From Mesoplasma tabanidae (GTDB lineage: Bacteria > Bacillota_I > Bacilli_A > Mycoplasmatales > Mycoplasmataceae), in the NCBI RefSeq assembly GCF_002804025.1, contig NZ_CP024969.1, positions 62,001 to 126,000 on the forward strand: a stretch of DNA of 64,000 nucleotides, given 5' to 3'. The position numbers and the translations under genes were made by a program. Below the pieces are notes generated by a model that worked only from the letters and a program-made list of their open reading frames with translations, was not told where the DNA came from and searched no databases. Below, piece by piece: positions 1 through 64,000 of the stretch. Each line of letters opens with the position of its first letter. Within the stretch, counting starts at the first letter, position 1.

Positions 1-2
1 AT

Positions 3-557
3 AATTCAGATTCACTAGCAATGTCAAATATGTTTGTTCAAGAATATATAAAAATAAATTCAAATGATCAAATTATCAACTTAGATTTAAATGAAACTTT
101 AATGTCACAAAAAACATTAACAAGAAATAATATCGCTGAATATTTTAATCAAAAAGATTCATTTGATTTTATAGAACAATTAAAATCAGTAAATAAAATA
201 ATTTTAAATTTTTCTATGGTTAATTGGGGTATACCAGCTATATTAAAAAATTATATAGATCATATAACTGTCGCAAATCTTACCTTCACTTATAAAGGTT
301 CAACAGATGGAAGTCCTATAGGATTGCTTTCAAATATTGAAAATGTTCAAATTTTAGCAACAAAAGGTGGCTCAGGAACACCTAATTCAGCATTCACAGA
401 ATATGTAAAAAATATTTGAGAGTTTTTGGGAGCAAAAGTTGAAAGTGAAATAATTATAAATGAAATGATGGACATACCACCTTTCGCACAACAAACACCA
501 AGTGAAAACTTAGAAAAAGTAAAAAAACAAATTTTACAAGCAGTTAAAAAGTTTTAA
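3..557 (+). CDS. azoR: FMN-dependent NADH-azoreductase (AcpD/AzoR family), 5' end outside window
   Basis: The reading frame is open from the first bases, so about 15-20 N-terminal residues lie upstream. AzoR-family flavodoxin-fold proteins bind FMN and use NAD(P)H to reduce quinones or azo compounds in the cytosol. Visible support is the family segment FSMVNWGIPAILKNYIDHI (about residues 64-82 of the visible part), which matches the conserved 'PxYNFxxPAxLKxYID' region, and TKGGSGTP further on, the usual loop near the flavin. One TGA reads as Trp (418-420). The stop at 555-557 is followed by a palindrome that was once the gene's terminator and is now split by the IS30 element. Function is family-level; the physiological substrate is unknown. 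Confidence 0.85.
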
Positions 558-573
558 TTTAATATAAAAAATG

Positions 574-587
574 GAGATCACAATCTC
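574..587. repeat. Left target-site duplication of the IS30 element
   Basis: GAGATCACAATCTC, identical to 1696-1709. It is an imperfect palindrome and forms the core of the terminator hairpin into which the element inserted. Confidence 0.9.
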
Positions 588-616
588 TATAAATTAAAAT
601 TGGAAGTGCAACACTT
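588..616. repeat. IS30 element left inverted repeat
   Basis: Pairs with the reverse complement of 1667-1695 with three mismatches. The shared core is AATTAAAATTGGAA then TGCAACACTT. The transposase stop codon (617-619) abuts it. Confidence 0.88.
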
Positions 617-1582
617 CTAACCGAATGTCTCATAAAATTCCTGAGCTGATTTGTAGTTCAGAATTTTACGAGGCATTTTATTTATTTCATTTAATATTTC
701 AATTATATTATCATCTGTTAAATTTGTAAAATTAGTTTTCTTAGGTAAATATCTTCTGATTAATCCATTAAAGTTTTCATTAGTGCCTTTTTCACAAGAA
801 GCATACGTATTACATGTATAAAGTGGCACGCTTAATTCTTGTGTGACTTCATGTAAAAGATTAAATTCCATACCGTTATCTTTAGTGATAGATTTAATAT
901 TTAAATTTTCTTTTCCAATTAATTCTTTTAATTTTTCATTTGTATGTTTCATAGTTTTATTTTCTAGTTTAATTGCAAAACCCTTTCGGGTAACTCTTTC
1001 GACAAGTGTAATTATTGCTTTTGAAGTGTTACCTGAACCCACAACTAAATCTATTTCAAAATGACCTACTTCTTTTCTTTTATTAATATTTTTAGGTCTA
1101 TAAGTAATTGGAATAGAGTTCATTTTTGAAATTTCTCATAGATATTTCTTATATTTACTAGACTTTTTTCATCAAAACCTAGGTCTAAGCAAGTCTTTTG
1201 ATTTTATTTTTATTTGTTTATTTTTAATTCAATTGTAAACAGTTTGAGTTGTTGGGGTTTTGATTCCAAGTTCTTTGGCCTTAAAAACGCAAACATCAAT
1301 ACTAAAGCTTTTTGGATTAAAATTTGCATAAAGAAATCTTAAGAATTCCTTATATTTATTTATTTCATTTTGATGAGATAAGGTGTTATTAATGTCTCTA
1401 GTAAATTGCGCATCTTTAGCTTTATAAATTACAGCTGCTTTATTTCTTTTGATTTCTCTGTAAATCGTTGATCTATTTCTATTTAGTTCTTTAGCTATGA
1501 AAGAAACTGATTTATTTTGAACATTTAATAGATATTCAATTAATGTTCTTTCTTTTAAAGATATTTGTTTATAATTATTCAT
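617..1582 (-). CDS. IS30-family transposase, intact
   Basis: This is a 321-residue DDE transposase read across several TGA-Trp codons. The N-terminus carries a helix-turn-helix (about residues 5-45, ISLKERTLIEYLL ... SFIAKELNRNRSTIYREI), the IS30 signature for binding terminal repeats. Catalytic blocks follow in the C-terminal half: GHFEIDLVVG (first D), ITKDNGMEF (second D) and NENFNGLIRRYLPK (E), as in the family's GHWEGDL / TxDNGxEF / NENTNGLLRQYxPK. A ribosome site AAAGGAG precedes the ATG. No frameshift or premature TAA/TAG is seen over the joined frame, so the enzyme should be functional. Confidence 0.93.
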
Positions 1583-1647
1583 GGTAACTCCTTTGGGCTT
1601 TAGTCGGTCAAGGGGTTGCTTTTTTGTATCAAAAAAACTGCAATGCC

Positions 1648-1667
1648 TATGAGATTATTTTCTCATA
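1648..1667. repeat. Subterminal hairpin inside the IS30 element
   Basis: TATGAGA - ttattt - TCTCATA, a 7-bp stem between the transposase start and the right end. It could act as a barrier to transcription entering the element, but this is inference. Confidence 0.5.
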
Positions 1668-1695
1668 AGTGTTGCAGTTCCAATTTTAATTCGTA
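1667..1695. repeat. IS30 element right inverted repeat
   Basis: Partner of 588-616; ends at the base before the right copy of the 14-bp target duplication. Confidence 0.88.
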
Positions 1696-1709
1696 GAGAT
1701 CACAATCTC
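1696..1709. repeat. Right target-site duplication of the IS30 element
   Basis: GAGATCACAATCTC, the second copy of 574-587. It lies just beyond the stop of the minus-strand ABC-F gene and keeps the hairpin stem, but the T-tract that followed it in that gene's direction is now 1.1 kb away on the other side of the element. Confidence 0.9.
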
Positions 1710-1714
1710 CATTT

Positions 1715-3253
1715 TTATCCTAATATATCTTCAAAATCTAAAACTTTATCAGCTCACTGTGTTTCAAAATTAATATCATGAGTTGTTATTAATACTGTTC
1801 CTTCAAACGCTTTGATTGCATCTAATAAAGATTCTTTAGCTAACACATCAATATGGTTAGTGGGTTCATCAAGAATTAGTAAGCTGCTTGGTTCCAAGCT
1901 AAGCGCGGCTAGCCTAACTTTTGTTTGCTCTCCACCAGATAATTCTTTCATTTTATTCATCATTAATTCACTCTTAATACCAAACATACCAATTTTGGCT
2001 CTAACTTCACCAGGTGTCATTTGAGGATATCTTGTAAGTAAATAACTAACTGGTGTTTCATTATCTTCAAAATCATCAATTTGATGGAAGAAATTAGTAA
2101 AAACACCTTGTCCTACTTCAACAGCACCACCAATTTTTTCAATTTCCCCAGCAATTGTTTTTAAGAATGTTGTTTTACCAATACCGTTGTAACCTTTAAC
2201 AATACACTTTTCACCTTCTCTTAGCTCAAAAGTTAATGGTTTTGTTAAAGCAAAATCATAACCAATTTCAAGTTGTTCTGCTTTAACTATAACTGTTGAA
2301 CTAGGTCTTCTATATTTAAAATGCATGTTTGGCTTGGCATTTACTTTTCTAGCGTCCATTACATCAATTTTTTCTAATTGTTTTTGTCTTGATTGTGCAC
2401 TACGAGCAGTTGAAGCTCTTGCACCATTTTTAGCAATATATTCTTTAAGTTTTGATATTTGTCCTTGTTGTGCCTCACGTGTTCTGTCATATTGCTCAGC
2501 ACGTAATGCTGAAAGCTCAACATATTTATCGTAGTTTCCAACATATCTAACAATTTCTAAATTTTCAATTGCGTATATAACGTTAACAATTCTATTTATA
2601 AAGTCTCTATCATGAGAAACAACTAGAAAAGCATTTTCATAGTTTTGTAAGAAAGTAACTAATCATTCAACTTGTTCAACGTCCAAAAAGTTAGTTGGTT
2701 CATCAAGTAAAATAAAGTCATCATTTTTTAGTAATAATTTTGCAAGTAAAATTTTTCCTCTTTGACCACCAGAGAGTGAACCTAAAGGTCGTTTTACATT
2801 ATCAGGTTCTATTCCTAAACCAGCAACTAAGTTACCAATTTGTTTGTCAATGCTATCAAAGCCTTTTATATTTAATTCATCTTGTAATGCCAAAGCCTTC
2901 ACAAGTTCTTCTTCTTTATATTCAATTGCCATATCTTCATATATTTTATGGATTTGTGCTTCCATATCAAAAAGATACTTAAATGCATCTTTTAAATACT
3001 CTTCACCAGTAATACTCATATCAACTTCTTGGTGTTGATCAAGATATCCAATTTTGGCTTTTGGGTGTCATTCAACAACTCCATGATCAGGAACAAGTTT
3101 TTGAGCAATAATATTTAATAATGTAGTTTTACCAGCTCCATTTGGACCTAAAAGAGCAACGTGCTCACCCTTGTTGATTCGCATGTCTGACTCTTCATAT
3201 AATTTTTTCCCACCATTTTGATGTGAAATTTTTTCTAATAATATTAAACTCAT
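1715..3253 (-). CDS. ABC-F family ATP-binding protein
   Basis: A 512-residue soluble protein with two ABC ATPase domains in tandem and no membrane segment, the ABC-F layout (EttA, YkpA, antibiotic-protection factors) acting on the ribosome. Domain 1 has Walker A GPNGAGKT (about residue 36), signature LSGGQRGK and Walker B LLDEPTNFLD. A charged linker with ARASTARSAQSRQKQLEKI follows. Domain 2 has Walker A GYNGIGKT, signature LSGGEQTK and LILDEPTNHID. Four or more TGA codons read as Trp. The start at 3253 has GGAGAAC just upstream. Role in translation is known for the family; the exact subfamily was not settled. Confidence 0.92.
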
Positions 3254-3300
3254 ATTGTTCTCCTTAAAAATAAATCTTTTTAATTTTATCAAAATAAAAA

Positions 3301-3324
3301 AAATAAAAAAGGGTATCACCCTTT
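3301..3324 (-). terminator. Rho-independent terminator downstream of the exonuclease gene
   Basis: Reading on the minus strand, AAAGGGT-gat-ACCCTTT is followed by a T-run (TTTTTTATTT). It lies between the exonuclease gene and the ABC-F gene, 120 bp past the exonuclease stop. Confidence 0.75.
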
Positions 3325-3443
3325 ATCTAAAGATTTTACTATTTTTTAATATTTCTTATTTTTTAATATTAAAATAATTGATAAAAATGTTTTGCTCTTC
3401 AATGTTAATAAAGTATTCATTTATTCTTAAAGATTTGTTAGCT

Positions 3444-4397
3444 TTATTTTTGTTTTAAAATTCGTTTTTCGTTTGTTGAATTTACCCTTAAATTTTTTGT
3501 TCTTGCTTCAGCAGCCATTTTTTCAACATCAGCAACATATGCTCACATTTTATGTTTTTTTAAAAATTTACTTAAACCATATCAGTCAACTCTTATTGGT
3601 TTTAAATTAATTCTTCCAATAGGCAACCTATCTTGAATAGTTGTAATTCTTTTATTTGTTAAGATTAATTCTTTACTTTCATTAAGCCTTTTAGCAACAT
3701 TTTTATTAATTTCGTCAATGTGTTTAAAAATATTATTTATATCTCCATATTTGCTTAATAGTTCAATAGCTTGTGCATAGTGCAAGTATCTTGCACCTTT
3801 AATGTTATCACTTGGGTCCCCCATTAGTGCTTTAATGTCAGCAACTTGATTTGGATGACATCCAAACTTTTCAAAAACCTTTTCATCGTCAATTAAAATA
3901 TGTTCATCGTCTTTGCTGCTATTTGTAATAACAGTAGTTCTTTCACCAACAAGTTGAAAAATGTCTTTATCATTTGACAATATGTGAACATCATAATCTA
4001 ACTTTATAGCTATTCTATTAATTGTTCCAATTATATCATCAGCTTCATATCTTGGCATTTCATATCATGGTATATTTGCCGCAGTTAAAAATTCTCTAAT
4101 TATTTGTTTTTGTGGAACCAAATCTTCAGGAGTTTCTTTTCTTTTTGCTTTATATTCTGGATATAATTCTCGACGTCAACAACCCTCATCCATGTCTAAA
4201 GTAACAATGATGCTATAGTAGTTATTTTTCTTTACTAGTTGATTAATTTTTGCAACGAATGTGTAAATCGCATTGATTGGAACACCATCTCTATTAGTTG
4301 CTAATTTTTTTCTCTTAAGAGTTCCATAGTAACCCTTATGTAGCAAATGATATCCGTCGATAATTAATATCGTGCGTTTTTCATTTAATGTATTCAT
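3444..4397 (-). CDS. 5'-3' exonuclease (flap endonuclease, PolA N-terminal type)
   Basis: A 317-residue stand-alone version of the 5' nuclease domain of DNA polymerase I, which removes RNA primers and flaps. Mollicutes often carry it without a polymerase domain. Visible motifs are ILIIDGYHLLHKGYYG near the N-terminus (metal-binding D14), ELYPEYKAKRK, the acidic cluster YEADDIIGT, LSNDKDIFQL, and the helix-hairpin-helix DNA-binding region MGDPSDNIKGARYLHYAQAI. TGA codons are Trp at 4176-4178 and 3582-3584. The C-terminus after the second of these was traced by hand to TAA 3444-3446. Confidence 0.9.
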
Positions 4398-4456
4398 TTT
4401 ATCTAAATCCTTACAAAGAGATTATATCATACTAAGCAAACTAAACAAAAATATAG

Positions 4457-5017
4457 TTAATTAAGTAAATGCTTAATTTCAAGAATATTTTTCTCAAATG
4501 TATTTAGTTCAAAAATACATGTTGTTTCTTTAAAATTTTTGTTAAGAATTTCAATATTATTTTTAGCTAAAAAAATTTCAATTTCTTTTATATTATTTAT
4601 TTTGAAAGTTATTGTTAATTTGTTAATTTCATTAATTTCTTCAAGCTCAACAATTTTTAAAATATTCGCTGCACTAGAAGTGTAAGCTCTTGTTAATGGC
4701 CCTGCACCTAGTTTAATTCCGCCAAAATATCTTGTAACTAATATGCAAATATTTGTCAGGTTATTTTTTTCTATTACATTGAATATGGGCTTACCTGCTG
4801 TTCCTTTAGGTTCACCATCATCACTATAACCACCAAAAATTGTTTTTGAGCCAATTTTGTAAGCATAGCAGTTATGTCTTGCATCTTTTGGTGAAAAGTC
4901 ATTTAAAAATTGATCTAATTCATCTTTAGAATTTACTTGAAAAACAGTACAAATAAATTTTGATTTTTTAATTTCTGTAATTTCTGAATAAACCTTTTTA
5001 GTTTTTATTGTTTTCAA
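4457..5017 (-). CDS. yigZ: YigZ / IMPACT family protein
   Basis: 186 residues with the UPF0029 signatures: ARHNCYAYKIG, the diagnostic SDDGEPKGTAGKP, and ILVTRYFGGIKLGAGPLTRAY (quoted here as two overlapping parts: ILVTRYFGGIKLG and LGAGPLTRAY). The family has a ribosomal S5 domain 2-like fold; the biochemical role is not settled, though the eukaryotic relative IMPACT regulates Gcn2. The chosen start is TTG at 5015-5017, with GGAGAAAAG immediately upstream; an upstream in-frame extension would run into secA and is not needed. It is divergent from secA and ends in TAA at 4457. Confidence 0.85.
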   Translation of the reverse strand: MKTIKTKKVYSEITEIKKSKFICTVFQVNSKDELDQFLNDFSPKDARHNCYAYKIGSKTIFGGYSDDGEPKGTAGKPIFNVIEKNNLTNICILVTRYFGGIKLGAGPLTRAYTSSAANILKIVELEEINEINKLTITFKINNIKEIEIFLAKNNIEILNKNFKETTCIFELNTFEKNILEIKHLLN

Positions 5018-5042
5018 AGTACTTTTCTCCTTTACTAAATAG

Positions 5043-5059
5043 ATTATAATCATTATAAT
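5043..5059. promoter_or_regulatory. Shared divergent promoter block yigZ/secA
   Basis: ATTATAAT occurs twice (5043-5050 and 5052-5059). Each copy supplies a consensus -10 TATAAT on both strands, so one 17-bp block can serve secA on + and yigZ on -. No clear -35 was found. Confidence 0.5.
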
Positions 5060-5096
5060 AATTAAAGTTAAAAAATAATATTTAGTAGGAGGCAAA

Positions 5097-7928
5097 ATGG
5101 CATCAGATAAAAGTTTACTTCGTATGTATGGAAAATATGCAAATGAAATCCTTTCATTAGAACCAGAAATGAAAAAACTTGCAAATGAAGATTTTGCAAT
5201 CAAAACTCAAGAATTTAAAGATAGAATAGCAAGTGGTCAAGATGTTGATGATTTGATTATTGAAGCATATGCTTTAGCTAGAGAAGCAGCAAACCGTGTT
5301 TTGGGCTTAAATGCATATAAGGTCCAATTGGTTGGGGCAATTATTTTACATTTTGGGGACATTGCTGAAATGAGAACGGGAGAAGGTAAAACACTTACAG
5401 GGCTTTTTCCTGCTTATTTAAATAGTTTAACTGGTAAAGGAGTTCATATTGTCACAGTTAATGAATACTTATCAAGACGTGACTCTGAAATTAATGGTCA
5501 AGTTTTTGATTTTTTAGGAATTACAGTTGGACTAAACGGAACTAGAATGCCTAAACACTTAAAAAGAGAAGCATATCATGCAGATATTACATATACAACA
5601 AATGCAGAATTAGGTTTTGATTATTTAAGAGATAACATGGTTATTGATAAAGATCACAAGGTTCAAAGAGAGTTGAATTTTGCTATTATTGATGAGGCTG
5701 ACTCTGTTTTAATTGATGAAGCTAGAACGCCTTTAATTATTTCAGGAGGAAGTTCATCAAGAATTAATTTATATAAAGCAGCTGATGAATTTGCTCAAAA
5801 AATTAATGAAAAAGAAGATATTGATATTGATTTAGAAACAAAACAAGTTTATTTAACAGAAACAGGTATGAAAAAGGCAAAAGATTTCTTTTCATTAGAT
5901 AATCTTTTTGCACTGGAAAATACTGAAATTTTTCACTTAATTTTAAATGCTCTAAAAGCCCACTTTACTTTTAAAGAAGGTGTTGAATACACAGTTGCAT
6001 CTGGAGAAGTTGAACTTATTGATCAGTTTACTGGTCGTATCTTAAAAGGGCGTGCGTACTCTGATGGTTTACAACAAGCTATTCAAGCAAAAGAAAAAGT
6101 TGAAATTGAAGAAGAAACAACAACATTAGCAACTATTACTTATCAAAACTTTTATCGTTTATATGCTAAACTTTCAGGTATGACAGGTACTGCAAAAACA
6201 GAAGAAGAAGAGTTTATTAAAATTTATAATACTAGAGTTGTTGTTTGTCCAACTAATAGACCAGTTATTAGAAAAGATGAACCAGATTTCACTTTTGGTA
6301 CAAAACATGCTGCTTTAAAAAAATTAATAGCAGATATTAAAACAGTCAATGAAATTGGGAATCCTATTCTTGTTGGTACAACAAGTGTTGAATCATCTGA
6401 ACAAATTGCTAGATATCTTGAAAAAGCCGGATTACATTTTGAAATGATTAATGCTAAAAATCACGATAGAGAAGCAGACATTGTTTCTCAAGCTGGTCAA
6501 AAACATGCAATTACATTAGCAACTAATATGGCTGGTCGTGGAACTGATATTAAACTAAGTAATGAAGTTAAAGAACTTGGTGGGTTAGTTGTATTTGGTG
6601 TTGAGCGAAATGAAGCTAGACGTATTGATAATCAGCTAAGAGGAAGAAGTGGTCGTCAGGGAGACCCTGGTATGTCAAGATTCTATATTTCTATGGAAGA
6701 TGATTTAATGATTCGTTTTGCATCTCCAAGAGCTAGAAAAAGCTTTTTAAGTTTAGGTGATGAACATATTAAATCTAAATTTTTTACAAGAGCTGTAACT
6801 AATGCTCAGAAAAAGCTTGAAGGTCTAAACTTTGATCAGCGTAAAAATGTTTTAGATTATGATAATATTTTGGCTCAACAACGTGAAGCCATGTATGCAC
6901 AACGTGATTCTATTTTAGCAGCTGAAAATCTAAAAGTAGTTATTAAAAAGTTCCAAATAACAGTTGCATATGAACTAATAGAAGAAAACTCAGAACTTGT
7001 TCATGGAGAGAAAACTTTAAATGCTGAAAAATTATTGAAAGCCATTGATGGAAAACTTGTTGCACATAAAAGATTTGTAGCTAAAGATTTCTATAACAAG
7101 GAAAAAATGAATTTAGCTGTTCAACTTGCAGAAGCTATGTTGGAGTTTTATAAAGCAAGGGTTATAGATATACCTGATGATGTAGTACTTCAAATGGAAA
7201 GAAAAAATGTTTTAACTTCTTTTGATAAATACTGAACAAGACACATAGACATTGCTTCAAAACTAAAAGCAGGAATTTATTTACAACAGTATGCTCAAAA
7301 CAATCCTTTAGCTGTTTATGTTGAACAAGCAACAGAATTATTTAATAAAACAAAAGTATACATTGCTTCTGAAGTAGTTGATATACTTTCAAAAATTATT
7401 TTAAGGGATCCAGAACAAATTGTTGAATCTCAAAAAATTGAAATTACAGATGAAATAATCGATGATATTTTAGCAACAACGGGTTTATCAAAAGCAAATA
7501 TAAACAATAAAGATATAAATGCAAAATTTGATGAATTAATTGGCAAAGCAAATAATCAAAATGATATTAAAAAATTATCAATTCAAAGAGATATTATGTT
7601 AGGCTTAGTTATTGAAATTCAAAAACGCAGAGAAAACTCAGGAAACAAAACTGTAGATCTTGGAAAAGATGAAATTGATCAAATGCTAAATATGTTAGAA
7701 ATCGAAAATGTTGGAATAGTTTCAAGAGAAGAGATTATTTCTAAATATGAAGATAAAATAAAATCATGTACTAATGATGAAGAAAAAAATCTTCTTAATA
7801 TTGCTAAAGATGTAATTTTAGCATTGCATGAACAAATCGAATTAATTAAAAAAGATGCAAGCTCTTTGAAATCAGTTATCGATGATGACAATGATGGTGG
7901 AGAGATTGCCAAAACAAGAATTGGTTAG
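5097..7928 (+). CDS. secA: Preprotein translocase ATPase SecA
   Basis: A 943-residue motor ATPase that drives polypeptides through SecYEG. The N-terminal motor has Walker A MRTGEGKT (about residue 92), Walker B IIDEADSVLIDEARTPLI (about 197) and the helicase motif NMAGRGTDIKL followed by QLRGRSGRQGDPG. The TGA at 7233-7235 is Trp and joins the two parts in frame. The start has an excellent AGGAGG site 8 bases upstream. The C-terminal region (from about 710) is extended, acidic and helical; the zinc-binding SecB/lipid tail of many SecAs is absent, as is usual in species without SecB. A strong hairpin follows. Confidence 0.97.
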
Positions 7929-7929
7929 A

Positions 7930-7962
7930 ACTAAACACTAGAGAAAACTCTAGTGTTTTAGT
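7930..7962 (+). terminator. Terminator-like hairpin after secA
   Basis: AACACTAGAG-aaaa-CTCTAGTGTT, with the stem extended by ACTAA/TTAGT on the outside. It is a long stem, but the T-run after it is weak, so partial read-through into uvrB is possible. Confidence 0.6.
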
Positions 7963-7989
7963 CATTAAATAACTATGGAGGGTACAAAA

Positions 7990-9993
7990 ATGAAATATAT
8001 AAGTGATAAGAAATTTGAATTAAAAAGTAATTTTAAACCTGATGGTGACCAACCAAAAGCTATTGAAAGTTTATTAAAAGGATTAAAAGAAAATAAAAAA
8101 CATCAAGTTCTTTTAGGAGCGACTGGAACAGGTAAAACTTTTACAATGGCTAATATAATTAAAGAAATTAACAAACCAACTTTAGTATTAGCTCACAATA
8201 AAACTTTAGCTATGCAACTTTACTATGAGTTAATGGAATTTTTCCCAAATAATAGGGTTGAATATTTTGTTTCAAATTTCGATTTTTTCCAACCAGAAGC
8301 TTATAAACCAGCAACTGATTTATATATTAATAAAGATGCAAGAATTAATATGGAACTTGATATGTTAAGAATGAGCGCTATGAATGCTTTATCAATTTCA
8401 AACGATACAATCGTTGTAGCTTCTGTTGCTGCTATTTATCCATCACAAGATCCTGTTCAATATGCATCAAGTTTTTTTGAACTGAAAACTGGACAAAAGT
8501 TTTCAAAAAGAGAGTTGCTAACATATTTAGTTAAAACAGGTTACACAAGAAACGATATAGAAAATTCACCAGGGACATTTAGTGTAAAAGGTGATGTTAT
8601 AAAAGTTGTGCCAGGTTGATCATTATCTGCAATGTACCGTTTTTCTTTATTTGATGACCATATTGAAATGATTGATATGTTAAACGTAGTTACAGGTGCA
8701 TTGATTGAAAGGATATCAACAGTAACAATTTATCCTGCACAAGCATATGTAACACCTGAAGACAAATTAAAGCAAGCATGCTTAAATATTAGAGAAGAAT
8801 TAGCCGTAAGACTTAATGAACTAAAAGATGAAGGTAAATTACTAGAAGCTGAAAGACTTGACCAAAGAACAAGATATGATTTAGAAAGCTTGGAAGAATT
8901 TGGATTTTGTAGTGGAATTGAAAATTATTCAGCACACTTAGATTTTAGAGCGCCAGGGGAAACACCATATTCATTGCTAGATTATTTTAAAGATGATTTT
9001 TTAACTATTATTGACGAGTCACACATAATGGTTTCTCAAGTCAGAGGTATGTACAATACAGATAGAAGTAGAAAACAAACTCTTGTTGAATATGGTTTTA
9101 GATTGCCATCAGCTTTAGATAATAGACCATTAAATTTTGAAGAGTTTACTGGAAAACTTAAACAAGTTATATATACTTCTGCAACTCCTGGAGATTATGA
9201 ATTAGATCTTGTAAATCATGAAGTTGTTGAACAAATTATTAGACCAACAGGTTTATTAGATCCAATCATTGAGGTTAAAAAAACTGAAGGACAGATTGAA
9301 GATATAATTGAACAAATTCATGAGCGAAGAAAAGCAAATGAGAAAGTTTTTATAACAACACTAACAATTAGAATGAGTGAAGATTTAACAAACTATTTAC
9401 AAGAAAGAAATATTAAAGTTGCTTATTTACATTCAGAATTAAAAACACTTGAAAGAAGTGAAATTTTAAACGATCTTAGACGTGGTGTTTATGATGCTGT
9501 TGTTGGTGTTAACTTATTACGTGAAGGATTAGACTTGCCTGAAGTAAGTTTAGTTTGTGTTTTAGATGCAGATAAACAAGGATTTTTAAGAAATACAAAA
9601 TCTCTTATTCAAACAGCAGGAAGAGCAGCTAGAAATGCAAATGGTAAAGTTATTTTTTATGCTGATACTATTTCAACATCTATGCAAGAAGCTATGGATG
9701 AAACAAATCGTAGACGTGAAATTCAACAGACATATAATAAAAAACATAATATAATTCCTGTTACAATAACAAAGAAAATTAATCAATCAACATTAAGTGA
9801 AGCAACTAAAAAAGAACTTGATAATATTAAAAAACAAAAAACAGCAAAAGGTAAGAAACAGGCGTATCAAAAAACAATTGATGACATTAGAGCTGAAATG
9901 ATTCAAGCAGCAAAAGATTTAGATTTTGAAAAAGCTGCAGTTTTAAGAGATACAATTATTGAATTAGAATCTAAAAAGAGTGAGGTAAAATAA
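7990..9993 (+). CDS. uvrB: Excinuclease ABC subunit B
   Basis: 667 residues. UvrB receives damaged DNA from UvrA and loads UvrC for dual incision. Visible: Walker A GATGTGKT (43-50), helicase motif DESH, the region LREGLDLPEVSLV, QTAGRAARN, and a C-terminal UVR domain (DDIRAEMIQAAKDLDFEKAA) that contacts UvrC. The ATG at 7975 overlaps the GGAGGG ribosome site, so 7990 is the better start. The damage-verifying beta-hairpin reads SNFDFFQPEAY (95-105) where the family has SYYDYYQPEAY: four tyrosines are N, F, F, F. The stop TAA shares its last base with the uvrA ATG, implying translational coupling. Confidence 0.96.
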
Positions 9994-12842
9994 TGGAAAA
10001 TAAAATACTAATTAAAGGTGCTAGAGAAAATAATTTAAAAAATGTTGATTTAGAAATACCAAAAAATAAGTTAGTTGTTTTTACAGGTTTAAGTGGTAGT
10101 GGTAAATCATCATTAGCATTTGCGACAATTTATGCTGAAGGACGAAGAAGATATATAGAATCGCTTTCAGCTTATGCAAGACAATTTTTGGGGGGTAATG
10201 AAAAACCTGATGTTGATTCAATAGAAGGACTAAGCCCTGCGATTTCAATTGACCAAAAAACTACATCTCATAACCCAAGATCAACTGTTGGAACTGTAAC
10301 AGAAATTTATGATTATTTAAGATTATTATACGCAAGAGTTGGTACACCATACTGTGTTAATGGACATGGTCAAATTCATGCTGCAACAATTAAAGAAATA
10401 ATTAATAACATTAAAAATACAACTGATGAAAATGAGCAAGTTTATGTTTTATCACCAGTAGCTAGAGATAAAAAAGGAACACATAAAGATTTATTAACAA
10501 AATTATTAGCTGAAGGTTTTATTAGAGTTTTAATTAATGGTGAAATTAAAATGTTGGAAGAAGAAATATTACTAGATAAAAATCAAAGACATAATATTGA
10601 CATTGTTGTTGATCGTTTAATTTATCACAACGATGATGAAGTTCATTCAAGATTGTTTTCAGCGATTGAGATAGCTTTGCAATACTCAAATAGTTTAGTT
10701 AAAATTAAGTATCCTGAAACTGAAAACAAAGAAGACAATTTATTTTCAAATTCTTATTCATGTAATATTTGCGGATTTAATATACCAGAATTAGAACCAA
10801 GATTATTTTCATTTAATGCGCCTTTAGGAGCTTGCGGTGATTGTGATGGTTTGGGTGTTAGATTAGTGTCTGATCCAGAACTGATTATTCCTGATAAAAC
10901 TTTGTCAATTAATCAAGGAGGAGTTGTATATTTTAAAAATTTCTTAAATACAGACAACCTTGAGTGGCAAAAATTCAAAATTCTTTGCGACTATTATTAT
11001 ATTGATATGAATTTACCAATTGAACAATTAACTGATAAACAAGTTAAAGCAATACTTAGAGGTAGTGCTGAACAAATTGAAATTAAATTATTAAGTAGCA
11101 GTGGAAGAAGATATGATTCATATGATTTTATTGAAGGTGTTGCTGATTTAATACAAAGAAGATACTTTGAAACAAAATCTGAAGAAATCAGAAAATGGTA
11201 TACAAAGTTTATGTCTTCAAGTGTTTGTCAATCATGTGATGGAGCAAGATTAAACCCTACAGCTTTATCAATTAAAATTGCTGATAAAAATATTTTTGAT
11301 TTTACAAAAATGAGTATTCAAGATGAATTAGAATTTATTTTAAATGTTGAGTTAACACAAACACAAGCTCAAATTGCAAATTTAGTTTTAACTGAAATAA
11401 CAAATAGAATTAGTTTCTTAAATGAAGTTGGTTTAGGTTATTTAGACTTAGCAAGAACAGCAACAACATTATCTGGTGGTGAAGCTCAAAGAATTAGACT
11501 GGCTAAACAAATTGGTAGTCAACTTACAGGTATTTTGTATGTGCTTGATGAACCATCAATTGGATTGCATCAAAGAGATAATGATAAATTAATTAAAACT
11601 TTGAAGCATTTACGTGATTTAGGTAATACATTAATTGTTGTTGAGCATGATGAAGACACAATGAAAACAGCTGACTGAATTGTTGATGTTGGTCCTCAAG
11701 CAGGAGAACATGGAGGACAAATTACTTTTAGTGGAACGTATGATGAAATACTAAAATCAGACACAATAACAGGTAGGTATTTATCTGGAAAAGAAACAAT
11801 CCCAGTCCCTAAAAAACGAAGAAGTGGAAATGGCCAAAAAATTGATATTGTAGGTGCTAGAGAAAATAACCTTAAAAATGTTAATGTGTCAATTCCTTTA
11901 AATAAATTTATTGCAATTACTGGAGTTAGTGGTAGTGGTAAGTCTACGTTGTTAGAAGATATTATTTACAAAGGAATAAGAAAAAACCTTTCAAGAGAAA
12001 CTATTGTTACTGGTAAATTTAGTAAAATGAATGGATTAGAAAATATAGATAAAGTTATTTTCATTTCTCAAGAACCTATTGGTAAAACACCAAGATCAAA
12101 TCCAGCAACTTATACTGGAGTTTTCGATGATATTAGGGACTTATTTACAAACTTACCAGAAGCTAAAATTAGAGGTTATAAAAAAGGTAGATTCTCATTT
12201 AATGTACCTGGTGGTAGATGTGAACACTGTTATGGAGATGGTGTTATAACTATTTCAATGCAATTTATGCCAAGTGTTGAAGTTGTTTGTGAAATTTGTG
12301 AAGGTAAAAGATATAATGATGAAACTTTACAAGTTAAGTTTAAAGAAAAAACAATTGCTGATGTTTTAAATATGACTGTTGAAACAGCAGCTACTTTCTT
12401 TGAAAATATACCTAGTATTAAAGATAAACTAGACACTATTTTAGAAGTTGGTTTAGGTTATATTAGACTAGGACAATCAGCAACAACATTATCTGGTGGT
12501 GAAGCTCAAAGGATTAAACTATCAACTTACTTATTAAAAAAACAAACAGGAAAAACAATGTTCTTATTAGACGAACCAACAACTGGTCTACACATTGATG
12601 ATGTAAAAAGGTTAGTTCATGTTTTAAATAAACTAGTAGATTTGGGAAATACAGTTGTAGCAATTGAACATAATTTAGATTTTATTAAAGTTGCTGATCA
12701 TGTTATTGATTTAGGACCAGAAGGTGGAATTGGTGGTGGTCTAATTGTGGCTGCTGGGACACCTGAGCAAGTTGCTGACACAAAAGGATCATACACAGGT
12801 GCTTATTTAAAGGAATATTTATATAATGATTTCAGTAGATAA
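9993..12842 (+). CDS. uvrA: Excinuclease ABC subunit A
   Basis: A 949-residue DNA damage sensor with two ABC ATPase modules interrupted by zinc modules. Walker [10 protein letters not shown] (about residue 32) and GVSGSGKST (about 644); signatures [12 protein letters not shown] and [12 protein letters not shown]; Walker [13 protein letters not shown] and [11 protein letters not shown]. Zinc ligands are CNICG...CGDCDG and CEHCYGDG...CEICEGK. The TGA at 11676-11678 is Trp. It starts within the uvrB stop codon and its last 17 bases overlap the start of folC, so uvrB-uvrA-folC form one tightly packed transcript. Confidence 0.97.
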
Positions 12843-13932
12843 ATTTTTGATACCTATACAACAAAGATTTCAAAATGAATATAATTTAGATAAAGTTTTA
12901 AAAGCATTAAACAATATTGAAAAAAACATACCAGTCATTAATGTGGTTGGGACAAATGGCAAAGGAAGTACTTCTTTCTTTTTGTCTAATGGATTAAAAA
13001 CAAAATATGAAAAAGTTGGTTTGTTTATTTCTCCAGCATTCTTATATCACAATGAAAGAATTCAAATTAATAATGAACCAATTAGTGATGAAGATTTAAA
13101 AAAATATATTTTAAAAGCAAATAATTTTATAAAAAAATATAATCTTACTTTTTTTGAAATATGAACTTTAATAGCAATTATGTATTTTAATGATAGAAAT
13201 GTTGATATTGCTGTTATTGAAGCTGGTATAGGTGGAATCAAAGATTCAACAAATTTATTCTCTAATCAGATAGCAACAATACTAACTTCAGTTTCATTTG
13301 ATCATACTGAAATATTAGGTAATAATATTGCAGATATTATTTATCAAAAAGTTAATATAGCAAAAGATAATACTTTTTTGTTTGTTAGTGCTGATAATGA
13401 AAAGTACAAATCAATTATTAAAGATTCAATAATGAATAATGTAAAAATTATTTATTCAGAGAAGTATGAAAATGCTAAAATAGAATATCAAAAAGGAAAT
13501 AAAGGAGTTGTTAAAACAGTTCTTGAATATCTAGGTGTTGAAGATTTTTCATGTCTAGAATTAAATACACTAAAGGGTAGATTTACTGAACTAGAATATA
13601 ATAATAAAAAAATAATTATTGATGGAGCTCATAATGTTGATGGGATAAGAGCACTTATTTCAAGCATAGAAAACAAAGAAAATTGAACAATTTTATATGG
13701 TGCAATTGAGGGCAAAGAACATAATAAAATATTAGAGTTATTAGATGAAAATTTTGAGAATGTAAACATAACAACTTTTGATTTTCATAAAGCATGAGAT
13801 ACAAGTTTGATTAAACATTCAAATAAAGTAAAAGAATGAAAAGAGTTTATAGAACTTTCGGATAAAAATTTAATAATCTGTGGTAGTTTATATTTTGTAC
13901 CTTTAGTGTACAAATATTTAATAAAAAAATAA
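12826..13932 (+). CDS. folC: Folylpolyglutamate synthase (FolC)
   Basis: 368 residues. FolC adds glutamates to reduced folates and so traps them in the cell. The Mur-ligase fold is shown by the P-loop [10 protein letters not shown] (about 41-50), [25 protein letters not shown] and the C-terminal IDGAHNVDG. Several TGA codons read as Trp. The gene overlaps the uvrA 3' end and is followed 15 bp later by an ECF-type S component, which supports folate salvage. Organisms of this group lack most of folate synthesis, so this enzyme probably acts only as the polyglutamylating form, not as dihydrofolate synthase (inference). Confidence 0.92.
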
Positions 13933-13947
13933 AAAGGGAGTGATAGC

Positions 13948-14622
13948 ATGCTTTTTTGGGTAACTAACATAATTGCAATATTGCTAATCTTATCTTTATT
14001 TTTCATAGGTATGTTTATCGATAAAATGCATGCTAAAAAATTCACAGTTAAAAATATAACTTTATTAGGATTAATAGTTTCACTAAGTATAATACTAACT
14101 AATGTAATCGGGTACTCAATGGTTTTTGGTTTTAGAATCATGATAGGTAATTTTATGATTTTCTTTGCAGGAATGGTTTTTGGTCCACTAGGTGGAATAA
14201 TGGCTGGATTTTGTTCTGACTTAGTTGGATCGATGATTAATATTACAGGAACATTTCATTTTGGGTTTATGTTGTCTAAAATATTTATAGGTTTTTGTGG
14301 AGCACTAGTTTTTATATTTAAAAAAAATAATTTTTGATTTATAAAAATGATTTTTTTCTTAATTTTTAGCTTGACTATTACTAGTTTTTTAATAACTCCA
14401 ATTTGCTTAGTTGCTAGTGGACTAGGAAGCTTAGCAACAATTAATTACATTAAAAAAATTATTATTTTGCCTATCGAGTTGTTAATTTTTATACCAAGCT
14501 TATATGCTTGTTTAAAAATATCAAGTTTATTATTGAAAAGTGAAATACAACAACCATCTAGACCGTGATTTTTAAGACATGGTCAATTAAAATTTAAAAT
14601 ATCAAAAAGTGCAAAAAAATAA
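13948..14622 (+). CDS. folT: ECF transporter S component, probably folate (FolT)
   Basis: 224 residues with about six hydrophobic segments, the size and layout of an energy-coupling-factor substrate-binding subunit. The MVFGPLGGIMAGFCSDLVG segment resembles the FolT/PnuX-like S-component region where substrate contacts lie, and the C-terminal RPWFLRHGQ tail is short and basic. Placement directly behind folC makes folate the likely substrate; this is context-based. The EcfA/EcfT energising module is not in this window. Two TGA-Trp codons (14335, 14566) are bridged. The stop codon sits in the loop of the terminator hairpin. Confidence 0.75.
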
Positions 14623-14636
14623 TTTGCACTTTTTAT
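14604..14636 (+). terminator. Terminator of the uvrB-uvrA-folC-folT run
   Basis: AAAAAGTGCAAA - aaaataa - TTTGCACTTTTT, a 12-bp stem rich in A-T with the T-run forming the 3' arm. The folT stop codon (14620-14622) is in the loop. Confidence 0.85.
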
Positions 14637-14710
14637 ATATTATTCTTACTATTCTTTTTTTAACTAACAATTATAGTAAAATTATAATAATAAAATAAGG
14701 AGTTAAAATA

Positions 14711-15643
14711 ATGAGTAAATTAACCATAAAAGAACTTGTTAATAAATTTGATTTTGAAATTATTTCTGGTGCTGATCACATCAATAGCGAAATAACTGTT
14801 TATGGTTTAAATCGTGCAGGTTTAGAGTTAACAGGATATTTTAATGAAAAGGAAGATAAAAAGCATAAACGTGCTATTTTAATGTCTTCAAAGGAAAACA
14901 ATTATATGTCGCAATTCTCAGATAGCGAAGCTAGTGATAAGTATAAAAGCTTAATTAAAATGGGTTCACCAGCTATAATAATTACACAAAAATTTACTGA
15001 TGAAAGATTATCAAAAGTGGCAAAAGAATTAGATTTTCCATTGTTAAAAATTAATTACCCTTCAACAAGTGAATTAACTCAAAAAATATTGGATATTTAT
15101 GATTTATATTTTGCTCCAACAATTGAAGTTCATTCTACATTAATGAATATTTATGGTAAAGGTGTACTTATTTTTGGACAATCAGGAATTGGTAAATCAG
15201 AGGTATCTTTAGAGTTAATGAAAAAGAACCACTTATTTGTTGGTGATGATAGAATTGTTATTTCAAACAGAAATAGCGAATTATTTGGTAAGTCACATGC
15301 GCTTTTACAAAATTTAATTGAAGTAAGAGGAATTGGAATTATTGATATTTCCAAAGTACAAGGTCAACAATTAATTATGCCCGAAACAAAAATACATATG
15401 GGTATTGAATTATTTAAATTCCAAGAAGGTGGGATAGATAATACTGATAGATTAGGAAATGAATGAACTCAAAAAGATTTTTTAGGTTTAAAAATTCCGT
15501 ACTTAAGAGTCCCAGTTAGTGCTGGTCGAAACTTGGCTAATATTATTGAAGCAGCAGTTGGGCAATTAAAAGTTAATGAAAGTTCAGATGCACAAGATAT
15601 TATTGAATTATTAGCAAAAAGAAATAGTGAATTAGCAGAATAG
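14711..15643 (+). CDS. hprK: HPr kinase/phosphorylase
   Basis: 310 residues. HprK phosphorylates HPr on Ser46 and reverses it, linking sugar phosphotransfer to carbon state. The C-terminal catalytic half has the P-loop FGQSGIGKSE (about 154-163), the capping motif FVGDDRIVI, and the HprK signature LIEVRGIGIIDI (about 205-216). The N-terminal half is the usual less conserved lobe. TGA at 15463-15465 is Trp. It leads the hprK-lgt-trxB-lgt cluster; the next ATG is only 7 bases past the stop. Confidence 0.95.
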
Positions 15644-15650
15644 AGGAAAC

Positions 15651-17249
15651 ATGTGAAATCAATACCAAGATTTTTATAAATGAATAAATCATTCAAATAA
15701 AACACCTGAAGACATGCGTCTTCTTTTTGGTCTTGTTCCGGCTTATCCTGTATTTATGTTTTTAGGAATATGTTTAGTCATATTAGTAACAGTAATTCAA
15801 ATGAATAAAAGAAAAATTCCTTTGAGAGAATTGGAAATAGGAATTGTTATTATAGTGCCTATTGGAATAATCGGTGGTACTTTTTTTGGGAAAATATTTT
15901 TAAATAATTATCAAAGTTGAACAAACTTTTATAAAGTATTTTTCTTTTGACAACCAGGTATGTCCTTTTTTGGCGCACTAGCATTAGGATCAGCGGCAGG
16001 ATTTGGTTGGTTTTATAAAAGAAGTAAAACAACTCAAATTTCAATGTGAGTATACTTAGATTTGATATTGGTTAATATACTTTTAGGTCATGCATTAGGT
16101 AGATGAGGAAATTTGTACAATCAAGAAATATTAGGTAATCCTGTTAGTTATGAAAGCATTTCATGAATGCCTAGTTTTATTAGAAATAGATTATTTTATT
16201 TTCCACCGTTAATCAACTTTACAAATGTTTTAGACGGAAAAAGTTTGTATTCTGACCCAACTTGATGAGTAAGAATTTTTGATTCTAATGGTGTGTTAAA
16301 TACAGCTTATACAGATAATTTTAACTACAATGGACAGTCATTAACTGATATTATGAATAGTCAAATACAATATAGATCTCCATTATTTTTAATTGAAGGA
16401 TTAGGTAATATTGTTTTATGATTGTTAATAACATTTGGTGTTAGAAATATTAACAGATATGCAAACAAAAAAAATAATCCTTGAGTAATTACACCAGAAG
16501 CTTATCCTTGCTTATGAAATTCAAAATTTAAATCAATTTCTGAAAGTCAATTAAAAGATTGATACACATTAGCACCGGTTAAATATAAAAGAGTTAAAAT
16601 AGTAAATGAAACTGGTGAAACTTTTGAACTGACAATGAGTTTAAAGAGTGTTTGAAATAAAGCTTATTATTGAGTTGAACCTGACTATGAAGCTAACAAA
16701 AAAATGTATACTCAAATTGAAGAATGGAAAAACGATTTGTACACCGCAACTTTAAAATATCAAAATGATAAAAAACAGTTAAAAATAAAATTAGAAAAAA
16801 TGAAATCTGAATTTAATAAAAAATACAAGTTTACAAAGCAAAACTTACAAAAACAATTAATTATTGAATATAAAAATAATGTGGCCTTAGAAAAACAAAG
16901 AGTTAAAGAAAAACAAATCGAGTTTAATAATAAATTTACATTTGGTCAAAGACATTTAGGTATTAATCCATATGGAAGAGAACTTGAAAAAGCCAATAAT
17001 CCTAATGGATTTATAGTACCAAGATCTGGTGTATCTGCTGGTTGTTATATACTAGGTTATGGTATACTTAGAACAATATTAGAAACTCAAAGACAAGCAA
17101 CAGAATATATGATTCCTAATCATGCTATTGCAAACTTTATAGTCTTAAGTTTAATAATATTTACAGGAATTTTTATAATTGTTATGGTGCAATTTATAGT
17201 TCCATATAAATGAAGGGAAATTGGGTGGTTGTATGAAAAAACATACTAA
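15651..17249 (+). CDS. lgt: Lgt-family prolipoprotein diacylglyceryl transferase, divergent copy 1
   Basis: 532 residues, far longer than the usual 260-300. The membrane part has the Lgt signature GHALGRWGNLYNQEILG (about 147-163) and a late YGILRTILETQR block. The segment that normally reads GMSFHGG is GMSFFGA (103-109), so the essential histidine is Phe107; the family 'LYE' is LIE. Inserted before the last membrane helices is a 150-residue Lys/Glu-rich soluble stretch (about 350-440) that looks like a coiled coil. About fifteen TGA-Trp codons are bridged. It overlaps trxB by 17 bases. It could be a non-catalytic or altered paralogue of the second Lgt at 18197. Confidence 0.85.
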
Positions 17250-18168
17250 TGAAAACTTAAAAGATATTTTAATTATTGGTGGAGGCCCTGCTGGATTAAC
17301 TGCTGGAGTTTATGCAGCAAGAGCTGGAATGAAAACTATGATTTTAGAAAAAGAAGCACCTGGTGGAAAAATGGTTAAAACTGATACAATTGAGAATTAT
17401 CCTGGTTTTGATAGCATTAAAGGCCCAGACTTAGCTTTAAAAATGTATATGCAAGTAATTAACCTTGGTGCTGAATTTGTCTATGATGAAGTTATTGAAA
17501 TTGTAAAACACAAAGAAACTTTTATAGTAACTACCAGAAATGGTCAAACAATTGAATCTTTAAGTGTAATTGTAGCAACAGGAACATTAGAAAATAAATT
17601 AGGTATACCTGGTGAAGATCAACTATATGGAAAAGGTGTTAGTTATTGTGCAGTTTGTGATGGTGCTTTCCATAAAGGAAATCCAGTTGCAATTGTAGGT
17701 GGTGGTTATTCAGCAGTTGAAGAAGGAATTTATTTAAGTAAGTTTGTAAGCAAGTTATATGTTGTTGTAAGAAAAGACCACTTTAGAGTAGACGCAGTTA
17801 CTTTATCTAAATTAGAACAACTTGATAATGTTGAATTTGTAATGAATTCTATAGTAAAAAAAGTAAATGGAACTGATAAAGTAGAATCAGTTGAAATTGA
17901 AAATCTTGTTTCAAAAGAAATCAAAACAGTGCCTGTAACGGGTTTATTCCCTTATATAGGAGCAACACCAGTAACTCAATTCTTAGAAAATCTTAATTTA
18001 AATAAAAGCGAAGGTTATTTAAAAGGTGATGCTAAATTGAAATCAAATATTAAGGGTTTATTTATTGCTGGAGATGTTAGAGAAGTGCCATTAAGACAAA
18101 TTGCTATTGCTGCAGGAGATGGAGCATTAGCAGGTCAAATGGCTGTTAACTATGTACAAGAATTATAA
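17233..18168 (+). CDS. trxB: Thioredoxin reductase
   Basis: 311 residues; a flavoprotein that passes electrons from NAD(P)H to thioredoxin. FAD site GGGPAGLTAGVYAARAG (about 15-31), redox-active CAVCDG (about 140-145), second dinucleotide site GGGYSAVEEGIYLS and GLFIAGDVREVPLRQ at the C-terminus. The start is ATG 17233 with GGGTGG upstream rather than the TTG at 17221. The NADPH-phosphate loop is VVVRKDHFR where the family has HRRxxxR. It is flanked on both sides by Lgt paralogues and overlaps the first. Confidence 0.94.
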   Translation: MKKHTNENLKDILIIGGGPAGLTAGVYAARAGMKTMILEKEAPGGKMVKTDTIENYPGFDSIKGPDLALKMYMQVINLGAEFVYDEVIEIVKHKETFIVTTRNGQTIESLSVIVATGTLENKLGIPGEDQLYGKGVSYCAVCDGAFHKGNPVAIVGGGYSAVEEGIYLSKFVSKLYVVVRKDHFRVDAVTLSKLEQLDNVEFVMNSIVKKVNGTDKVESVEIENLVSKEIKTVPVTGLFPYIGATPVTQFLENLNLNKSEGYLKGDAKLKSNIKGLFIAGDVREVPLRQIAIAAGDGALAGQMAVNYVQEL

Positions 18169-18196
18169 TTTAATTTAAAAGAAAGGTAAGAACTAT

Positions 18197-19600
18197 ATGA
18201 AACTAAAAGAATTTAAAATTAATAAAATTCACTTTAATTTTAAACATGATAAATTAAAATGAATTTCAATAGGATTATGGGCATCGCTTTTTATTGTTGT
18301 TATAGTTCTTTTTTCAGTTTTCTGAGCTACCAAAAATGTTAATTGAACTCAAGGAGATAGTTTTTCTGAGCCGATACATTGAGGCGGAATTGATTCATCA
18401 TATGGAGGAATAGCAATATATCCAATGGCTATGACGCTTGGTATGATTGTAGCGATATTATTTACCTTGTATAAATTTTGAAAAAAAAATTTAAATGTAA
18501 CTGAACTTTCTATAGGTATAGCAATTTGTATACCTATTTCACTTATGGGAGCAAGTTTTTTTGGTAAATTAAATGCCGATGCACCAGGAGTTAATGCTAA
18601 TGGTGTTGGTTTTTGAGGACTTTTTGCTTTTTGAAATGCAGGCATGGCAATTCATGGTGGTGTGTATGGTGGATTGCTAGCTGGAGTTATTCTTTTTTAT
18701 TTTGTTGGTAAAAGATCAAAAACATCTATGTTAGTTTATGCTGATGCTATAGTGCCAAACATTCTTTTAGGACAAGCAATCGGTAGATGAGGAAATTTCT
18801 TTAATCATGAAGTTATGGGTGCACCAGTTGGTGTAGTTGCTTATGCGGATGCTCCTGATAAGTGAGGAACAATAAATGATGTTAATTGAGGTGCAGTTCA
18901 ATCTCATTATAAATTTTTACCAAATTGAATTTCTAGAAATTTAATGGTTGAAGCAAAAACCGATGGTTTTCTTTCTAATGGGGTTCATTTTGAAAAAGGC
19001 GATTTAGTTCAACTATCACCAATTTTTCTTTACGAATCTTTAAGTTTGCTAGCAGCTTGAGTAATAATAACTTTCATTATTCCTAATATAACTAAATGAA
19101 TAAGCAAAAAACCTTGAAAAGTTGAGACAAATAAATATAACTACAGTCTATCATTTTCTATTAAACAATGATTCATGCCTTGAAAAAAATCAACTGATGA
19201 AATTCAATCAGCAAGAGATATTTGAAATTTAGCATATTTTAGAAACATTGATGAAGATGCAAAACAAGAATATTTAAAAAGCTTAGAATTTAATAGAAGT
19301 AAATACTTAAAGCCAAAAGAAATTAATAAAGCAAATAAATTAAATGATTTTATATCAACAAAAGCTGGAGTTGAATGTTTTGCTTATTTCTTTGCTTGAA
19401 ATTTTGTAAGATTTTTCTTAGAACTGAGTCGACCTGATGATCATTTATTTGTTATGTATGATAAACCTCTATCATTATCTTTAATATTAATATCAGCTTT
19501 TATAGGTCTAATAGGAATGATTGCATCGCAATATTGATTACCAATTTTATTTAGAAAAAATGGTTATTTATACGAAAAAGAATATTTTTCATTAAATTAA
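18197..19600 (+). CDS. lgt: Prolipoprotein diacylglyceryl transferase, copy 2
   Basis: 467 residues. Lgt moves diacylglycerol from phosphatidylglycerol onto the lipobox cysteine of exported prolipoproteins. The catalytic histidine motif is kept (MAIHGGVYGG, H153), with GQAIGRWGNFFNHEVMG, SPIFLYESL and the C-terminal FVRFFLELSRPDD. This is the copy expected to be active. It has an N-terminal cytosolic stretch and a roughly 120-residue insertion before the last helices. At least twenty TGA codons read as Trp. GAAAGG lies upstream of the ATG. Its substrates in this window would include the lipoproteins at 41253 and 56627. Confidence 0.92.
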
Positions 19601-19622
19601 TTATTAAGGAGGGAGTGAAATT

Positions 19623-20576
19623 ATGTCGTTTGCATTAACAGTTAAAGAAGAAGTAATTTCACATATTTTTGATGATGACCTAGGAAAAGCTTTTTTATCA
19701 GGTTTTATTAAATATAACGGAGATTTTATTTGAGGTTCAGGGAGCGAAAAATTAAAATTAACATCAATTAGCAATAAGATAGCTAGAAGTATTTTTGGTC
19801 TTTGTAAAAAAATGTTTGATGGGCATATTGAAATTTCAGTTTCTCAAACACAAACTTTAAAACAAAATAAAACATTTCAAATAACATTAATAGGTAAAAT
19901 ATCTGAATTTTTAAAATCTTTAAATATTTGGGATCTAAATGATATTAAAATTATTGAGTTTAAACCTTTAAAACAACAAAAGAATAAGGAAGAATTAACA
20001 AAGTTAAAGCGTGCTTATATGGCAGGTGTATTTGTTGCAGTTGGATCCGTTAATTCTCCTGAAACCACTAATTATCATCTTGAATTACAATTTAAAGAAG
20101 AAGAGTCAAGTTTGTATATTATAGAATTAATGAATAAGTATGGCTTTGATTTTAAAACATTAAAAAGAAATGAAAAGTTATTTATTTGCTATATAAAAAA
20201 AGCAATTATGGTTTCAGATTTTTTAAAGTTTATTGATGCGTATCAAGCTGTTATGAACTTTGAAAATGAAAGAATTATGAGAGACGTTTCTAATAATGTA
20301 AATAGAGTAAACAACATTGATATTTCTAATGAAAAGAAGACGTTATCAGCGGGTTTGAAACAAATTGATCAAATAAGTAAAATTCAAGCCAATTTAGCAA
20401 CTAAACGACTTTCTGAAAAAGCAGCATACCTTTGTGATCTTAGAATTCAAAATCCAAATGCATCCTACGCTGAGCTTACAGAATTAATGAATGAAAATGG
20501 ATATGAAATAACAAAATCAGGAGTAAGTAACTTATTTAAGATAATCGAAAAATTAAGTTTAGAATTTAAAAATTAG
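19623..20576 (+). CDS. whiA: DNA-binding protein WhiA
   Basis: 317 residues. WhiA combines a LAGLIDADG-like N-terminal fold with a C-terminal helix-turn-helix; in Firmicutes it affects cell division and chromosome segregation and in Streptomyces sporulation. Visible are the N-terminal SFALTVKEEVISHIF, the central RAYMAGVFVAVGSVNSPETTNYHLEL and the C-terminal RIQNPNASYAELTELMN...ITKSGVSNLF helix-turn-helix. A strong AGGAGGGAG site precedes the ATG, and one TGA-Trp (about 19731) links the N-terminus to the rest. Confidence 0.93.
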
Positions 20577-20634
20577 TATTGGACAAAACTGCTTTTTTAA
20601 TGTTTAATTAAGATAGGAAAAAGGCGGAAGGAAA

Positions 20635-20871
20635 ATGAAAAAATATGAAAGCGAAAATGAGCTTCTTTTGATAGTGGCATTAAATTTAAAAAAAATTAGA
20701 CTAAGAAAAAAACTAAGTCAAGAAGAGCTTGGATTTAGATGTGGTATTTCAAAAAATTATATTTCTGATTTTGAAAGAGGTCAAAGGAATATCACAATTA
20801 AAGTTTTTCAAAAAATAGTTGAAGGATTAGAAATTGAACCAGAAGAACTATTAAAAACCCACTCTAAATAG
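20635..20871 (+). CDS. Small XRE-family helix-turn-helix regulator
   Basis: 78 residues made almost entirely of a Cro/CI-type DNA-binding domain: LKKIRLRKKLSQEELGFRCG and ISKNYISDFERGQRNIT are the two recognition helices region. There is no sensor domain. It sits 58 bp after whiA and ends in its own terminator, with the stop codon in the hairpin. Its targets cannot be told from the sequence. Confidence 0.85.
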   Translation: MKKYESENELLLIVALNLKKIRLRKKLSQEELGFRCGISKNYISDFERGQRNITIKVFQKIVEGLEIEPEELLKTHSK

Positions 20872-20881
20872 TGGGTTTTAT
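20854..20881 (+). terminator. Terminator of the XRE regulator gene
   Basis: AAAACCCACT - ctaaat - AGTGGGTTTT, a 10-bp perfect stem. The gene's TAG stop (20869-20871) spans the loop and the 3' arm. Confidence 0.85.
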
Positions 20882-20942
20882 AGTATTGGAATATAAAATG
20901 TAGTATTATTAAATATAATAAAAACAAAAAGGAGATTAATTC

Positions 20943-21209
20943 ATGAGTTCAACAACAGCACAAATAATTATTTTAGTAATAGAAATTGTAGCTATGATTG
21001 CTTCAATCATTATGATTCTAATTGGTATATTTCAAAATAAAAATTCTCAAAGTGGTTTAAGTGCATTAAATGGTGGGAACGATGAATTATTCTCAAACTC
21101 AAAAGAACGTGGATTGGACAAAACATTATCAACATGAATGATGTCACTAGGGATTATATTTTTTGTAGTTGCATTAGCTGCGTGTATATTAACAAACATT
21201 TATCTTTAA
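20943..21209 (+). CDS. secG: Preprotein translocase subunit SecG
   Basis: 88 residues with two membrane helices (about 8-28 and 66-86) joined by the SecG loop GLSALNGGNDELFSNSKERGLDK. SecG supports the SecYE channel. TGA at 21135-21137 is Trp. AAAGGAGATT precedes the ATG. It is the first gene after the XRE terminator and precedes the large permease gene by 24 bp. Confidence 0.9.
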
Positions 21210-21233
21210 TAAATATTTTTAGAAGGAGTCAAA

Positions 21234-24200
21234 ATGAAACTTCGATTAATTCTTAAGCAATCATGAAAAGATTATAAGAACAAAAGTATTCTTTACTTTG
21301 TTTTCATAATCTTTTTAACAATTATATTAGGAGTAGTCATAGGTATCTTATCATTTATAAGTTACTCAAGACTTAACATTAGCGATGCTCATGCGACTAG
21401 ATATGCTGGTCAAATTTATTTAAATAATGGTGTTGTTAGTGAAAAATATGATGGTATAAAGCCTTTAGAAAAAAGAGCAGTTTATGATAAGAATGGAAAA
21501 TTAAAAGAATATATAATAAACAATATTCAAGAAGAAACTAAAAACGATCTAAAATCAGACATTAATAGTATTGTTAATATATACATTGATTTTTTAGGTC
21601 AATATTTCAATGGGGATCTTAAAGAGTTTAAAAATAATACAAATCAATCATTAAATCAAGAAGAACTTGAAGCTAAAATGAATATAATTTTAAACGGTTA
21701 TAAAAATATTAATATTGACAACAAAGATTTAATTAATTTTTGTATACAAATAAATAAAGATCTTTATAAAAATCTCCCACTTGTTTCAAGTCAGTTAATG
21801 TTAATTTATTTTTATGATAATTTTAAAAATGATTTTGATCTTTGATCTCATCCTATTAAATGAGATATTAAAGATGATAACAATAATTATATTACAACTA
21901 GCTTAGCCCCTAGTTATATAGACAATTACGAAACGTTTGAGAAGTTTAATGAACATCCTGAATTTCATTCAAATAAAGCATCTAATTTTAAAATTTATAA
22001 TGAGATTAAAACTGAAAGTTTAAGTCCTGAAGAAAAAAAGATGGTTTATGAAGGAAAATTTATTTATGTAAATCCAAGATATCTTGAAGTTAATAATTAT
22101 GAACTAGGTGATAAAATAAATATATTTATTGATGATATATCATATTCAATGTTAATAAAAGGTACGATAATGACGCCTTTAACTACTACAATGAATTCAA
22201 ATCAAGGTAGATTTGTAATCTCGCCTGAAGCTTATTATAATTTGTTTGGTAAAAAAGGTTTAAATTATGAAAATAAAAAAGATTTGCGTTTAGATAACCA
22301 AAGAATTCTTTTTACTCAAAAATATAATAGTACAAAAAAATCAAACTTGGAAATCATTAATAGAATGAACGAAGATTTTCAATTTTCAGCTGAATATGAT
22401 AATGAAGGTCTGCTATTACAAAATAAACTAAATACAATCTGAACAGATTCTCTTAAAGATGATACATATTTTATAACTATTAACTTGTTAAATAAAATTA
22501 TGTATGTAATCATATTTGGATTATTGGTTATTATTTTTGTTGTATTTTATTTTATGTGTGAAAACTTTTTAAGATTACAAAGAGATGATTTTTATAATCT
22601 TAAAGCAATGGGAAATAACAATTTTGTTCTTACATTGTTAGCATCTTTTTCTGCTGTTATACCAATTGCTGTATCACTTATTTTTTCACTTTTTATTTCT
22701 GTTCCAATAAGTAATATGTTTGCTAATTCAGTTTCAAGTTCATATTCGTTTACTTGACCTCCAATTCTTTTTACGTGAAATTTAGTTATATATGTAATTG
22801 CAATAATATCAATTATATTTAGTATATTTATGTTTAATAACTTTATTGTTTTAAGTGGTAAAAAATCAAAGATTAGTAAATTTAAAGAAACAAAAAAACC
22901 TTCCAAATTTATTATTAATACTAAAAAAATGCTCACCCCGTTACCCAGCAGGACAAGAATAGGTTTCTCTTTTGCATTATCAAATATAGCAAAAAATATT
23001 TATTGCTTAATAATTTTATCCTTAGCATTTACAGTTATTTTATTCACTTTTCAATTTAATGTTTCTGTTAATAACTCAGCTAGTTCAATGATCAGTTTTG
23101 CTTATCCAGATATTTCTATAAAATATCAAAGTAACTATTGGGACTTTCAATCTATTTATGAAAAAGAAACTGATTCTAATGATGTTATTAAAAAATATAA
23201 ATATTCTTCTGAACAAATAAATAGTTATGAAGAATTAGAAAAATATATAAAAGTAACCAATTCTGAATCTTTTATTGAAATGCTTGTTGACACGTCTTTT
23301 GATATTCAAAGTTTTAATAATTATAATAAAGAAAAAAATGATATTTCAAATTACATAATTACTGGCGACTTTATTTTTTGACTAGCAAATTCAATTCCAA
23401 ATCAAGAAAGTTTATCTTTAATAATTAATAATTTAGTTATTCCTAAAATATTAGCTAACACCGCAATTTCAGAAACTGATAAAGAAAAAGCAATTAATTG
23501 ATTAAAAGACCAAAATAACCAAGATTTAATTTGAGAATATTATAAATTATTTAAAGATAAAGTTAATAGCATGAAAAGTGATCTTGATAAATTAGAATTA
23601 AATGAAACTAGTAAATTTCCTGTAAATGTATTATTTGGGAAAACAGTTGTAATACCGTCTAAAAAAAGTTATTGAAGCTCAGGTGTTTCTTTTTCAAATA
23701 TTTCTGATGGAAATGAGTGGGGAAGTGCAACGTCTGTTTCTGCAAGTAGAAGACAAAAGCAAGACTCATTTGGGACAGAAACAGAACTATTTTCATCTTC
23801 AGAATATAAGTCTACAATTACTAAAGTAAAAATGGAAAATGGTGTAGATGCACCAGCACTAAAAGTTGAGGTTGCAAAACCCTTAGCTGATAGATATAGA
23901 ATGCGTGTTGGAGATTCTATGCTGATGAGTGTTAATTCTTTAAAAACAAATGAAATATCTGAAGTTAGAATTCCTATTTCAATAGCCGCTATAAAAACTA
24001 ATGATTTACTGACACAAAATATTTATTTTGAAAAAACAGATTATTTTGAAGTTTTAAAGGAAACAATTCAAAATAGAGCAGTACCACTAAAAGACTTTGA
24101 TCCTGCTTGAACAAGTTATATGAAATTGATTGATGAAATAATTGAGAAATCAAATTCAGTTTATAATAATGAAAGTTTTATTCTTAACAATGCGCAGTTT

Positions 24201-24854
24201 TCAACAGAAGACATACCAGTTAACTTAAAATATTTAACTTTACCTAAAATTTCTAATTTAGTTGTTAAAGATAATTTATTACCAGTAAAAACGGACTTAG
24301 AAAATGAAAATAGAACCGATTTACTTAGTTATTGAGATAAAATTGAATCACCGAGTGAATTTTGAAATTCTAAAAATGGAAAATACATAAACTCATTATC
24401 ATCTGATTTATGAAATTATAGATTAATTAAAGAAGCTATTTTACTAAAGGCTAAACCATTTCAAAATATAATGAGAATTTTAGATCAAGTGCTTGTTGGT
24501 ATGGTGCTAGCAATTTCTTTAGTTTTAATTTCTCTTATTTTATTAGAAAATAAAAATACAATAGTTTTATTTAAATCATTAGGTTATAAGACAAGAGAAA
24601 TTAATAAATACCTTGTTACAGGTTATTTATTGGCAGCCACATGAGCAATAATTATTGCTTTAATATTAAATAAATATATTATTGCTTATTTATCACCAAT
24701 AGTTTATCAATCTGTTGGGATTTCATTGATATATGTGTTAAGTTATTCTTATATATTGTATGGTGTGATTTTAACTACAACTTTTATATTCTTAATATTA
24801 AGCTCAATAAAAATATATACAAAAAGACAAAATCCAAAAGATGTGATTAAATAA
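21234..24854 (+). CDS. Large FtsX-like ABC transporter permease
   Basis: 1206 residues. An N-terminal membrane helix (about 19-42) is followed by a long extracytoplasmic region (about 43-410), a three-helix membrane block (about 417-530), a linker, another helix (about 580-605) with a second extracytoplasmic domain (about 606-1070), and a final three-helix block (about 1080-1205) containing LLENKNTIVLFKSLGYKTREI, the typical FtsX/MacB 'LxxLGxxxxEI' loop. This double-FtsX layout is typical of mollicute permeases of unknown cargo. No ATPase partner is adjacent. RBS AGAAGGAG; about fifteen TGA-Trp codons. Confidence 0.8.
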
Positions 24855-24862
24855 GGAGAATT

Positions 24863-26209
24863 ATGATAAAAATAAACGAGACTAAAAGGTCTATTAAATT
24901 GATTGGAGTTAAAGATAACTCGAAAAATAAACTTATAAAAGACAAAGTAGGAACACCAACTTTAATTTCTGAAGATAAAACTATTTATTTAGTTATTAAA
25001 AATGATGAGGAAGGATTTATTGAACAAATAAAAAATGGTATTAAGTCGGTTATTTTAAATTACGAATTTGATATTGATGTTGATGTTGATTCATTTGAAT
25101 CTATTTGTAAAAATACAAAAAAAGAAGATATTATTAAAACTATTTATGAAACAATTTCTTTTGAAACTCATAAAGGTTTATCAATTGAAAAAAGTGAAAA
25201 AGAAATAAATTATAATTTATTTTTTAAAGGTGATTTTGAAAATCTAATAACTGAATTGAAAATTGTTTGTGAGTATATTAACTATGCTAGAGACTTACAA
25301 GACACGCCTCCAAATATTGGAACTAGTGAATACTATGCTGAAAAATTATTTAATGATGCAAAAGGAATCAAAGGATTGAAAGTTACTGTTTTAGGTAGAA
25401 AAGAAGCAACTAAGTTAAACATGGGATTATTCTTAGGTGTTAATGCCGGATCAGCTCATGAACCTAGAATTGTAGTGATGGAATATTGCACAGATGATTC
25501 CAAGCCTAAAACTGGATTAGTTGGTAAAGGTATTTGCTTTGATTCTGGTGGATATAATTTAAAACCTTCAAACTATATGGAAGGAATGAAATTCGATATG
25601 TCAGGAGCTGCTGTTATCTTATCTGCAACTATGGCATTAGCAAAAGCAAACGCAAAAGCTAATATTGTTGCAGTTGGTATGTTCACTGATAATAAAATTG
25701 GACAAAATGCAACTTTACCTGATTCAGTTATCGAATCAATGAGCGGTAAAAAGGTATTAATTTTTGACACTGATGCTGAAGGAAGATTAGTTTTAGCTGA
25801 TGGTATTAGTTATGTTGTTAAAGAAAAAAAAGTAGATCAAATTATTGATGCTTCAACTTTAACAGGAACAGTTTTATTTGCTTTAGGGCATAATGCAACA
25901 GGAGCATTTTCTCATTCAGAAGAAATGATAAAAGATTTAAATAAAGCTTCTGAAAAATCAGGAGAAAGATTTTGAAGATTACCTATTTTTAAAGAACATT
26001 TAAAACAAGTAAAAAAAGATGCAGCTCCTTTAGCAGATCTAACGAATGCATGTAAAGTAAGATATGAAGACTGCTCATATGCTGCAGCATTCTTAAATGA
26101 ATTTGCTGAAAATAAACCTTTCTTACATTTAGATATTGCTGGTACAGCTGATAAAGATAATAAAGGACAGGGTGTTTTAATTAAAACATTATTTGAATTC
26201 TTGAAATAA
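24863..26209 (+). CDS. pepA: Leucyl aminopeptidase, M17 family, copy 1
   Basis: 448 residues. M17 enzymes remove N-terminal residues from peptides with two metal ions in the cytosol. The metal and catalytic residues are present: VGKGICFDSGGYNLKP (Lys and Asp, about 220-235), MKFDMSGAA, and TDAEGRLVLADG (about 303-314). Directly before the last motif this copy has FDTDAEGR where copies 2 and 3 have NNTDAEGR. The N-terminal non-catalytic domain is kept. TGA at 25972-25974 is Trp. It starts 8 bases after the permease stop and ends in its own terminator. It is the first of a tandem triplet. Confidence 0.93.
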
Positions 26210-26227
26210 AGTGGAATTCCACTTTTT
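26207..26227 (+). terminator. Terminator of pepA copy 1
   Basis: AAAGTGG-aatt-CCACTTT then TT; the stop codon TAA (26207-26209) forms the foot of the 5' arm. Confidence 0.8.
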
Positions 26228-26241
26228 CTTTTATTAACCAC

Positions 26242-26270
26242 TTATTGTTTAACTCATTAAGTGCTATAAT
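26242..26270 (+). promoter_or_regulatory. Extended -10 promoter of pepA copy 2
   Basis: TGCTATAAT (26262-26270) gives a TGn-extended -10 box; TTATTG at 26242-26247 is a possible -35 with 17-bp spacing. The ATG follows 30 bases later. Confidence 0.6.
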
Positions 26271-26299
26271 TTTTTTAAATAGAAAGATGGTATATATTT

Positions 26300-27643
26300 A
26301 TGATTACATTAAACAAACAAAATCACGATATTAAATTAGTTGCAGTTGGTGACAATAAAACTAATGAATTTATCAAAGACAGTGCGGGAGCAGTTACATT
26401 TATTTCAGAAGATAAAACAATTTATTTAGTTATTAAGCAAAAAGGATGTAGAGTAAAACAAATTAAAGCAGGAATAAAATCAGCTTTAGCAAACTACAAA
26501 AATAACTTGAATGTTGATTTAGATTCATTTATTAATCAATTGGGAGAAGAAAACAAAGATTTAGTTTTTAATACAGTTTATGAAACACTTTCTTTTTGAT
26601 CACATGATGTTATTTCATACAAAAAAGATTCAAAACCAACTAAAACTGAGTTTAACATTGAAACATCAAAAGATTTTTCTGAATTAGAATCTGCTGCAGT
26701 TATTAAAACAGAATTTGTTAACTATGCTAGAGATTTACAAGATACACCTCCAAATATTGGAACTAGTGAATATTATGCAGAGAAAATATCAAAAGATGCA
26801 GAAAAAATTGAAGGATTAAAAGTTACTGTTTTAGGTAGAAAAGAAGCTGAAAAACTTGGAATGGGATTATTCTTAGGTGTTAATGCTGGATCAGCGCATG
26901 AACCAAGAATTGTTGTAATGGAGTATTGTGGAGATTCTACTAAACCTAAAACTGGATTAGTTGGAAAAGGGATTTGTTTTGATTCTGGGGGATATAACTT
27001 GAAACCTTCAGCATCAATGCAAGGAATGAAATTTGATATGTCAGGGGCAGCAATTATGTTATCAGCAACTATGGCATTAGCAAAAGCAAAAGCAAAAGCA
27101 AATATAGTTGCAGTAGCAATGTTTACTGATAACAAAATTGGACAAAATGCAACTTTACCAGAATCAGTTTTAACTTCAATGAACGGTTTAACTGTTGAAA
27201 TTAATAACACTGATGCTGAAGGAAGATTAGTTTTAGCTGACGGAATGACATACGCTATTAGAGAAAAAGGTGTAGACCAAATTATTGAAGCTTCAACTTT
27301 AACTGGAGCATTAGTAATCGCTTTAGGAAGTTCAGCTATTGGTGTATTTACTCATCAAGATGAATTATGAAATACTTTCGAAACAGCTTCATTCCAAACT
27401 AGAGAAAGAATGTGAAGATTACCAATCTTTGAAGAACATTTAGAAAGAGTTAAATCTGGAGCAGTTTTAGGTGATTTATCAAATGCTGTTAAAGGATACG
27501 AAGGAAGTTCAACAGCTGCAGCATTCTTAAATGAATTTGCTGAAGAAAAACCGTTTATTCACTTTGATATTGCTGGAACAGCTGATATTGATGGACGTGG
27601 ACAAGGTGTTTTAGTTAAAACATTATTTGAAGTTTTAAAATAG
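26300..27643 (+). CDS. pepA: Leucyl aminopeptidase, M17 family, copy 2
   Basis: 447 residues, closely similar to copy 1 over the catalytic half. It carries the canonical set VGKGICFDSGGYNLKP, MKFDMSGAAIM, NNTDAEGRLVLADG and the C-terminal HFDIAGTAD. This copy looks the most standard and is the likely ancestral enzyme. TGA codons at 26597, 27368 and 27412 or so are Trp. It has its own promoter and terminator, so it is expressed independently of copy 1. Its probable role is finishing the breakdown of peptides brought in by OppABCDF. Confidence 0.94.
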
Positions 27644-27651
27644 CAAAAATT

Positions 27652-27680
27652 AATCATAAGTATAAGCTTATGATTTTTTT
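27652..27680 (+). terminator. Terminator of pepA copy 2
   Basis: AATCATAAG - tataag - CTTATGATT followed by TTTTT; 8 bases past the stop. Confidence 0.82.
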
Positions 27681-27697
27681 GAATAGAAAGAGATTAT

Positions 27698-29050
27698 ATG
27701 ATAACAATAAATAATAAAAATTTAGAATATAAAATAGTCGGTGTTTCAAATAATGAGATTAATAAAAACATATGTACTAAACCAGGATCAGTAACTTTCA
27801 TTAGTGAAACTAAAACTTATTATTTAGTAATAAAAAAAGATTTAATGTCATCGTTAAGACAATTAAAATTAGGGTTGTCCAGTTTTGTAAAAAATATTAA
27901 AGGTGATACTAATATAGACTTTCAAAGTATTGTCGAATTACTTGAAGGTGTAAAAAAAGAAATAGTGTTTAATGTAATTTGTGATGTTGTATTATTTGAA
28001 ACACACAATTTTATAAGCTATAAAAAAGATTTAAAACATAAGGATTATAAAATTAATATAGAATGTTCTAATAATATGTCAGCTTTATTGAAAGAAAACA
28101 TATTAAAAAATAAATATGTAAACTATGCTAGAGATTTACAAGATTTTCCTCCTAACATAGGAACAAGTGATTTTTATGGAAATAAACTCTTAAACGATGC
28201 TTCAAAAATTGAGGGTTTAGAAGTTAGTATCCTAAAAAATAAAAAATTAAGAGAATTAGATATGAATCTTGTTTTAGCTGTTAATCAAGGTTCTAATCAT
28301 GAAGCTAATGTTGTTGTAATGGAATATAATAATAATCCGAATGATAAAAAAATTGCACTTGTAGGAAAAGGAATTTGCTTTGATACAGGTGGATATGATT
28401 TAAAACCTTCAGCGTTTATAGAAGGTATGAAATTTGATATGACAGGAGCAGCAATTGTTATGTCAATAGCAATGGCACTAGCAGAAGCAAAGGCAAAAAT
28501 TAATTTTGTTGCAGTTGGTTTATTTACAGATAATAAAATTGGACAAAAGGCAGTTTTGCCAGAATCAATAATAAAGTCAATGAATGGTTTAACTGTTGAA
28601 ATTAATAATACTGACGCTGAAGGAAGATTAGTTTTAGCTGATGGTATAACATATGCTATTAGAGAAAAACAAGCTGATGTAGTATATGATATAGCGACTT
28701 TAACTGGTGCTACAGCAATGGCACTTGGAGAATCCGCATCAGGAGTATTCACAGAATTTGATGAAATGTGAAAGCAGCTACATAAAGCAGCTGCTTACAC
28801 AACAGAAAGATTTTGAAGATTGCCTATTTTTGATGAACATAAAGAGCAAGTACAAAATGATTCAATTCTTGCTGATTTAACTAATTCTTGTAATAAAGGG
28901 CCTGGTGGTTCAACTGCAGCAGCATTCTTAACATTTTTTGCAGAAAATAAAAAATTTCTTCACATTGATTGTTCAAGAGTTGTAAGAGTAGGATTAAAAG
29001 GACAAGGATACATTGTTAAAACAATGTTTGAATTGCTAAAAAATAATTAA
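27698..29050 (+). CDS. Leucyl aminopeptidase-like, M17 family, divergent copy 3
   Basis: 450 residues. The metal-binding and catalytic set is kept (VGKGICFDTGGYDLKP, MKFDMTGAA, NNTDAEGRLVLADG), so hydrolase activity is plausible. It differs from the other two at other sites: GSNHEANVV for GSAHEPRIV, and in the C-terminus HIDCSRVVRVGLKGQG where the family has HLDIAGTAD, which lines the active-site cavity and hexamer core. Altered specificity or assembly is an inference. TGA-Trp codons lie at 28769-28771 and 28814-28816. No clear terminator follows. Confidence 0.88.
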
Positions 29051-29094
29051 ATAAATTTGATATATAATTTTAATAAGAAAATAGAGGAATAAAT

Positions 29095-29769
29095 ATGAAA
29101 ATTAATACATGAACATTTTACAATGCAAAAGACTTAGTTGATGTACAAATGAATCCACTACTAAATGGAGATATCGTTTTCTTAGTTTTGAGACCTGATA
29201 TTAACCAACCAAATAGATTATTAGGATTTGGTTTACCAAAGGATAAATCAGCTACTGTTATTGTTGATTTACAAAATAAAGAATTAACTCATGATGATAT
29301 TTATGCAATTTTTAAAGGAAATTTAGGAATATCTTCATCTATAAACTTAAAACCAATTGAAATTAATGAAACAAACCTTTCTAGTCCTATAAGAGTAGAA
29401 AATATTCAAAAGATTATCGAAGTGTACAATGTTTTTTTTAAAACTGAATCAATTCAATTTGATACAGATGACTATTCTACAGAAGAAGATCTTGGTAAAA
29501 CAGATATTTTTACAGAATTAGATTTTAATAAAATCGCTCTTCCAAATATTTTACAAAGTTTGCAAGCTGGAATGACAGAATATAATAAGCAAATGGAGTT
29601 TTTACAAAAAACTGAAATGCCAGATGAAGAAAGAAAAGATAGAATTGTTTCTTTATCAGTATTGCAATCAAACTTAATTTTATTTTTTGACAATGCTTTA
29701 AGAAAATTAAATAATGTTGTTGTTGAACAACAAGATGAAATTAAAAAATTAAAGAATGAAAAAAACTAA
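29095..29769 (+). CDS. Unrecognised 224-residue cytosolic protein
   Basis: No family recognised. The protein has no signal peptide and no membrane helix. The N-terminal half (about 1-110) looks like alternating strands and turns (GDIVFLVLRPDINQPNRLLGFGLPKDKS), the middle is acidic (DTDDYSTEEDLG), and the C-terminal 80 residues are helical with a Lys/Glu-rich coiled-coil-like tail. Read across TGA-Trp 29110-29112 from ATG 29095, with AGAGGAATA upstream. It lies 44 bp after the third aminopeptidase and before the purA leader; nothing in the context fixes its role. Confidence 0.75.
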
Positions 29770-29810
29770 GAGTATTATAAATAACTATTTTAAAAAGCTT
29801 ATATTTTATA

Positions 29811-29816
29811 TATAAT
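29811..29816 (+). promoter_or_regulatory. Candidate -10 box of the purA leader
   Basis: TATAAT in an AT-rich context, with only a weak -35 upstream. It would give a leader of roughly 150 bases before purA. Confidence 0.4.
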
Positions 29817-29849
29817 AAAAAAGTAATTTAAATAATAAAGGAGTTATTG

Positions 29850-29921
29850 ATGAAAGTTCTTATTCAGGTGAAAAAACAAAATAGAACAATATCAAAAATA
29901 ACTCAAGTAATACAAAAATAA
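29850..29921 (+). CDS. Possible 23-codon leader peptide upstream of purA
   Basis: ATG with a good ribosome site (AAAGGAG, 8 bases upstream) opens a short frame MKVLIQVKKQNRTISKITQV plus IQK, ending in TAA at 29919-29921. The stop codon lies within the 5' arm of the following terminator hairpin. A ribosome on this ORF would therefore affect whether the hairpin forms. It may be a regulatory leader peptide or a chance ORF; no homologue is recalled. Confidence 0.4.
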   Translation: MKVLIQVKKQNRTISKITQVIQK

Positions 29922-29957
29922 CCTCAAAATGTAAAAATACATTAAGGTTATTTTTTT
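29916..29957 (+). terminator. Terminator/attenuator before purA
   Basis: AATAACCT pairs with AGGTTATT; an inner stem AATGTA/TACATT lies in the loop; a T-run follows. It ends 18 bases before the purA start, between promoter and gene if the upstream -10 drives purA, which would make it an attenuator. Confidence 0.75.
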
Positions 29958-29975
29958 ATTTAGAAAAGGATTTTT

Positions 29976-31265
29976 ATGAGAAAAGTAAATTCATTAGTTG
30001 TTGTTGGTAGTCAATGGGGAGACGAAGGAAAGGGCAAAATGACTGACTATTTTGCTCAAAAAGCAGATGTAGTTGTTAGATTTGCTGGAGGTGACAATGC
30101 AGGTCATGTTATTAATTTTAATGGCCAAAAGCATAAAGTTACAATTATTCCGTCAGGAATATTTAATACCAATGTTACAAGTGTTATTGGTAATGGATGT
30201 GTTGTTAATTTAATAAATTTAGTTAAAGAATTAGAGACAATTAAAAATAGCGGTGTTGAATTAGGAAAACTTTTAATTTCAGATAGAGCACAATTAATTC
30301 TTCCATACCATATATTGATTGATGGCGCACAAGAAGAAGCTAGAGGCGCTAGAAAAATTGGTACAACTAAAAGAGGGATTGGTCCAACTTATCAAGACAA
30401 ATCAGCAAGATTAGGAATTAGAATTGCAGATCTTGAAGAAAAAGATTTTAAAGAAACATTTAAAGAAATTTTTGATTATCAAATGATGTTTTTAAATAAA
30501 ATGTTTAACGTTGAATCAATTAGTTTTGAACAAACTTATTCAGATTTAATGAAAGCATACAATGTAATTAAGAATTCAATTACAGATACAGGTATTTACG
30601 TAGAGCAAGCAATCAAAGATGGAAAAAAAGTTTTATTTGAAGGTGCTCAAGGTGCGCTTTTAGATATTGATCATGGAACATATCCATACGTAACAAGTTC
30701 AAATACATCAGCTAATAATGCATCTACTGGTACAGGGATATCTCATAAATTAATTAATAACACACTTGGAGTTGTTAAAGCATATTCAACAAGAGTTGGC
30801 GCAGGAGCTTTTCCAACAGAACTATTAAATGAAGTCGGAGATGGAATCAGAGAACGCGGTCATGAGTATGGTTCAAATACAAAGAGACCAAGACGTGTTG
30901 GTTGATTAGATTTAGTAGCCTTAAAACACGCAATTAGAACATCAGGAATTGACTATTTATTTATAACACTTTTAGATGTATTGTCAGGAGTGGATCAATT
31001 GCAAATTTGCGATAAATATATTTTAGAGGGAAAAGAAATTAACTATATCCCTGCAACAAGTTCAAAGCATGAAAAATGTGAAGCAAGTTATATTACAATG
31101 CCAGGATGAAATGAAGATATAACTCAAGTTAAAAAATTTGAAGATTTACCAAAAAATGCAAAAAATTATTTAAATAAAATTGCTGAAATTTGTGAAGTTG
31201 AAATCACTGGATTTTCTGTAGGCCCAGATAGATTACAAACTGTTATAACAAAAGAAATTATGTAG
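29976..31265 (+). CDS. purA: Adenylosuccinate synthetase
   Basis: 429 residues. PurA joins IMP and aspartate with GTP to give adenylosuccinate. Signatures: [14 protein letters not shown] (11-24, P-loop and catalytic Asp), [10 protein letters not shown], the IMP-site [34 protein letters not shown], and the C-terminal [14 protein letters not shown] at 30903-30905 and 31107 or so are Trp. The final 80 bases of the gene (from 31186) are present twice because of a tandem duplication; the reading frame of this copy is complete to its TAG. Confidence 0.96.
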
Positions 31266-31454
31266 AAAATTTTAGGTGAAATATGATAAAAAGATACTCT
31301 ATTAAAAAAATTGAACAAATTTGTGAAGTTGAAATCACTGGATTTTCTGTAGGCCCAGATAGATTACAAACTGTTATAACAAAAGAAATTATGTAGAAAA
31401 TTTTAGGTGAAATATGATAAAAAGATACTCTATTAAAAAAATTGAACAAATTTG
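31186..31454. repeat. 131-bp tandem direct duplication spanning the purA end and purB start
   Basis: Copy 1 is 31186-31316, copy 2 is 31317-31447, identical by eye. Each unit holds the last 80 bp of purA, the spacer and the first 12 codons of purB. The heptamer AAATTTG occurs at 31186, 31317 and 31448, so the duplication boundaries share 7 bp of microhomology: purA has GCTGAAATTTGTGAAG and purB has GAACAAATTTGGGATG. Confidence 0.93.
31283..31396 (+). pseudogene. In-frame purB'-'purA chimeric mini-ORF created by the duplication
   Basis: The first copy of the purB start (ATG 31283, with TTAGGTGAAAT upstream) runs 12 codons of PurB ([12 protein letters not shown]) straight into the last 25 codons of PurA ([16 protein letters not shown]...EIM) and stops at the duplicated purA TAG. 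The result is a 37-residue peptide. It uses the same ribosome site as the real purB and may be translated, but it can hardly be functional. Confidence 0.75.
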
Positions 31455-32712
31455 GGATGAAAATAATAAATTAAATGTTTGGTTAGATGTAGAAAAAAAA
31501 GTTACTTTTGCTTGAATGAAATTAAATGTCATTTCAGAAGAAGAGTATTTATTAATTAATAACAATGCAAAAATAAATATTGAAAGAATGCTAGAAATAG
31601 AAAAAGAAACTCGTCATGATGTTGTGGCTTTCACAAGAGCTATTTCTGAAACATTAGGTGCTGAAAAAAAATGAATACATCTTGGCCTAACTTCTACTGA
31701 TGTTGTTGATACTGCTCAAAATAAATTAATTCAAGAATCGAATAATATAGTTTTAACTTCACTTGAAAATTTACAGACATCTTTAAAAGAAAAGGCTGTG
31801 CTTTATAAAAACACTTTAACAATGGGTAGATCACATGGTATTTATGGAGAACCAACTTCATTAGGGTTAAAATTTTTATTATGATTTGATGAAATTAAAA
31901 GACAAATTGAAAGGTTTTCATTAGCGAGAAAGCAAATTGAAGTTGCTAAAATATCAGGTTCAATGGGTAATTATGCTAACCTAGAATTTGAAATTGAAGA
32001 AATAGTTGCCAATGAAATGGGTTTAGGAATAGATAATATTTCAACACAAGTTACTCAAAGAGATAGACATGCATTTTTAATTAGTGTTTTTGCAAACATA
32101 GCTTCTACTCTTGAAAAAATAGCTACTGAAATAAGACTATTTCAAAGAAGCGAAGTTCAAGAATGACATGAGGGTTTTAAACCTAATCAAAAGGGTTCTA
32201 GTTCAATGCCACACAAAAAAAATCCAATAAGTTCAGAAAATATAACAGGACTTTCAAGATACTTAAGATCATTTACAAATACTGCATTTGAAAATAATGT
32301 TTTATGACATGAGAGAGACATATCACATAGTTCAAATGAAAGAATAATTTTTAGTGATATATTTAATGTTCTAGTATATACAATAGATAGATTAAAAGAT
32401 ACACTTGATGATTTAGTAATTGATGAAAACAAAATGTTAGAACACATCAATTCACAATTTAATGTTTTTTACAGTCAACCAATTTTAAATTATTTACTTA
32501 TAAATTGTGATGAATCAAGAGAAGAAATTTATGATTTTATTCAGAAATGCACTTTTGAAACAATGAATAATAAAATTGATTTTAAAGAATCGTTGATTAA
32601 AAATAGTATAGAAAAATATATTAATGATATAAGCTTTCTAGATGATATTTTTAATATTAATTATTTTATTAGAAATATTGAAAAGATATATAATAGAACA
32701 TTAAATGAATAA
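31414..32712 (+). CDS. purB: Adenylosuccinate lyase
   Basis: 432 residues. PurB splits adenylosuccinate to AMP and fumarate (and SAICAR where that pathway exists). Fumarase/lyase superfamily signs: [26 protein letters not shown], and the signature loop [10 protein letters not shown] (about 262-271). The true start is the second, duplicated ATG at 31414, because only there does the frame continue into [14 protein letters not shown]-Trp codons are read throughout. It follows purA and precedes prs, giving an AMP-supply block. Confidence 0.95.
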
Positions 32713-32747
32713 TTTGATATTATAAAGACAAAAGGGGAAAATTTAAA

Positions 32748-33791
32748 ATGCTTTCAAACAAGGAAAATGTACATATATTTGGTTTAACTCAAGGTGTTGA
32801 GTTAGCACAAGAAATTTGCAATATATTAGGAGTAAAAAGAAAAGAAGTCAAAACCTTAAAATTTGCTGATGGTGAAATTTTGATTGAATCATTGGACTCA
32901 GTAAGGGGAAAAGAGATTTTTGTAATTCAATCTACTTCTACACCTGTTAATGAAAGTATCATGGAATTATTAATTGCTATTGATGCTTTCAAAAGAGGAA
33001 GTGCTGAAAAAATTAATGTTGTAATTCCATATTATGGTTATGCAAGACAAGATCGTAAAGCAAAAGGAAGACAACCAATTACTTCAAAATTAGTAGCTGA
33101 TTTATTAACTAAAGCTGGTGCTGATAGAGTTATGACAATTGATATTCACTCTCCGCAATCAATGGGATTTTTTGATGTACCAATGGATAATTTCTATACA
33201 GCTCAAACATTGGCAACTGAAATTATTGACACTATTGAAATAAAAGAATGAGATCCTGCTAACTGTATTTTAGTGTCTCCAGACTATGGTGGAATGACTA
33301 GAGTTCATAAAGTTGAATCTTATACAGGCGGAGTAACTAATGGAATTGCTGTTATAGGTAAAAGAAGACCAGAACCAAATAAAGCTGAAGTTGAATTTGT
33401 CCTTGGGGATATTAAAGATAAACATTGTTTTATAATTGATGACATGATTGATACAGGTGGAACAATCATTAATGCAGCCAAGGCATTAAAAGAACAAGGT
33501 GCTAAAGATGTTCATATTTTTGCATGTCATGGATTATTTAATGGTCCGGCAAAAGAAAGAATGGAAGCAGCAATTAAAGAAAATATTGTTCAAGAAGTTG
33601 TAGTTACAAATACAATTCAAATAGCTGATGAAAAAAAATTCAAAGGATTAAAAATTATTTCAGTGGCACCTTTATTAGCAGAAATGATTGATTCATCAAT
33701 CAGCCATGAATCATTAACTGAAGTTTATAATAATAAGAAACAAATAATTTGAGACAGAGCTCAATGCATTGTTAATAAATTTAAAAAATAA
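32748..33791 (+). CDS. prs: Ribose-phosphate pyrophosphokinase (PRPP synthetase)
   Basis: 347 residues. Makes PRPP from ribose 5-phosphate and ATP for nucleotide salvage. Motifs: RKEVKTLKFADGE, YYGYARQDRKAKGRQPITSK (ATP/flexible loop region, about 98-117), DIHSPQSMGFFD, and the PRPP-binding FIIDDMIDTGGTI (about 227-239). TGA-Trp codons at 33248 and 33750. AAGGGGAAA lies upstream of the ATG. It is 35 bp after purB and 16 bp before pth. Confidence 0.96.
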
Positions 33792-33807
33792 TTAAGAGGA
33801 ATACAAA

Positions 33808-34368
33808 ATGAAATTAATAGTAGGATTAGGAAATTATGGTTCTCAATATGAAAATACAAGACATAATGCTGGTTGAATAGTATTAGACCAACTTATTAAA
33901 AGGTATGGCTTTACACAACAAAAAAATGAACATAATTCAGTAATTTTCTTTTCAACTATTAATAATGAAAAAGTGTTATTTGTGAAGCCTCAAACTTATA
34001 TGAATAATTCAGGAATTGCAATTCAAGCTATCATGCATTATTACAAAATTGATATTGAAGATTTAATTATATTACATGATGAAAAAGATTTCCCTGTTGG
34101 TAAAAATCAATTTAAAATGAATGGTTCTGCAGCAGGACATAATGGAATAAAATCAGTAATTCAACATTTAGGAACTCAGAATTTTAATAGATATAGAATT
34201 GGAATTGGTGAACCTGAGCAAGGTTGAAAAATAATAGATTGAGTTTTATCAAAATTTCGATCTGAGGAATTGAATAACATTATTTCAACATCAAAAAATA
34301 TTTCAAACTTTGTTAATGATTGGACTAAAGACGTAACTTTTCAAAATATAATGAATTTATACAACTAA
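33808..34368 (+). CDS. pth: Peptidyl-tRNA hydrolase
   Basis: 186 residues. Recycles peptidyl-tRNA dropped from ribosomes. The catalytic His lies in ENTRHNAGW (about residue 20), with VKPQTYMNNSG, the catalytic Asp region HDEKDFPVGK and the tRNA-binding GSAAGHNGIKSVIQHLGT. TGA-Trp at 33873, 34225 and 34240 or so. The stop codon lies in the loop of a short terminator. Confidence 0.94.
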
Positions 34369-34383
34369 GTGTTGTATTTTTTT
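34359..34383 (+). terminator. Terminator of the purA-purB-prs-pth run
   Basis: ATACAAC - taagt - GTTGTAT followed by seven Ts. The loop contains the pth stop codon. Confidence 0.82.
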
Positions 34384-34400
34384 ATTAAAATGAAAATCTT

Positions 34401-35144
34401 TTATTTTTCAAAAATAAATGTAACAGTTTTTAAATTTAAATTTTTAATGTTGTTGTAGTTTTTAATCGTTTCAATGTTTTTAAATTTTAATTTTTCTAAA
34501 ATTAGTTTAAATTCTTCTACCCCGTATCATCATAATGAAAAAGGTTGTATTTCTATTTCAGAATTACTTTTATATTCAAGTTCAGTATAAGTTCTTTGTA
34601 GTGCTCAATCGATTGAGATTGCCTTGTTTTTTATTTTTATAATATCATTGTTATCAAGAACAAAATCATACTCGTGTATATTCCCAGGCTTAAAAGAAGT
34701 TGGATATATTAGATCTAAATATATTTTTCCATTATCTGTTAAATGATTTTTAAAATTGTTTAAAACATAAACTATATCATCTCTATTTAATAGACAAAAA
34801 CTGCCGTTCGGCATTATTATTGTTTCAAATTTTATATCTGCTTTAAAATTTATTAAATCTCCCAAAATTAACTGTGATTCCATATTATATTTCTTTAAGT
34901 TCCCTTTATAAATAGTTAACATTTCTTTTGAGTTGTCTAATCCAAAAATAGAAATTCCTTTTCTTAAAAGTGGTATTGCAATTCTTCCATTTCCAACTCC
35001 AGCTTCAAGAACTAATCCTTCTCTCTTTATTAATTCGTTAGTATAGAATTCTATATCTCCATCAATTGAAGTACCTGGGGGTTTTGATTGGTTATAAACT
35101 AAAGAAGAAATATTACCATAATAATTTTTTTTGTTATTTTCCAT
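34401..35144 (-). CDS. SAM-dependent methyltransferase (class I)
   Basis: 247 residues. Motif I VLEAGVGNGRIAIPLL (45-60) is the SAM-binding loop; FGLDNSKEML supplies the acidic residue of motif II; LILGDLINF is motif III and ETIIMPNGSFCLL the post-motif strand. This is the Methyltransf_25-type fold and the substrate is unknown. TGA at 34605-34607 is Trp and the C-terminus was traced to TAA 34401-34403. It converges on pth. Confidence 0.82.
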
Positions 35145-35454
35145 ACTTAATATTATAATTGAATAATTTTTTTATAATTACAGATTGTATATAAAAAATC
35201 CTAACTTTACTTATCACATCGTGAATGCATCAATCACTTTCTAAAATTCTATTTCATAAGAAAAAAATTATATAAAGACACATTTCTAAAAAAAGAATAT
35301 AATTTAAATAAAAAGACCTCCTATTTTAATCTAATTATTTGAACTACTATAGTTTAAAATAATAATTCTATAATTACTTATTACCTTATTTAGATAAGGA
35401 GGCAAATAAATAAAATCAATGAGTATAAAAATTTTTAAATAAGAAGGAAAAACA
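35145..35454 (+). promoter_or_regulatory. Intergenic region with promoter and structured leader before the PAP2 gene
   Basis: A 310-bp gene-free stretch between divergent genes. A -10 TATAAT lies at 35298-35303. The transcript from there would begin near 35310, where CCTCCT (35317-35322) can pair with AGGAGG (35397-35402) and, inside that, ATCTAA (35329-35334) with TTAGAT (35390-35395). A competing local hairpin CCTTAT-ttag-ATAAGG (35384-35399) uses the same bases. After it, ATG 35419 opens a 7-codon ORF (MSIKIFK). No protein-coding gene is seen. Confidence 0.5.
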
Positions 35455-36864
35455 ATGAATCATAATTTTGAACTAAAAGATAAGAAAATTTGAATTAGGT
35501 TATATTGAATTGCACTAACTATATTAATTGGTTCTTTAATAATAGCGACGTTTTATGATTACCAAATAACTAATTTTTTTGCACAAGGAATGAATAATTA
35601 TTTTTTAAGACAAATTGTTAATTTTGTAAGTTCAGGTGGTAACTTTGTGATAACTATACCAATAGGAATAATAGCCGCGACAATTTTGGAAACCGTGTAC
35701 TTTAAATATAAAATAAAAAACAATTTTATTAAATTAACCCCATATGTTTTATTGATCATTGGTTTAATATTTTTTGGTTCACTTTATTGTATTCAAAAAG
35801 CTTCTTATACATTTTCAGAAGATATTAAAAACAACACTTTGAATTCTATTTGAATTAAAACACTAACAACATGAAAAGAACCTATAATAATATGCTCTAT
35901 TTGGATTATTTTAATGACAGCTATTCTTTCTTATGGAACATTCTTTTTTAGAATTAAATTTGCTTCAAGAAATGACATACTTGAAAGTAAATATTGAATT
36001 GGGGCGCTTGAAATGCTTACAGTTTTTTTGCTTTCTTATTTTACAGTTTTGGTGTTAAAAATTTTTTTTGCACGGCCTTTTTACTTTTCTGTTGAATATA
36101 GAAATTTATTTGGCATGTCTGATTCAAATCAAATTGAACATTTGTTTGATGGACTAACAGTTGAAAACTATACTAATCATCAAGGTGCTAAATTATTAAT
36201 TGATTTATATTTGCAAACTGAAGGACTAGAATTGAATGATGAGAATTTTAAATTGGCATCAAATTGAATGGCTGAAACATTATGACAAATCCCTTATGGT
36301 CCAGCTCCTGAACCTACTTGAAGATGAACTTATTGATTCATACCAAATATTTTTTCAAGAGTTGATTCTCATACAATTAATGATGGAGTTATTTATTGAA
36401 GTTCTCAAGCGTTTAATGGTGATTTCCCTTCTGGACATATAGAAGTGCCGCTTTCTATTTTTGGAACATTTTTCATTATAAAAAGAAGTGGTAGTGTTAA
36501 TTTTAAAAACAAAAAAATAATATTATTTACTATCTTAACTTCAATTATGTTTGTGTTAACTTTTTTCTTTATGATAGTTTACAGATTTCATTGAATTACA
36601 GATATGATTTTTACACCAATATTATATTTTTTATTTTTACCCATAGCTTATTTTAAAACAGAAAAGTGAGTTTATGAAATATTCTTTAGATTTAACAAAA
36701 ATAAAGAGGTGTTAATAAAAAACAATGGTAATATTATTGAATTCAAAATAGCTATGAATAAAGAAGCTGTAGTTTTTAAAACAAAGAAAAAAGGTAAAAA
36801 GGCCTTTAAGTATGAGTATAAAATTAAGGCTAAATACCCAAATTTATCGATAAAAAGAATTTAA
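35455..36864 (+). CDS. PAP2-superfamily membrane phosphatase
   Basis: 469 residues. Multiple membrane helices (about 15-35, 60-80, 95-115, 145-165, 180-200, 325-345, 355-375, 382-400). The acid-phosphatase motifs appear as KIFFARPF (K-x5-RP, about 202-209), FPSGH (about 324-328) and YRFHWITD (Arg-His-Asp, about 377-384). PAP2 enzymes remove phosphate from lipid or other phosphates at the membrane. The spacing of the third motif is shorter than the textbook form, so assignment rests mainly on FPSGH and HWxxD. More than fifteen TGA-Trp codons. The C-terminal 65 residues are basic and cytosolic. Confidence 0.8.
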
Positions 36865-36887
36865 AATTATTTGAAATAAAAATATAT

Positions 36888-36919
36888 AAAAAACACAGTT
36901 CATTAATTCTGTGTTTTTT
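36888..36919. terminator. Bidirectional terminator between convergent genes
   Basis: AAAAAACACAG - ttcattaatt - CTGTGTTTTTT. The T-run on + ends the PAP2 gene; on the minus strand the complementary T-run ends the gene at 36932-37456. Confidence 0.85.
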
Positions 36920-36931
36920 ATATGTATTTCT

Positions 36932-37456
36932 TTATTTAGTTTTGCTTTTGCCTTTTTTCATTTGATGCTCTAAATAGCTGATTTTCAACATAATTTTGAC
37001 AACTCATATAACGATTGCTGCACTAACAGAATCACAAACAATTGAAAGCATTGTTGCAACTTCTGAACCAGTGTTAGATTTCATAAAATCAAATAAAAAG
37101 AATAAACTAAGAATACTTAATATTAGACCTGCTAAACCAAAAAAGAAACTGTATAAGTCCAATCTATTTGCAAATTTTTCTAATGGTAATATTTTAAGTC
37201 CTTTTTCGTATTTTCTTTTTAATATAATTCCACCGTATTTAAAAGCAATAATTGCAGTTGCTGTACTTATTGCATCAAAACAAACTGTTAATACTGTAAA
37301 TATAAAAGAAGCTTCTGGATCTGCTTCTCCTCAAGTTTTTGAACTTAAACTTAAAAGACTTAACATACCTTGGATAATTCCTATTGTTCCACAAAGAGCA
37401 CTGATTAGTTCAACTGTTATCAATATTCTTGTTTCAATTTTTATACTTTTTTTCAT
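36932..37456 (-). CDS. Small four-helix membrane protein, unrecognised
   Basis: 174 residues, easy to miss because TGA-Trp codons cut it into short pieces. Helices are near 9-36 (ILITVELISALCGTIGIIQG), 51-75 (FTVLTVCFDAISTATAIIAF), 97-121 (YSFFFGLAGLILSILSLFFL) and 130-155. A Lys/Glu-rich loop lies between helices 2 and 3 and a basic tail (HQMKKGKSKTK) at the end. No family recognised. It converges on the PAP2 gene and shares its terminator, and is divergent from the rpsF operon. Confidence 0.78.
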
Positions 37457-37540
37457 AAAAAAGATTATACACCTTTTAATTTTTTTTGCATAAAATTATC
37501 ACTTTATAATGTTAAAGTAGATTTTATCAGATGATTCTTG

Positions 37541-37546
37541 TATAAT
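37541..37546 (+). promoter_or_regulatory. -10 box of the rpsF-ssb-rpsR operon
   Basis: TATAAT in the context TTGTATAATATTTT, about 75 bases before the rpsF ATG. No good -35 was seen. Confidence 0.55.
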
Positions 37547-37555
37547 ATTTTAAGC

Positions 37556-37616
37556 GAGTTAATGTACACGGGATTAACTCCTTGGCCCAAAGGCCCAAAG
37601 ACCAAAAGGAGGACAT
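37556..37616 (+). promoter_or_regulatory. rpsF leader: hairpin and GGCCCAAA repeat, possible S6:S18 autoregulatory site
   Basis: GAGTTAAT (37556-37563) pairs perfectly with ATTAACTC (37573-37580) around the loop GTACACGGG. Next come two GGCCCAAA units and then the AGGAGG ribosome site. Many bacteria have an S6:S18-binding mRNA structure exactly here; position fits, but I could not confirm the consensus by eye. Confidence 0.45.
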
Positions 37617-37621
37617 TAAAA

Positions 37622-38479
37622 ATGTTAAGAAAATATGAAGCTATGTTTATCTTAGACCAAGATACACAAGATGTTAACGCTTTATCATCAAGAATGATTG
37701 ATATCATTTCTAAAGATGGAAAAGTAATTGAAAAAAACGATTTAGGATTAATCGAATTTGCATACAAAATTAACCATAAGAAAAAAGGTCACTATTTTGT
37801 AGTTATAGTAGAAGCAACTGCTGAAGCTATTAAAGAATTTGAAAGAATTGCAAACATTGAAAAAAATGTTGTTAGAACTTTAATCATCAACACAGAAAAC
37901 GAACAAGGTTATGAACAATCAGTTCAGTTATCAAAAACTGATATGACTAAATTTGAAGAAGAAAGAAAAGCAAAAAGAGATTTCAAAAAACCGTTTGTTA
38001 AAAAAGACTTTAACAAACCAACTGAAAGAAGAACTTTTGAAAAACCTTTAGAAACAACAACTGAAGTTAAAGAACCAGTTGTTAAAGAAGCTATTAAACC
38101 AGTTATTAAAGCGGCTAAAGTTGAAGAAGTTTCTCATGAAGAAGCTCATGACTTTGTTTCAAAAATGGAAGCAAAATATAAAGCTCACTTAGCTGAGGCT
38201 GTTGAAGAACATGTTGAAGAAGTTGAAATTAATGAAACAAAAACTACAGTTAAAAAAGAAGCTGCACCAAAAATGTCAGCTGCTGAAAGAGCTAAAGTTG
38301 ATGGATCACACAATATTGATGAAGAAAGATATGAATTACAAAAATACTCAAATAAATTAAGAAGTGTTGCAATCGAAAAAAACTTACCAAAAAAATTACA
38401 AGAAGTTAACTTAAGAGATTTAACTAAAAAAGAACTAATCGAATACATGAGAAAAGTTCGTGCTGCATTAGCTAAATAG
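37622..38479 (+). CDS. rpsF: 30S ribosomal protein S6 with long C-terminal extension
   Basis: 285 residues against the usual 95-140. Residues 1-95 are the S6 fold (MLRKYEAMFILD...GLIEFAYKINHKKKGHYFVV...VVRTLIINTE). A charged Lys/Glu-rich linker follows (about 105-225), then a more ordered-looking end (NIDEERYELQKYSNKLRS ... LRDLTKKELIEYMRKVRAAL). Mycoplasma S6 proteins are known to carry C-terminal extensions, but this is long. Start chosen at 37622 behind AAAAGGAGG; it lies in the classic rpsF-ssb-rpsR operon. Confidence 0.93.
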   Translation: MLRKYEAMFILDQDTQDVNALSSRMIDIISKDGKVIEKNDLGLIEFAYKINHKKKGHYFVVIVEATAEAIKEFERIANIEKNVVRTLIINTENEQGYEQSVQLSKTDMTKFEEERKAKRDFKKPFVKKDFNKPTERRTFEKPLETTTEVKEPVVKEAIKPVIKAAKVEEVSHEEAHDFVSKMEAKYKAHLAEAVEEHVEEVEINETKTTVKKEAAPKMSAAERAKVDGSHNIDEERYELQKYSNKLRSVAIEKNLPKKLQEVNLRDLTKKELIEYMRKVRAALAK

Positions 38480-38541
38480 TTATATAATCAAAATAAGAAA
38501 TATATAAAAAGTTCTATGAACTTAAAAAGGAGCAGTAAACT

Positions 38542-38997
38542 ATGAATCAAGTATGTTTGATAGGAAGAATTACAAAAGATATTGAATTAAGAAATACAAC
38601 TAATGGACAAGGGAAATTTGTTTCATTTACATTAGCTGTTAGTGAATATTCTGGTCAAAAAGAAATCACAAATTTTATTCCTTGTTTTGCTTTTAACAAC
38701 ACTGCTGAAAATATGGCTAGATTTTTATCAAAAGGAAGTCTAATTTCAGTTTCAGGAAGAGTTAATGTTAGATCAACACAAAATGATGGAAAATATGAAA
38801 CTATTGTAACTATTACTGCCGACCGTGTAAACTTTTTAGAATCTGCTAAAAATAGAGGAACAAATAACTCAATTGAAGCAAATTCAAACATTAATTTAGA
38901 TTCACCTATTCAAAATAGAAGTTCATCTATTGCATCAAATAACGTGCAAACAGAAGAAATTATATTAAGTGAAGATGAATCAATTTTATGAGATTAA
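38542..38997 (+). CDS. ssb: Single-stranded DNA-binding protein
   Basis: 151 residues. OB-fold in residues 1-105 (MNQVCLIGRITKDIELR ... GSLISVSGRVNVRST), then a Ser/Asn-rich flexible linker and a short acidic tail SEDESILWD. The usual partner-binding tip is DDDIPF; here it ends Ile-Leu-Trp-Asp, with Trp coded by TGA. Set between rpsF and rpsR as in most Firmicutes and Mollicutes. Confidence 0.95.
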
Positions 38998-39023
38998 TAT
39001 AAATTAGAAAGGCTACTAAAATT

Positions 39024-39254
39024 ATGGCAATGAAAAAATTCGTTAAAAAAAGAAAAAAAGTTAACTTTTTTGCTAAAAACAAAATTAACTACATCGATTA
39101 CAAAGATGTTGAATTATTAAAAAAATTCATTTCAGGAAATGGACAAATCTTACCAAGAAGAATTACAGGTACATCTCCAAAGCATCAAAGACAATTGGCT
39201 GTTGCAATTAAAAGAGCACGTCAAATGGCTTTATTACCATATGTAATTGACTAA
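39024..39254 (+). CDS. rpsR: 30S ribosomal protein S18
   Basis: 76 residues, typical length: [16 protein letters not shown] then the S18 signature [20 protein letters not shown]. It binds S6 on the small subunit platform; last gene of the operon, followed by a terminator. Confidence 0.96.
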
Positions 39255-39264
39255 TTAAAAATAC

Positions 39265-39297
39265 AACCATCAATATTTGTTTGATGGTTTTTTATTT
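39265..39297 (+). terminator. Terminator of the rpsF-ssb-rpsR operon
   Basis: AACCATCAA - tatttgt - TTGATGGTT followed by a T-rich tail. Confidence 0.87.
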
Positions 39298-39355
39298 TAA
39301 CATGTTTTTTTTAAATGATATTACAATTGAATATGTTAATTAAAACAATGTGATT

Positions 39356-39361
39356 TATAAT
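39356..39361 (+). promoter_or_regulatory. -10 box of rplI-dnaB
   Basis: TATAAT 34 bases before the rplI ATG, following the rpsR terminator. No -35 at standard spacing was evident. Confidence 0.5.
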
Positions 39362-39394
39362 ATTATTAAGTTTAAATTGACTTAGGAGGTTTAT

Positions 39395-39838
39395 ATGAAA
39401 GTAATTTTCTTACAAGACGTAAAAGGGCAAGGAAAAAAAGACGAAATAAAAGAAATCAGTGATGGTTTCGCAAGAAATTTTTTAATACCAAAAGGTTTAG
39501 TTAAAATTGCTACTGAAGGCAGTGTTAAAACCGTTAAAAATAGAAAAGTTGTAGAACAACAAGAAAAAGATTTAGCTATAGCTGAAACAAAGCAACTTAA
39601 ATCATTGTTAGAAGAAGTAACATTAAAATTTAAATTACAAATTAATGATGGCAAAGCGTTCCATTCTATTTCAAATCAAGATATTGTTGATCAATTAAAA
39701 AATTCATACAAACTTGATTTAGATAAAAGGAAATTTATTAACTTTAAAAACCTTAACCAGATAGGTTTGCACTATATAATTATAAAATTAGGATTTGGTA
39801 TTGAAGCCAAGCTAAAAGTAGAAATTCAAGGGGTATAA
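39395..39838 (+). CDS. rplI: 50S ribosomal protein L9
   Basis: 147 residues. N-terminal domain MKVIFLQDVKGQGKKDEIKE and DGFARNFLIPKGLVK are the L9 signature; a long helix connects to the C-terminal RNA-binding domain. AGGAGG lies 8 bases before the ATG. The stop is one base from the dnaB ATG. Confidence 0.95.
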   Translation: MKVIFLQDVKGQGKKDEIKEISDGFARNFLIPKGLVKIATEGSVKTVKNRKVVEQQEKDLAIAETKQLKSLLEEVTLKFKLQINDGKAFHSISNQDIVDQLKNSYKLDLDKRKFINFKNLNQIGLHYIIIKLGFGIEAKLKVEIQGV

Positions 39839-39839
39839 A

Positions 39840-41186
39840 ATGAGCAGAAAAGATATGAGTGAAAATAACTTATATGCAGTTGAAAAAATGGTTTTAGCTA
39901 TAGCAATGCATTCTCCAAATGCATTACCTGACATTATTACAGGTTTAGTTGCTGATGATTTTTTGGATTCAACACATAAAATAATATTTCAAGGAATAAT
40001 TGACTTACACTCTGAAAGTAAAGAAGTTACTATCAACTCTGTTGCAAATCAAATTGAAAAAAAAGGACACTTAGAATCAATTGGTGGTGTTCAAAGATTA
40101 CAAGACATTGCTTTAGATTTCTTTTCAGATGAAGGAATAGAAAACTTTATTGAAGATATTTTTTACGCAAGTTCATCAAGAAAATTTGATGCTGCTTTAA
40201 GAAGAGTTCAAAATTTAAGAAGAGAAGAACAAATGGATATTGAATCTTCGATTAATGAAATGCAAAAGGAGCTTTTAAAAATTGATCTTAATGCGCAAAA
40301 AAATGATGTTCAAAGTATTCATGCTTCAACAGAATTACTAATTAAAAAAATTCAAGAATTAGAAAAAAGAAGTGAAACTTTAACAGGTATCCCAACTGAT
40401 TTATTTGAGTTAGATGAAATCACATCAGGACTTCAAGAAGGTGATTTAATCATTTTAGCTGCTCGTCCAAGTATGGGTAAAACTGCATTTGCTTTGAACC
40501 TTGCATACAACGCAGCAAGACACAAAAATGGTGTTGCTGTATTTTCACTGGAAATGCCAGCTGAACAACTAACACAAAGAATTATGACAATGGTTTCAAA
40601 AATTGATTCAAGAAAATTAAGAACAGGTAAAAACATTTCAAAAGCGGAATGAAGTAATTTACTAGCTTCTAAAGAAATTGTTTCTCAGTTGCCAATTTAT
40701 ATTGATGATACACCTGGAATTACAGTTCAACAAATTCAATCAAAATTATATAAATTAAAAAGAGATCATGATGTAAAATTTTGCGTTGTTGATTATCTTC
40801 AACTAATAAGTTCAACAAATAGTACAGTTGATAGACAAAATGAGATTTCAAATATTTCGCGTCAACTAAAAAGAGTTGCAAGAGAGTTAAGAATTCCAAT
40901 AGTTTGTTTATCTCAATTATCAAGAAGCGTAGAAAAGCGTGAAGATAAAAGACCTATAATGTCTGACTTACGTGATTCAGGGGCTATTGAACAAGATGCT
41001 GATATTATTATGTTTTTATATCGTGATGATTATTATAAACATAAAGATGGTAATGAAGAAGAAAATAAAATTGTTGATCAAGTAAGCTCAACTGATTTAA
41101 TTCTTTCAAAGCATAGAAATGGTGCTACTGGTACTATCAATATATTGTTTGATAAAAGTCATGGTAAGTTCATGGATAAAGGCTAA
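39840..41186 (+). CDS. dnaB: Replicative DNA helicase DnaB (DnaC in Bacillus naming)
   Basis: 448 residues. N-terminal domain EKMVLAIAMHSPNALPDIIT; RecA-like motor with Walker A LAARPSMGKTAFALNLA (about 204-220), Walker B VVDYLQLIS and the DnaB motif LSQLSRSVEKREDKRP. It unwinds the fork as a hexamer. TGA 40650-40652 is Trp. The rplI-dnaB pairing is standard in this group. A terminator follows directly. Confidence 0.96.
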
Positions 41187-41188
41187 CT

Positions 41189-41216
41189 AAAATGGGAGAA
41201 TTTCCATTTTTTTTTG
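41189..41216 (+). terminator. Terminator of rplI-dnaB
   Basis: AAATGGGA - gaat - TTCCATTT with one G-T pair, then a run of eight or more Ts that leads straight into the next promoter. Confidence 0.85.
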
Positions 41217-41223
41217 CTATAAT
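41215..41223 (+). promoter_or_regulatory. Extended -10 promoter of the lipoprotein gene
   Basis: TGCTATAAT, identical to the extended -10 of pepA copy 2, partly overlapping the T-run of the dnaB terminator. Confidence 0.6.
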
Positions 41224-41252
41224 TATACAAGATATGCTCATAAGGAGGATTT

Positions 41253-42674
41253 ATGAAGAAATTATTATCTATTATTACAGCTCTAACTGTAGCTGCATCA
41301 ACAACAAGCAGTTTAGTGTCATGCAAAGTTATTACAAATGAATTTAAAATTGAAGTCCCTAAATATGCTAGTTCATTAAAATATGAATTTAAAGATCATA
41401 AGTATGTACCAAAAGAATCATACCCAAATACTGAAGCTGACGTTAAAAAAGCACTTGATGGGGCTACTGGAACATTTGCATCATCATTAGTAACAGATAT
41501 GATAAATTCATTGTTTTTTAATGCTAATTTAAGTGTAACTAAAAACTCAAAATCAACATGACAGTATTTATTTAAAACTGATCAAGAAGGTATTTATGCT
41601 GATGGTCAATATAGAACTGCTGGATTAAATAGTAAGCAACAAGAAAAAATAAACGATTATTATTCAAAAGTTTCAAAAATAACTTCTTTATTAGGATTAA
41701 TGCAATATACAGAATGAAGTAATTCTCAATCAACTGATGTTGAAAAAACTGAAGGAAGTAATAAACCAATTACTTTATCAGAACAAACAATTAAATTAGT
41801 TAATGATAGTAAAATGTTTGAAAGTTCAAATAACCAGGGAATAACAAATGTTAAAATAAAATCAACTCCAAAATTGTACGAAGGAAAAATTGGTTTAGCT
41901 AAAAAAACTTCAGAAGAAACTTATGAAGCAGAAGAAACAAATAGCGAATCTATTAAAATTGATGCATATGATTCTGACTACATTTCAAAAAAAACAAACT
42001 ATAATGAAAAAACAGCAAAAGAAACAGACCCAAAAGAACCAACAAAAGGTTATGGAGAATATATTGCTGGAACTAATTTAGCAGTTGACTTTTTTTCTCA
42101 ACTTCTAATTTCTCAATGACAAGGATCTCCCGAAACTTCAGTTGAAGTTAAAAAAGTTGAGAAGCAATCGGATACAAGTAAAGAAAACTTTAAAAAACAA
42201 GGACTTATTTTAAATTCAAAAAACGCTGAAAAGAGCAAACAACCTGTATTTGAATATACTGAAGATGAAAAGGGTAACAAAACACCATATGCATATGGTT
42301 ACTCATTAGTTTCTTTAGAACCAATTAATTTAGAACTAACATATAATGATAATAGAGACTTAAAAACAGGTGAACCTAAACCAGGAAACCAAAACTATAT
42401 TATGGACTTAACTATCGAAGGATTAAGCGCTGCATTTAAACCTGTTTTAAGCTTTACATCATACAGAAATGAAAAAAACGAAGTAGTTAAAGAAAAATCT
42501 GGTACACCATATGTTGGATGAAGATTTATGGGTTATCAGTTTAATTCAAAAAATATTATTGGTTATAATGAAGATGGAACACAGTATACAGAAAAACCAA
42601 ATAAAAAAATGATAGCAACTAATAAAAAGTTTAATGATTTTAATATAAGTAAATTAGAAATCAAAAAGGCTTAG
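41253..42674 (+). CDS. Surface lipoprotein, unrecognised
   Basis: 473 residues with a mollicute lipoprotein signal: basic MKKLL, hydrophobic stretch, lipobox LVSC with the acceptor cysteine at position 24. The mature part is hydrophilic, Lys/Glu/Ser/Thr-rich, without repeats or domains I recognise. It would be lipidated by Lgt and exposed on the surface. TGA-Trp codons at about 41559, 41715, 42117 and 42519. It has its own extended -10 promoter, AAGGAGG site and terminator, i.e. it is monocistronic. Confidence 0.85.
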
Positions 42675-42688
42675 TTTAATATTTATAG

Positions 42689-42710
42689 AGCATTATAATA
42701 ATGCTTTTTT
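42689..42710 (+). terminator. Terminator of the lipoprotein gene
   Basis: AGCATTA - taa - TAATGCT followed by TTTTT. Confidence 0.82.
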
Positions 42711-42781
42711 ATTTTAAAAAAACAAAATTTATTTAATACAAGTATAATATATTTAAGTTTTTTACTTTGAAAGGAGATATG

Positions 42782-43696
42782 ATGGATAATTTTTTAAATT
42801 GATTAATGTCTGGAAATCATCTAGCATATGCTTCTAGTTTACTAACTTTTGCTTGTTTGGCTCTTTTTGGAGTTGCTTCTTTCTTATATAAAAAATACTT
42901 AGTTAGAAAAGGAGAGCTTTTCATTTCTCCTACTTTTAATACAAAAAATATTACTTATATGGGAATAATGATTGCATGTTCAGTTTCTGTAACAGTAGTT
43001 ATTTCGTTAGTAGCTCCAATTACAGTTTTTCCACCAATTAGAGTTGCTTTTGAAGGAATTATGATCAAGATAACTGGTATGATATTTGGACCAGTAATTG
43101 GTTTAATTGTTGGACTAATTACAGAATTATTAACTATGTTATTTATTCCATCATTTATTCACCCTGCTTATTTCATTGTAGCAATTGGTTTTGGTTTCTG
43201 AGCTGGGATGGCATCTTTTACATTTAAATTAAAATCAAAACAGCAGTGGATCACTGTTGTTATAATAACTTTATTTATAATTGCAGCGACTGCATTCTTG
43301 TACAATACACTCCAATATTTGGAAGCTGATGAAAATGGCAATGTTAAACTTTTTGGAGTAGCTGTTAAAAAAGATTTAATTCCAACACTTTTCATTATTA
43401 TGATGGGTATTCTATTATCAATTTGCTACATTATGTGTGGTTTATTTATAATATTAAAAAAACAAAGATGACTTGAAATAATATTACCTATTTTCCTTAT
43501 TTGTATAGTTACAGAAATAATAATAACTGTTTTAACTGCTGCATGAGGAGACGCTGGATTATTGACTTCAAATACAAGTGATGGATATATAAGCATGGTT
43601 GCTCTAAGAGTAATTCAGATACCAGTAAAAATTATTTTTAATACAGCTTTATTAGCCACTGTTTATTCAGTTTTAAGACCATTAATTAAAAAATAA
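42782..43696 (+). CDS. ECF transporter S component, substrate unknown
   Basis: 304 residues with about seven hydrophobic segments. MIKITGMIFGPVIGLIVGLITELLTM has the ECF S-component look (first quoted part MIFGPVIGLIVGLITELL), and the spacing resembles the folT-like protein at 13948. Two in-frame ATGs are adjacent (42779, 42782); the second is better spaced from AAAGGAGA. It is 15 bp ahead of cysS, but that need not indicate substrate. TGA-Trp codons at about 42800, 43199, 43468 and 43544. Confidence 0.75.
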
Positions 43697-43711
43697 TAAG
43701 AAAGGACCTAT

Positions 43712-45037
43712 ATGAAATTATTTGATACATTAACTCAAACTCAAAAAGAAATAAATAAAAAAGTTATCAATATATATTCATGTGGACCTACTATTTATGA
43801 CTATATTCATATTGGTAATGCAAGGCCTATAATTTTAATGGATACCCTAATTAGATTTTTAGAATCAAGTGGTGTTAAAGTTAACTTTCTACAAAACATA
43901 ACTGACATTGATGATAAGATAATTGAAAAAGCATTATCTGAAAATAAAACAGAAAAAGAAATAACTGATAAATATTTATCAGCCTTTTTAGATAATTTAA
44001 ATAAATTAAATATTAGAAGGCCAAATAAGTTAATACCAATTAGTGAAAGAATATTGGAAATGGATAGATTTATTTCTAAATTAGTGAATTTAGATGCGGC
44101 TTACAATGTTAATGGTGATGTTTATTTTGATATACAAAAATTTACCGATGAGTATGGTAAATTATCTAATAAAAAAATCCAAGATTTAATTTCAGGTAAT
44201 AGAGTAGAAGTTGATATTAAAAAAAATAATCCTTTAGATTTCAGTATTTGAAAAAAAACTAATAAAGGAGTAATGTTTAATTCAATATTTGGTAAAGGAA
44301 GACCTGGATGACATACAGAATGTGTTTTGTTAGTTGATGAATATTTTAGTGGTGAAACAATAGACATACATTTAGGTGGTATTGATTTGCAATTCCCGCA
44401 TCATGAAAATGAAAGAATCCAATTTATAGCTAAGAACAATAAAGAACTGGCTAATATTTGAATGCATAATGGTCATTTGACAATTGATGGTGAAAAAATG
44501 AGTAAATCACTTGGCAATGTTATGACACTTACAAATTTTTTAAATGAATATAGTTCAGATATATTAAGATGAATATTCTTAACAACATATTATAAACAAC
44601 CATTAAATATTTCAGATGACATAATTGAGCAAGCAAAAAAATTTATTCAAAAAATAGATAACTTAAGTAAAAAAATAAAGCAAGTAATAATAACTGAACA
44701 AATAACAATGTCTGGTTACATCGATGACAACATATTAGATGAATTTAAAATACATATGCAAGATGATCTAAATACATCTAGAGTATTAACTTTAATTGAA
44801 GAAGTACTAAAAGATATAAATAGGCTAATTTCATTAAATGAATTAAAAGCTTTATCAACTAAAATTAATTCTTTAAATTATATTTTTAAAACATTAGGAT
44901 TTTCAATGTGTGTGAATGTTTTTGCTTCTGAAGAAGAAAAAGATATATTTTGAGCTTGAAAAAAAGCAGTTAGTGAAAAAGAATTTGAAAAAGCTGATGA
45001 AATAAGAGCAATATTAATAAGTAAAGGAATTTTATAA
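43712..45037 (+). CDS. cysS: Cysteinyl-tRNA synthetase
   Basis: 441 residues. Class I synthetase: [18 protein letters not shown] holds the zinc cysteine and the HIGH motif (HIGN), GWHTECV and [10 protein letters not shown] complete the zinc/cysteine site, and EKMSKSLGN (about 260-268) is KMSKS. It charges tRNA-Cys. TGA-Trp codons throughout. One base separates its stop from the rlmB start, a common pairing in Firmicutes. Confidence 0.95.
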
Positions 45038-45038
45038 A

Positions 45039-45767
45039 ATGGATAATCTAAGTTTGATTTATGGTAAACATGCAGTAAATGAATTTATAAAAAAGCATCC
45101 TAATTTAATTAAAAAAGTTTATACAGCAAATAATTTTAAAATTGATATTGGCAATTACAATTTTCAAATTATAAATACAGATGCTAAAAAAATAGAAAGT
45201 CTAGTTGGTGATGAAGTAAATCACCAAGGCGTTGTTGCTGAAGTTAAAGAGTTTAACTACAAGCCTTTTGCTGAAGCTTTGAAAGAAATGAATAATGATG
45301 AACCAAAACTTGTTTTAATTTTAGATCAGATTCAAGATCCATACAATTTTGGAGCAATAATAAGAAGTTCGAGTTTGTTAGGTGTTGACCAAATTGTTAT
45401 TTTGGATCATAAGCAAGTTTTTGTTAATTCTACAGTTGTTAAAACTTCAGCAGGAACAGTATATGATATGAATATTAGTAAAGTAACTAATTTGAGTAAT
45501 GCAATAAAGGATTTACAAAAAAATGGATTCTGAATATATTCAACGCATTTAAATTCAGAGTCTAGTGATATGAGAAAAGTTGATTTTGCTAATAAGACAG
45601 CTATTGTAATTGGAAATGAACATAAAGGTGTTAGTGATCTGATAATGAAAAATAGTGATATGAATGTGTTTATACCTTCAACTAATACAATAGATTCTTA
45701 TAATGCAAATGTTGCTACTTCTTTAATTCTTTATCATGTTGCCAATTATATTGGAAAACTTAAATAA
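45039..45767 (+). CDS. rlmB: SpoU-family rRNA 2'-O-methyltransferase (RlmB/TrmH type)
   Basis: 242 residues. N-terminal substrate-binding domain LIYGKHAVNEFI; C-terminal SPOUT trefoil-knot with motif 1 ILDQIQDPYNFGAIIRS (about 94-110), motif 2 IVIGNEHKGVSDLI and motif 3 IPSTNTIDSYNANVATSLILY, here quoted within the length limit as NTIDSYNANVATSL. It uses SAM to methylate a ribose in 23S rRNA (G2251 in E. coli). TGA-Trp at 45531. Confidence 0.9.
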
Positions 45768-45792
45768 TAAATGTATAATAAACATAGTTATT

Positions 45793-45814
45793 AGGAGGTC
45801 AACCTCCTTTTTAA
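45793..45814 (+). terminator. Terminator of cysS-rlmB
   Basis: AGGAGG-tcaa-CCTCCT followed by TTTTT. The 5' arm looks like a Shine-Dalgarno sequence but has no suitable start codon after it. Confidence 0.8.
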
Positions 45815-45844
45815 TTAGAGAAATCTTTGTTGAGGAGGGTTAAT

Positions 45845-46009
45845 ATGCATAAAACAAAATCTACAAGAAAAATAATTTTAGTATGCGAAGATTGTTTAAG
45901 TAGAAATTATTCGTTAAACAAAAGTAACTTAACTCAAAAGGAGCGTTTAGAAATTAAAAAATTTTGCTCAATGTGTAACAAACATACATTACATAAGGAA
46001 ACAAGATAA
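45845..46009 (+). CDS. rpmG: 50S ribosomal protein L33
   Basis: 54 residues, zinc-ribbon type with CEDC and CSMC pairs, starting at ATG 45845 behind GAGGAGGG. The TTG at 45827 is inside the ribosome-site region and was not used. The stop shares one base with the secE start. Confidence 0.93.
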
Positions 46010-46344
46010 TGGCAAAGAAAAAACAAGATCAAGTAATCTTAGAAGAAAATATCCTTCAAGAAGAAAGTTTAAATAAAACAAAAAATAAAAAAATAAAAAT
46101 TTCTAAGCAAACTAAAAAATCAATCAAAGTTAAAAAACAAAAAGAAAAGAAAAATTTTAAATTGGCGGTAAAAGAATTGCCAATTAAAATTGTTAAAGAA
46201 ATAAATAAAATTAAATGATCTGGATGAGATAACCTTAAGAAAAAATACATAATTGTTTTATTATTTATGATATTTTTTGCAATATTATTTTTCTGTATCG
46301 GATTAGGTATTGAAGCATTATTTAGATTAATCAAAGTATATTAA
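46009..46344 (+). CDS. secE: Preprotein translocase subunit SecE
   Basis: 111 residues: a very Lys-rich cytosolic N-terminus (about 1-55), the amphipathic SecE helix KELPIKIVKEINKIKWSGWDNLKK and one membrane helix (about 80-103). SecE clamps SecY. Position rpmG-secE-nusG is universal in bacteria and confirms the call. TGA 46216-46218 is Trp. Confidence 0.93.
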
Positions 46345-46356
46345 AAAGGGGAAAAT

Positions 46357-46983
46357 ATGAATAAAGAAGAATTATTAAAGTTAGAAGCTGAGATTTTAGC
46401 TTCAAAGGGTCAATGATTTGTTGTTAACTCACAAACAGGACATGAAGAAAAAGTTTTAAATGACTTAAAAAATAAGATTAAAGCTGAAAAAATGGAAGAT
46501 CAAGTTTTTGATATCAAAATTTCTAAAGGTCAAGTTTTAACTAAAACAGGAAAACAAAAGGAAAAAAATTTATTTCCGGGATATTTATTTATTAATATGA
46601 TAATGTCTGAAGAGTCATGATTTGTTGTTCGTAATACTCCAGGAGTAACAGGATTTATTGGTTCATCAGGACGTGGAGCTAAACCATTTCCATTAACTGT
46701 TGATGAAGTTGTTGAAATGTTAGTTCCAAAAACAGAAGTTATGGTTGAAGAAGTTGAAGTAGCAAGTGAAAATGTAGCAGTTGCTAAAAAACCTTTATTT
46801 ACAGCACCATTTGTAGTTGGTGATTTTGTGAGAGTTAAAGACGGAATTAACGCTGGTGAAGAAGGTGAGGTAAGTTCAATGGACTTTGAAAAAGGTGTTG
46901 CTGTTGTTCTTATCGAAATGTTTGGTAGATATACAAATCTTGAAATTTCTTTTGAAAATGTTGAACCAGTTAAAGAATACTAA
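46357..46983 (+). CDS. nusG: Transcription termination/antitermination factor NusG
   Basis: 208 residues. NGN domain WFVVNSQTGHEEKVLNDL, FPGYLFINM and PGVTGFIGSSG; C-terminal KOW domain VGDFVRVKDGINAGEEGEV (about 150-170). An insertion of about 25 residues between them (EVMVEEVEVASENVAVAKKP) is longer than in E. coli. It joins RNA polymerase to the ribosome and Rho-type factors. TGA-Trp codons at 46411 and 46618. Confidence 0.94.
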
Positions 46984-46992
46984 TAATTAATA

Positions 46993-47016
46993 AAATGACT
47001 TCAGTCATTTTTTTAT
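46993..47016 (+). terminator. Terminator of rpmG-secE-nusG
   Basis: AAATGAC - ttca - GTCATTT followed by seven Ts. Confidence 0.85.
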
Positions 47017-47067
47017 TATTTTTTCTATGTTAAAATATTTAAAAGCAAAACTGATCTAATCTAACGT

Positions 47068-47079
47068 TAATCGCGATTA
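47068..47079. promoter_or_regulatory. Palindrome upstream of the RNase J gene
   Basis: TAATCGCGATTA, a perfect 12-bp palindrome 34 bases before the ATG. TCGCGA is rare in this AT-rich DNA. It could be an operator or an mRNA hairpin/processing site; nothing further can be seen. Confidence 0.35.
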
Positions 47080-47113
47080 GTGAATATTAATTAAAATAAT
47101 AAGGAGAAACTAA

Positions 47114-48874
47114 ATGTCAAAAATTAAATTTATGGCACTTGGTGGACAAGATGAAAGAGGAAAAAATCTTTTTGTTTTAGACATAGATGATAATCTTTTC
47201 GTTTTAGATGCCGGTGTTAAATACCCAGATAAGGGTATTTTGGGTGTAGATATAGTTACACCAAAATTAGATTATTTAAAAAATAATAAGCAAAAAATTA
47301 AAGGAATTTTTTTAACTAACTCTGCAAGTTATAATATGGGTTCTGTTCCATATATTTTAAAAACAATGGATGTTCCAGTTTATTGTAATGAAATAACTCA
47401 ATTAGTTGGTAAAATTAAAATTTCAAGAATGCGTATTAAAAATACAAAAGATCAAAACTTTGTTGTTGTTAAAGATAAACAAATTTTAGATTTTGAAAAA
47501 GTAAAAGTTGAAGTATTTAGAACTACATCAGCTTCGCCTCAATCATATGGTTATGCTTTCCATACTGAAGAAGGAATAATTGTATATGCTGGAGATTATA
47601 TTATTGATGGTAAAGAACAATCATATTTTTCAACAGATTTTAATCATATAAGTGAAATCGGTAAAAAAGGTGTGCTTGCATTAATTGCTGATAGTGAGTA
47701 TGCATCAAGAAGTGGCTTTACTGTACCAAACCATAAAATTGAAAATTTTATTTCAACTTCGTTTAAAGAGAAGAAAACAAAAATTGCTATTGGTATTTTT
47801 GAAGAAGATATTTTTAAATTAGGTGAAATCTGCATGGCAGCAAAAGAAAATAATCGCAAGATTGCTGTTTATGGAAGAACAATGACAGAAATTTTAAAAT
47901 CAAATTTAATTAATGAAAATCTACAAATTGCTTCTGATGACATTATTACTGTTGAAGAGTATATGAAATCAGAAAATGGTCTTCTAATTATTTCTGGAAC
48001 TGGAGATGTTTTATATTCAAAATTAGCAAAAATAGCTACAGGAAATGATGAAGTTGTAGAATTTACAGAAAAAGATTTAATTATCTTAGCTACACCACCA
48101 GCACCAGGGGTTGAAAAAAGACATGCACAAATCCTTGATGAATTAGCTAGAACTGATGCTAGATTAATTGCGCTAAGTGATAGAAATATTTGATCAATGC
48201 ATGCTTCATATGAAGATATTAAAGTTTTTACAAGTTTATTAAATCCAAAATATTTTATACCAGTTAAATCATTATTCAAAGATTCTTTAAAAGCAGAAAA
48301 GGCAGCTATTGAAGCTGGAGTTAATGAAAGAAATGTTATTATATTAGACAATGGTCAAATCGCTAACATTTCAAAAAACTCTATTTCAATTGCTGATAAA
48401 AAAGTTGACATAGGTAACTCGTATGTTGATCAAGCAGGAGTTGGAGATGTTGGTGCTATAGTTTTAAATGAAAGAAAACTTTTAGCTACTGATGGTGTAA
48501 TGATTATTGGAGCAACTATTGATTCTAGAAATAAAGAATTGATTTCAATGATAGATACTCAAATGCGTGGTGTTCTATATATTAAAGAAGAAAATCCAAT
48601 TTTTAAAATAATTCAAAAAGAAATTGAATCTCTTCTAGAACAAGGACAAAGCCAGTTTAAAGAAAACCCAAGTAAATATGATATTAATGAAGTTAAAAAA
48701 GATATTGCTACAAGAGTAAGAACATTAATAAAACAAGAATCAGGTAAACAACCAATTGTTCTAGTGATTGTTAATGAATATGATGGTAAAGACTATGTCT
48801 TTAAACCAAGAAATAATTCAAATAGAAATAACTACAGAACTAACAATAACAATAACAAAAAAGGATCAAATTAA
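47114..48874 (+). CDS. rnj: RNase J family protein lacking the metal-binding site (RNase J2-like)
   Basis: 586 residues with the full RNase J architecture: beta-lactamase part, beta-CASP part and C-terminal domain. The N-terminus KIKFMALGGQDERGKN matches the family. The metal motif HGHEDH is replaced by N-S-A-S-Y-N (69-74 in LTNSASYNMGS), FRTTHSIPDS by FRTTSASPQS, the late GHG by MHAS, and VHGEY by VKSLF; only GD of YAGDYIID remains. It should not bind the two metals, so it is probably a structural partner of an active RNase J1 elsewhere. TGA 48191-48193 is Trp. The stop lies in the loop of its terminator, now split by the IS3 element. Confidence 0.9.
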
Positions 48875-48879
48875 TTGAT
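48865..48879. repeat. Left copy of the 15-bp direct repeat flanking the IS3 element
   Basis: ATCAAATTAATTGAT, also at 50255-50269. It is a near-palindrome (ATCAA-attaa-TTGAT) and may be all target duplication or part target and part IS end. Confidence 0.8.
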
Positions 48880-48904
48880 GAATATAATTCTCTAAGTATA
48901 CAAA

Positions 48905-48929
48905 AATGATAAAAAAACAATTTATCATT
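48905..48929. repeat. Hairpin in front of IS3 orfA
   Basis: AATGATAAA - aaaacaa - TTTATCATT, a perfect 9-bp stem between the left end and the orfA promoter region. IS elements often use such a hairpin to shield the transposase from outside transcription; here that is inference. Confidence 0.5.
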
Positions 48930-48957
48930 AAAATATGTATACAAGGAGAATTTTTTT

Positions 48958-49320
48958 ATGGCAAATATCAAAGGAAACAAATCAATTATCTTATCAACTC
49001 AAGAAAAAGAAATAATAGTAAAAGAACATTTTGAAAAAGAAATGACTTTTTCACAGTTTTCAAAAAAATACAATGTATCTTATTCAGCAATTAGAAAATG
49101 ATGCCTTGATTATGAAATATACGGACTATCTGCGTTGGAAAGTCAAACTGGAAAAATGAATGTTAAGCAAAAAGGCAAAGCGAAACCTTCATCTAGATCT
49201 CTTGATCCAAAAGATAGAGAAATAGCTATGTTAAAAAAACAACTTAAGCAAGCAAATATGGAGCGAGATATCTGAAAAAAGTTTGATGAGTTGATGAGAG
49301 AATCTCAAAAAAAGAAATAA
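48958..49320 (+). CDS. IS3-family OrfA (transposase helix-turn-helix subunit)
   Basis: 120 residues: helix-turn-helix FSQFSKKYNVSYSAIRKWCLDY and a C-terminal leucine-zipper-like segment REIAMLKKQLKQANMERDIWKKFDELM. Good AAGGAG site. Near its end lies A-AAA-AAG (CTCAAAAAAAGAAATAA), the type of slippery run that IS3 elements use for -1 frameshifting into orfB; orfB is indeed in the -1 frame. Three TGA codons are Trp. Confidence 0.88.
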
Positions 49321-50218
49321 TATTTAATAAATGTAAATTAACTTATAAATTAAAAAATAAATACAAAATTTATCAAATTTGTGAAATTTTAAAAATCACA
49401 AGAAGAACATATTATTTATGACTTAAAAAAGGAATGCCGGAGTATCAAATTAAATTTGATAAAACATTTGCCTATGAAGTTGAAAGTATTTTTAAACAAA
49501 ATAACGCAAGATATGGATACCCAAGAATTCAAATAGTATTAGAAAATAAAGGAATTAAAGTTAGCTGTTCTAAAGTTTATAGATACATGAAACTTTTAAA
49601 CTTATATTCAAATCTTAGAATAAAAAAATTTATTAAGAAACCAAAAGAAAATAAAAACATGAATCGAAAATTTAAAAATATTGTTAATAGAAAATGAAAT
49701 GATTATAAACAAGATGAACTATGAGTTACAGATGTTCATACATTCCTTGCAATAAAGGTTATGTTTATTTAAGCGTTTTAAAAGATGTTGCTTCTGGTTT
49801 TATAGTTGGGCATACTGTTTCAAAAATAAATGATAATAAAATATATAAAGATACTTGAAAGAGTGCAGAAAAATTTCATGATTCATCTAAAGTTAAAATT
49901 ATTCATTCTGATAACGGATACCAATATACATCAATTTAAGCTCAAAGATTTGCTAAAGATAATAACTTGATCATTTCATTATCAAATCCAGGTTTATCAC
50001 TTGATAACGCAGCTTGTGAAACATTTTTTTCACAGCTAAAAACTGAAGAACCAGAAGTACTTAAACAAAAAGACTTTAACAGAATCAAAGAAATCATTCA
50101 AAATTACATTAATTATTATAACTTCATCAGAATTAGAATTAAATCAAAAAATCCACCGGCATATAACTACTTAAAGCAAGCAAAAAGTCATTTCACGAAT
50201 GAAATGACCTATTATTAA
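49308..50218 (+). pseudogene. IS3-family OrfB (DDE transposase), inactivated
   Basis: The -1 frame runs from the slippery site through KKEIIFNKCKLTYKLKNKYK and the HTH_21 region NARYGYPRIQIVLENKGIKV to WVTDV (first D, 49731). At about 49737 one base is missing and the frame continues shifted as YIPCNKGYVYLSVLKDVASG and IIHSDNGYQYTSI (second D). It then hits TAA at 49937-49939, and continues AQRFAKDNN...LDNAACETFFSQLKTE (E). Two independent lesions show the copy is dead. Confidence 0.88.
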
Positions 50219-50254
50219 TAAAAAAACATTTTGTATACTTGCAAAAATATATTC

Positions 50255-50280
50255 ATCAAATTAATTGATCCTTTTTTGTT
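50255..50280 (+). terminator. Surviving 3' half of the RNase J terminator plus right 15-bp repeat
   Basis: ATCAA-attaa-TTGAT followed by CCTTTTTTGTT. The outer stem (AAAAAAGG) is 1.4 kb away on the other side of the IS, but the five-base stem and T-run remain together here and may still end transcription leaving the IS. Confidence 0.6.
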
Positions 50281-50281
50281 A

Positions 50282-50788
50282 TTAAACTGTATACATTGTT
50301 ATAACAAATATTAAGAAAGGCAATAAGCAAAAGACAATTGTGTTTCTTCATCGAATTAAAACCGCTTCTTCTTTGGTATATGTTTTTTGGTATCTCAACC
50401 TTTTGTCATTAAAATATTTAATTGCTTTTTTATTTCTTATGTAGTTAATAATAAAAATAGTTAAAATTTCAATAAATAAATACGCTGTAGCAACAAATGC
50501 TGTTGCTTCAAGAAGTCTATTTTTACTTGTCAAATTTGGAGCAAAGCTAGCAACGTTCTTAAATGCATAACCAAGGGCAAAACTTAATCCAATACCAAAC
50601 AATGTAATTATCAAAATTGATACTCAACTAATTCAATTAAACTTTTTATTCTCTCTAAAAGTTTTCATTTTAGTATAATTTTGAGCTGCCTTTAGATCAT
50701 CATTTAATTCCTTGTTGATATCTTTATAGTGTTGATCTAAACCTTCTTTTCTTAAGTTTTTTAAATTTTTTAATTCATTTTTTGCCAT
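50282..50788 (-). CDS. Small membrane protein, unrecognised
   Basis: 168 residues. A charged N-terminus with a helical stretch (KNLRKEGLDQHYKDINKELN) precedes three hydrophobic segments: about 55-75 (VSILIITLFGIGLSFALGYA), 95-115 (EATAFVATAYLFIEILTIFI) and a last one after RYQKTYTKEEAVLIRW. The region beyond TGA-Trp 50348-50350 was traced by hand to TAA 50282. AAAGGAG precedes the ATG. Divergent from oppB. No family recognised. Confidence 0.72.
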
Positions 50789-50804
50789 ATTTGCTCCTTT
50801 TTAA

Positions 50805-50833
50805 TTGACTTATACACTCTTTTAGTTTATCAT
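50805..50833 (+). promoter_or_regulatory. Promoter of the oppBCDFA operon
   Basis: -35 TTGACT (50805-50810) and -10 TATCAT (50828-50833), each one base from consensus, with exactly 17 bp between them. The best-formed sigma-70 type promoter noticed in the window. Confidence 0.72.
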
Positions 50834-50867
50834 ATTAAAAAATATTATAAATAAGGAGGTTATAACC

Positions 50868-52202
50868 ATGATTAAATCAAAAAACAAAAGCACTTTAAAA
50901 AACTTTAACTTAGATGCGTTAGATTTAGACCTAAATGAAGAGTTAATTTATGCACAGCCTACATTCTGAAGAACTGTTTCATATAGATTTGAAGAATTAA
51001 AAGAAGAGGCATCAAAATATTTTAGAAGGCATCCACTTATTGGATACTCTTTTAAGCGTATTGTTTATGGACTATTAACATTAATTGTAAGTATTGCAAT
51101 CGTTTTCTTTTTAGTTAACTTTGTAACACCAGATTCATCATACTTACCAGATGTTTCTGAATTAGGAAAAATGGGTATTGGAACATCAGGGCCAAAATAT
51201 GATGCATTTTTGCAAACAAGATTAGAATTATTTGGAGTTAGTGGTAATGCTATAGAAAGATTATTAAGATATTTTAAAAACATTATTCCTTTTATTCCAA
51301 AACATATTTTAGTTGGTCAATCAGTTGAATTCCCAGAAGCTTCTCAACTATCAGAAGCTCAAATTATTATTAATACAGTTTTATATACTGGTGGACAAGT
51401 TGATGGATTACTAAAAACAGGATCTCAAGAATTAATTGATGCAATAAAAATTAATGCATCATACAAAACTGTTTGAGTATACTTAGGAGTTGTTAAATCA
51501 AGTTCAATGGGTATGCCTGGTTCAACAGAGGTAACAAGTTTATTCGCAAGTGCAATTCCGTATTCATTTGGTATTGGAAGTGTTGCAGTTTTAATTTCTT
51601 ACTTAATTGGTATTCCTCTAGGTATTGAAGCAGCAAAAAGAAAAGGAAAAGTAACAGATGGAGCCATCAATGGAACAGCTACATTCTTATTAGCTGTGCC
51701 TTCATTAGTTATTGTTATAGCAATTTATTTAATTTCAATTTTAGTTTTTGGTCATTCTTCAATCTTTAGTTCAGGATCATTCTGAACAAGATTTTGACCA
51801 GTTGTTGCCTTGGTAATATTAATGGCACCAACAACAATTATTTTAACTAGACGTTATGTAGTTGATGAAATGACAGCAGATTATACAAAATTTGCTTATG
51901 CAAAAGGATTAGGTGAATCAAAAGTATTTTATATCCACATTTTCAGAAATGCTGGAGTAAGAATTTTACGTGAATTACCATTAGACTTAGCATTTACATT
52001 ATTTGGAGCTTCAATTTTAACTGAAACTCAGTGAAACATACCAGGTATGTCACAACTAATTATTAACGGGGTTAACAACCGTGACTCATTTGTTATTTTA
52101 GGATTTATTACATTTGCATCATTAGTAAAAATTGCAGCAACACTAGTTTCTGACTTATTTATGGTTTTAATGGACCCTAGAGTTAAATTGAGTGGTAGAT
52201 AG
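50868..52202 (+). CDS. oppB: Oligopeptide ABC transporter permease OppB
   Basis: 444 residues. After a 60-residue cytosolic N-terminus, a membrane helix (about 65-88, YGLLTLIVSIAIVFFLVNFV) is followed by a long outside loop (about 90-215) and five more helices. The binding-protein-dependent permease signature is DYTKFAYAKGLGESKVFYIHIFRN (quoted part AYAKGLGESKVFYIHIFRN, about 342-360). The loop and N-terminus are longer than in Bacillus OppB. First gene of the operon, AAGGAGG site, TGA-Trp codons at 51474, 51780 and beyond. Confidence 0.93.
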
Positions 52203-52217
52203 AAAGAAGGGGAAAAT

Positions 52218-53189
52218 ATGACAAACATCGATAAAGAAAAATTTGAACGTGAAAACAAAGTTAATTTTGAAGAAATTGATGACAAAATGTTTGAAGTAGT
52301 CGAAGAACAAACTAGCGAAAGTGAAAGACTAAATTCAAAGCCATATAGTTATTGAAAATCTGTAGGTAAACTATTAGTTACATCTCCTACTTTCATGATT
52401 TCTATTTTAGTATTAATAACTATTTTACTTTTAGCATTTATAGTTCCAGAAGTAATGAACTATAAAAATACTTCAAGTACTATTGGAGATCCTGCATTGC
52501 CTTCATGAGAACATATATTTGGTATTGGGATGAATGGTGAAGATTTATTTGCTAGAGTTTGAGCAGGAACAAGAACAACTTTATTATTTGCTTTCTTAAT
52601 TGCAACTATTCAAGTTGCGGTTGGAGTTATATTAGGTTCAATTTGAGGTTATTTTAGAAAATCAGATTTAATCTTCATTCAAGTTGCAAGTATTATTACA
52701 ATAGTTCCTCAATTTATTTTATTACTGTTAATGGTTTTTTTATTTAATAGTAAAGGTTACTGAGTTATTGTTTTTGCTATATCACTTCAAGCATGAGTTG
52801 GTATTGCTCAAATGGTAAGAGTACAAATTATGTTAGTTAAAAATACTGACTATAATACCGCATCAATTAGTTTAGGATCAAGTTCATACAGAATTATAAA
52901 TAAAAATATTATGCCTAAAATTTTACCAGTTATTGTTCAAACAGCTGCATTTGCAATTCCAACTGCTATTTCAATTGAAGCATCACTTGCTTACTTGGCA
53001 TTTGACTTCATTCCAGCAGGACAAACTTCTTTAGGACAAATATTAAATCAAGTTATGAATGAAACTAAATGACAAATTTATCCAAACTTATTAATTGCTC
53101 CAATGGCAGTTATTATGATAGTTTCAGTTGTATTCTTCTTAGCGGCTAGAGTATTTGCTGATTCATTAGATCCGAAAAATCATAGATAG
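52218..53189 (+). CDS. oppC: Oligopeptide ABC transporter permease OppC
   Basis: 323 residues. An acidic cytosolic N-terminus (about 1-50) precedes a first helix at about 54-75, then HIFGIGMNGEDLFARVWAGTR, the OppC/DppC 'GTDxxGRDxxSRxxxGxR' region, and five further helices. The EAA-type loop is TASISLGSSSYRIINKNIMP. Follows oppB by 15 bp. Seven or so TGA-Trp codons. Confidence 0.93.
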
Positions 53190-53200
53190 GAGACCAACTT

Positions 53201-54769
53201 ATGGCTACAAATAAAGATAAAATTATTTCTCTTCAAGATGTTGTTGTTAAATTCAACGTTCGTGGGAAAATGTTAACAGCTATTAGAAATGTTTCTTTTG
53301 ATATTTATGATGGAGAAACAGTTGCTATAGTTGGTGAATCTGGATCAGGTAAATCTGTTTTAACTAAAACATTAACTAATATGTTAGAAAGTAATGGTTA
53401 TATTTCAAATGGAACAATTATGTACTTTCCAACTGAGGAATCAAAAAATGATTCTGAAACAGCTATTAAAGAAGATGTAAACTTAGTTAACTACCATAAA
53501 GGTTCATTAACTTCAGACACAAGAAGAAAAATTAAAAAAAGTAATTACAAAACAATTAATAATGCAAAAATTCGTTTAGCAGCACTTAATGCTCGTTTAG
53601 GGGTTAAAGGTGTAGACACAGATGATATATTAGCAAAGATAAAAGAAGAAAGTGAAATTATTCATGATGCTTATTATGAACTTTCAACATTCTCAAGACT
53701 AAGAAAAAGAACAGTTTTACGTTTAACTCCAACTATGAAAGAGATATCAAGCAAGAAAAGAAACCTTTCTTTAATGAAAGGAAGACAAATTCTTGCTGGT
53801 TTAAGAATTCTTGCAGAACAAGAATTCTTAACAGAATTCGAATTAAACTTAAAAAACGTTTTAGAAAAATTGAAAAAAGCTGAAATTGTTGAGGAGCATG
53901 AAGTTAATACTTTATTAGCTGCATGAAAATTTCAAACAACTCCAACTTGATTAAATAAAAGAGAAGCTACTAAAAAATTAAAACAAGTTAGAGGTGGAAC
54001 AATTGCTACAATTTTCCAAGATCCTATGACTTCTTTGAACCCATTACTAAGTGTTGGTTTTCAAATTTCAGAAGCAATCAGATTACATAACAAAGTTTCA
54101 AGACATGCTGCAAAACAACAAGCTATTGAATTAATGAATAAAGTAGGTATTCCAAATGCTGAAAAACGTTATCATGATATTCCAGGTAAATATTCTGGTG
54201 GTATGAGACAACGTATCGTTATAGCTATTGCATTAGCATGTAAACCAAAAGTTTTAATTTGTGACGAACCAACAACAGCACTTGATGTTACTATTCAAGC
54301 TCAAATTCTAGAGTTAATTAAAGAACTTAAAAAAGAATTTAATTTAACTGTAATTTTCATTACTCATGATTTAGGAGTAGTTGCGAATGTTGCTGATCGT
54401 GTTGCAGTATTATATGCTGGACAAATTATTGAATATGGAACAGTCAAAGATATTTTCTTTGATGCAAGACATCCGTATACTTGAGCGTTATTATCTTCAT
54501 TACCTCAATTAGGTACAAAAGGTGAAGAATTATTTGCTATTACAGGTACACCTCCAAGTTTATTTAACAAAATCAAAGGTGATGCATTTGCACCAAGAAA
54601 TAAATTTGCTTTAGCAATTGATTTTGAATATAACCCACCAATGTTTGAAATTAGTAAAACTCATGGTGCTAGAACTTGGTTATTAGACCCTAGAGCACCA
54701 AAAATTGAAAAACCTAAAATGTTAAATAACTTAAAAGAAGCTGTAAGCGAAGCAAAGGTAGGTGAATAG
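53201..54769 (+). CDS. oppD: Oligopeptide ABC transporter ATPase OppD with large insertion
   Basis: 522 residues. Walker A GESGSGKS (45-52), Q-loop [11 protein letters not shown] (about 271), signature YSGGMRQR (about 331), Walker [12 protein letters not shown]-loop ITHDLG, and the Opp C-terminal region ([19 protein letters not shown]). Between Walker A and the Q-loop there are about 220 residues instead of the usual 45-50; the extra 170 are Lys/Arg/Glu-rich and helical. Catalytic motifs are intact. TGA-Trp codons at 53924 and 54482. Confidence 0.93.
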
Positions 54770-54770
54770 T

Positions 54771-56624
54771 ATGGCTAAAGATTCAATCATAAAAGTACGT
54801 GACCTTTTAATCGAATACGGACACGGAAAAAATAAGGTTTCTGCTGTTAAAGAAGTTTCTTTTGATATTCATAAAGGAGAAACTTTTGGATTAGTAGGTG
54901 AATCTGGATCAGGTAAATCTACTATTGGTAAAGCCTTAATGGGAATTGAACCAATTAATGATGGAACTGTTTACTTTCAAGATACATTAGCTTTTGGTAA
55001 AACTCCTAATTTAATTAAGATGAATGAAAAAATGGAACACCATATTAAAGTAATGAAACTTAATCAAACTGCTATTACTAAAGCTTTAGAAATCTATTCA
55101 GAAGACTACAAACGTGTTTACTTCAAATATATTGAAGGAAAATACTATGATTTAAAATCAAAAGAAACTGTTGAGTATTCTGATAATAAGATTAGAAAAA
55201 TTGAAGAAGGTTTGGATTTAAAAGACCATAAATTGGTTTCAAAATCAAAAGATCCAAAATTAAAATTAGTTGAGGATGCAGTTAAAGAAATTATTAAGAG
55301 AATTTTAAAGTTATACAAACTTCAAGATAAATCTTTAGCATTTTTAAAAATGTTAAAAGAAGATGGAATAATTAATCCAGAGTTATTAAAAAAAGTTAAT
55401 GAATTGCACTCAAGAACAAATAAATTAACTATTAAAATTAGAAAATCTGAATCTAAGATGTATTTAACAATTCAAGAAATTGAAAAAGTTAGAAATGATG
55501 TTAGAAATGGTAAATATAAATCAGTAAAAAGATTCTTCTTTGAATTAGGTAAATTATTAGAAGTTTTAATAGCAGAACATAAGTTAGTTTCACCAATGAT
55601 TTCTGATTTAAAACAAGCTCAAAAATTAAGTTCTGCTATTGTTTCAAATGGTAGTGATAAAAAAGAATGATTAAAATGAATTGATGAAAAAATTGCAACT
55701 GTAGATGATGAATCAAAAATTGCTGAGTTGGAATTAATTAAAGAATTAATGTCTTTTGAAAACATTCAAAAAACTTTAGAAAAATCACCAAAATATACAT
55801 TGCCAACAGCTTCAGAAAGACATGAATTAAAAAAACAAATGCAAATGATTTTTCAAGACCCAGCTTCTTCATTAAATGATAGAATGCCTGTTGAAGAAAT
55901 TATCGCAGAAGGTTTAGATAACTTTCCTGAACTATATAAAAATGAACAAACAGCTCAAACTTATATTGACTGATTTAATTTTAATAATCCTGATAAAGCA
56001 GGAAAAATAACATTAAATAACATTAGATATTCAAAAGTGAAGCAATTTTTAATATTGCAATTATTAACTACTGTTGGTATGTTACCTGAACATTTATCAC
56101 GTTACCCACATGAATTCTCAGGTGGTCAACGTCAACGTATTGGTATTGCTAGAGCACTTGTTATGAAACCATCATTTGTTGTTTGTGATGAACCTATTTC
56201 AGCACTTGATGTTTCGATTAGAGCACAAGTTATTAACTTATTAGCTAAGTTCCAATTTGAATTTGATTTAACATATATTTTCATTGCTCACGACTTAAGT
56301 GTTGTTAGATTTATTGCAAATAGAATTGCAGTTATTTATCGAGGAGATATTGTTGAATTAGCTGATGCTGATGAATTATTTAATAACCCATTACATCCTT
56401 ATACTAAATCATTATTATCTGCTGTACCTTTACCAGATCCTGATTTAGAGAAAAAGAAAAAAAGCATTAAGTACAAACCCGAAGAACAACATTTTGATTA
56501 CATTACAGATTCACCAAAATGAAGAGAAGTTCAAAAAGGTCACTTTATTTTAGCAAATGAAAGAGAAGTTGCTGAAATCAAATCTGATAAAAGAAAATCT
56601 AAAAAAATCGAGAAAGGAGCATAA
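54771..56624 (+). CDS. oppF: Oligopeptide ABC transporter ATPase OppF with large insertion
   Basis: 617 residues. Walker A GESGSGKS (43-50), Q-loop [11 protein letters not shown] (about 359), signature FSGGQRQR (about 449), Walker [12 protein letters not shown]-loop IAHDLSVV, then the Opp C-terminal [12 protein letters not shown]. The Walker A to Q-loop stretch is about 310 residues, some 260 more than normal, mostly charged helices with heptad-like patterns. Start ATG 54771 lies one base after the oppD stop; the GTG at 54762 was not used. Five or more TGA-Trp codons. Confidence 0.93.
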
Positions 56625-56626
56625 TT

Positions 56627-59623
56627 ATGAAAAAATTACTTAGTATAATAGCTGCTGCTACTTTAGTTACAACAGCAGGATCAACTTTAGTTTCATGTGG
56701 TATGTCTGCAAAGAAATTAATGGCAAGAAAAGTAAATACAAAGGAATATAAGGGTTTCATGAGTGCTGCTCTTAATACTTGATCACCTGGATCAACTATG
56801 CAAAATTCAGATGCCATTATATTGGAAAACTTATATGATGGATTACTAACTCCAAATGCTCATGGTGAGATTGAAGGTCAAATGGCTGATTGATGAGGAC
56901 ATAATAAAGAGGGAAACGAGTACTACTTTCACTTAAGAGATGAAGAAAAAACATCTGATGATGGAAGAAAAACTGGGATTCCAAAATGAACAGCTGTAAA
57001 AAATGGCGGAATACAATATACAAAAGATGTTTCAACAATGGATTTTTATAATGCATTTAGATTTACATTTAATCCTAATGCTTCAGCTGATGGAGCAGCT
57101 CCAACAAATGGATTATTTAAAAATGGAACTGCTTTAGAAGGAATTCTATCAACAATATCAGAATATGATGCTACTGTTCTTGAAGGAAAAAACTTTGGTA
57201 GAACAACAGCTCAGGGTGGTGAACAAAACATTGGTTCTGAATATATTTCAACAAGAAATTTTGACATTATTGTTATGTTAGTTAACCTTTGAACAGCAAC
57301 TGAAAAAGGTCAAGACAGAATTAATAAGTTAGCTGCTGCTAAAATTAATCCAATTTTGGATGAAAACCAAAAACCTAATGGTAAATACGACCCAACACCT
57401 GAATTTGATGAATTAATTGCTGAAATTAAACAATATCAAGGTGAAACTAAATTCCAAGAATTAATTTCTAAAAGTTCTCAAGAAGGTGGAATGATGGCTA
57501 TTTCTCTTTCAAAAGAAGGATTGGGAACAGCTAGTTCATCAAAAGGAACTACTGGAACAAGAACTGAACAAATATACAATATTAGATATACTTTAGAAAA
57601 CGCATCAACTTCATTCTTTACATCAGCTGCTGGATATGGGTCATTAAAACCAATTCCTGACTATGCAGTTAGTTATAAAGATTCTCAAAACAGATCATGA
57701 TACAATTTTTCAAAAAGATATCAACCAAGTCTTAATGAAATGTGATTTTCAGGTGCTTATTATGTTAAATCATATAAAGCATCTTCAAATACAGTGTTAT
57801 TAAAAAATCCAAACTACTATCAAGCAGATAGAACATATATTGAAAAATTAATTTTTACTCTAACTAGAAGTCAATCAGTTGATTCAAATAGACTTTGATT
57901 CGAAGGTGGAGATGCTTCAGAAGTAGCAATTTCTCCAAATGACGCTAGTGGATGAAAGAAATATGTTGGTGATGATTATAACTCTGAAGAACAAAAATTT
58001 GCATTTGAGGGAACGCATGCAACATCAACAGTTCCAAGCCAATATACATTTACAACTTTTTACAATTATGGTAGATTATCAAAAGATGGTAAAGATATTT
58101 CTAAATCTTCATTAGCTTTAGCTCAAAAATCAGTTAGATTGTATTTAAACTACTTTATGCAAAGAACTCAGTATCCTGCTTATGTAGCTGGAAAACTAGA
58201 TAATGATAAAAATACAAAAGAATCATTAGCTTGAGATGGTGGAGAAGGCAAAAATGTTAAAACTAGATCATCAACATTATTAAGAAATACTTTTACAATT
58301 CCAAAATTGGCAACTAATCAATCAAAAGATTCTACTGACACTGTTGAAAATGGAAAAGTTAACGGTATTCCTGTTGAAGATTATACAATCCAAAATATTG
58401 GAACTGACTATAATGAAATGTATGGTGTTAAAAATCCGCAGTTAGAAACGCCTGTTTCTTCAGTTGAAGGAGAAAAACCATCAACAAATGCATCAAGACT
58501 TAAAACATTAGAAGAAAATATAAAAGTTGCGCATGATGAAAAATTACTAGAAAATTTCTATAACGAACAATTTGGATCACTAATTGATGGAAACGATGCT
58601 TTCTATCAAAATGATTTAATGGCTTTAGGAATGTTTTTGGACTCTGAAGGTAATGTAATTGAATCACTAAAAGATGATTTAAATAAATTTGCTGATTTAG
58701 CTTATACAGCAGTTGTTGATAGAAGCAAAAATAGCAAAGAAATTGACCAAAATAATGAAAAAGCAAAAGCCAAAATATTAGGTGATGTTGTTAGAAAAGA
58801 TCTTGTGTCAAAAAAAATTATAAAAGATGATAATGAATCAATTTCTGTTGAATGGCTTTTAAATGGTGGGTTAAGATTAACTTTAAATCCGAGAGTTGAA
58901 TATTTAGTTGATCAATTCAATTCAACTGTTGGTAATTCAAGTCCAATAGTCTTAAAAACTAAAACTTCTAATGATGTTTCTGACTATTTAAATTTATCAA
59001 AAATTGGTGAGTACGACATTTATGTTAGTGGTTGAGGACCAGACTACACTGACCCGTATAACTTTTTACATACTTTAATTTGAGGTGGAGAATACGGTGT
59101 TTATACTAAAATTGATAATGTTCTTGAAATTGACTCTAGCGCAAAAGGTGAAGCATTAAAAAAAGAAAATACTAACGAACCTAAACTAAAAATAAAAGAC
59201 TCATTTAAACAGTACGAAGCTGCTTATGCTGACATGAACCAATCAATTACTAAATATACAGGTATAGTTGAAACAGCAAAAGGGCAAGGAGATTTCACAG
59301 AAAGACTAAAAACTTTATCAAAGGCTGAAACTTATGCACTTTATGATGTTGCTTTAACAACACCACTATATAATAAAACGCCAATGAAGACTATTCAGTT
59401 ATCATATTTAGATCCATTTACTAGATCTTCATATATTGCTGGTAGTTCAAACTTAAGATTATTTGGTGTAAAAATGATTGAATCACTTTGAGATAAAGAA
59501 GCTTTCTTAGCAGCTCAAGCTCAATTTGAAAAAGGATCAATAAATGATGTTGAGGAATACAAAAAACTTTACGTTTATGACCCTAAATCTGACGGAGAAG
59601 TTACAGTAACACCTAGACAATAA
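56627..59623 (+). CDS. oppA: Oligopeptide-binding lipoprotein OppA
   Basis: 998 residues. Lipoprotein signal with lipobox LVSC and acceptor Cys24. The SBP_bac_5 fold is suggested by SDAIILENLYDGLLTPN near the mature N-terminus, YYFHLRD, TKDVSTMDFYNAFRFTFNP, PNYYQ and the late GWGPDYTDPYNFLHTL; binding proteins of this type usually have 500-600 residues, so this is a mollicute-size version. As the only substrate-binding gene in the operon it should feed peptides to OppBC. A clear ATP-binding P-loop as reported for M. hominis OppA was not seen. Start is 2 bases after the oppF stop with AAAGGAG inside oppF. Confidence 0.92.
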
Positions 59624-59629
59624 TAAATT

Positions 59630-59654
59630 AAGAATGCAAAAGCATTCTTTTTTG
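59630..59654 (+). terminator. Terminator of the opp operon
   Basis: AAGAATGC - aaaa - GCATTCTT followed by TTTTG, seven bases after the oppA stop. Confidence 0.88.
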
Positions 59655-59694
59655 TTTTTATATTTTGGGTGTAAAATATAAAAAAGGAGAAGCT

Positions 59695-60627
59695 ATGAAA
59701 GAAAAACAAATTAAATCTTTGGATAATAAAAAACTAAATGTTTATATTTGAGATGAAGTTAAAAATCCGAAAGCAATTATTCAACTTGTACATGGAAGTT
59801 GCGAACATACCTTGCGTTATGAAGAATTTGCAAAAAAGATGAATGATAATGGAATTATTGTAGTTGGTAATGATCATAGAGGTCATGGAAAAACTGCAAA
59901 ATTAAATAATCAGCCATTGGGTTATTTTTCAAAAACAAATGGTTGAAATAAAATTGTGTCAGATTTAAAGCAAGTTAATAATTTCATTAAGCAAGAATAC
60001 TTGGAATTACCAATAATAATGCTAGGTCATTCAATGGGCAGTTTTATGGTTAGAACATATATGATTGATTATCCAAATAGCGTAAAAGGATTTATAATCA
60101 GTGGAACTGCATGACATAATAAGATAGTTTTACTTATTTCAATATGTATAGCTTCAATTAGAAGTAAGTTTATAAAAAATGAAAAACCAGATGAATTAAT
60201 TTGAAAATTGAGTTATAAACCACTTAATAAAAAATTTAACTCTAAAAGTTCTAGTGGAGTTGAGTGGTTATCAAACGATTCAATAAGCAAAGATCAATTT
60301 CTTTCTGATCCATTAACAGGTCAAGTTTTTACATCATTAGCTTTTAAAGACATGTTTTCAGGGCTACTTTATAATCAAAAAAAATTAAATATTAAAAAAA
60401 TTAAAACAAACATTCCTATCTTTTTAATTTCAGGAGAAGATGATCCAGTAGGAAACTATGGAAAAATGGTTTTAAAAACATATAAAGAATTTAAAAAAAG
60501 TAATTTAGAAGTTGAAGTAAAACTTTATAAAAAACAAAGACACGAAATTATATTTGATGAAAAACGAAATGAAGTTGAAAATGATATTCTTGAGTTCATA
60601 GATGAAACACTAAAAAACATTTTGTAA
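59695..60627 (+). CDS. Alpha/beta hydrolase (monoacylglycerol lipase-like)
   Basis: 310 residues. Serine hydrolase fold: oxyanion strand IIQLVHGSCEH, nucleophile elbow LGHSMGSFM (about 110-118), acid in ISGEDDPVGNYG and catalytic His in KQRHEIIFDE. The similarity of layout to bacterial monoacylglycerol lipase/lysophospholipase (Hydrolase_4) suggests a lipid ester substrate; this is family-level only. AAAGGAGAAGCT precedes the ATG. Monocistronic by position. Five TGA-Trp codons. Confidence 0.85.
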
Positions 60628-60684
60628 GTATAAAAAAATATAGATATTTTGTTAGGTTTACTAAAATTTAAAATAACACTAATT

Positions 60685-60717
60685 ATTGCAAAATTGGTAT
60701 AATTATAATATTGCAAA
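60685..60717 (+). promoter_or_regulatory. ftsK promoter with ATTGCAAA direct repeats around the -10 box
   Basis: An extended -10 TGGTATAAT (60695-60703) lies between two copies of ATTGCAAA (60685-60692, 60710-60717), 25 bp apart. TTGCAA is a palindrome in itself. The layout suits a repressor binding twice across the promoter. Confidence 0.45.
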
Positions 60718-60727
60718 GGGTGATAAC

Positions 60728-63610
60728 ATGGAAAAAAATAAAGAAGAAAAGTTTTTAGCTAATTATGAATGAAATGAAGAAAAAACAGCTGCTTTTGTAA
60801 CAACAAAACAAAAAAGAAGAAATGACTCTATATCATGAATGGTAACAGGTTTAGTTATATTGTTTATTACAGTTTTTTCATTGGGAAGAATTACTGTAAT
60901 AGGTCAATTTTTTGATGATATTTTCTTTAATTTCTTATTTGGTTGATTTAAATACTTTATTTACATTATTTTATTTATTGTAGATTTGTGTATTTTTTCA
61001 GGTATTAGATTTAAGTTTAAAAAAAGATTTTTATTTATGTCTATGTCATCATTTATATTATTGTGTTGACTAATTTCATTAATATTATTTACCCAAATTA
61101 TCGCTTCAAAAAATGAAAGTTTAAATAAACTTTGGCAAGCTGACTTTTTTGCACAAATGTTTAGCGTTTATGCAAAAGAATGATTGAATCACTCTATATT
61201 TTCTGGACAATATTATAAAGAAGTGATTGACTACTTCTTAAAAACTGGTGCTGATGGATATTTTAACTTATATAGTGGTGGTGGAATTACTGGAACTTTA
61301 ATGGTTGGTATTACTTCATACTTATCAATTGTTGGTTCATATTTATTATTAGCATTGCTAATGTTTATAAATGGTATGTGAATATTTACAGGTGATCCAA
61401 TTTTCTTATTTAAACCAAAAGCAAAACGTAAAGGAAAAGCTTTAAGAATTTTAACTTTAAAATCAAAAAGAAATCCAAATATTAAAAAACAGCGAGAAGT
61501 TAAAAATGAAGTTTCAACAGAACAGAAAATTGAAAAAAATGGTTGAGACTCAATTAATGTTTTTGGGAATATGGAGTTTGATGAAGAACAAGAAATTAAA
61601 ACTAGTGATTTAACAATTCAAATGCCATCTTATGTAAAAAAAGAAGATAAAGAATTATTGGACAAAATTCAGCAAGAGCGACAATTAGAATGTTCATTAC
61701 CAGAAGAGGTTTTAGATGGAAGTTACATTGAAAAAAATATGCCAAGTGAAAGCAAATTGAATGCAGCTATTGAAGAAATTGCAATGGATCCACATAGACC
61801 CCGTTTTGTTTCAAGAAGAGTTTTAGAAAACAATCAAGTTGACAGTATTGTTAAAAACCCTGGATTAAGACCTATTACTCAAAATAGTGATAATTTTTTT
61901 AAAGCAGAAGATATAAAAGTAAAAGATGAAACTTTAATTATTGAAGAAATCAATGAAGTAACTATTGATGGAGATGATACTTTCTTTGATGCTATATACG
62001 AGGAAAAAGAAACTGAACAAAAAAGTGAAACTTTGGAAGCACTTAATGCTCTAAACAAATATGAAGAAAAATATAATTTAGCAGAAAAAGAAGTTGTAAA
62101 TATTAAAGAAGTTATTGTTGAAAAAAATGTTGAAATTTTTGCAAATTCAATTATGCAAGAGCAAATCATTTCAACACCCATTGTTGAAGAACCAATACCT
62201 GAAGAACCAAAAATTGTAATTAATAAAAATTACAAACTACCTCCAGTTGATGTTTTAGCTGTTATGGAAAAAGACTATAACAAAGAAAGAGCAAATAAAG
62301 AAAATGCCGCTCTTAAAGCTTTAGCAATCAATGAAACTTTTAAACAATTTGGTGTTAAAGCAAAAGTTATTAATTCAATTATTGGACCAAGTGTTATGAA
62401 GTTTGAAATTCAAGCAGAGCCAGGTGTGAAAGTTAATAGCATAACAAATCTGGAAAATGATTTGAAATTAGCATTGGCAACTCAAAACATGCGATTAGAA
62501 GCTCCAATACCTGGTAAAAATTTAATAGGTATTGAATTAGCAAATGCAAGTTCAGAAATGGTTTCAATGAGAGAAATTATTGAATCAATACCAAAAGAAC
62601 AAGAAGTTGAAAAATTGCTCTTTGTTTTGGGTAAAAATGTTTTAGGAGAACCTTTAACGGCTCAATTAAATAAAATGCCTCACTTACTTGTTGCTGGTTC
62701 AACAGGGAGTGGTAAGTCAGTTATGATTAATGCATTAATTTGTTCAATTCTGTTAAGAGCAAAACCAAATGAAGTTAAATTCTTAATGATTGACCCTAAA
62801 AAAGTTGAACTTTCAGTTTATTCAAGAGTTCCACACATGTTAGCACCAGTTATTTCAGATATGAAACAAGCAGCTAATGCATTAAAAATGGTTGTTGCTG
62901 AAATGGAAAGACGTTATGAACTATTTATGAGCTTAGGCGTTAGAAATATTGATGGATATAATAGAAAAGTGACGGGTTCTAAAAAAATGCCATTCCAAGT
63001 TATTATCATTGATGAACTTGCTGACTTAATGATGACTGGTGACAGAAAACAAGTTGAAGAATCAATTATGAGAATTACTCAAATGGCTCGTGCTGCTGGT
63101 ATTCATTTAATTGTAGCCACTCAAAGACCATCAACAGATGTTATTACGGGTACAATTAAAACTAACATTCCAACAAGAATTGCTTTTGCTGTAACAACAG
63201 GAATTGATTCAAGAACTATTTTAGACTCAACAGGTGCTGAAAACCTATTGGGTAGAGGAGACATGCTATTTATGCCACCAGGCGGTGGAGATTTAATGAG
63301 AGCTCAAGGCGCTTATTTAAGTGACGAAGAAATAGAAGAAATAGTAGAATTTACAATTGCTCAACAACAAGCAATGTACTCTGATCAATTTGATCAAGAT
63401 AATTTAAATACAATTGGTTCAACCGATGAGTTATATTCACAAGTTAAGCAATTTGTTATCGAAAAACAAGACGCATCTTCATCTTCAATTAAGGGTAAAT
63501 TTAGAATAGCTGATGCAAGAGCAACAAACATTTTAAATCAATTAGAAGATGAAGGGATTGTAGGCCCAAAAAATGGTTCAAGACCAAGAGATGTATTAGT
63601 TAAGAAGTAA
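60728..63610 (+). CDS. ftsK: DNA translocase FtsK/SpoIIIE
   Basis: 960 residues. N-terminal membrane helices (about 45-65, 75-95, 100-125, 190-215), an acidic linker (about 280-500, many Glu/Val repeats), then the motor: NAALKALAINETFKQFGVKA, Walker A VAGSTGSGKS (about 656-665), Walker B VIIIDELADLMM, and the C-terminal gamma winged helix (SSSIKGKFRIADARATNIL). It pumps DNA across the division site. TGA-Trp codons occur in the N-terminal part. Ends in a terminator. Confidence 0.94.
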
Positions 63611-63637
63611 AACCCTTTATTTTAGGGTTTTATTTTT
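63609..63637 (+). terminator. Terminator of ftsK
   Basis: AAAACCCT - ttatttt - AGGGTTTT followed by ATTTTT. The ftsK TAA (63608-63610) overlaps the 5' arm. Confidence 0.83.
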
Positions 63638-63662
63638 CTAAAATAATAGAAAGGATAAGCAA

Positions 63663-64000
63663 ATGGAATTAAAAAATAAAGTTAATAATTTACCAAATAA
63701 ACCAGGATGCTATTTATACTTAAATAAAGATAAACATGTTATTTATGTTGGTAAAGCAAAAAATTTAAAAAAAAGAGTTTCTTCTTACTTTGATAGAGTT
63801 CAAAATTTAAAAACAACCAGATTAGTTAGAGAAATTGTGGATCTTGAATATTTTGTAGTTTCAAATGAAAAAGAATCACTTTTATTAGAAGAAAATTTAA
63901 TTAAAAAATATAGACCAAAGTACAATGTTTTATTAAATGATGACAAAGCTTATCCGTACATTATTATTACTAACGAAAAAAATCCAACATATAAGTATGT
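63663..64000 (+). CDS. uvrC: Excinuclease ABC subunit C, 3' end outside window
   Basis: 113 codons visible. The N-terminal GIY-YIG nuclease is clear: [34 protein letters not shown] (quoted parts [19 protein letters not shown] and [13 protein letters not shown]), and [19 protein letters not shown] follows with the catalytic Glu region. This domain makes the 3' incision after UvrB loading. AGAAAGGATAAG precedes the ATG. Its partners uvrB-uvrA lie at 7990-12842. Confidence 0.93.

What the first reader, a model, noticed from the sequence alone, without database searches (positions are those of the whole stretch)
15651..19600. Two Lgt paralogues around trxB, the first without the essential HGG motif
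Copy 2 has AIHGGVYGG, but copy 1 has SFFGALALG: the histidine that is essential in E. coli Lgt (His103) is Phe107. Copy 1 keeps GRWGN and the C-terminal Arg-Glu block and adds a long charged coiled-coil-like stretch. It may be a regulatory partner of copy 2, use another acyl donor, or be inactive. The thioredoxin reductase between them overlaps copy 1, hinting at joint expression.
Basis: partly seen in the sequence, partly recalled or inferred. Interest (0 to 1): 0.5.

Follow-up and report, generated by a model that had tools for sequence, protein, structure and literature searches.

The report
Old paired Lgt enzymes, split residues
This bacterium carries two versions of an enzyme that fastens proteins to the cell membrane; the version said to lack an essential histidine shows no decay, keeps most other important residues, and is a long-conserved, probably working variant whose twin departs at a different important residue.

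Summary
In detail: copy 1 (15651-17249) has Phe107 at the E. coli Lgt His103 position, copy 2 (18197-19600) has His153, with trxB between. The premise that this His is essential does not carry over: in 64 Lgts read from other families of the order it is Q 37, H 15, E 9, L 2, I 1. Copy 1 sits in the ancestral lgt slot (hprK-lgt-trxB); copy 2 is the inserted duplicate. Both are found in 60 of 60 family genomes. Copy 1 has Phe in 45 of 46 genomes (one Tyr) and His in the 14 of genus g5; R143, N146, E151, G154, R239 and R246 are unchanged in the 46, and dN/dS is 0.12-0.19, so copy 1 is not decaying. Copy 2 is odd elsewhere: Trp at Tyr235 in 60 of 60. Each paralogue thus departs at a different E. 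coli-critical residue. Best reading: two active, specialised diacylglyceryl transferases; activity is untested. The duplication was published in 2011 (PMC3053259), with one copy frameshifted in a M. mycoides strain. I found no description of the mirrored 103/235 split or the shared insert in the passages I saw. A role as the missing mycoplasma N-acyltransferase is not excluded.

The parts
15651..17249 (+). lgt copy 1 (532 aa, code 4), Lgt-family membrane protein in the ancestral hprK-lgt-trxB slot
   Evidence: ORF; Pfam PF01790 96.5 bits; fold match to E. coli Lgt 5azb Z 16.5 on a low-confidence model; slot
15969..15971 (+). Phe107 codon, at the position of E. coli His103
   Evidence: alignment of 224 Lgts
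16089..16091 (+). His147 codon (E. coli position 139), histidine found only in the window genus among copy 1s
   Evidence: H in 7 of 46, Q in 39 of 46
16098..16112 (+). GRWGN signature (residues 150-154; Arg151 = E. coli Arg143)
16464..17024 (+). TM5-TM6 insert of copy 1 (limits approximate): KKNNPW start, VWNKAYYW, predicted helical hairpin, NNPNGF end; cytoplasmic by recalled E. coli topology
   Evidence: loop 205 aa against 16 in E. coli; helices 346-387 and 395-435 in the model, block pLDDT 37-67
17058..17093 (+). Tyr470-Arg474-Glu478-Arg481 (E. coli Y235, R239, E243, R246)
17233..17249 (+). 17-nt overlap of copy 1 end and trxB start (ATG inside the YEK codons)
   Evidence: ATG in 60 of 60 family genomes, frame open through trxB in 56 of 60
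17233..18168 (+). trxB, thioredoxin reductase
   Evidence: TIGR01292 343.9 bits against cut-off 343.45
18197..19600 (+). lgt copy 2 (467 aa, code 4), duplicate inserted between trxB and whiA
   Evidence: PF01790 97.4 bits; 5azb Z 15.5 on a low-confidence model
18653..18655 (+). His153 codon (E. coli His103) of copy 2
19397..19399 (+). Trp401 codon (TGA), at the position of E. coli Tyr235
   Evidence: Trp in 60 of 60 copy 2s
19103..19360 (+). TM5-TM6 insert of copy 2 (limits approximate)
   Evidence: loop 105 aa
14711..15643 (+). hprK, upstream anchor of the locus
   Evidence: ORF; gene name recalled, no family search run; used as similarity query
19623..20576 (+). whiA, downstream anchor of the locus
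   Evidence: ORF; gene name recalled, no family search run; used as similarity query

Best explanation
Copy 1 and copy 2 are an ancient pair of Lgt-type diacylglyceryl transferases that have divided the work. Both keep the core that handles phosphatidylglycerol (E. coli Y26, G99, D129, R143, N146, E151, G154, E202, R239, R246). They differ at two residues of the cavity where lipid and prolipoprotein meet: position 103 (aromatic in copy 1, His in copy 2) and position 235 (Tyr in copy 1, Trp in copy 2). Copy 1, in the ancestral lgt slot, is most likely active: with Arg143 and Arg239 activating the lipid, an aromatic residue at the start of TM3 helps place the acceptor peptide, and no His base is needed. 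Copy 2 is the derived duplicate with a reshaped pocket. The likely division is by prolipoprotein or by lipid donor. SHOWN: duplication, slot, conservation, selection, residue split, shared insert. INFERRED: that either copy is active, and what is divided.
For: Both copies found in 60 of 60 family genomes. Copy 1 position 103 is F in 45 and Y in 1 of 46, His in all 14 copy 1s of genus g5; Y26, G99, D129, R143, N146, E151, G154, E202, R239 and R246 unchanged in all 46. Column 103 is among the 46 least variable of 420 copy 1 columns, at mean pairwise identity 49%. dN/dS within the genus 0.12-0.19 for copy 1, 0.07-0.17 for copy 2. Sole Lgts do without His103: other-family Lgts have Q37 H15 E9 L2 I1 (58 of the 64 come from genomes for which searches show one gene), and the three main Bacilli Lgts with Tyr103 come from genomes with one match each (G323, G334, G347). 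hprK-lgt-trxB-whiA with one lgt at that spot in 6 loci of f5, f9 and f3. Position and best bits agree with the residue classes in all 45 non-g5 genomes tested. LspA in 59 of 60, so the pathway is present.
Against: No activity is shown. In E. coli H103A/N/Q/R/Y and Y235F/L/S fail to complement (PMC4728403, passages); Phe at 103 and Trp at 235 were not among the changes listed. Arg73 is lost in both copies, E243 is Asp in 21 of 46 copy 1s and Tyr235 is Ile in 4. Neither copy reaches the curated TIGR00544 cut-off (95.8 and 95.2 against 118.9). Two of 120 family genes look damaged: copy 2 of G198 is split over two frames (L113) and copy 1 of G144 is short at its start (L124). One copy is reported frameshifted in M. 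mycoides SC PG1, barring a sequencing error (PMC3053259, passage). dS is 0.6-1.4, near saturation, so dN/dS is rough. No substrate difference was tested.
Confidence: 0.52

Rival explanations
1. The two copies form an obligate hetero-oligomer, or copy 1 is a catalytically silent partner that positions or regulates copy 2 through the inserts between TM5 and TM6.
For: Among the order's sequences read, Phe or Tyr at position 103 was seen only in genomes that also have copy 2: 46 of 46. Each copy departs at a different E. coli-critical residue. Both have long inserts, the longer one with a predicted helical hairpin at low confidence.
Against: A silent partner would not need Y26, R143, N146, E151, G154, R239 and R246 kept in 46 of 46. 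Tyr103 occurs in the sole Lgt of three Bacilli. In g5 the two genes are far apart. No interaction was tested; one copy is reported frameshifted in M. mycoides SC PG1.
Confidence: 0.18
2. Plain redundancy or dosage: both copies do the same job and the residue differences are neutral alternatives.
For: Position 103 varies among sole Lgts; PMC3053259 reports loss of one copy in a strain; one of 60 copy 2s here is split (L113).
Against: Both genes are found in 60 of 60 genomes of 0.7-2.2 Mb. Five positions separate the copies at 80% or more on each side, and the split has held at about 50% mean identity within each copy.
Confidence: 0.15
3. One paralogue has a different acyl chemistry, for example N-acylation of the lipoprotein cysteine, filling the place of the missing Lnt.
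For: A review reports signs of N-acylation in M. mycoides and says an unknown enzyme with Lnt activity exists in mycoplasmas (PMC4814563, passages). The Lnt domain PF00795 was found in 0 of 60 family genomes.
Against: M. pneumoniae and M. genitalium are reported triacylated (same passages); by recall they belong to a family with one Lgt, so duplication is not required. The same review calls triacylation in mycoplasmas controversial, and another says many mycoplasma lipoproteins are not N-acylated (PMC6080569, passages). The residues kept are those for phosphatidylglycerol; Lnt uses another fold and an acyl-enzyme (recalled).
Confidence: 0.08
4. Copy 1 is a decaying pseudo-enzyme.
For: Loss of an E. 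coli-essential residue; one of 60 copy 1s is short at its start (L124).
Against: No stop in any of 7 genus members, dN/dS 0.12-0.19, invariant core in 46 of 46.
Confidence: 0.02

Closest known systems
E. coli Lgt (PDB 5azb, 5azc; PF01790)
   Same: Lgt core fold (Z 16.5 and 15.5 on low-confidence models), signature GRxGN...G, Y26, R143, N146, E151, G154, R239, R246.
   Different: His103 is Phe in copy 1; Tyr235 is Trp in copy 2; Arg73 is Thr or Ser in both; TM5-TM6 loop of 205 and 105 residues instead of 16.
Two-lgt arrangement of Mycoplasma mycoides subsp. capri (MLC_8480, MLC_8500), PMC3053259; also two Lgt genes in Spiroplasma mirum and S. eriocheiris, PMC9666726
   Different: The passages seen do not discuss residues 103 or 235, the inserts or the ancestral slot.
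Second Lgt of Mycobacterium smegmatis (MSMEG_5408), as cited in PMC13251419
   Same: A paralogue with changed E. coli-critical residues beside a main Lgt (passage seen).
   [quoted passage not shown] here both of those residues are intact.

Membership tests
Lgt family PF01790 | Pfam gathering score | tested here: met
   96.5 and 97.4 bits against 24.9
Lgt family PF01790 | Signature G142-R143-x-G145-N146 ... E151 ... G154 | tested here: met
   60 of 60 copy 1s and 60 of 60 copy 2s
Lgt family PF01790 | Lgt fold | tested here: met
   5azb Z 16.5 (225 residues, rmsd 3.9) and Z 15.5 (256 residues, rmsd 4.4), next rows 4.9 and 7.4, on low-confidence models, mean pLDDT 56 and 53
Lgt equivalog TIGR00544 | Curated equivalog cut-off | tested here: not met
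   95.8 and 95.2 bits against 118.9, both copies alike
E. coli-type Lgt | His103 in the HGG motif | tested here: not met
   Phe107 in copy 1; met in copy 2. Not a defining feature of the family in this order
E. coli-type Lgt | Tyr235 | tested here: not met
   Trp401 in copy 2; met in copy 1
Lgt | Diacylglyceryl transfer to prolipoprotein | not testable with these tools
   needs biochemistry
Lnt (apolipoprotein N-acyltransferase) | CN_hydrolase domain PF00795 in the paralogues | tested here: not met
   0 of 60 family genomes hold it; only PF01790 found in the two proteins

The most novel reading that the evidence does not exclude
The mirrored departures (aromatic 103 with Tyr235 in copy 1, His103 with Trp235 in copy 2) mark a two-enzyme lipoprotein system of the Spiroplasma-Mesoplasma-M. 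mycoides group. One member has moved to a second modification of the lipoprotein cysteine and supplies the N-acylation for which no mycoplasma enzyme is known, or the two must act as a heteromer, so that neither works alone.
Probability: 0.12. Interest if true: 0.75.

Novelty: new variant of a known kind. Interest (0 to 1): 0.33.

Why it matters
Whether the TM3 histidine of Lgt is a catalytic base is unsettled. A clade that fixed Phe there while keeping most of the rest of the site gives a natural test. The pair also offers a bounded place to look for the unidentified N-acylating enzyme of mycoplasmas. A minimal-cell chromosome paper lists lgt beside trx in JCVI-syn3A, with a proteomics count of 55 for lgt (PMC8339304, passages; it does not say which copy), so the question bears on minimal-cell lipoprotein biology too.

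Tried and rejected
Decay of copy 1: rejected. A substitute pocket histidine: His147 (E. coli 139) is in all 7 window-genus copy 1s, which also show Gln instead of His at E. coli position 150, but not in the other 39, so it cannot explain Phe in general. Copy 1 as the newcomer: rejected by gene order. Joint expression as a clue to a special role: the ATG stands in the YEK codons in 60 of 60, also in three g3 genomes without trxB between the copies, so it is bound to the protein motif.

Where the g5 copy 1s belong: the tree puts them beside copy 2 with weak support (87/45). Holding all copy 1s together is not rejected (AU p 0.4); holding copy 1 plus f9 together is disfavoured (p 0.0225). So that Phe replaced His inside one copy 1 lineage is likely but not shown.

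Circularity: my copy 1 and copy 2 classes were first drawn by the residue at column 235, so Trp 60 of 60 would be true by definition. Position and best bits, taken independently and without the window, agree: 45 of 45 non-g5 copy 2s beside whiA, 45 of 45 non-g5 copy 1s and 13 of 14 g5 copy 1s beside hprK, 59 of 59 of each copy closest by bits to the window copy of its class. In the one exception (L128) no hprK was found in the stretch fetched. A tree without columns 103 and 235 recovers copy 1 non-g5 at 100/99 and copy 2 plus f5B at 99/96.

Dropped or partial: L113 (copy 2 of G198, two frames) and L124 (copy 1 of G144, short start) are left out of trees, lengths and N-terminal counts but counted in the residue table, where L113 has gaps at 239 and 243 and L124 at 26-99. 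The careful tree used 81 of 222 rows. Of 298 order genomes only fetched loci were read: 64 sequences of other families in the main table, 30 of them the best-scoring matches, and 18 more loci (some the same gene twice). f5 has 9 genomes: the His103-Trp235 copy was read in 9, the Tyr235 copy (Q or E at 103) in 8.

Weak spots: AlphaFold alignments held 5 sequences and gave low confidence; no model coordinates were available for pocket distances. No PDB chain matched copy 1 alone; a profile of both copies found only E. coli Lgt. No phage record matched. That both copies are retained and essential in JCVI-syn3A is something I recall; searches found no text for it, and the passages seen for it do not settle it. 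Paper searches for the duplication and the residues; their hits were seen as listings, a few as passages. Supplements could not be opened.
Full report
WHAT IS THERE. The locus reads hprK (14711-15643), lgt copy 1 (15651-17249), trxB (17233-18168), lgt copy 2 (18197-19600), whiA (19623-20576), all on the plus strand under code 4 (the names hprK and whiA are recalled). Both lgt products belong to Pfam LGT, and the 847-kb genome shows no third one. Against E. coli Lgt (NC_000913) copy 1 has Phe107 and copy 2 His153 at His103.

IS THE HISTIDINE ESSENTIAL? In E. coli, H103A/N/Q/R/Y do not complement (PMC4728403, passages); Phe was not in that list. Across bacteria the residue varies: PMC13251419 (passages) reports Y, W or F in some species. 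Here, 64 Lgts from other families of the same order have Q 37, H 15, E 9, L 2, I 1, and 30 main Bacilli Lgts have H 22, Q 5, Y 3. Of the 64, 58 come from genomes for which searches show one gene (sometimes as two adjacent pieces); the other 6 are f5. The three Tyr103 Bacilli (G323, G334, G347) have one match each. Missing His is therefore no sign of inactivity by itself.

CONSERVATION IN THE FAMILY. All 60 genomes of the window's family hold both copies, and I read both genes in all 60; two of the 120 look damaged (copy 2 of G198 in two frames, copy 1 of G144 short at its start). Copy 1 falls in two sets: 46 genomes with F (45) or Y (1), and 14 genomes of genus g5 with His. In the 46, Y26, G99, D129, G142, R143, G145, N146, N149, E151, G154, E202, R239 and R246 are unchanged; G104 is A once; Y235 is I in 4; E243 is D in 21; R73 is S or T in all. 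Column 103 is among the 46 least variable of 420 columns while mean pairwise identity is 49%. dN/dS between the window and six relatives of its genus is 0.12-0.19 for copy 1, 0.07-0.17 for copy 2 and 0.03-0.09 for the three neighbours, with dS 0.6-1.4. This is purifying selection, not decay, though looser than on the neighbours.

COPY 2 IS ODD TOO. Copy 2 has His103 in 60 of 60 and Trp at Tyr235 in 60 of 60 (independent check of classes). In E. coli, Y235F/L/S fail and Y235T is partial; Trp was not listed. Each paralogue thus departs at a residue that E. coli needs, and not the same one. Five positions separate the copies at 80% or more on each side: E. coli 94, 103, 147, 198 and 235. The two-copy f5 family shows a related pattern: a His103-Trp235 copy read in 9 of 9 genomes, and a Tyr235 copy with E or Q at 103 read in 8 of 9. 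The f9 family has one copy, His103-Tyr235, read in 5 of 5 genomes.

ORIGIN. In 6 loci of f5, f9 and one f3 genome the order hprK-lgt-trxB-whiA has one lgt there. Among 71 loci of other families of the order (those 6 included; some genomes twice, most with short flanks) both hprK and trxB lie near lgt in 31, and at least one does in 58; in main Bacilli both do in 15 of 30. Copy 1 is beside hprK in 59 of 60 (not found in L128, window). Copy 2 lies beside whiA in 46 of 60, in 3 of them (g3) without trxB before it, and elsewhere in the 14 g5 genomes. The careful tree, without columns 103 and 235, gives Phe/Tyr copy 1s as one clade (100/99) and copy 2 with f5B as one (99/96); the place of g5 copy 1 is open. 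The duplication itself was published in 2011 for M. mycoides subsp. [quoted passage not shown] Two Lgt genes are also stated for S. mirum and S. eriocheiris (PMC9666726, passage). Which copy is broken in PG1 I could not establish. Two relatives here are named by record: L217 Spiroplasma sp. TIUS-1 and L218 a Spiroplasma MAG.

SHARED UNUSUAL PART. Between TM5 and TM6 (cytoplasmic side by recalled E. coli topology) both copies carry an insert: loop medians by genus are 114-207 residues in copy 1 and 90-123 in copy 2, and 118-136 in f5 and f9, against 16 in E. coli and 17-18 in main Bacilli. Of 64 other-family sequences 9 have a loop over 30 residues: the six f5, two f9 and one f6. Shared marks are KPW at the start, WxxAY in the middle and an NNP-like end. 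In copy 1 it is predicted as a strand pair and a long helical hairpin, at low confidence.

MECHANISM. Models of both copies match E. coli Lgt best (Z 16.5 and 15.5; next rows 4.9 and 7.4). With the lipid-binding residues intact, transfer of a diacylglyceryl group is the likely reaction of both. Position 103 stands at the start of TM3, where PMC4728403 proposes that the peptide acceptor binds, and Tyr235 touches the lipid glycerol. Changes there fit a shift in substrate preference. That is inference.

PATHWAY. LspA is found in 59 of 60 genomes (the miss is G204, 85% complete); the Lnt domain in 0 of 60, with the same search ringing in 12 of 14 control genomes. One review reports triacylated lipoproteins in M. 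pneumoniae and M. genitalium and signs of N-acylation in M. mycoides without a known enzyme, while calling the matter controversial (PMC4814563, passages); another stresses that many mycoplasma lipoproteins are not N-acylated (PMC6080569, passages). This leaves room for the bold reading but does not support it directly, since M. pneumoniae and M. genitalium, by recall, belong to a family with a single Lgt.

VERDICT. A real, conserved paralogue pair, of moderate interest: known as a duplication; the mirrored active-site departures and the shared insert are the part I did not find described in the listings and passages.

Noticed in passing
G055, G069, G161 (g31) and G078, G090, G096, G099, G128, G137, G173 (g35): All listed genomes of two genera in family f3 have no LGT match; 16 of 298 order genomes lack one.
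   Followed up: no
L081, L083, L087: Three genomes of genus g3 lack trxB between the two lgt copies but keep both lgt genes and the ATG inside copy 1.
   Followed up: partly
L109, L111, L115, L117, L119, L121, L123, L125, L127, L129, L131, L133, L135: In genus g5 copy 2 is 517-643 aa with a long C-terminal part and lies away from the hprK locus.
   Followed up: no
18197-18400: Copy 2 of the window genus has an extra N-terminal hydrophobic helix (7 of 7 in the genus, 11 of 59 copy 2s in the family).
   Followed up: partly
L206-L214: Second Lgt-like proteins of nine Bacilli have Cys at E. coli positions 146 and 151 and Y or L at 103: another divergent Lgt-like group.
   Followed up: no
16089-16091 and 16122-16124: Window-genus copy 1s swap two conserved residues relative to the other 39 non-g5 copy 1s: His for Gln at E. 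coli 139 and Gln for His at 150.
   Followed up: partly
L113 (G198) and L124 (G144): One g5 copy 2 is split over two frames and one g5 copy 1 is short at its start; damage or sequence error not resolved.
   Followed up: no
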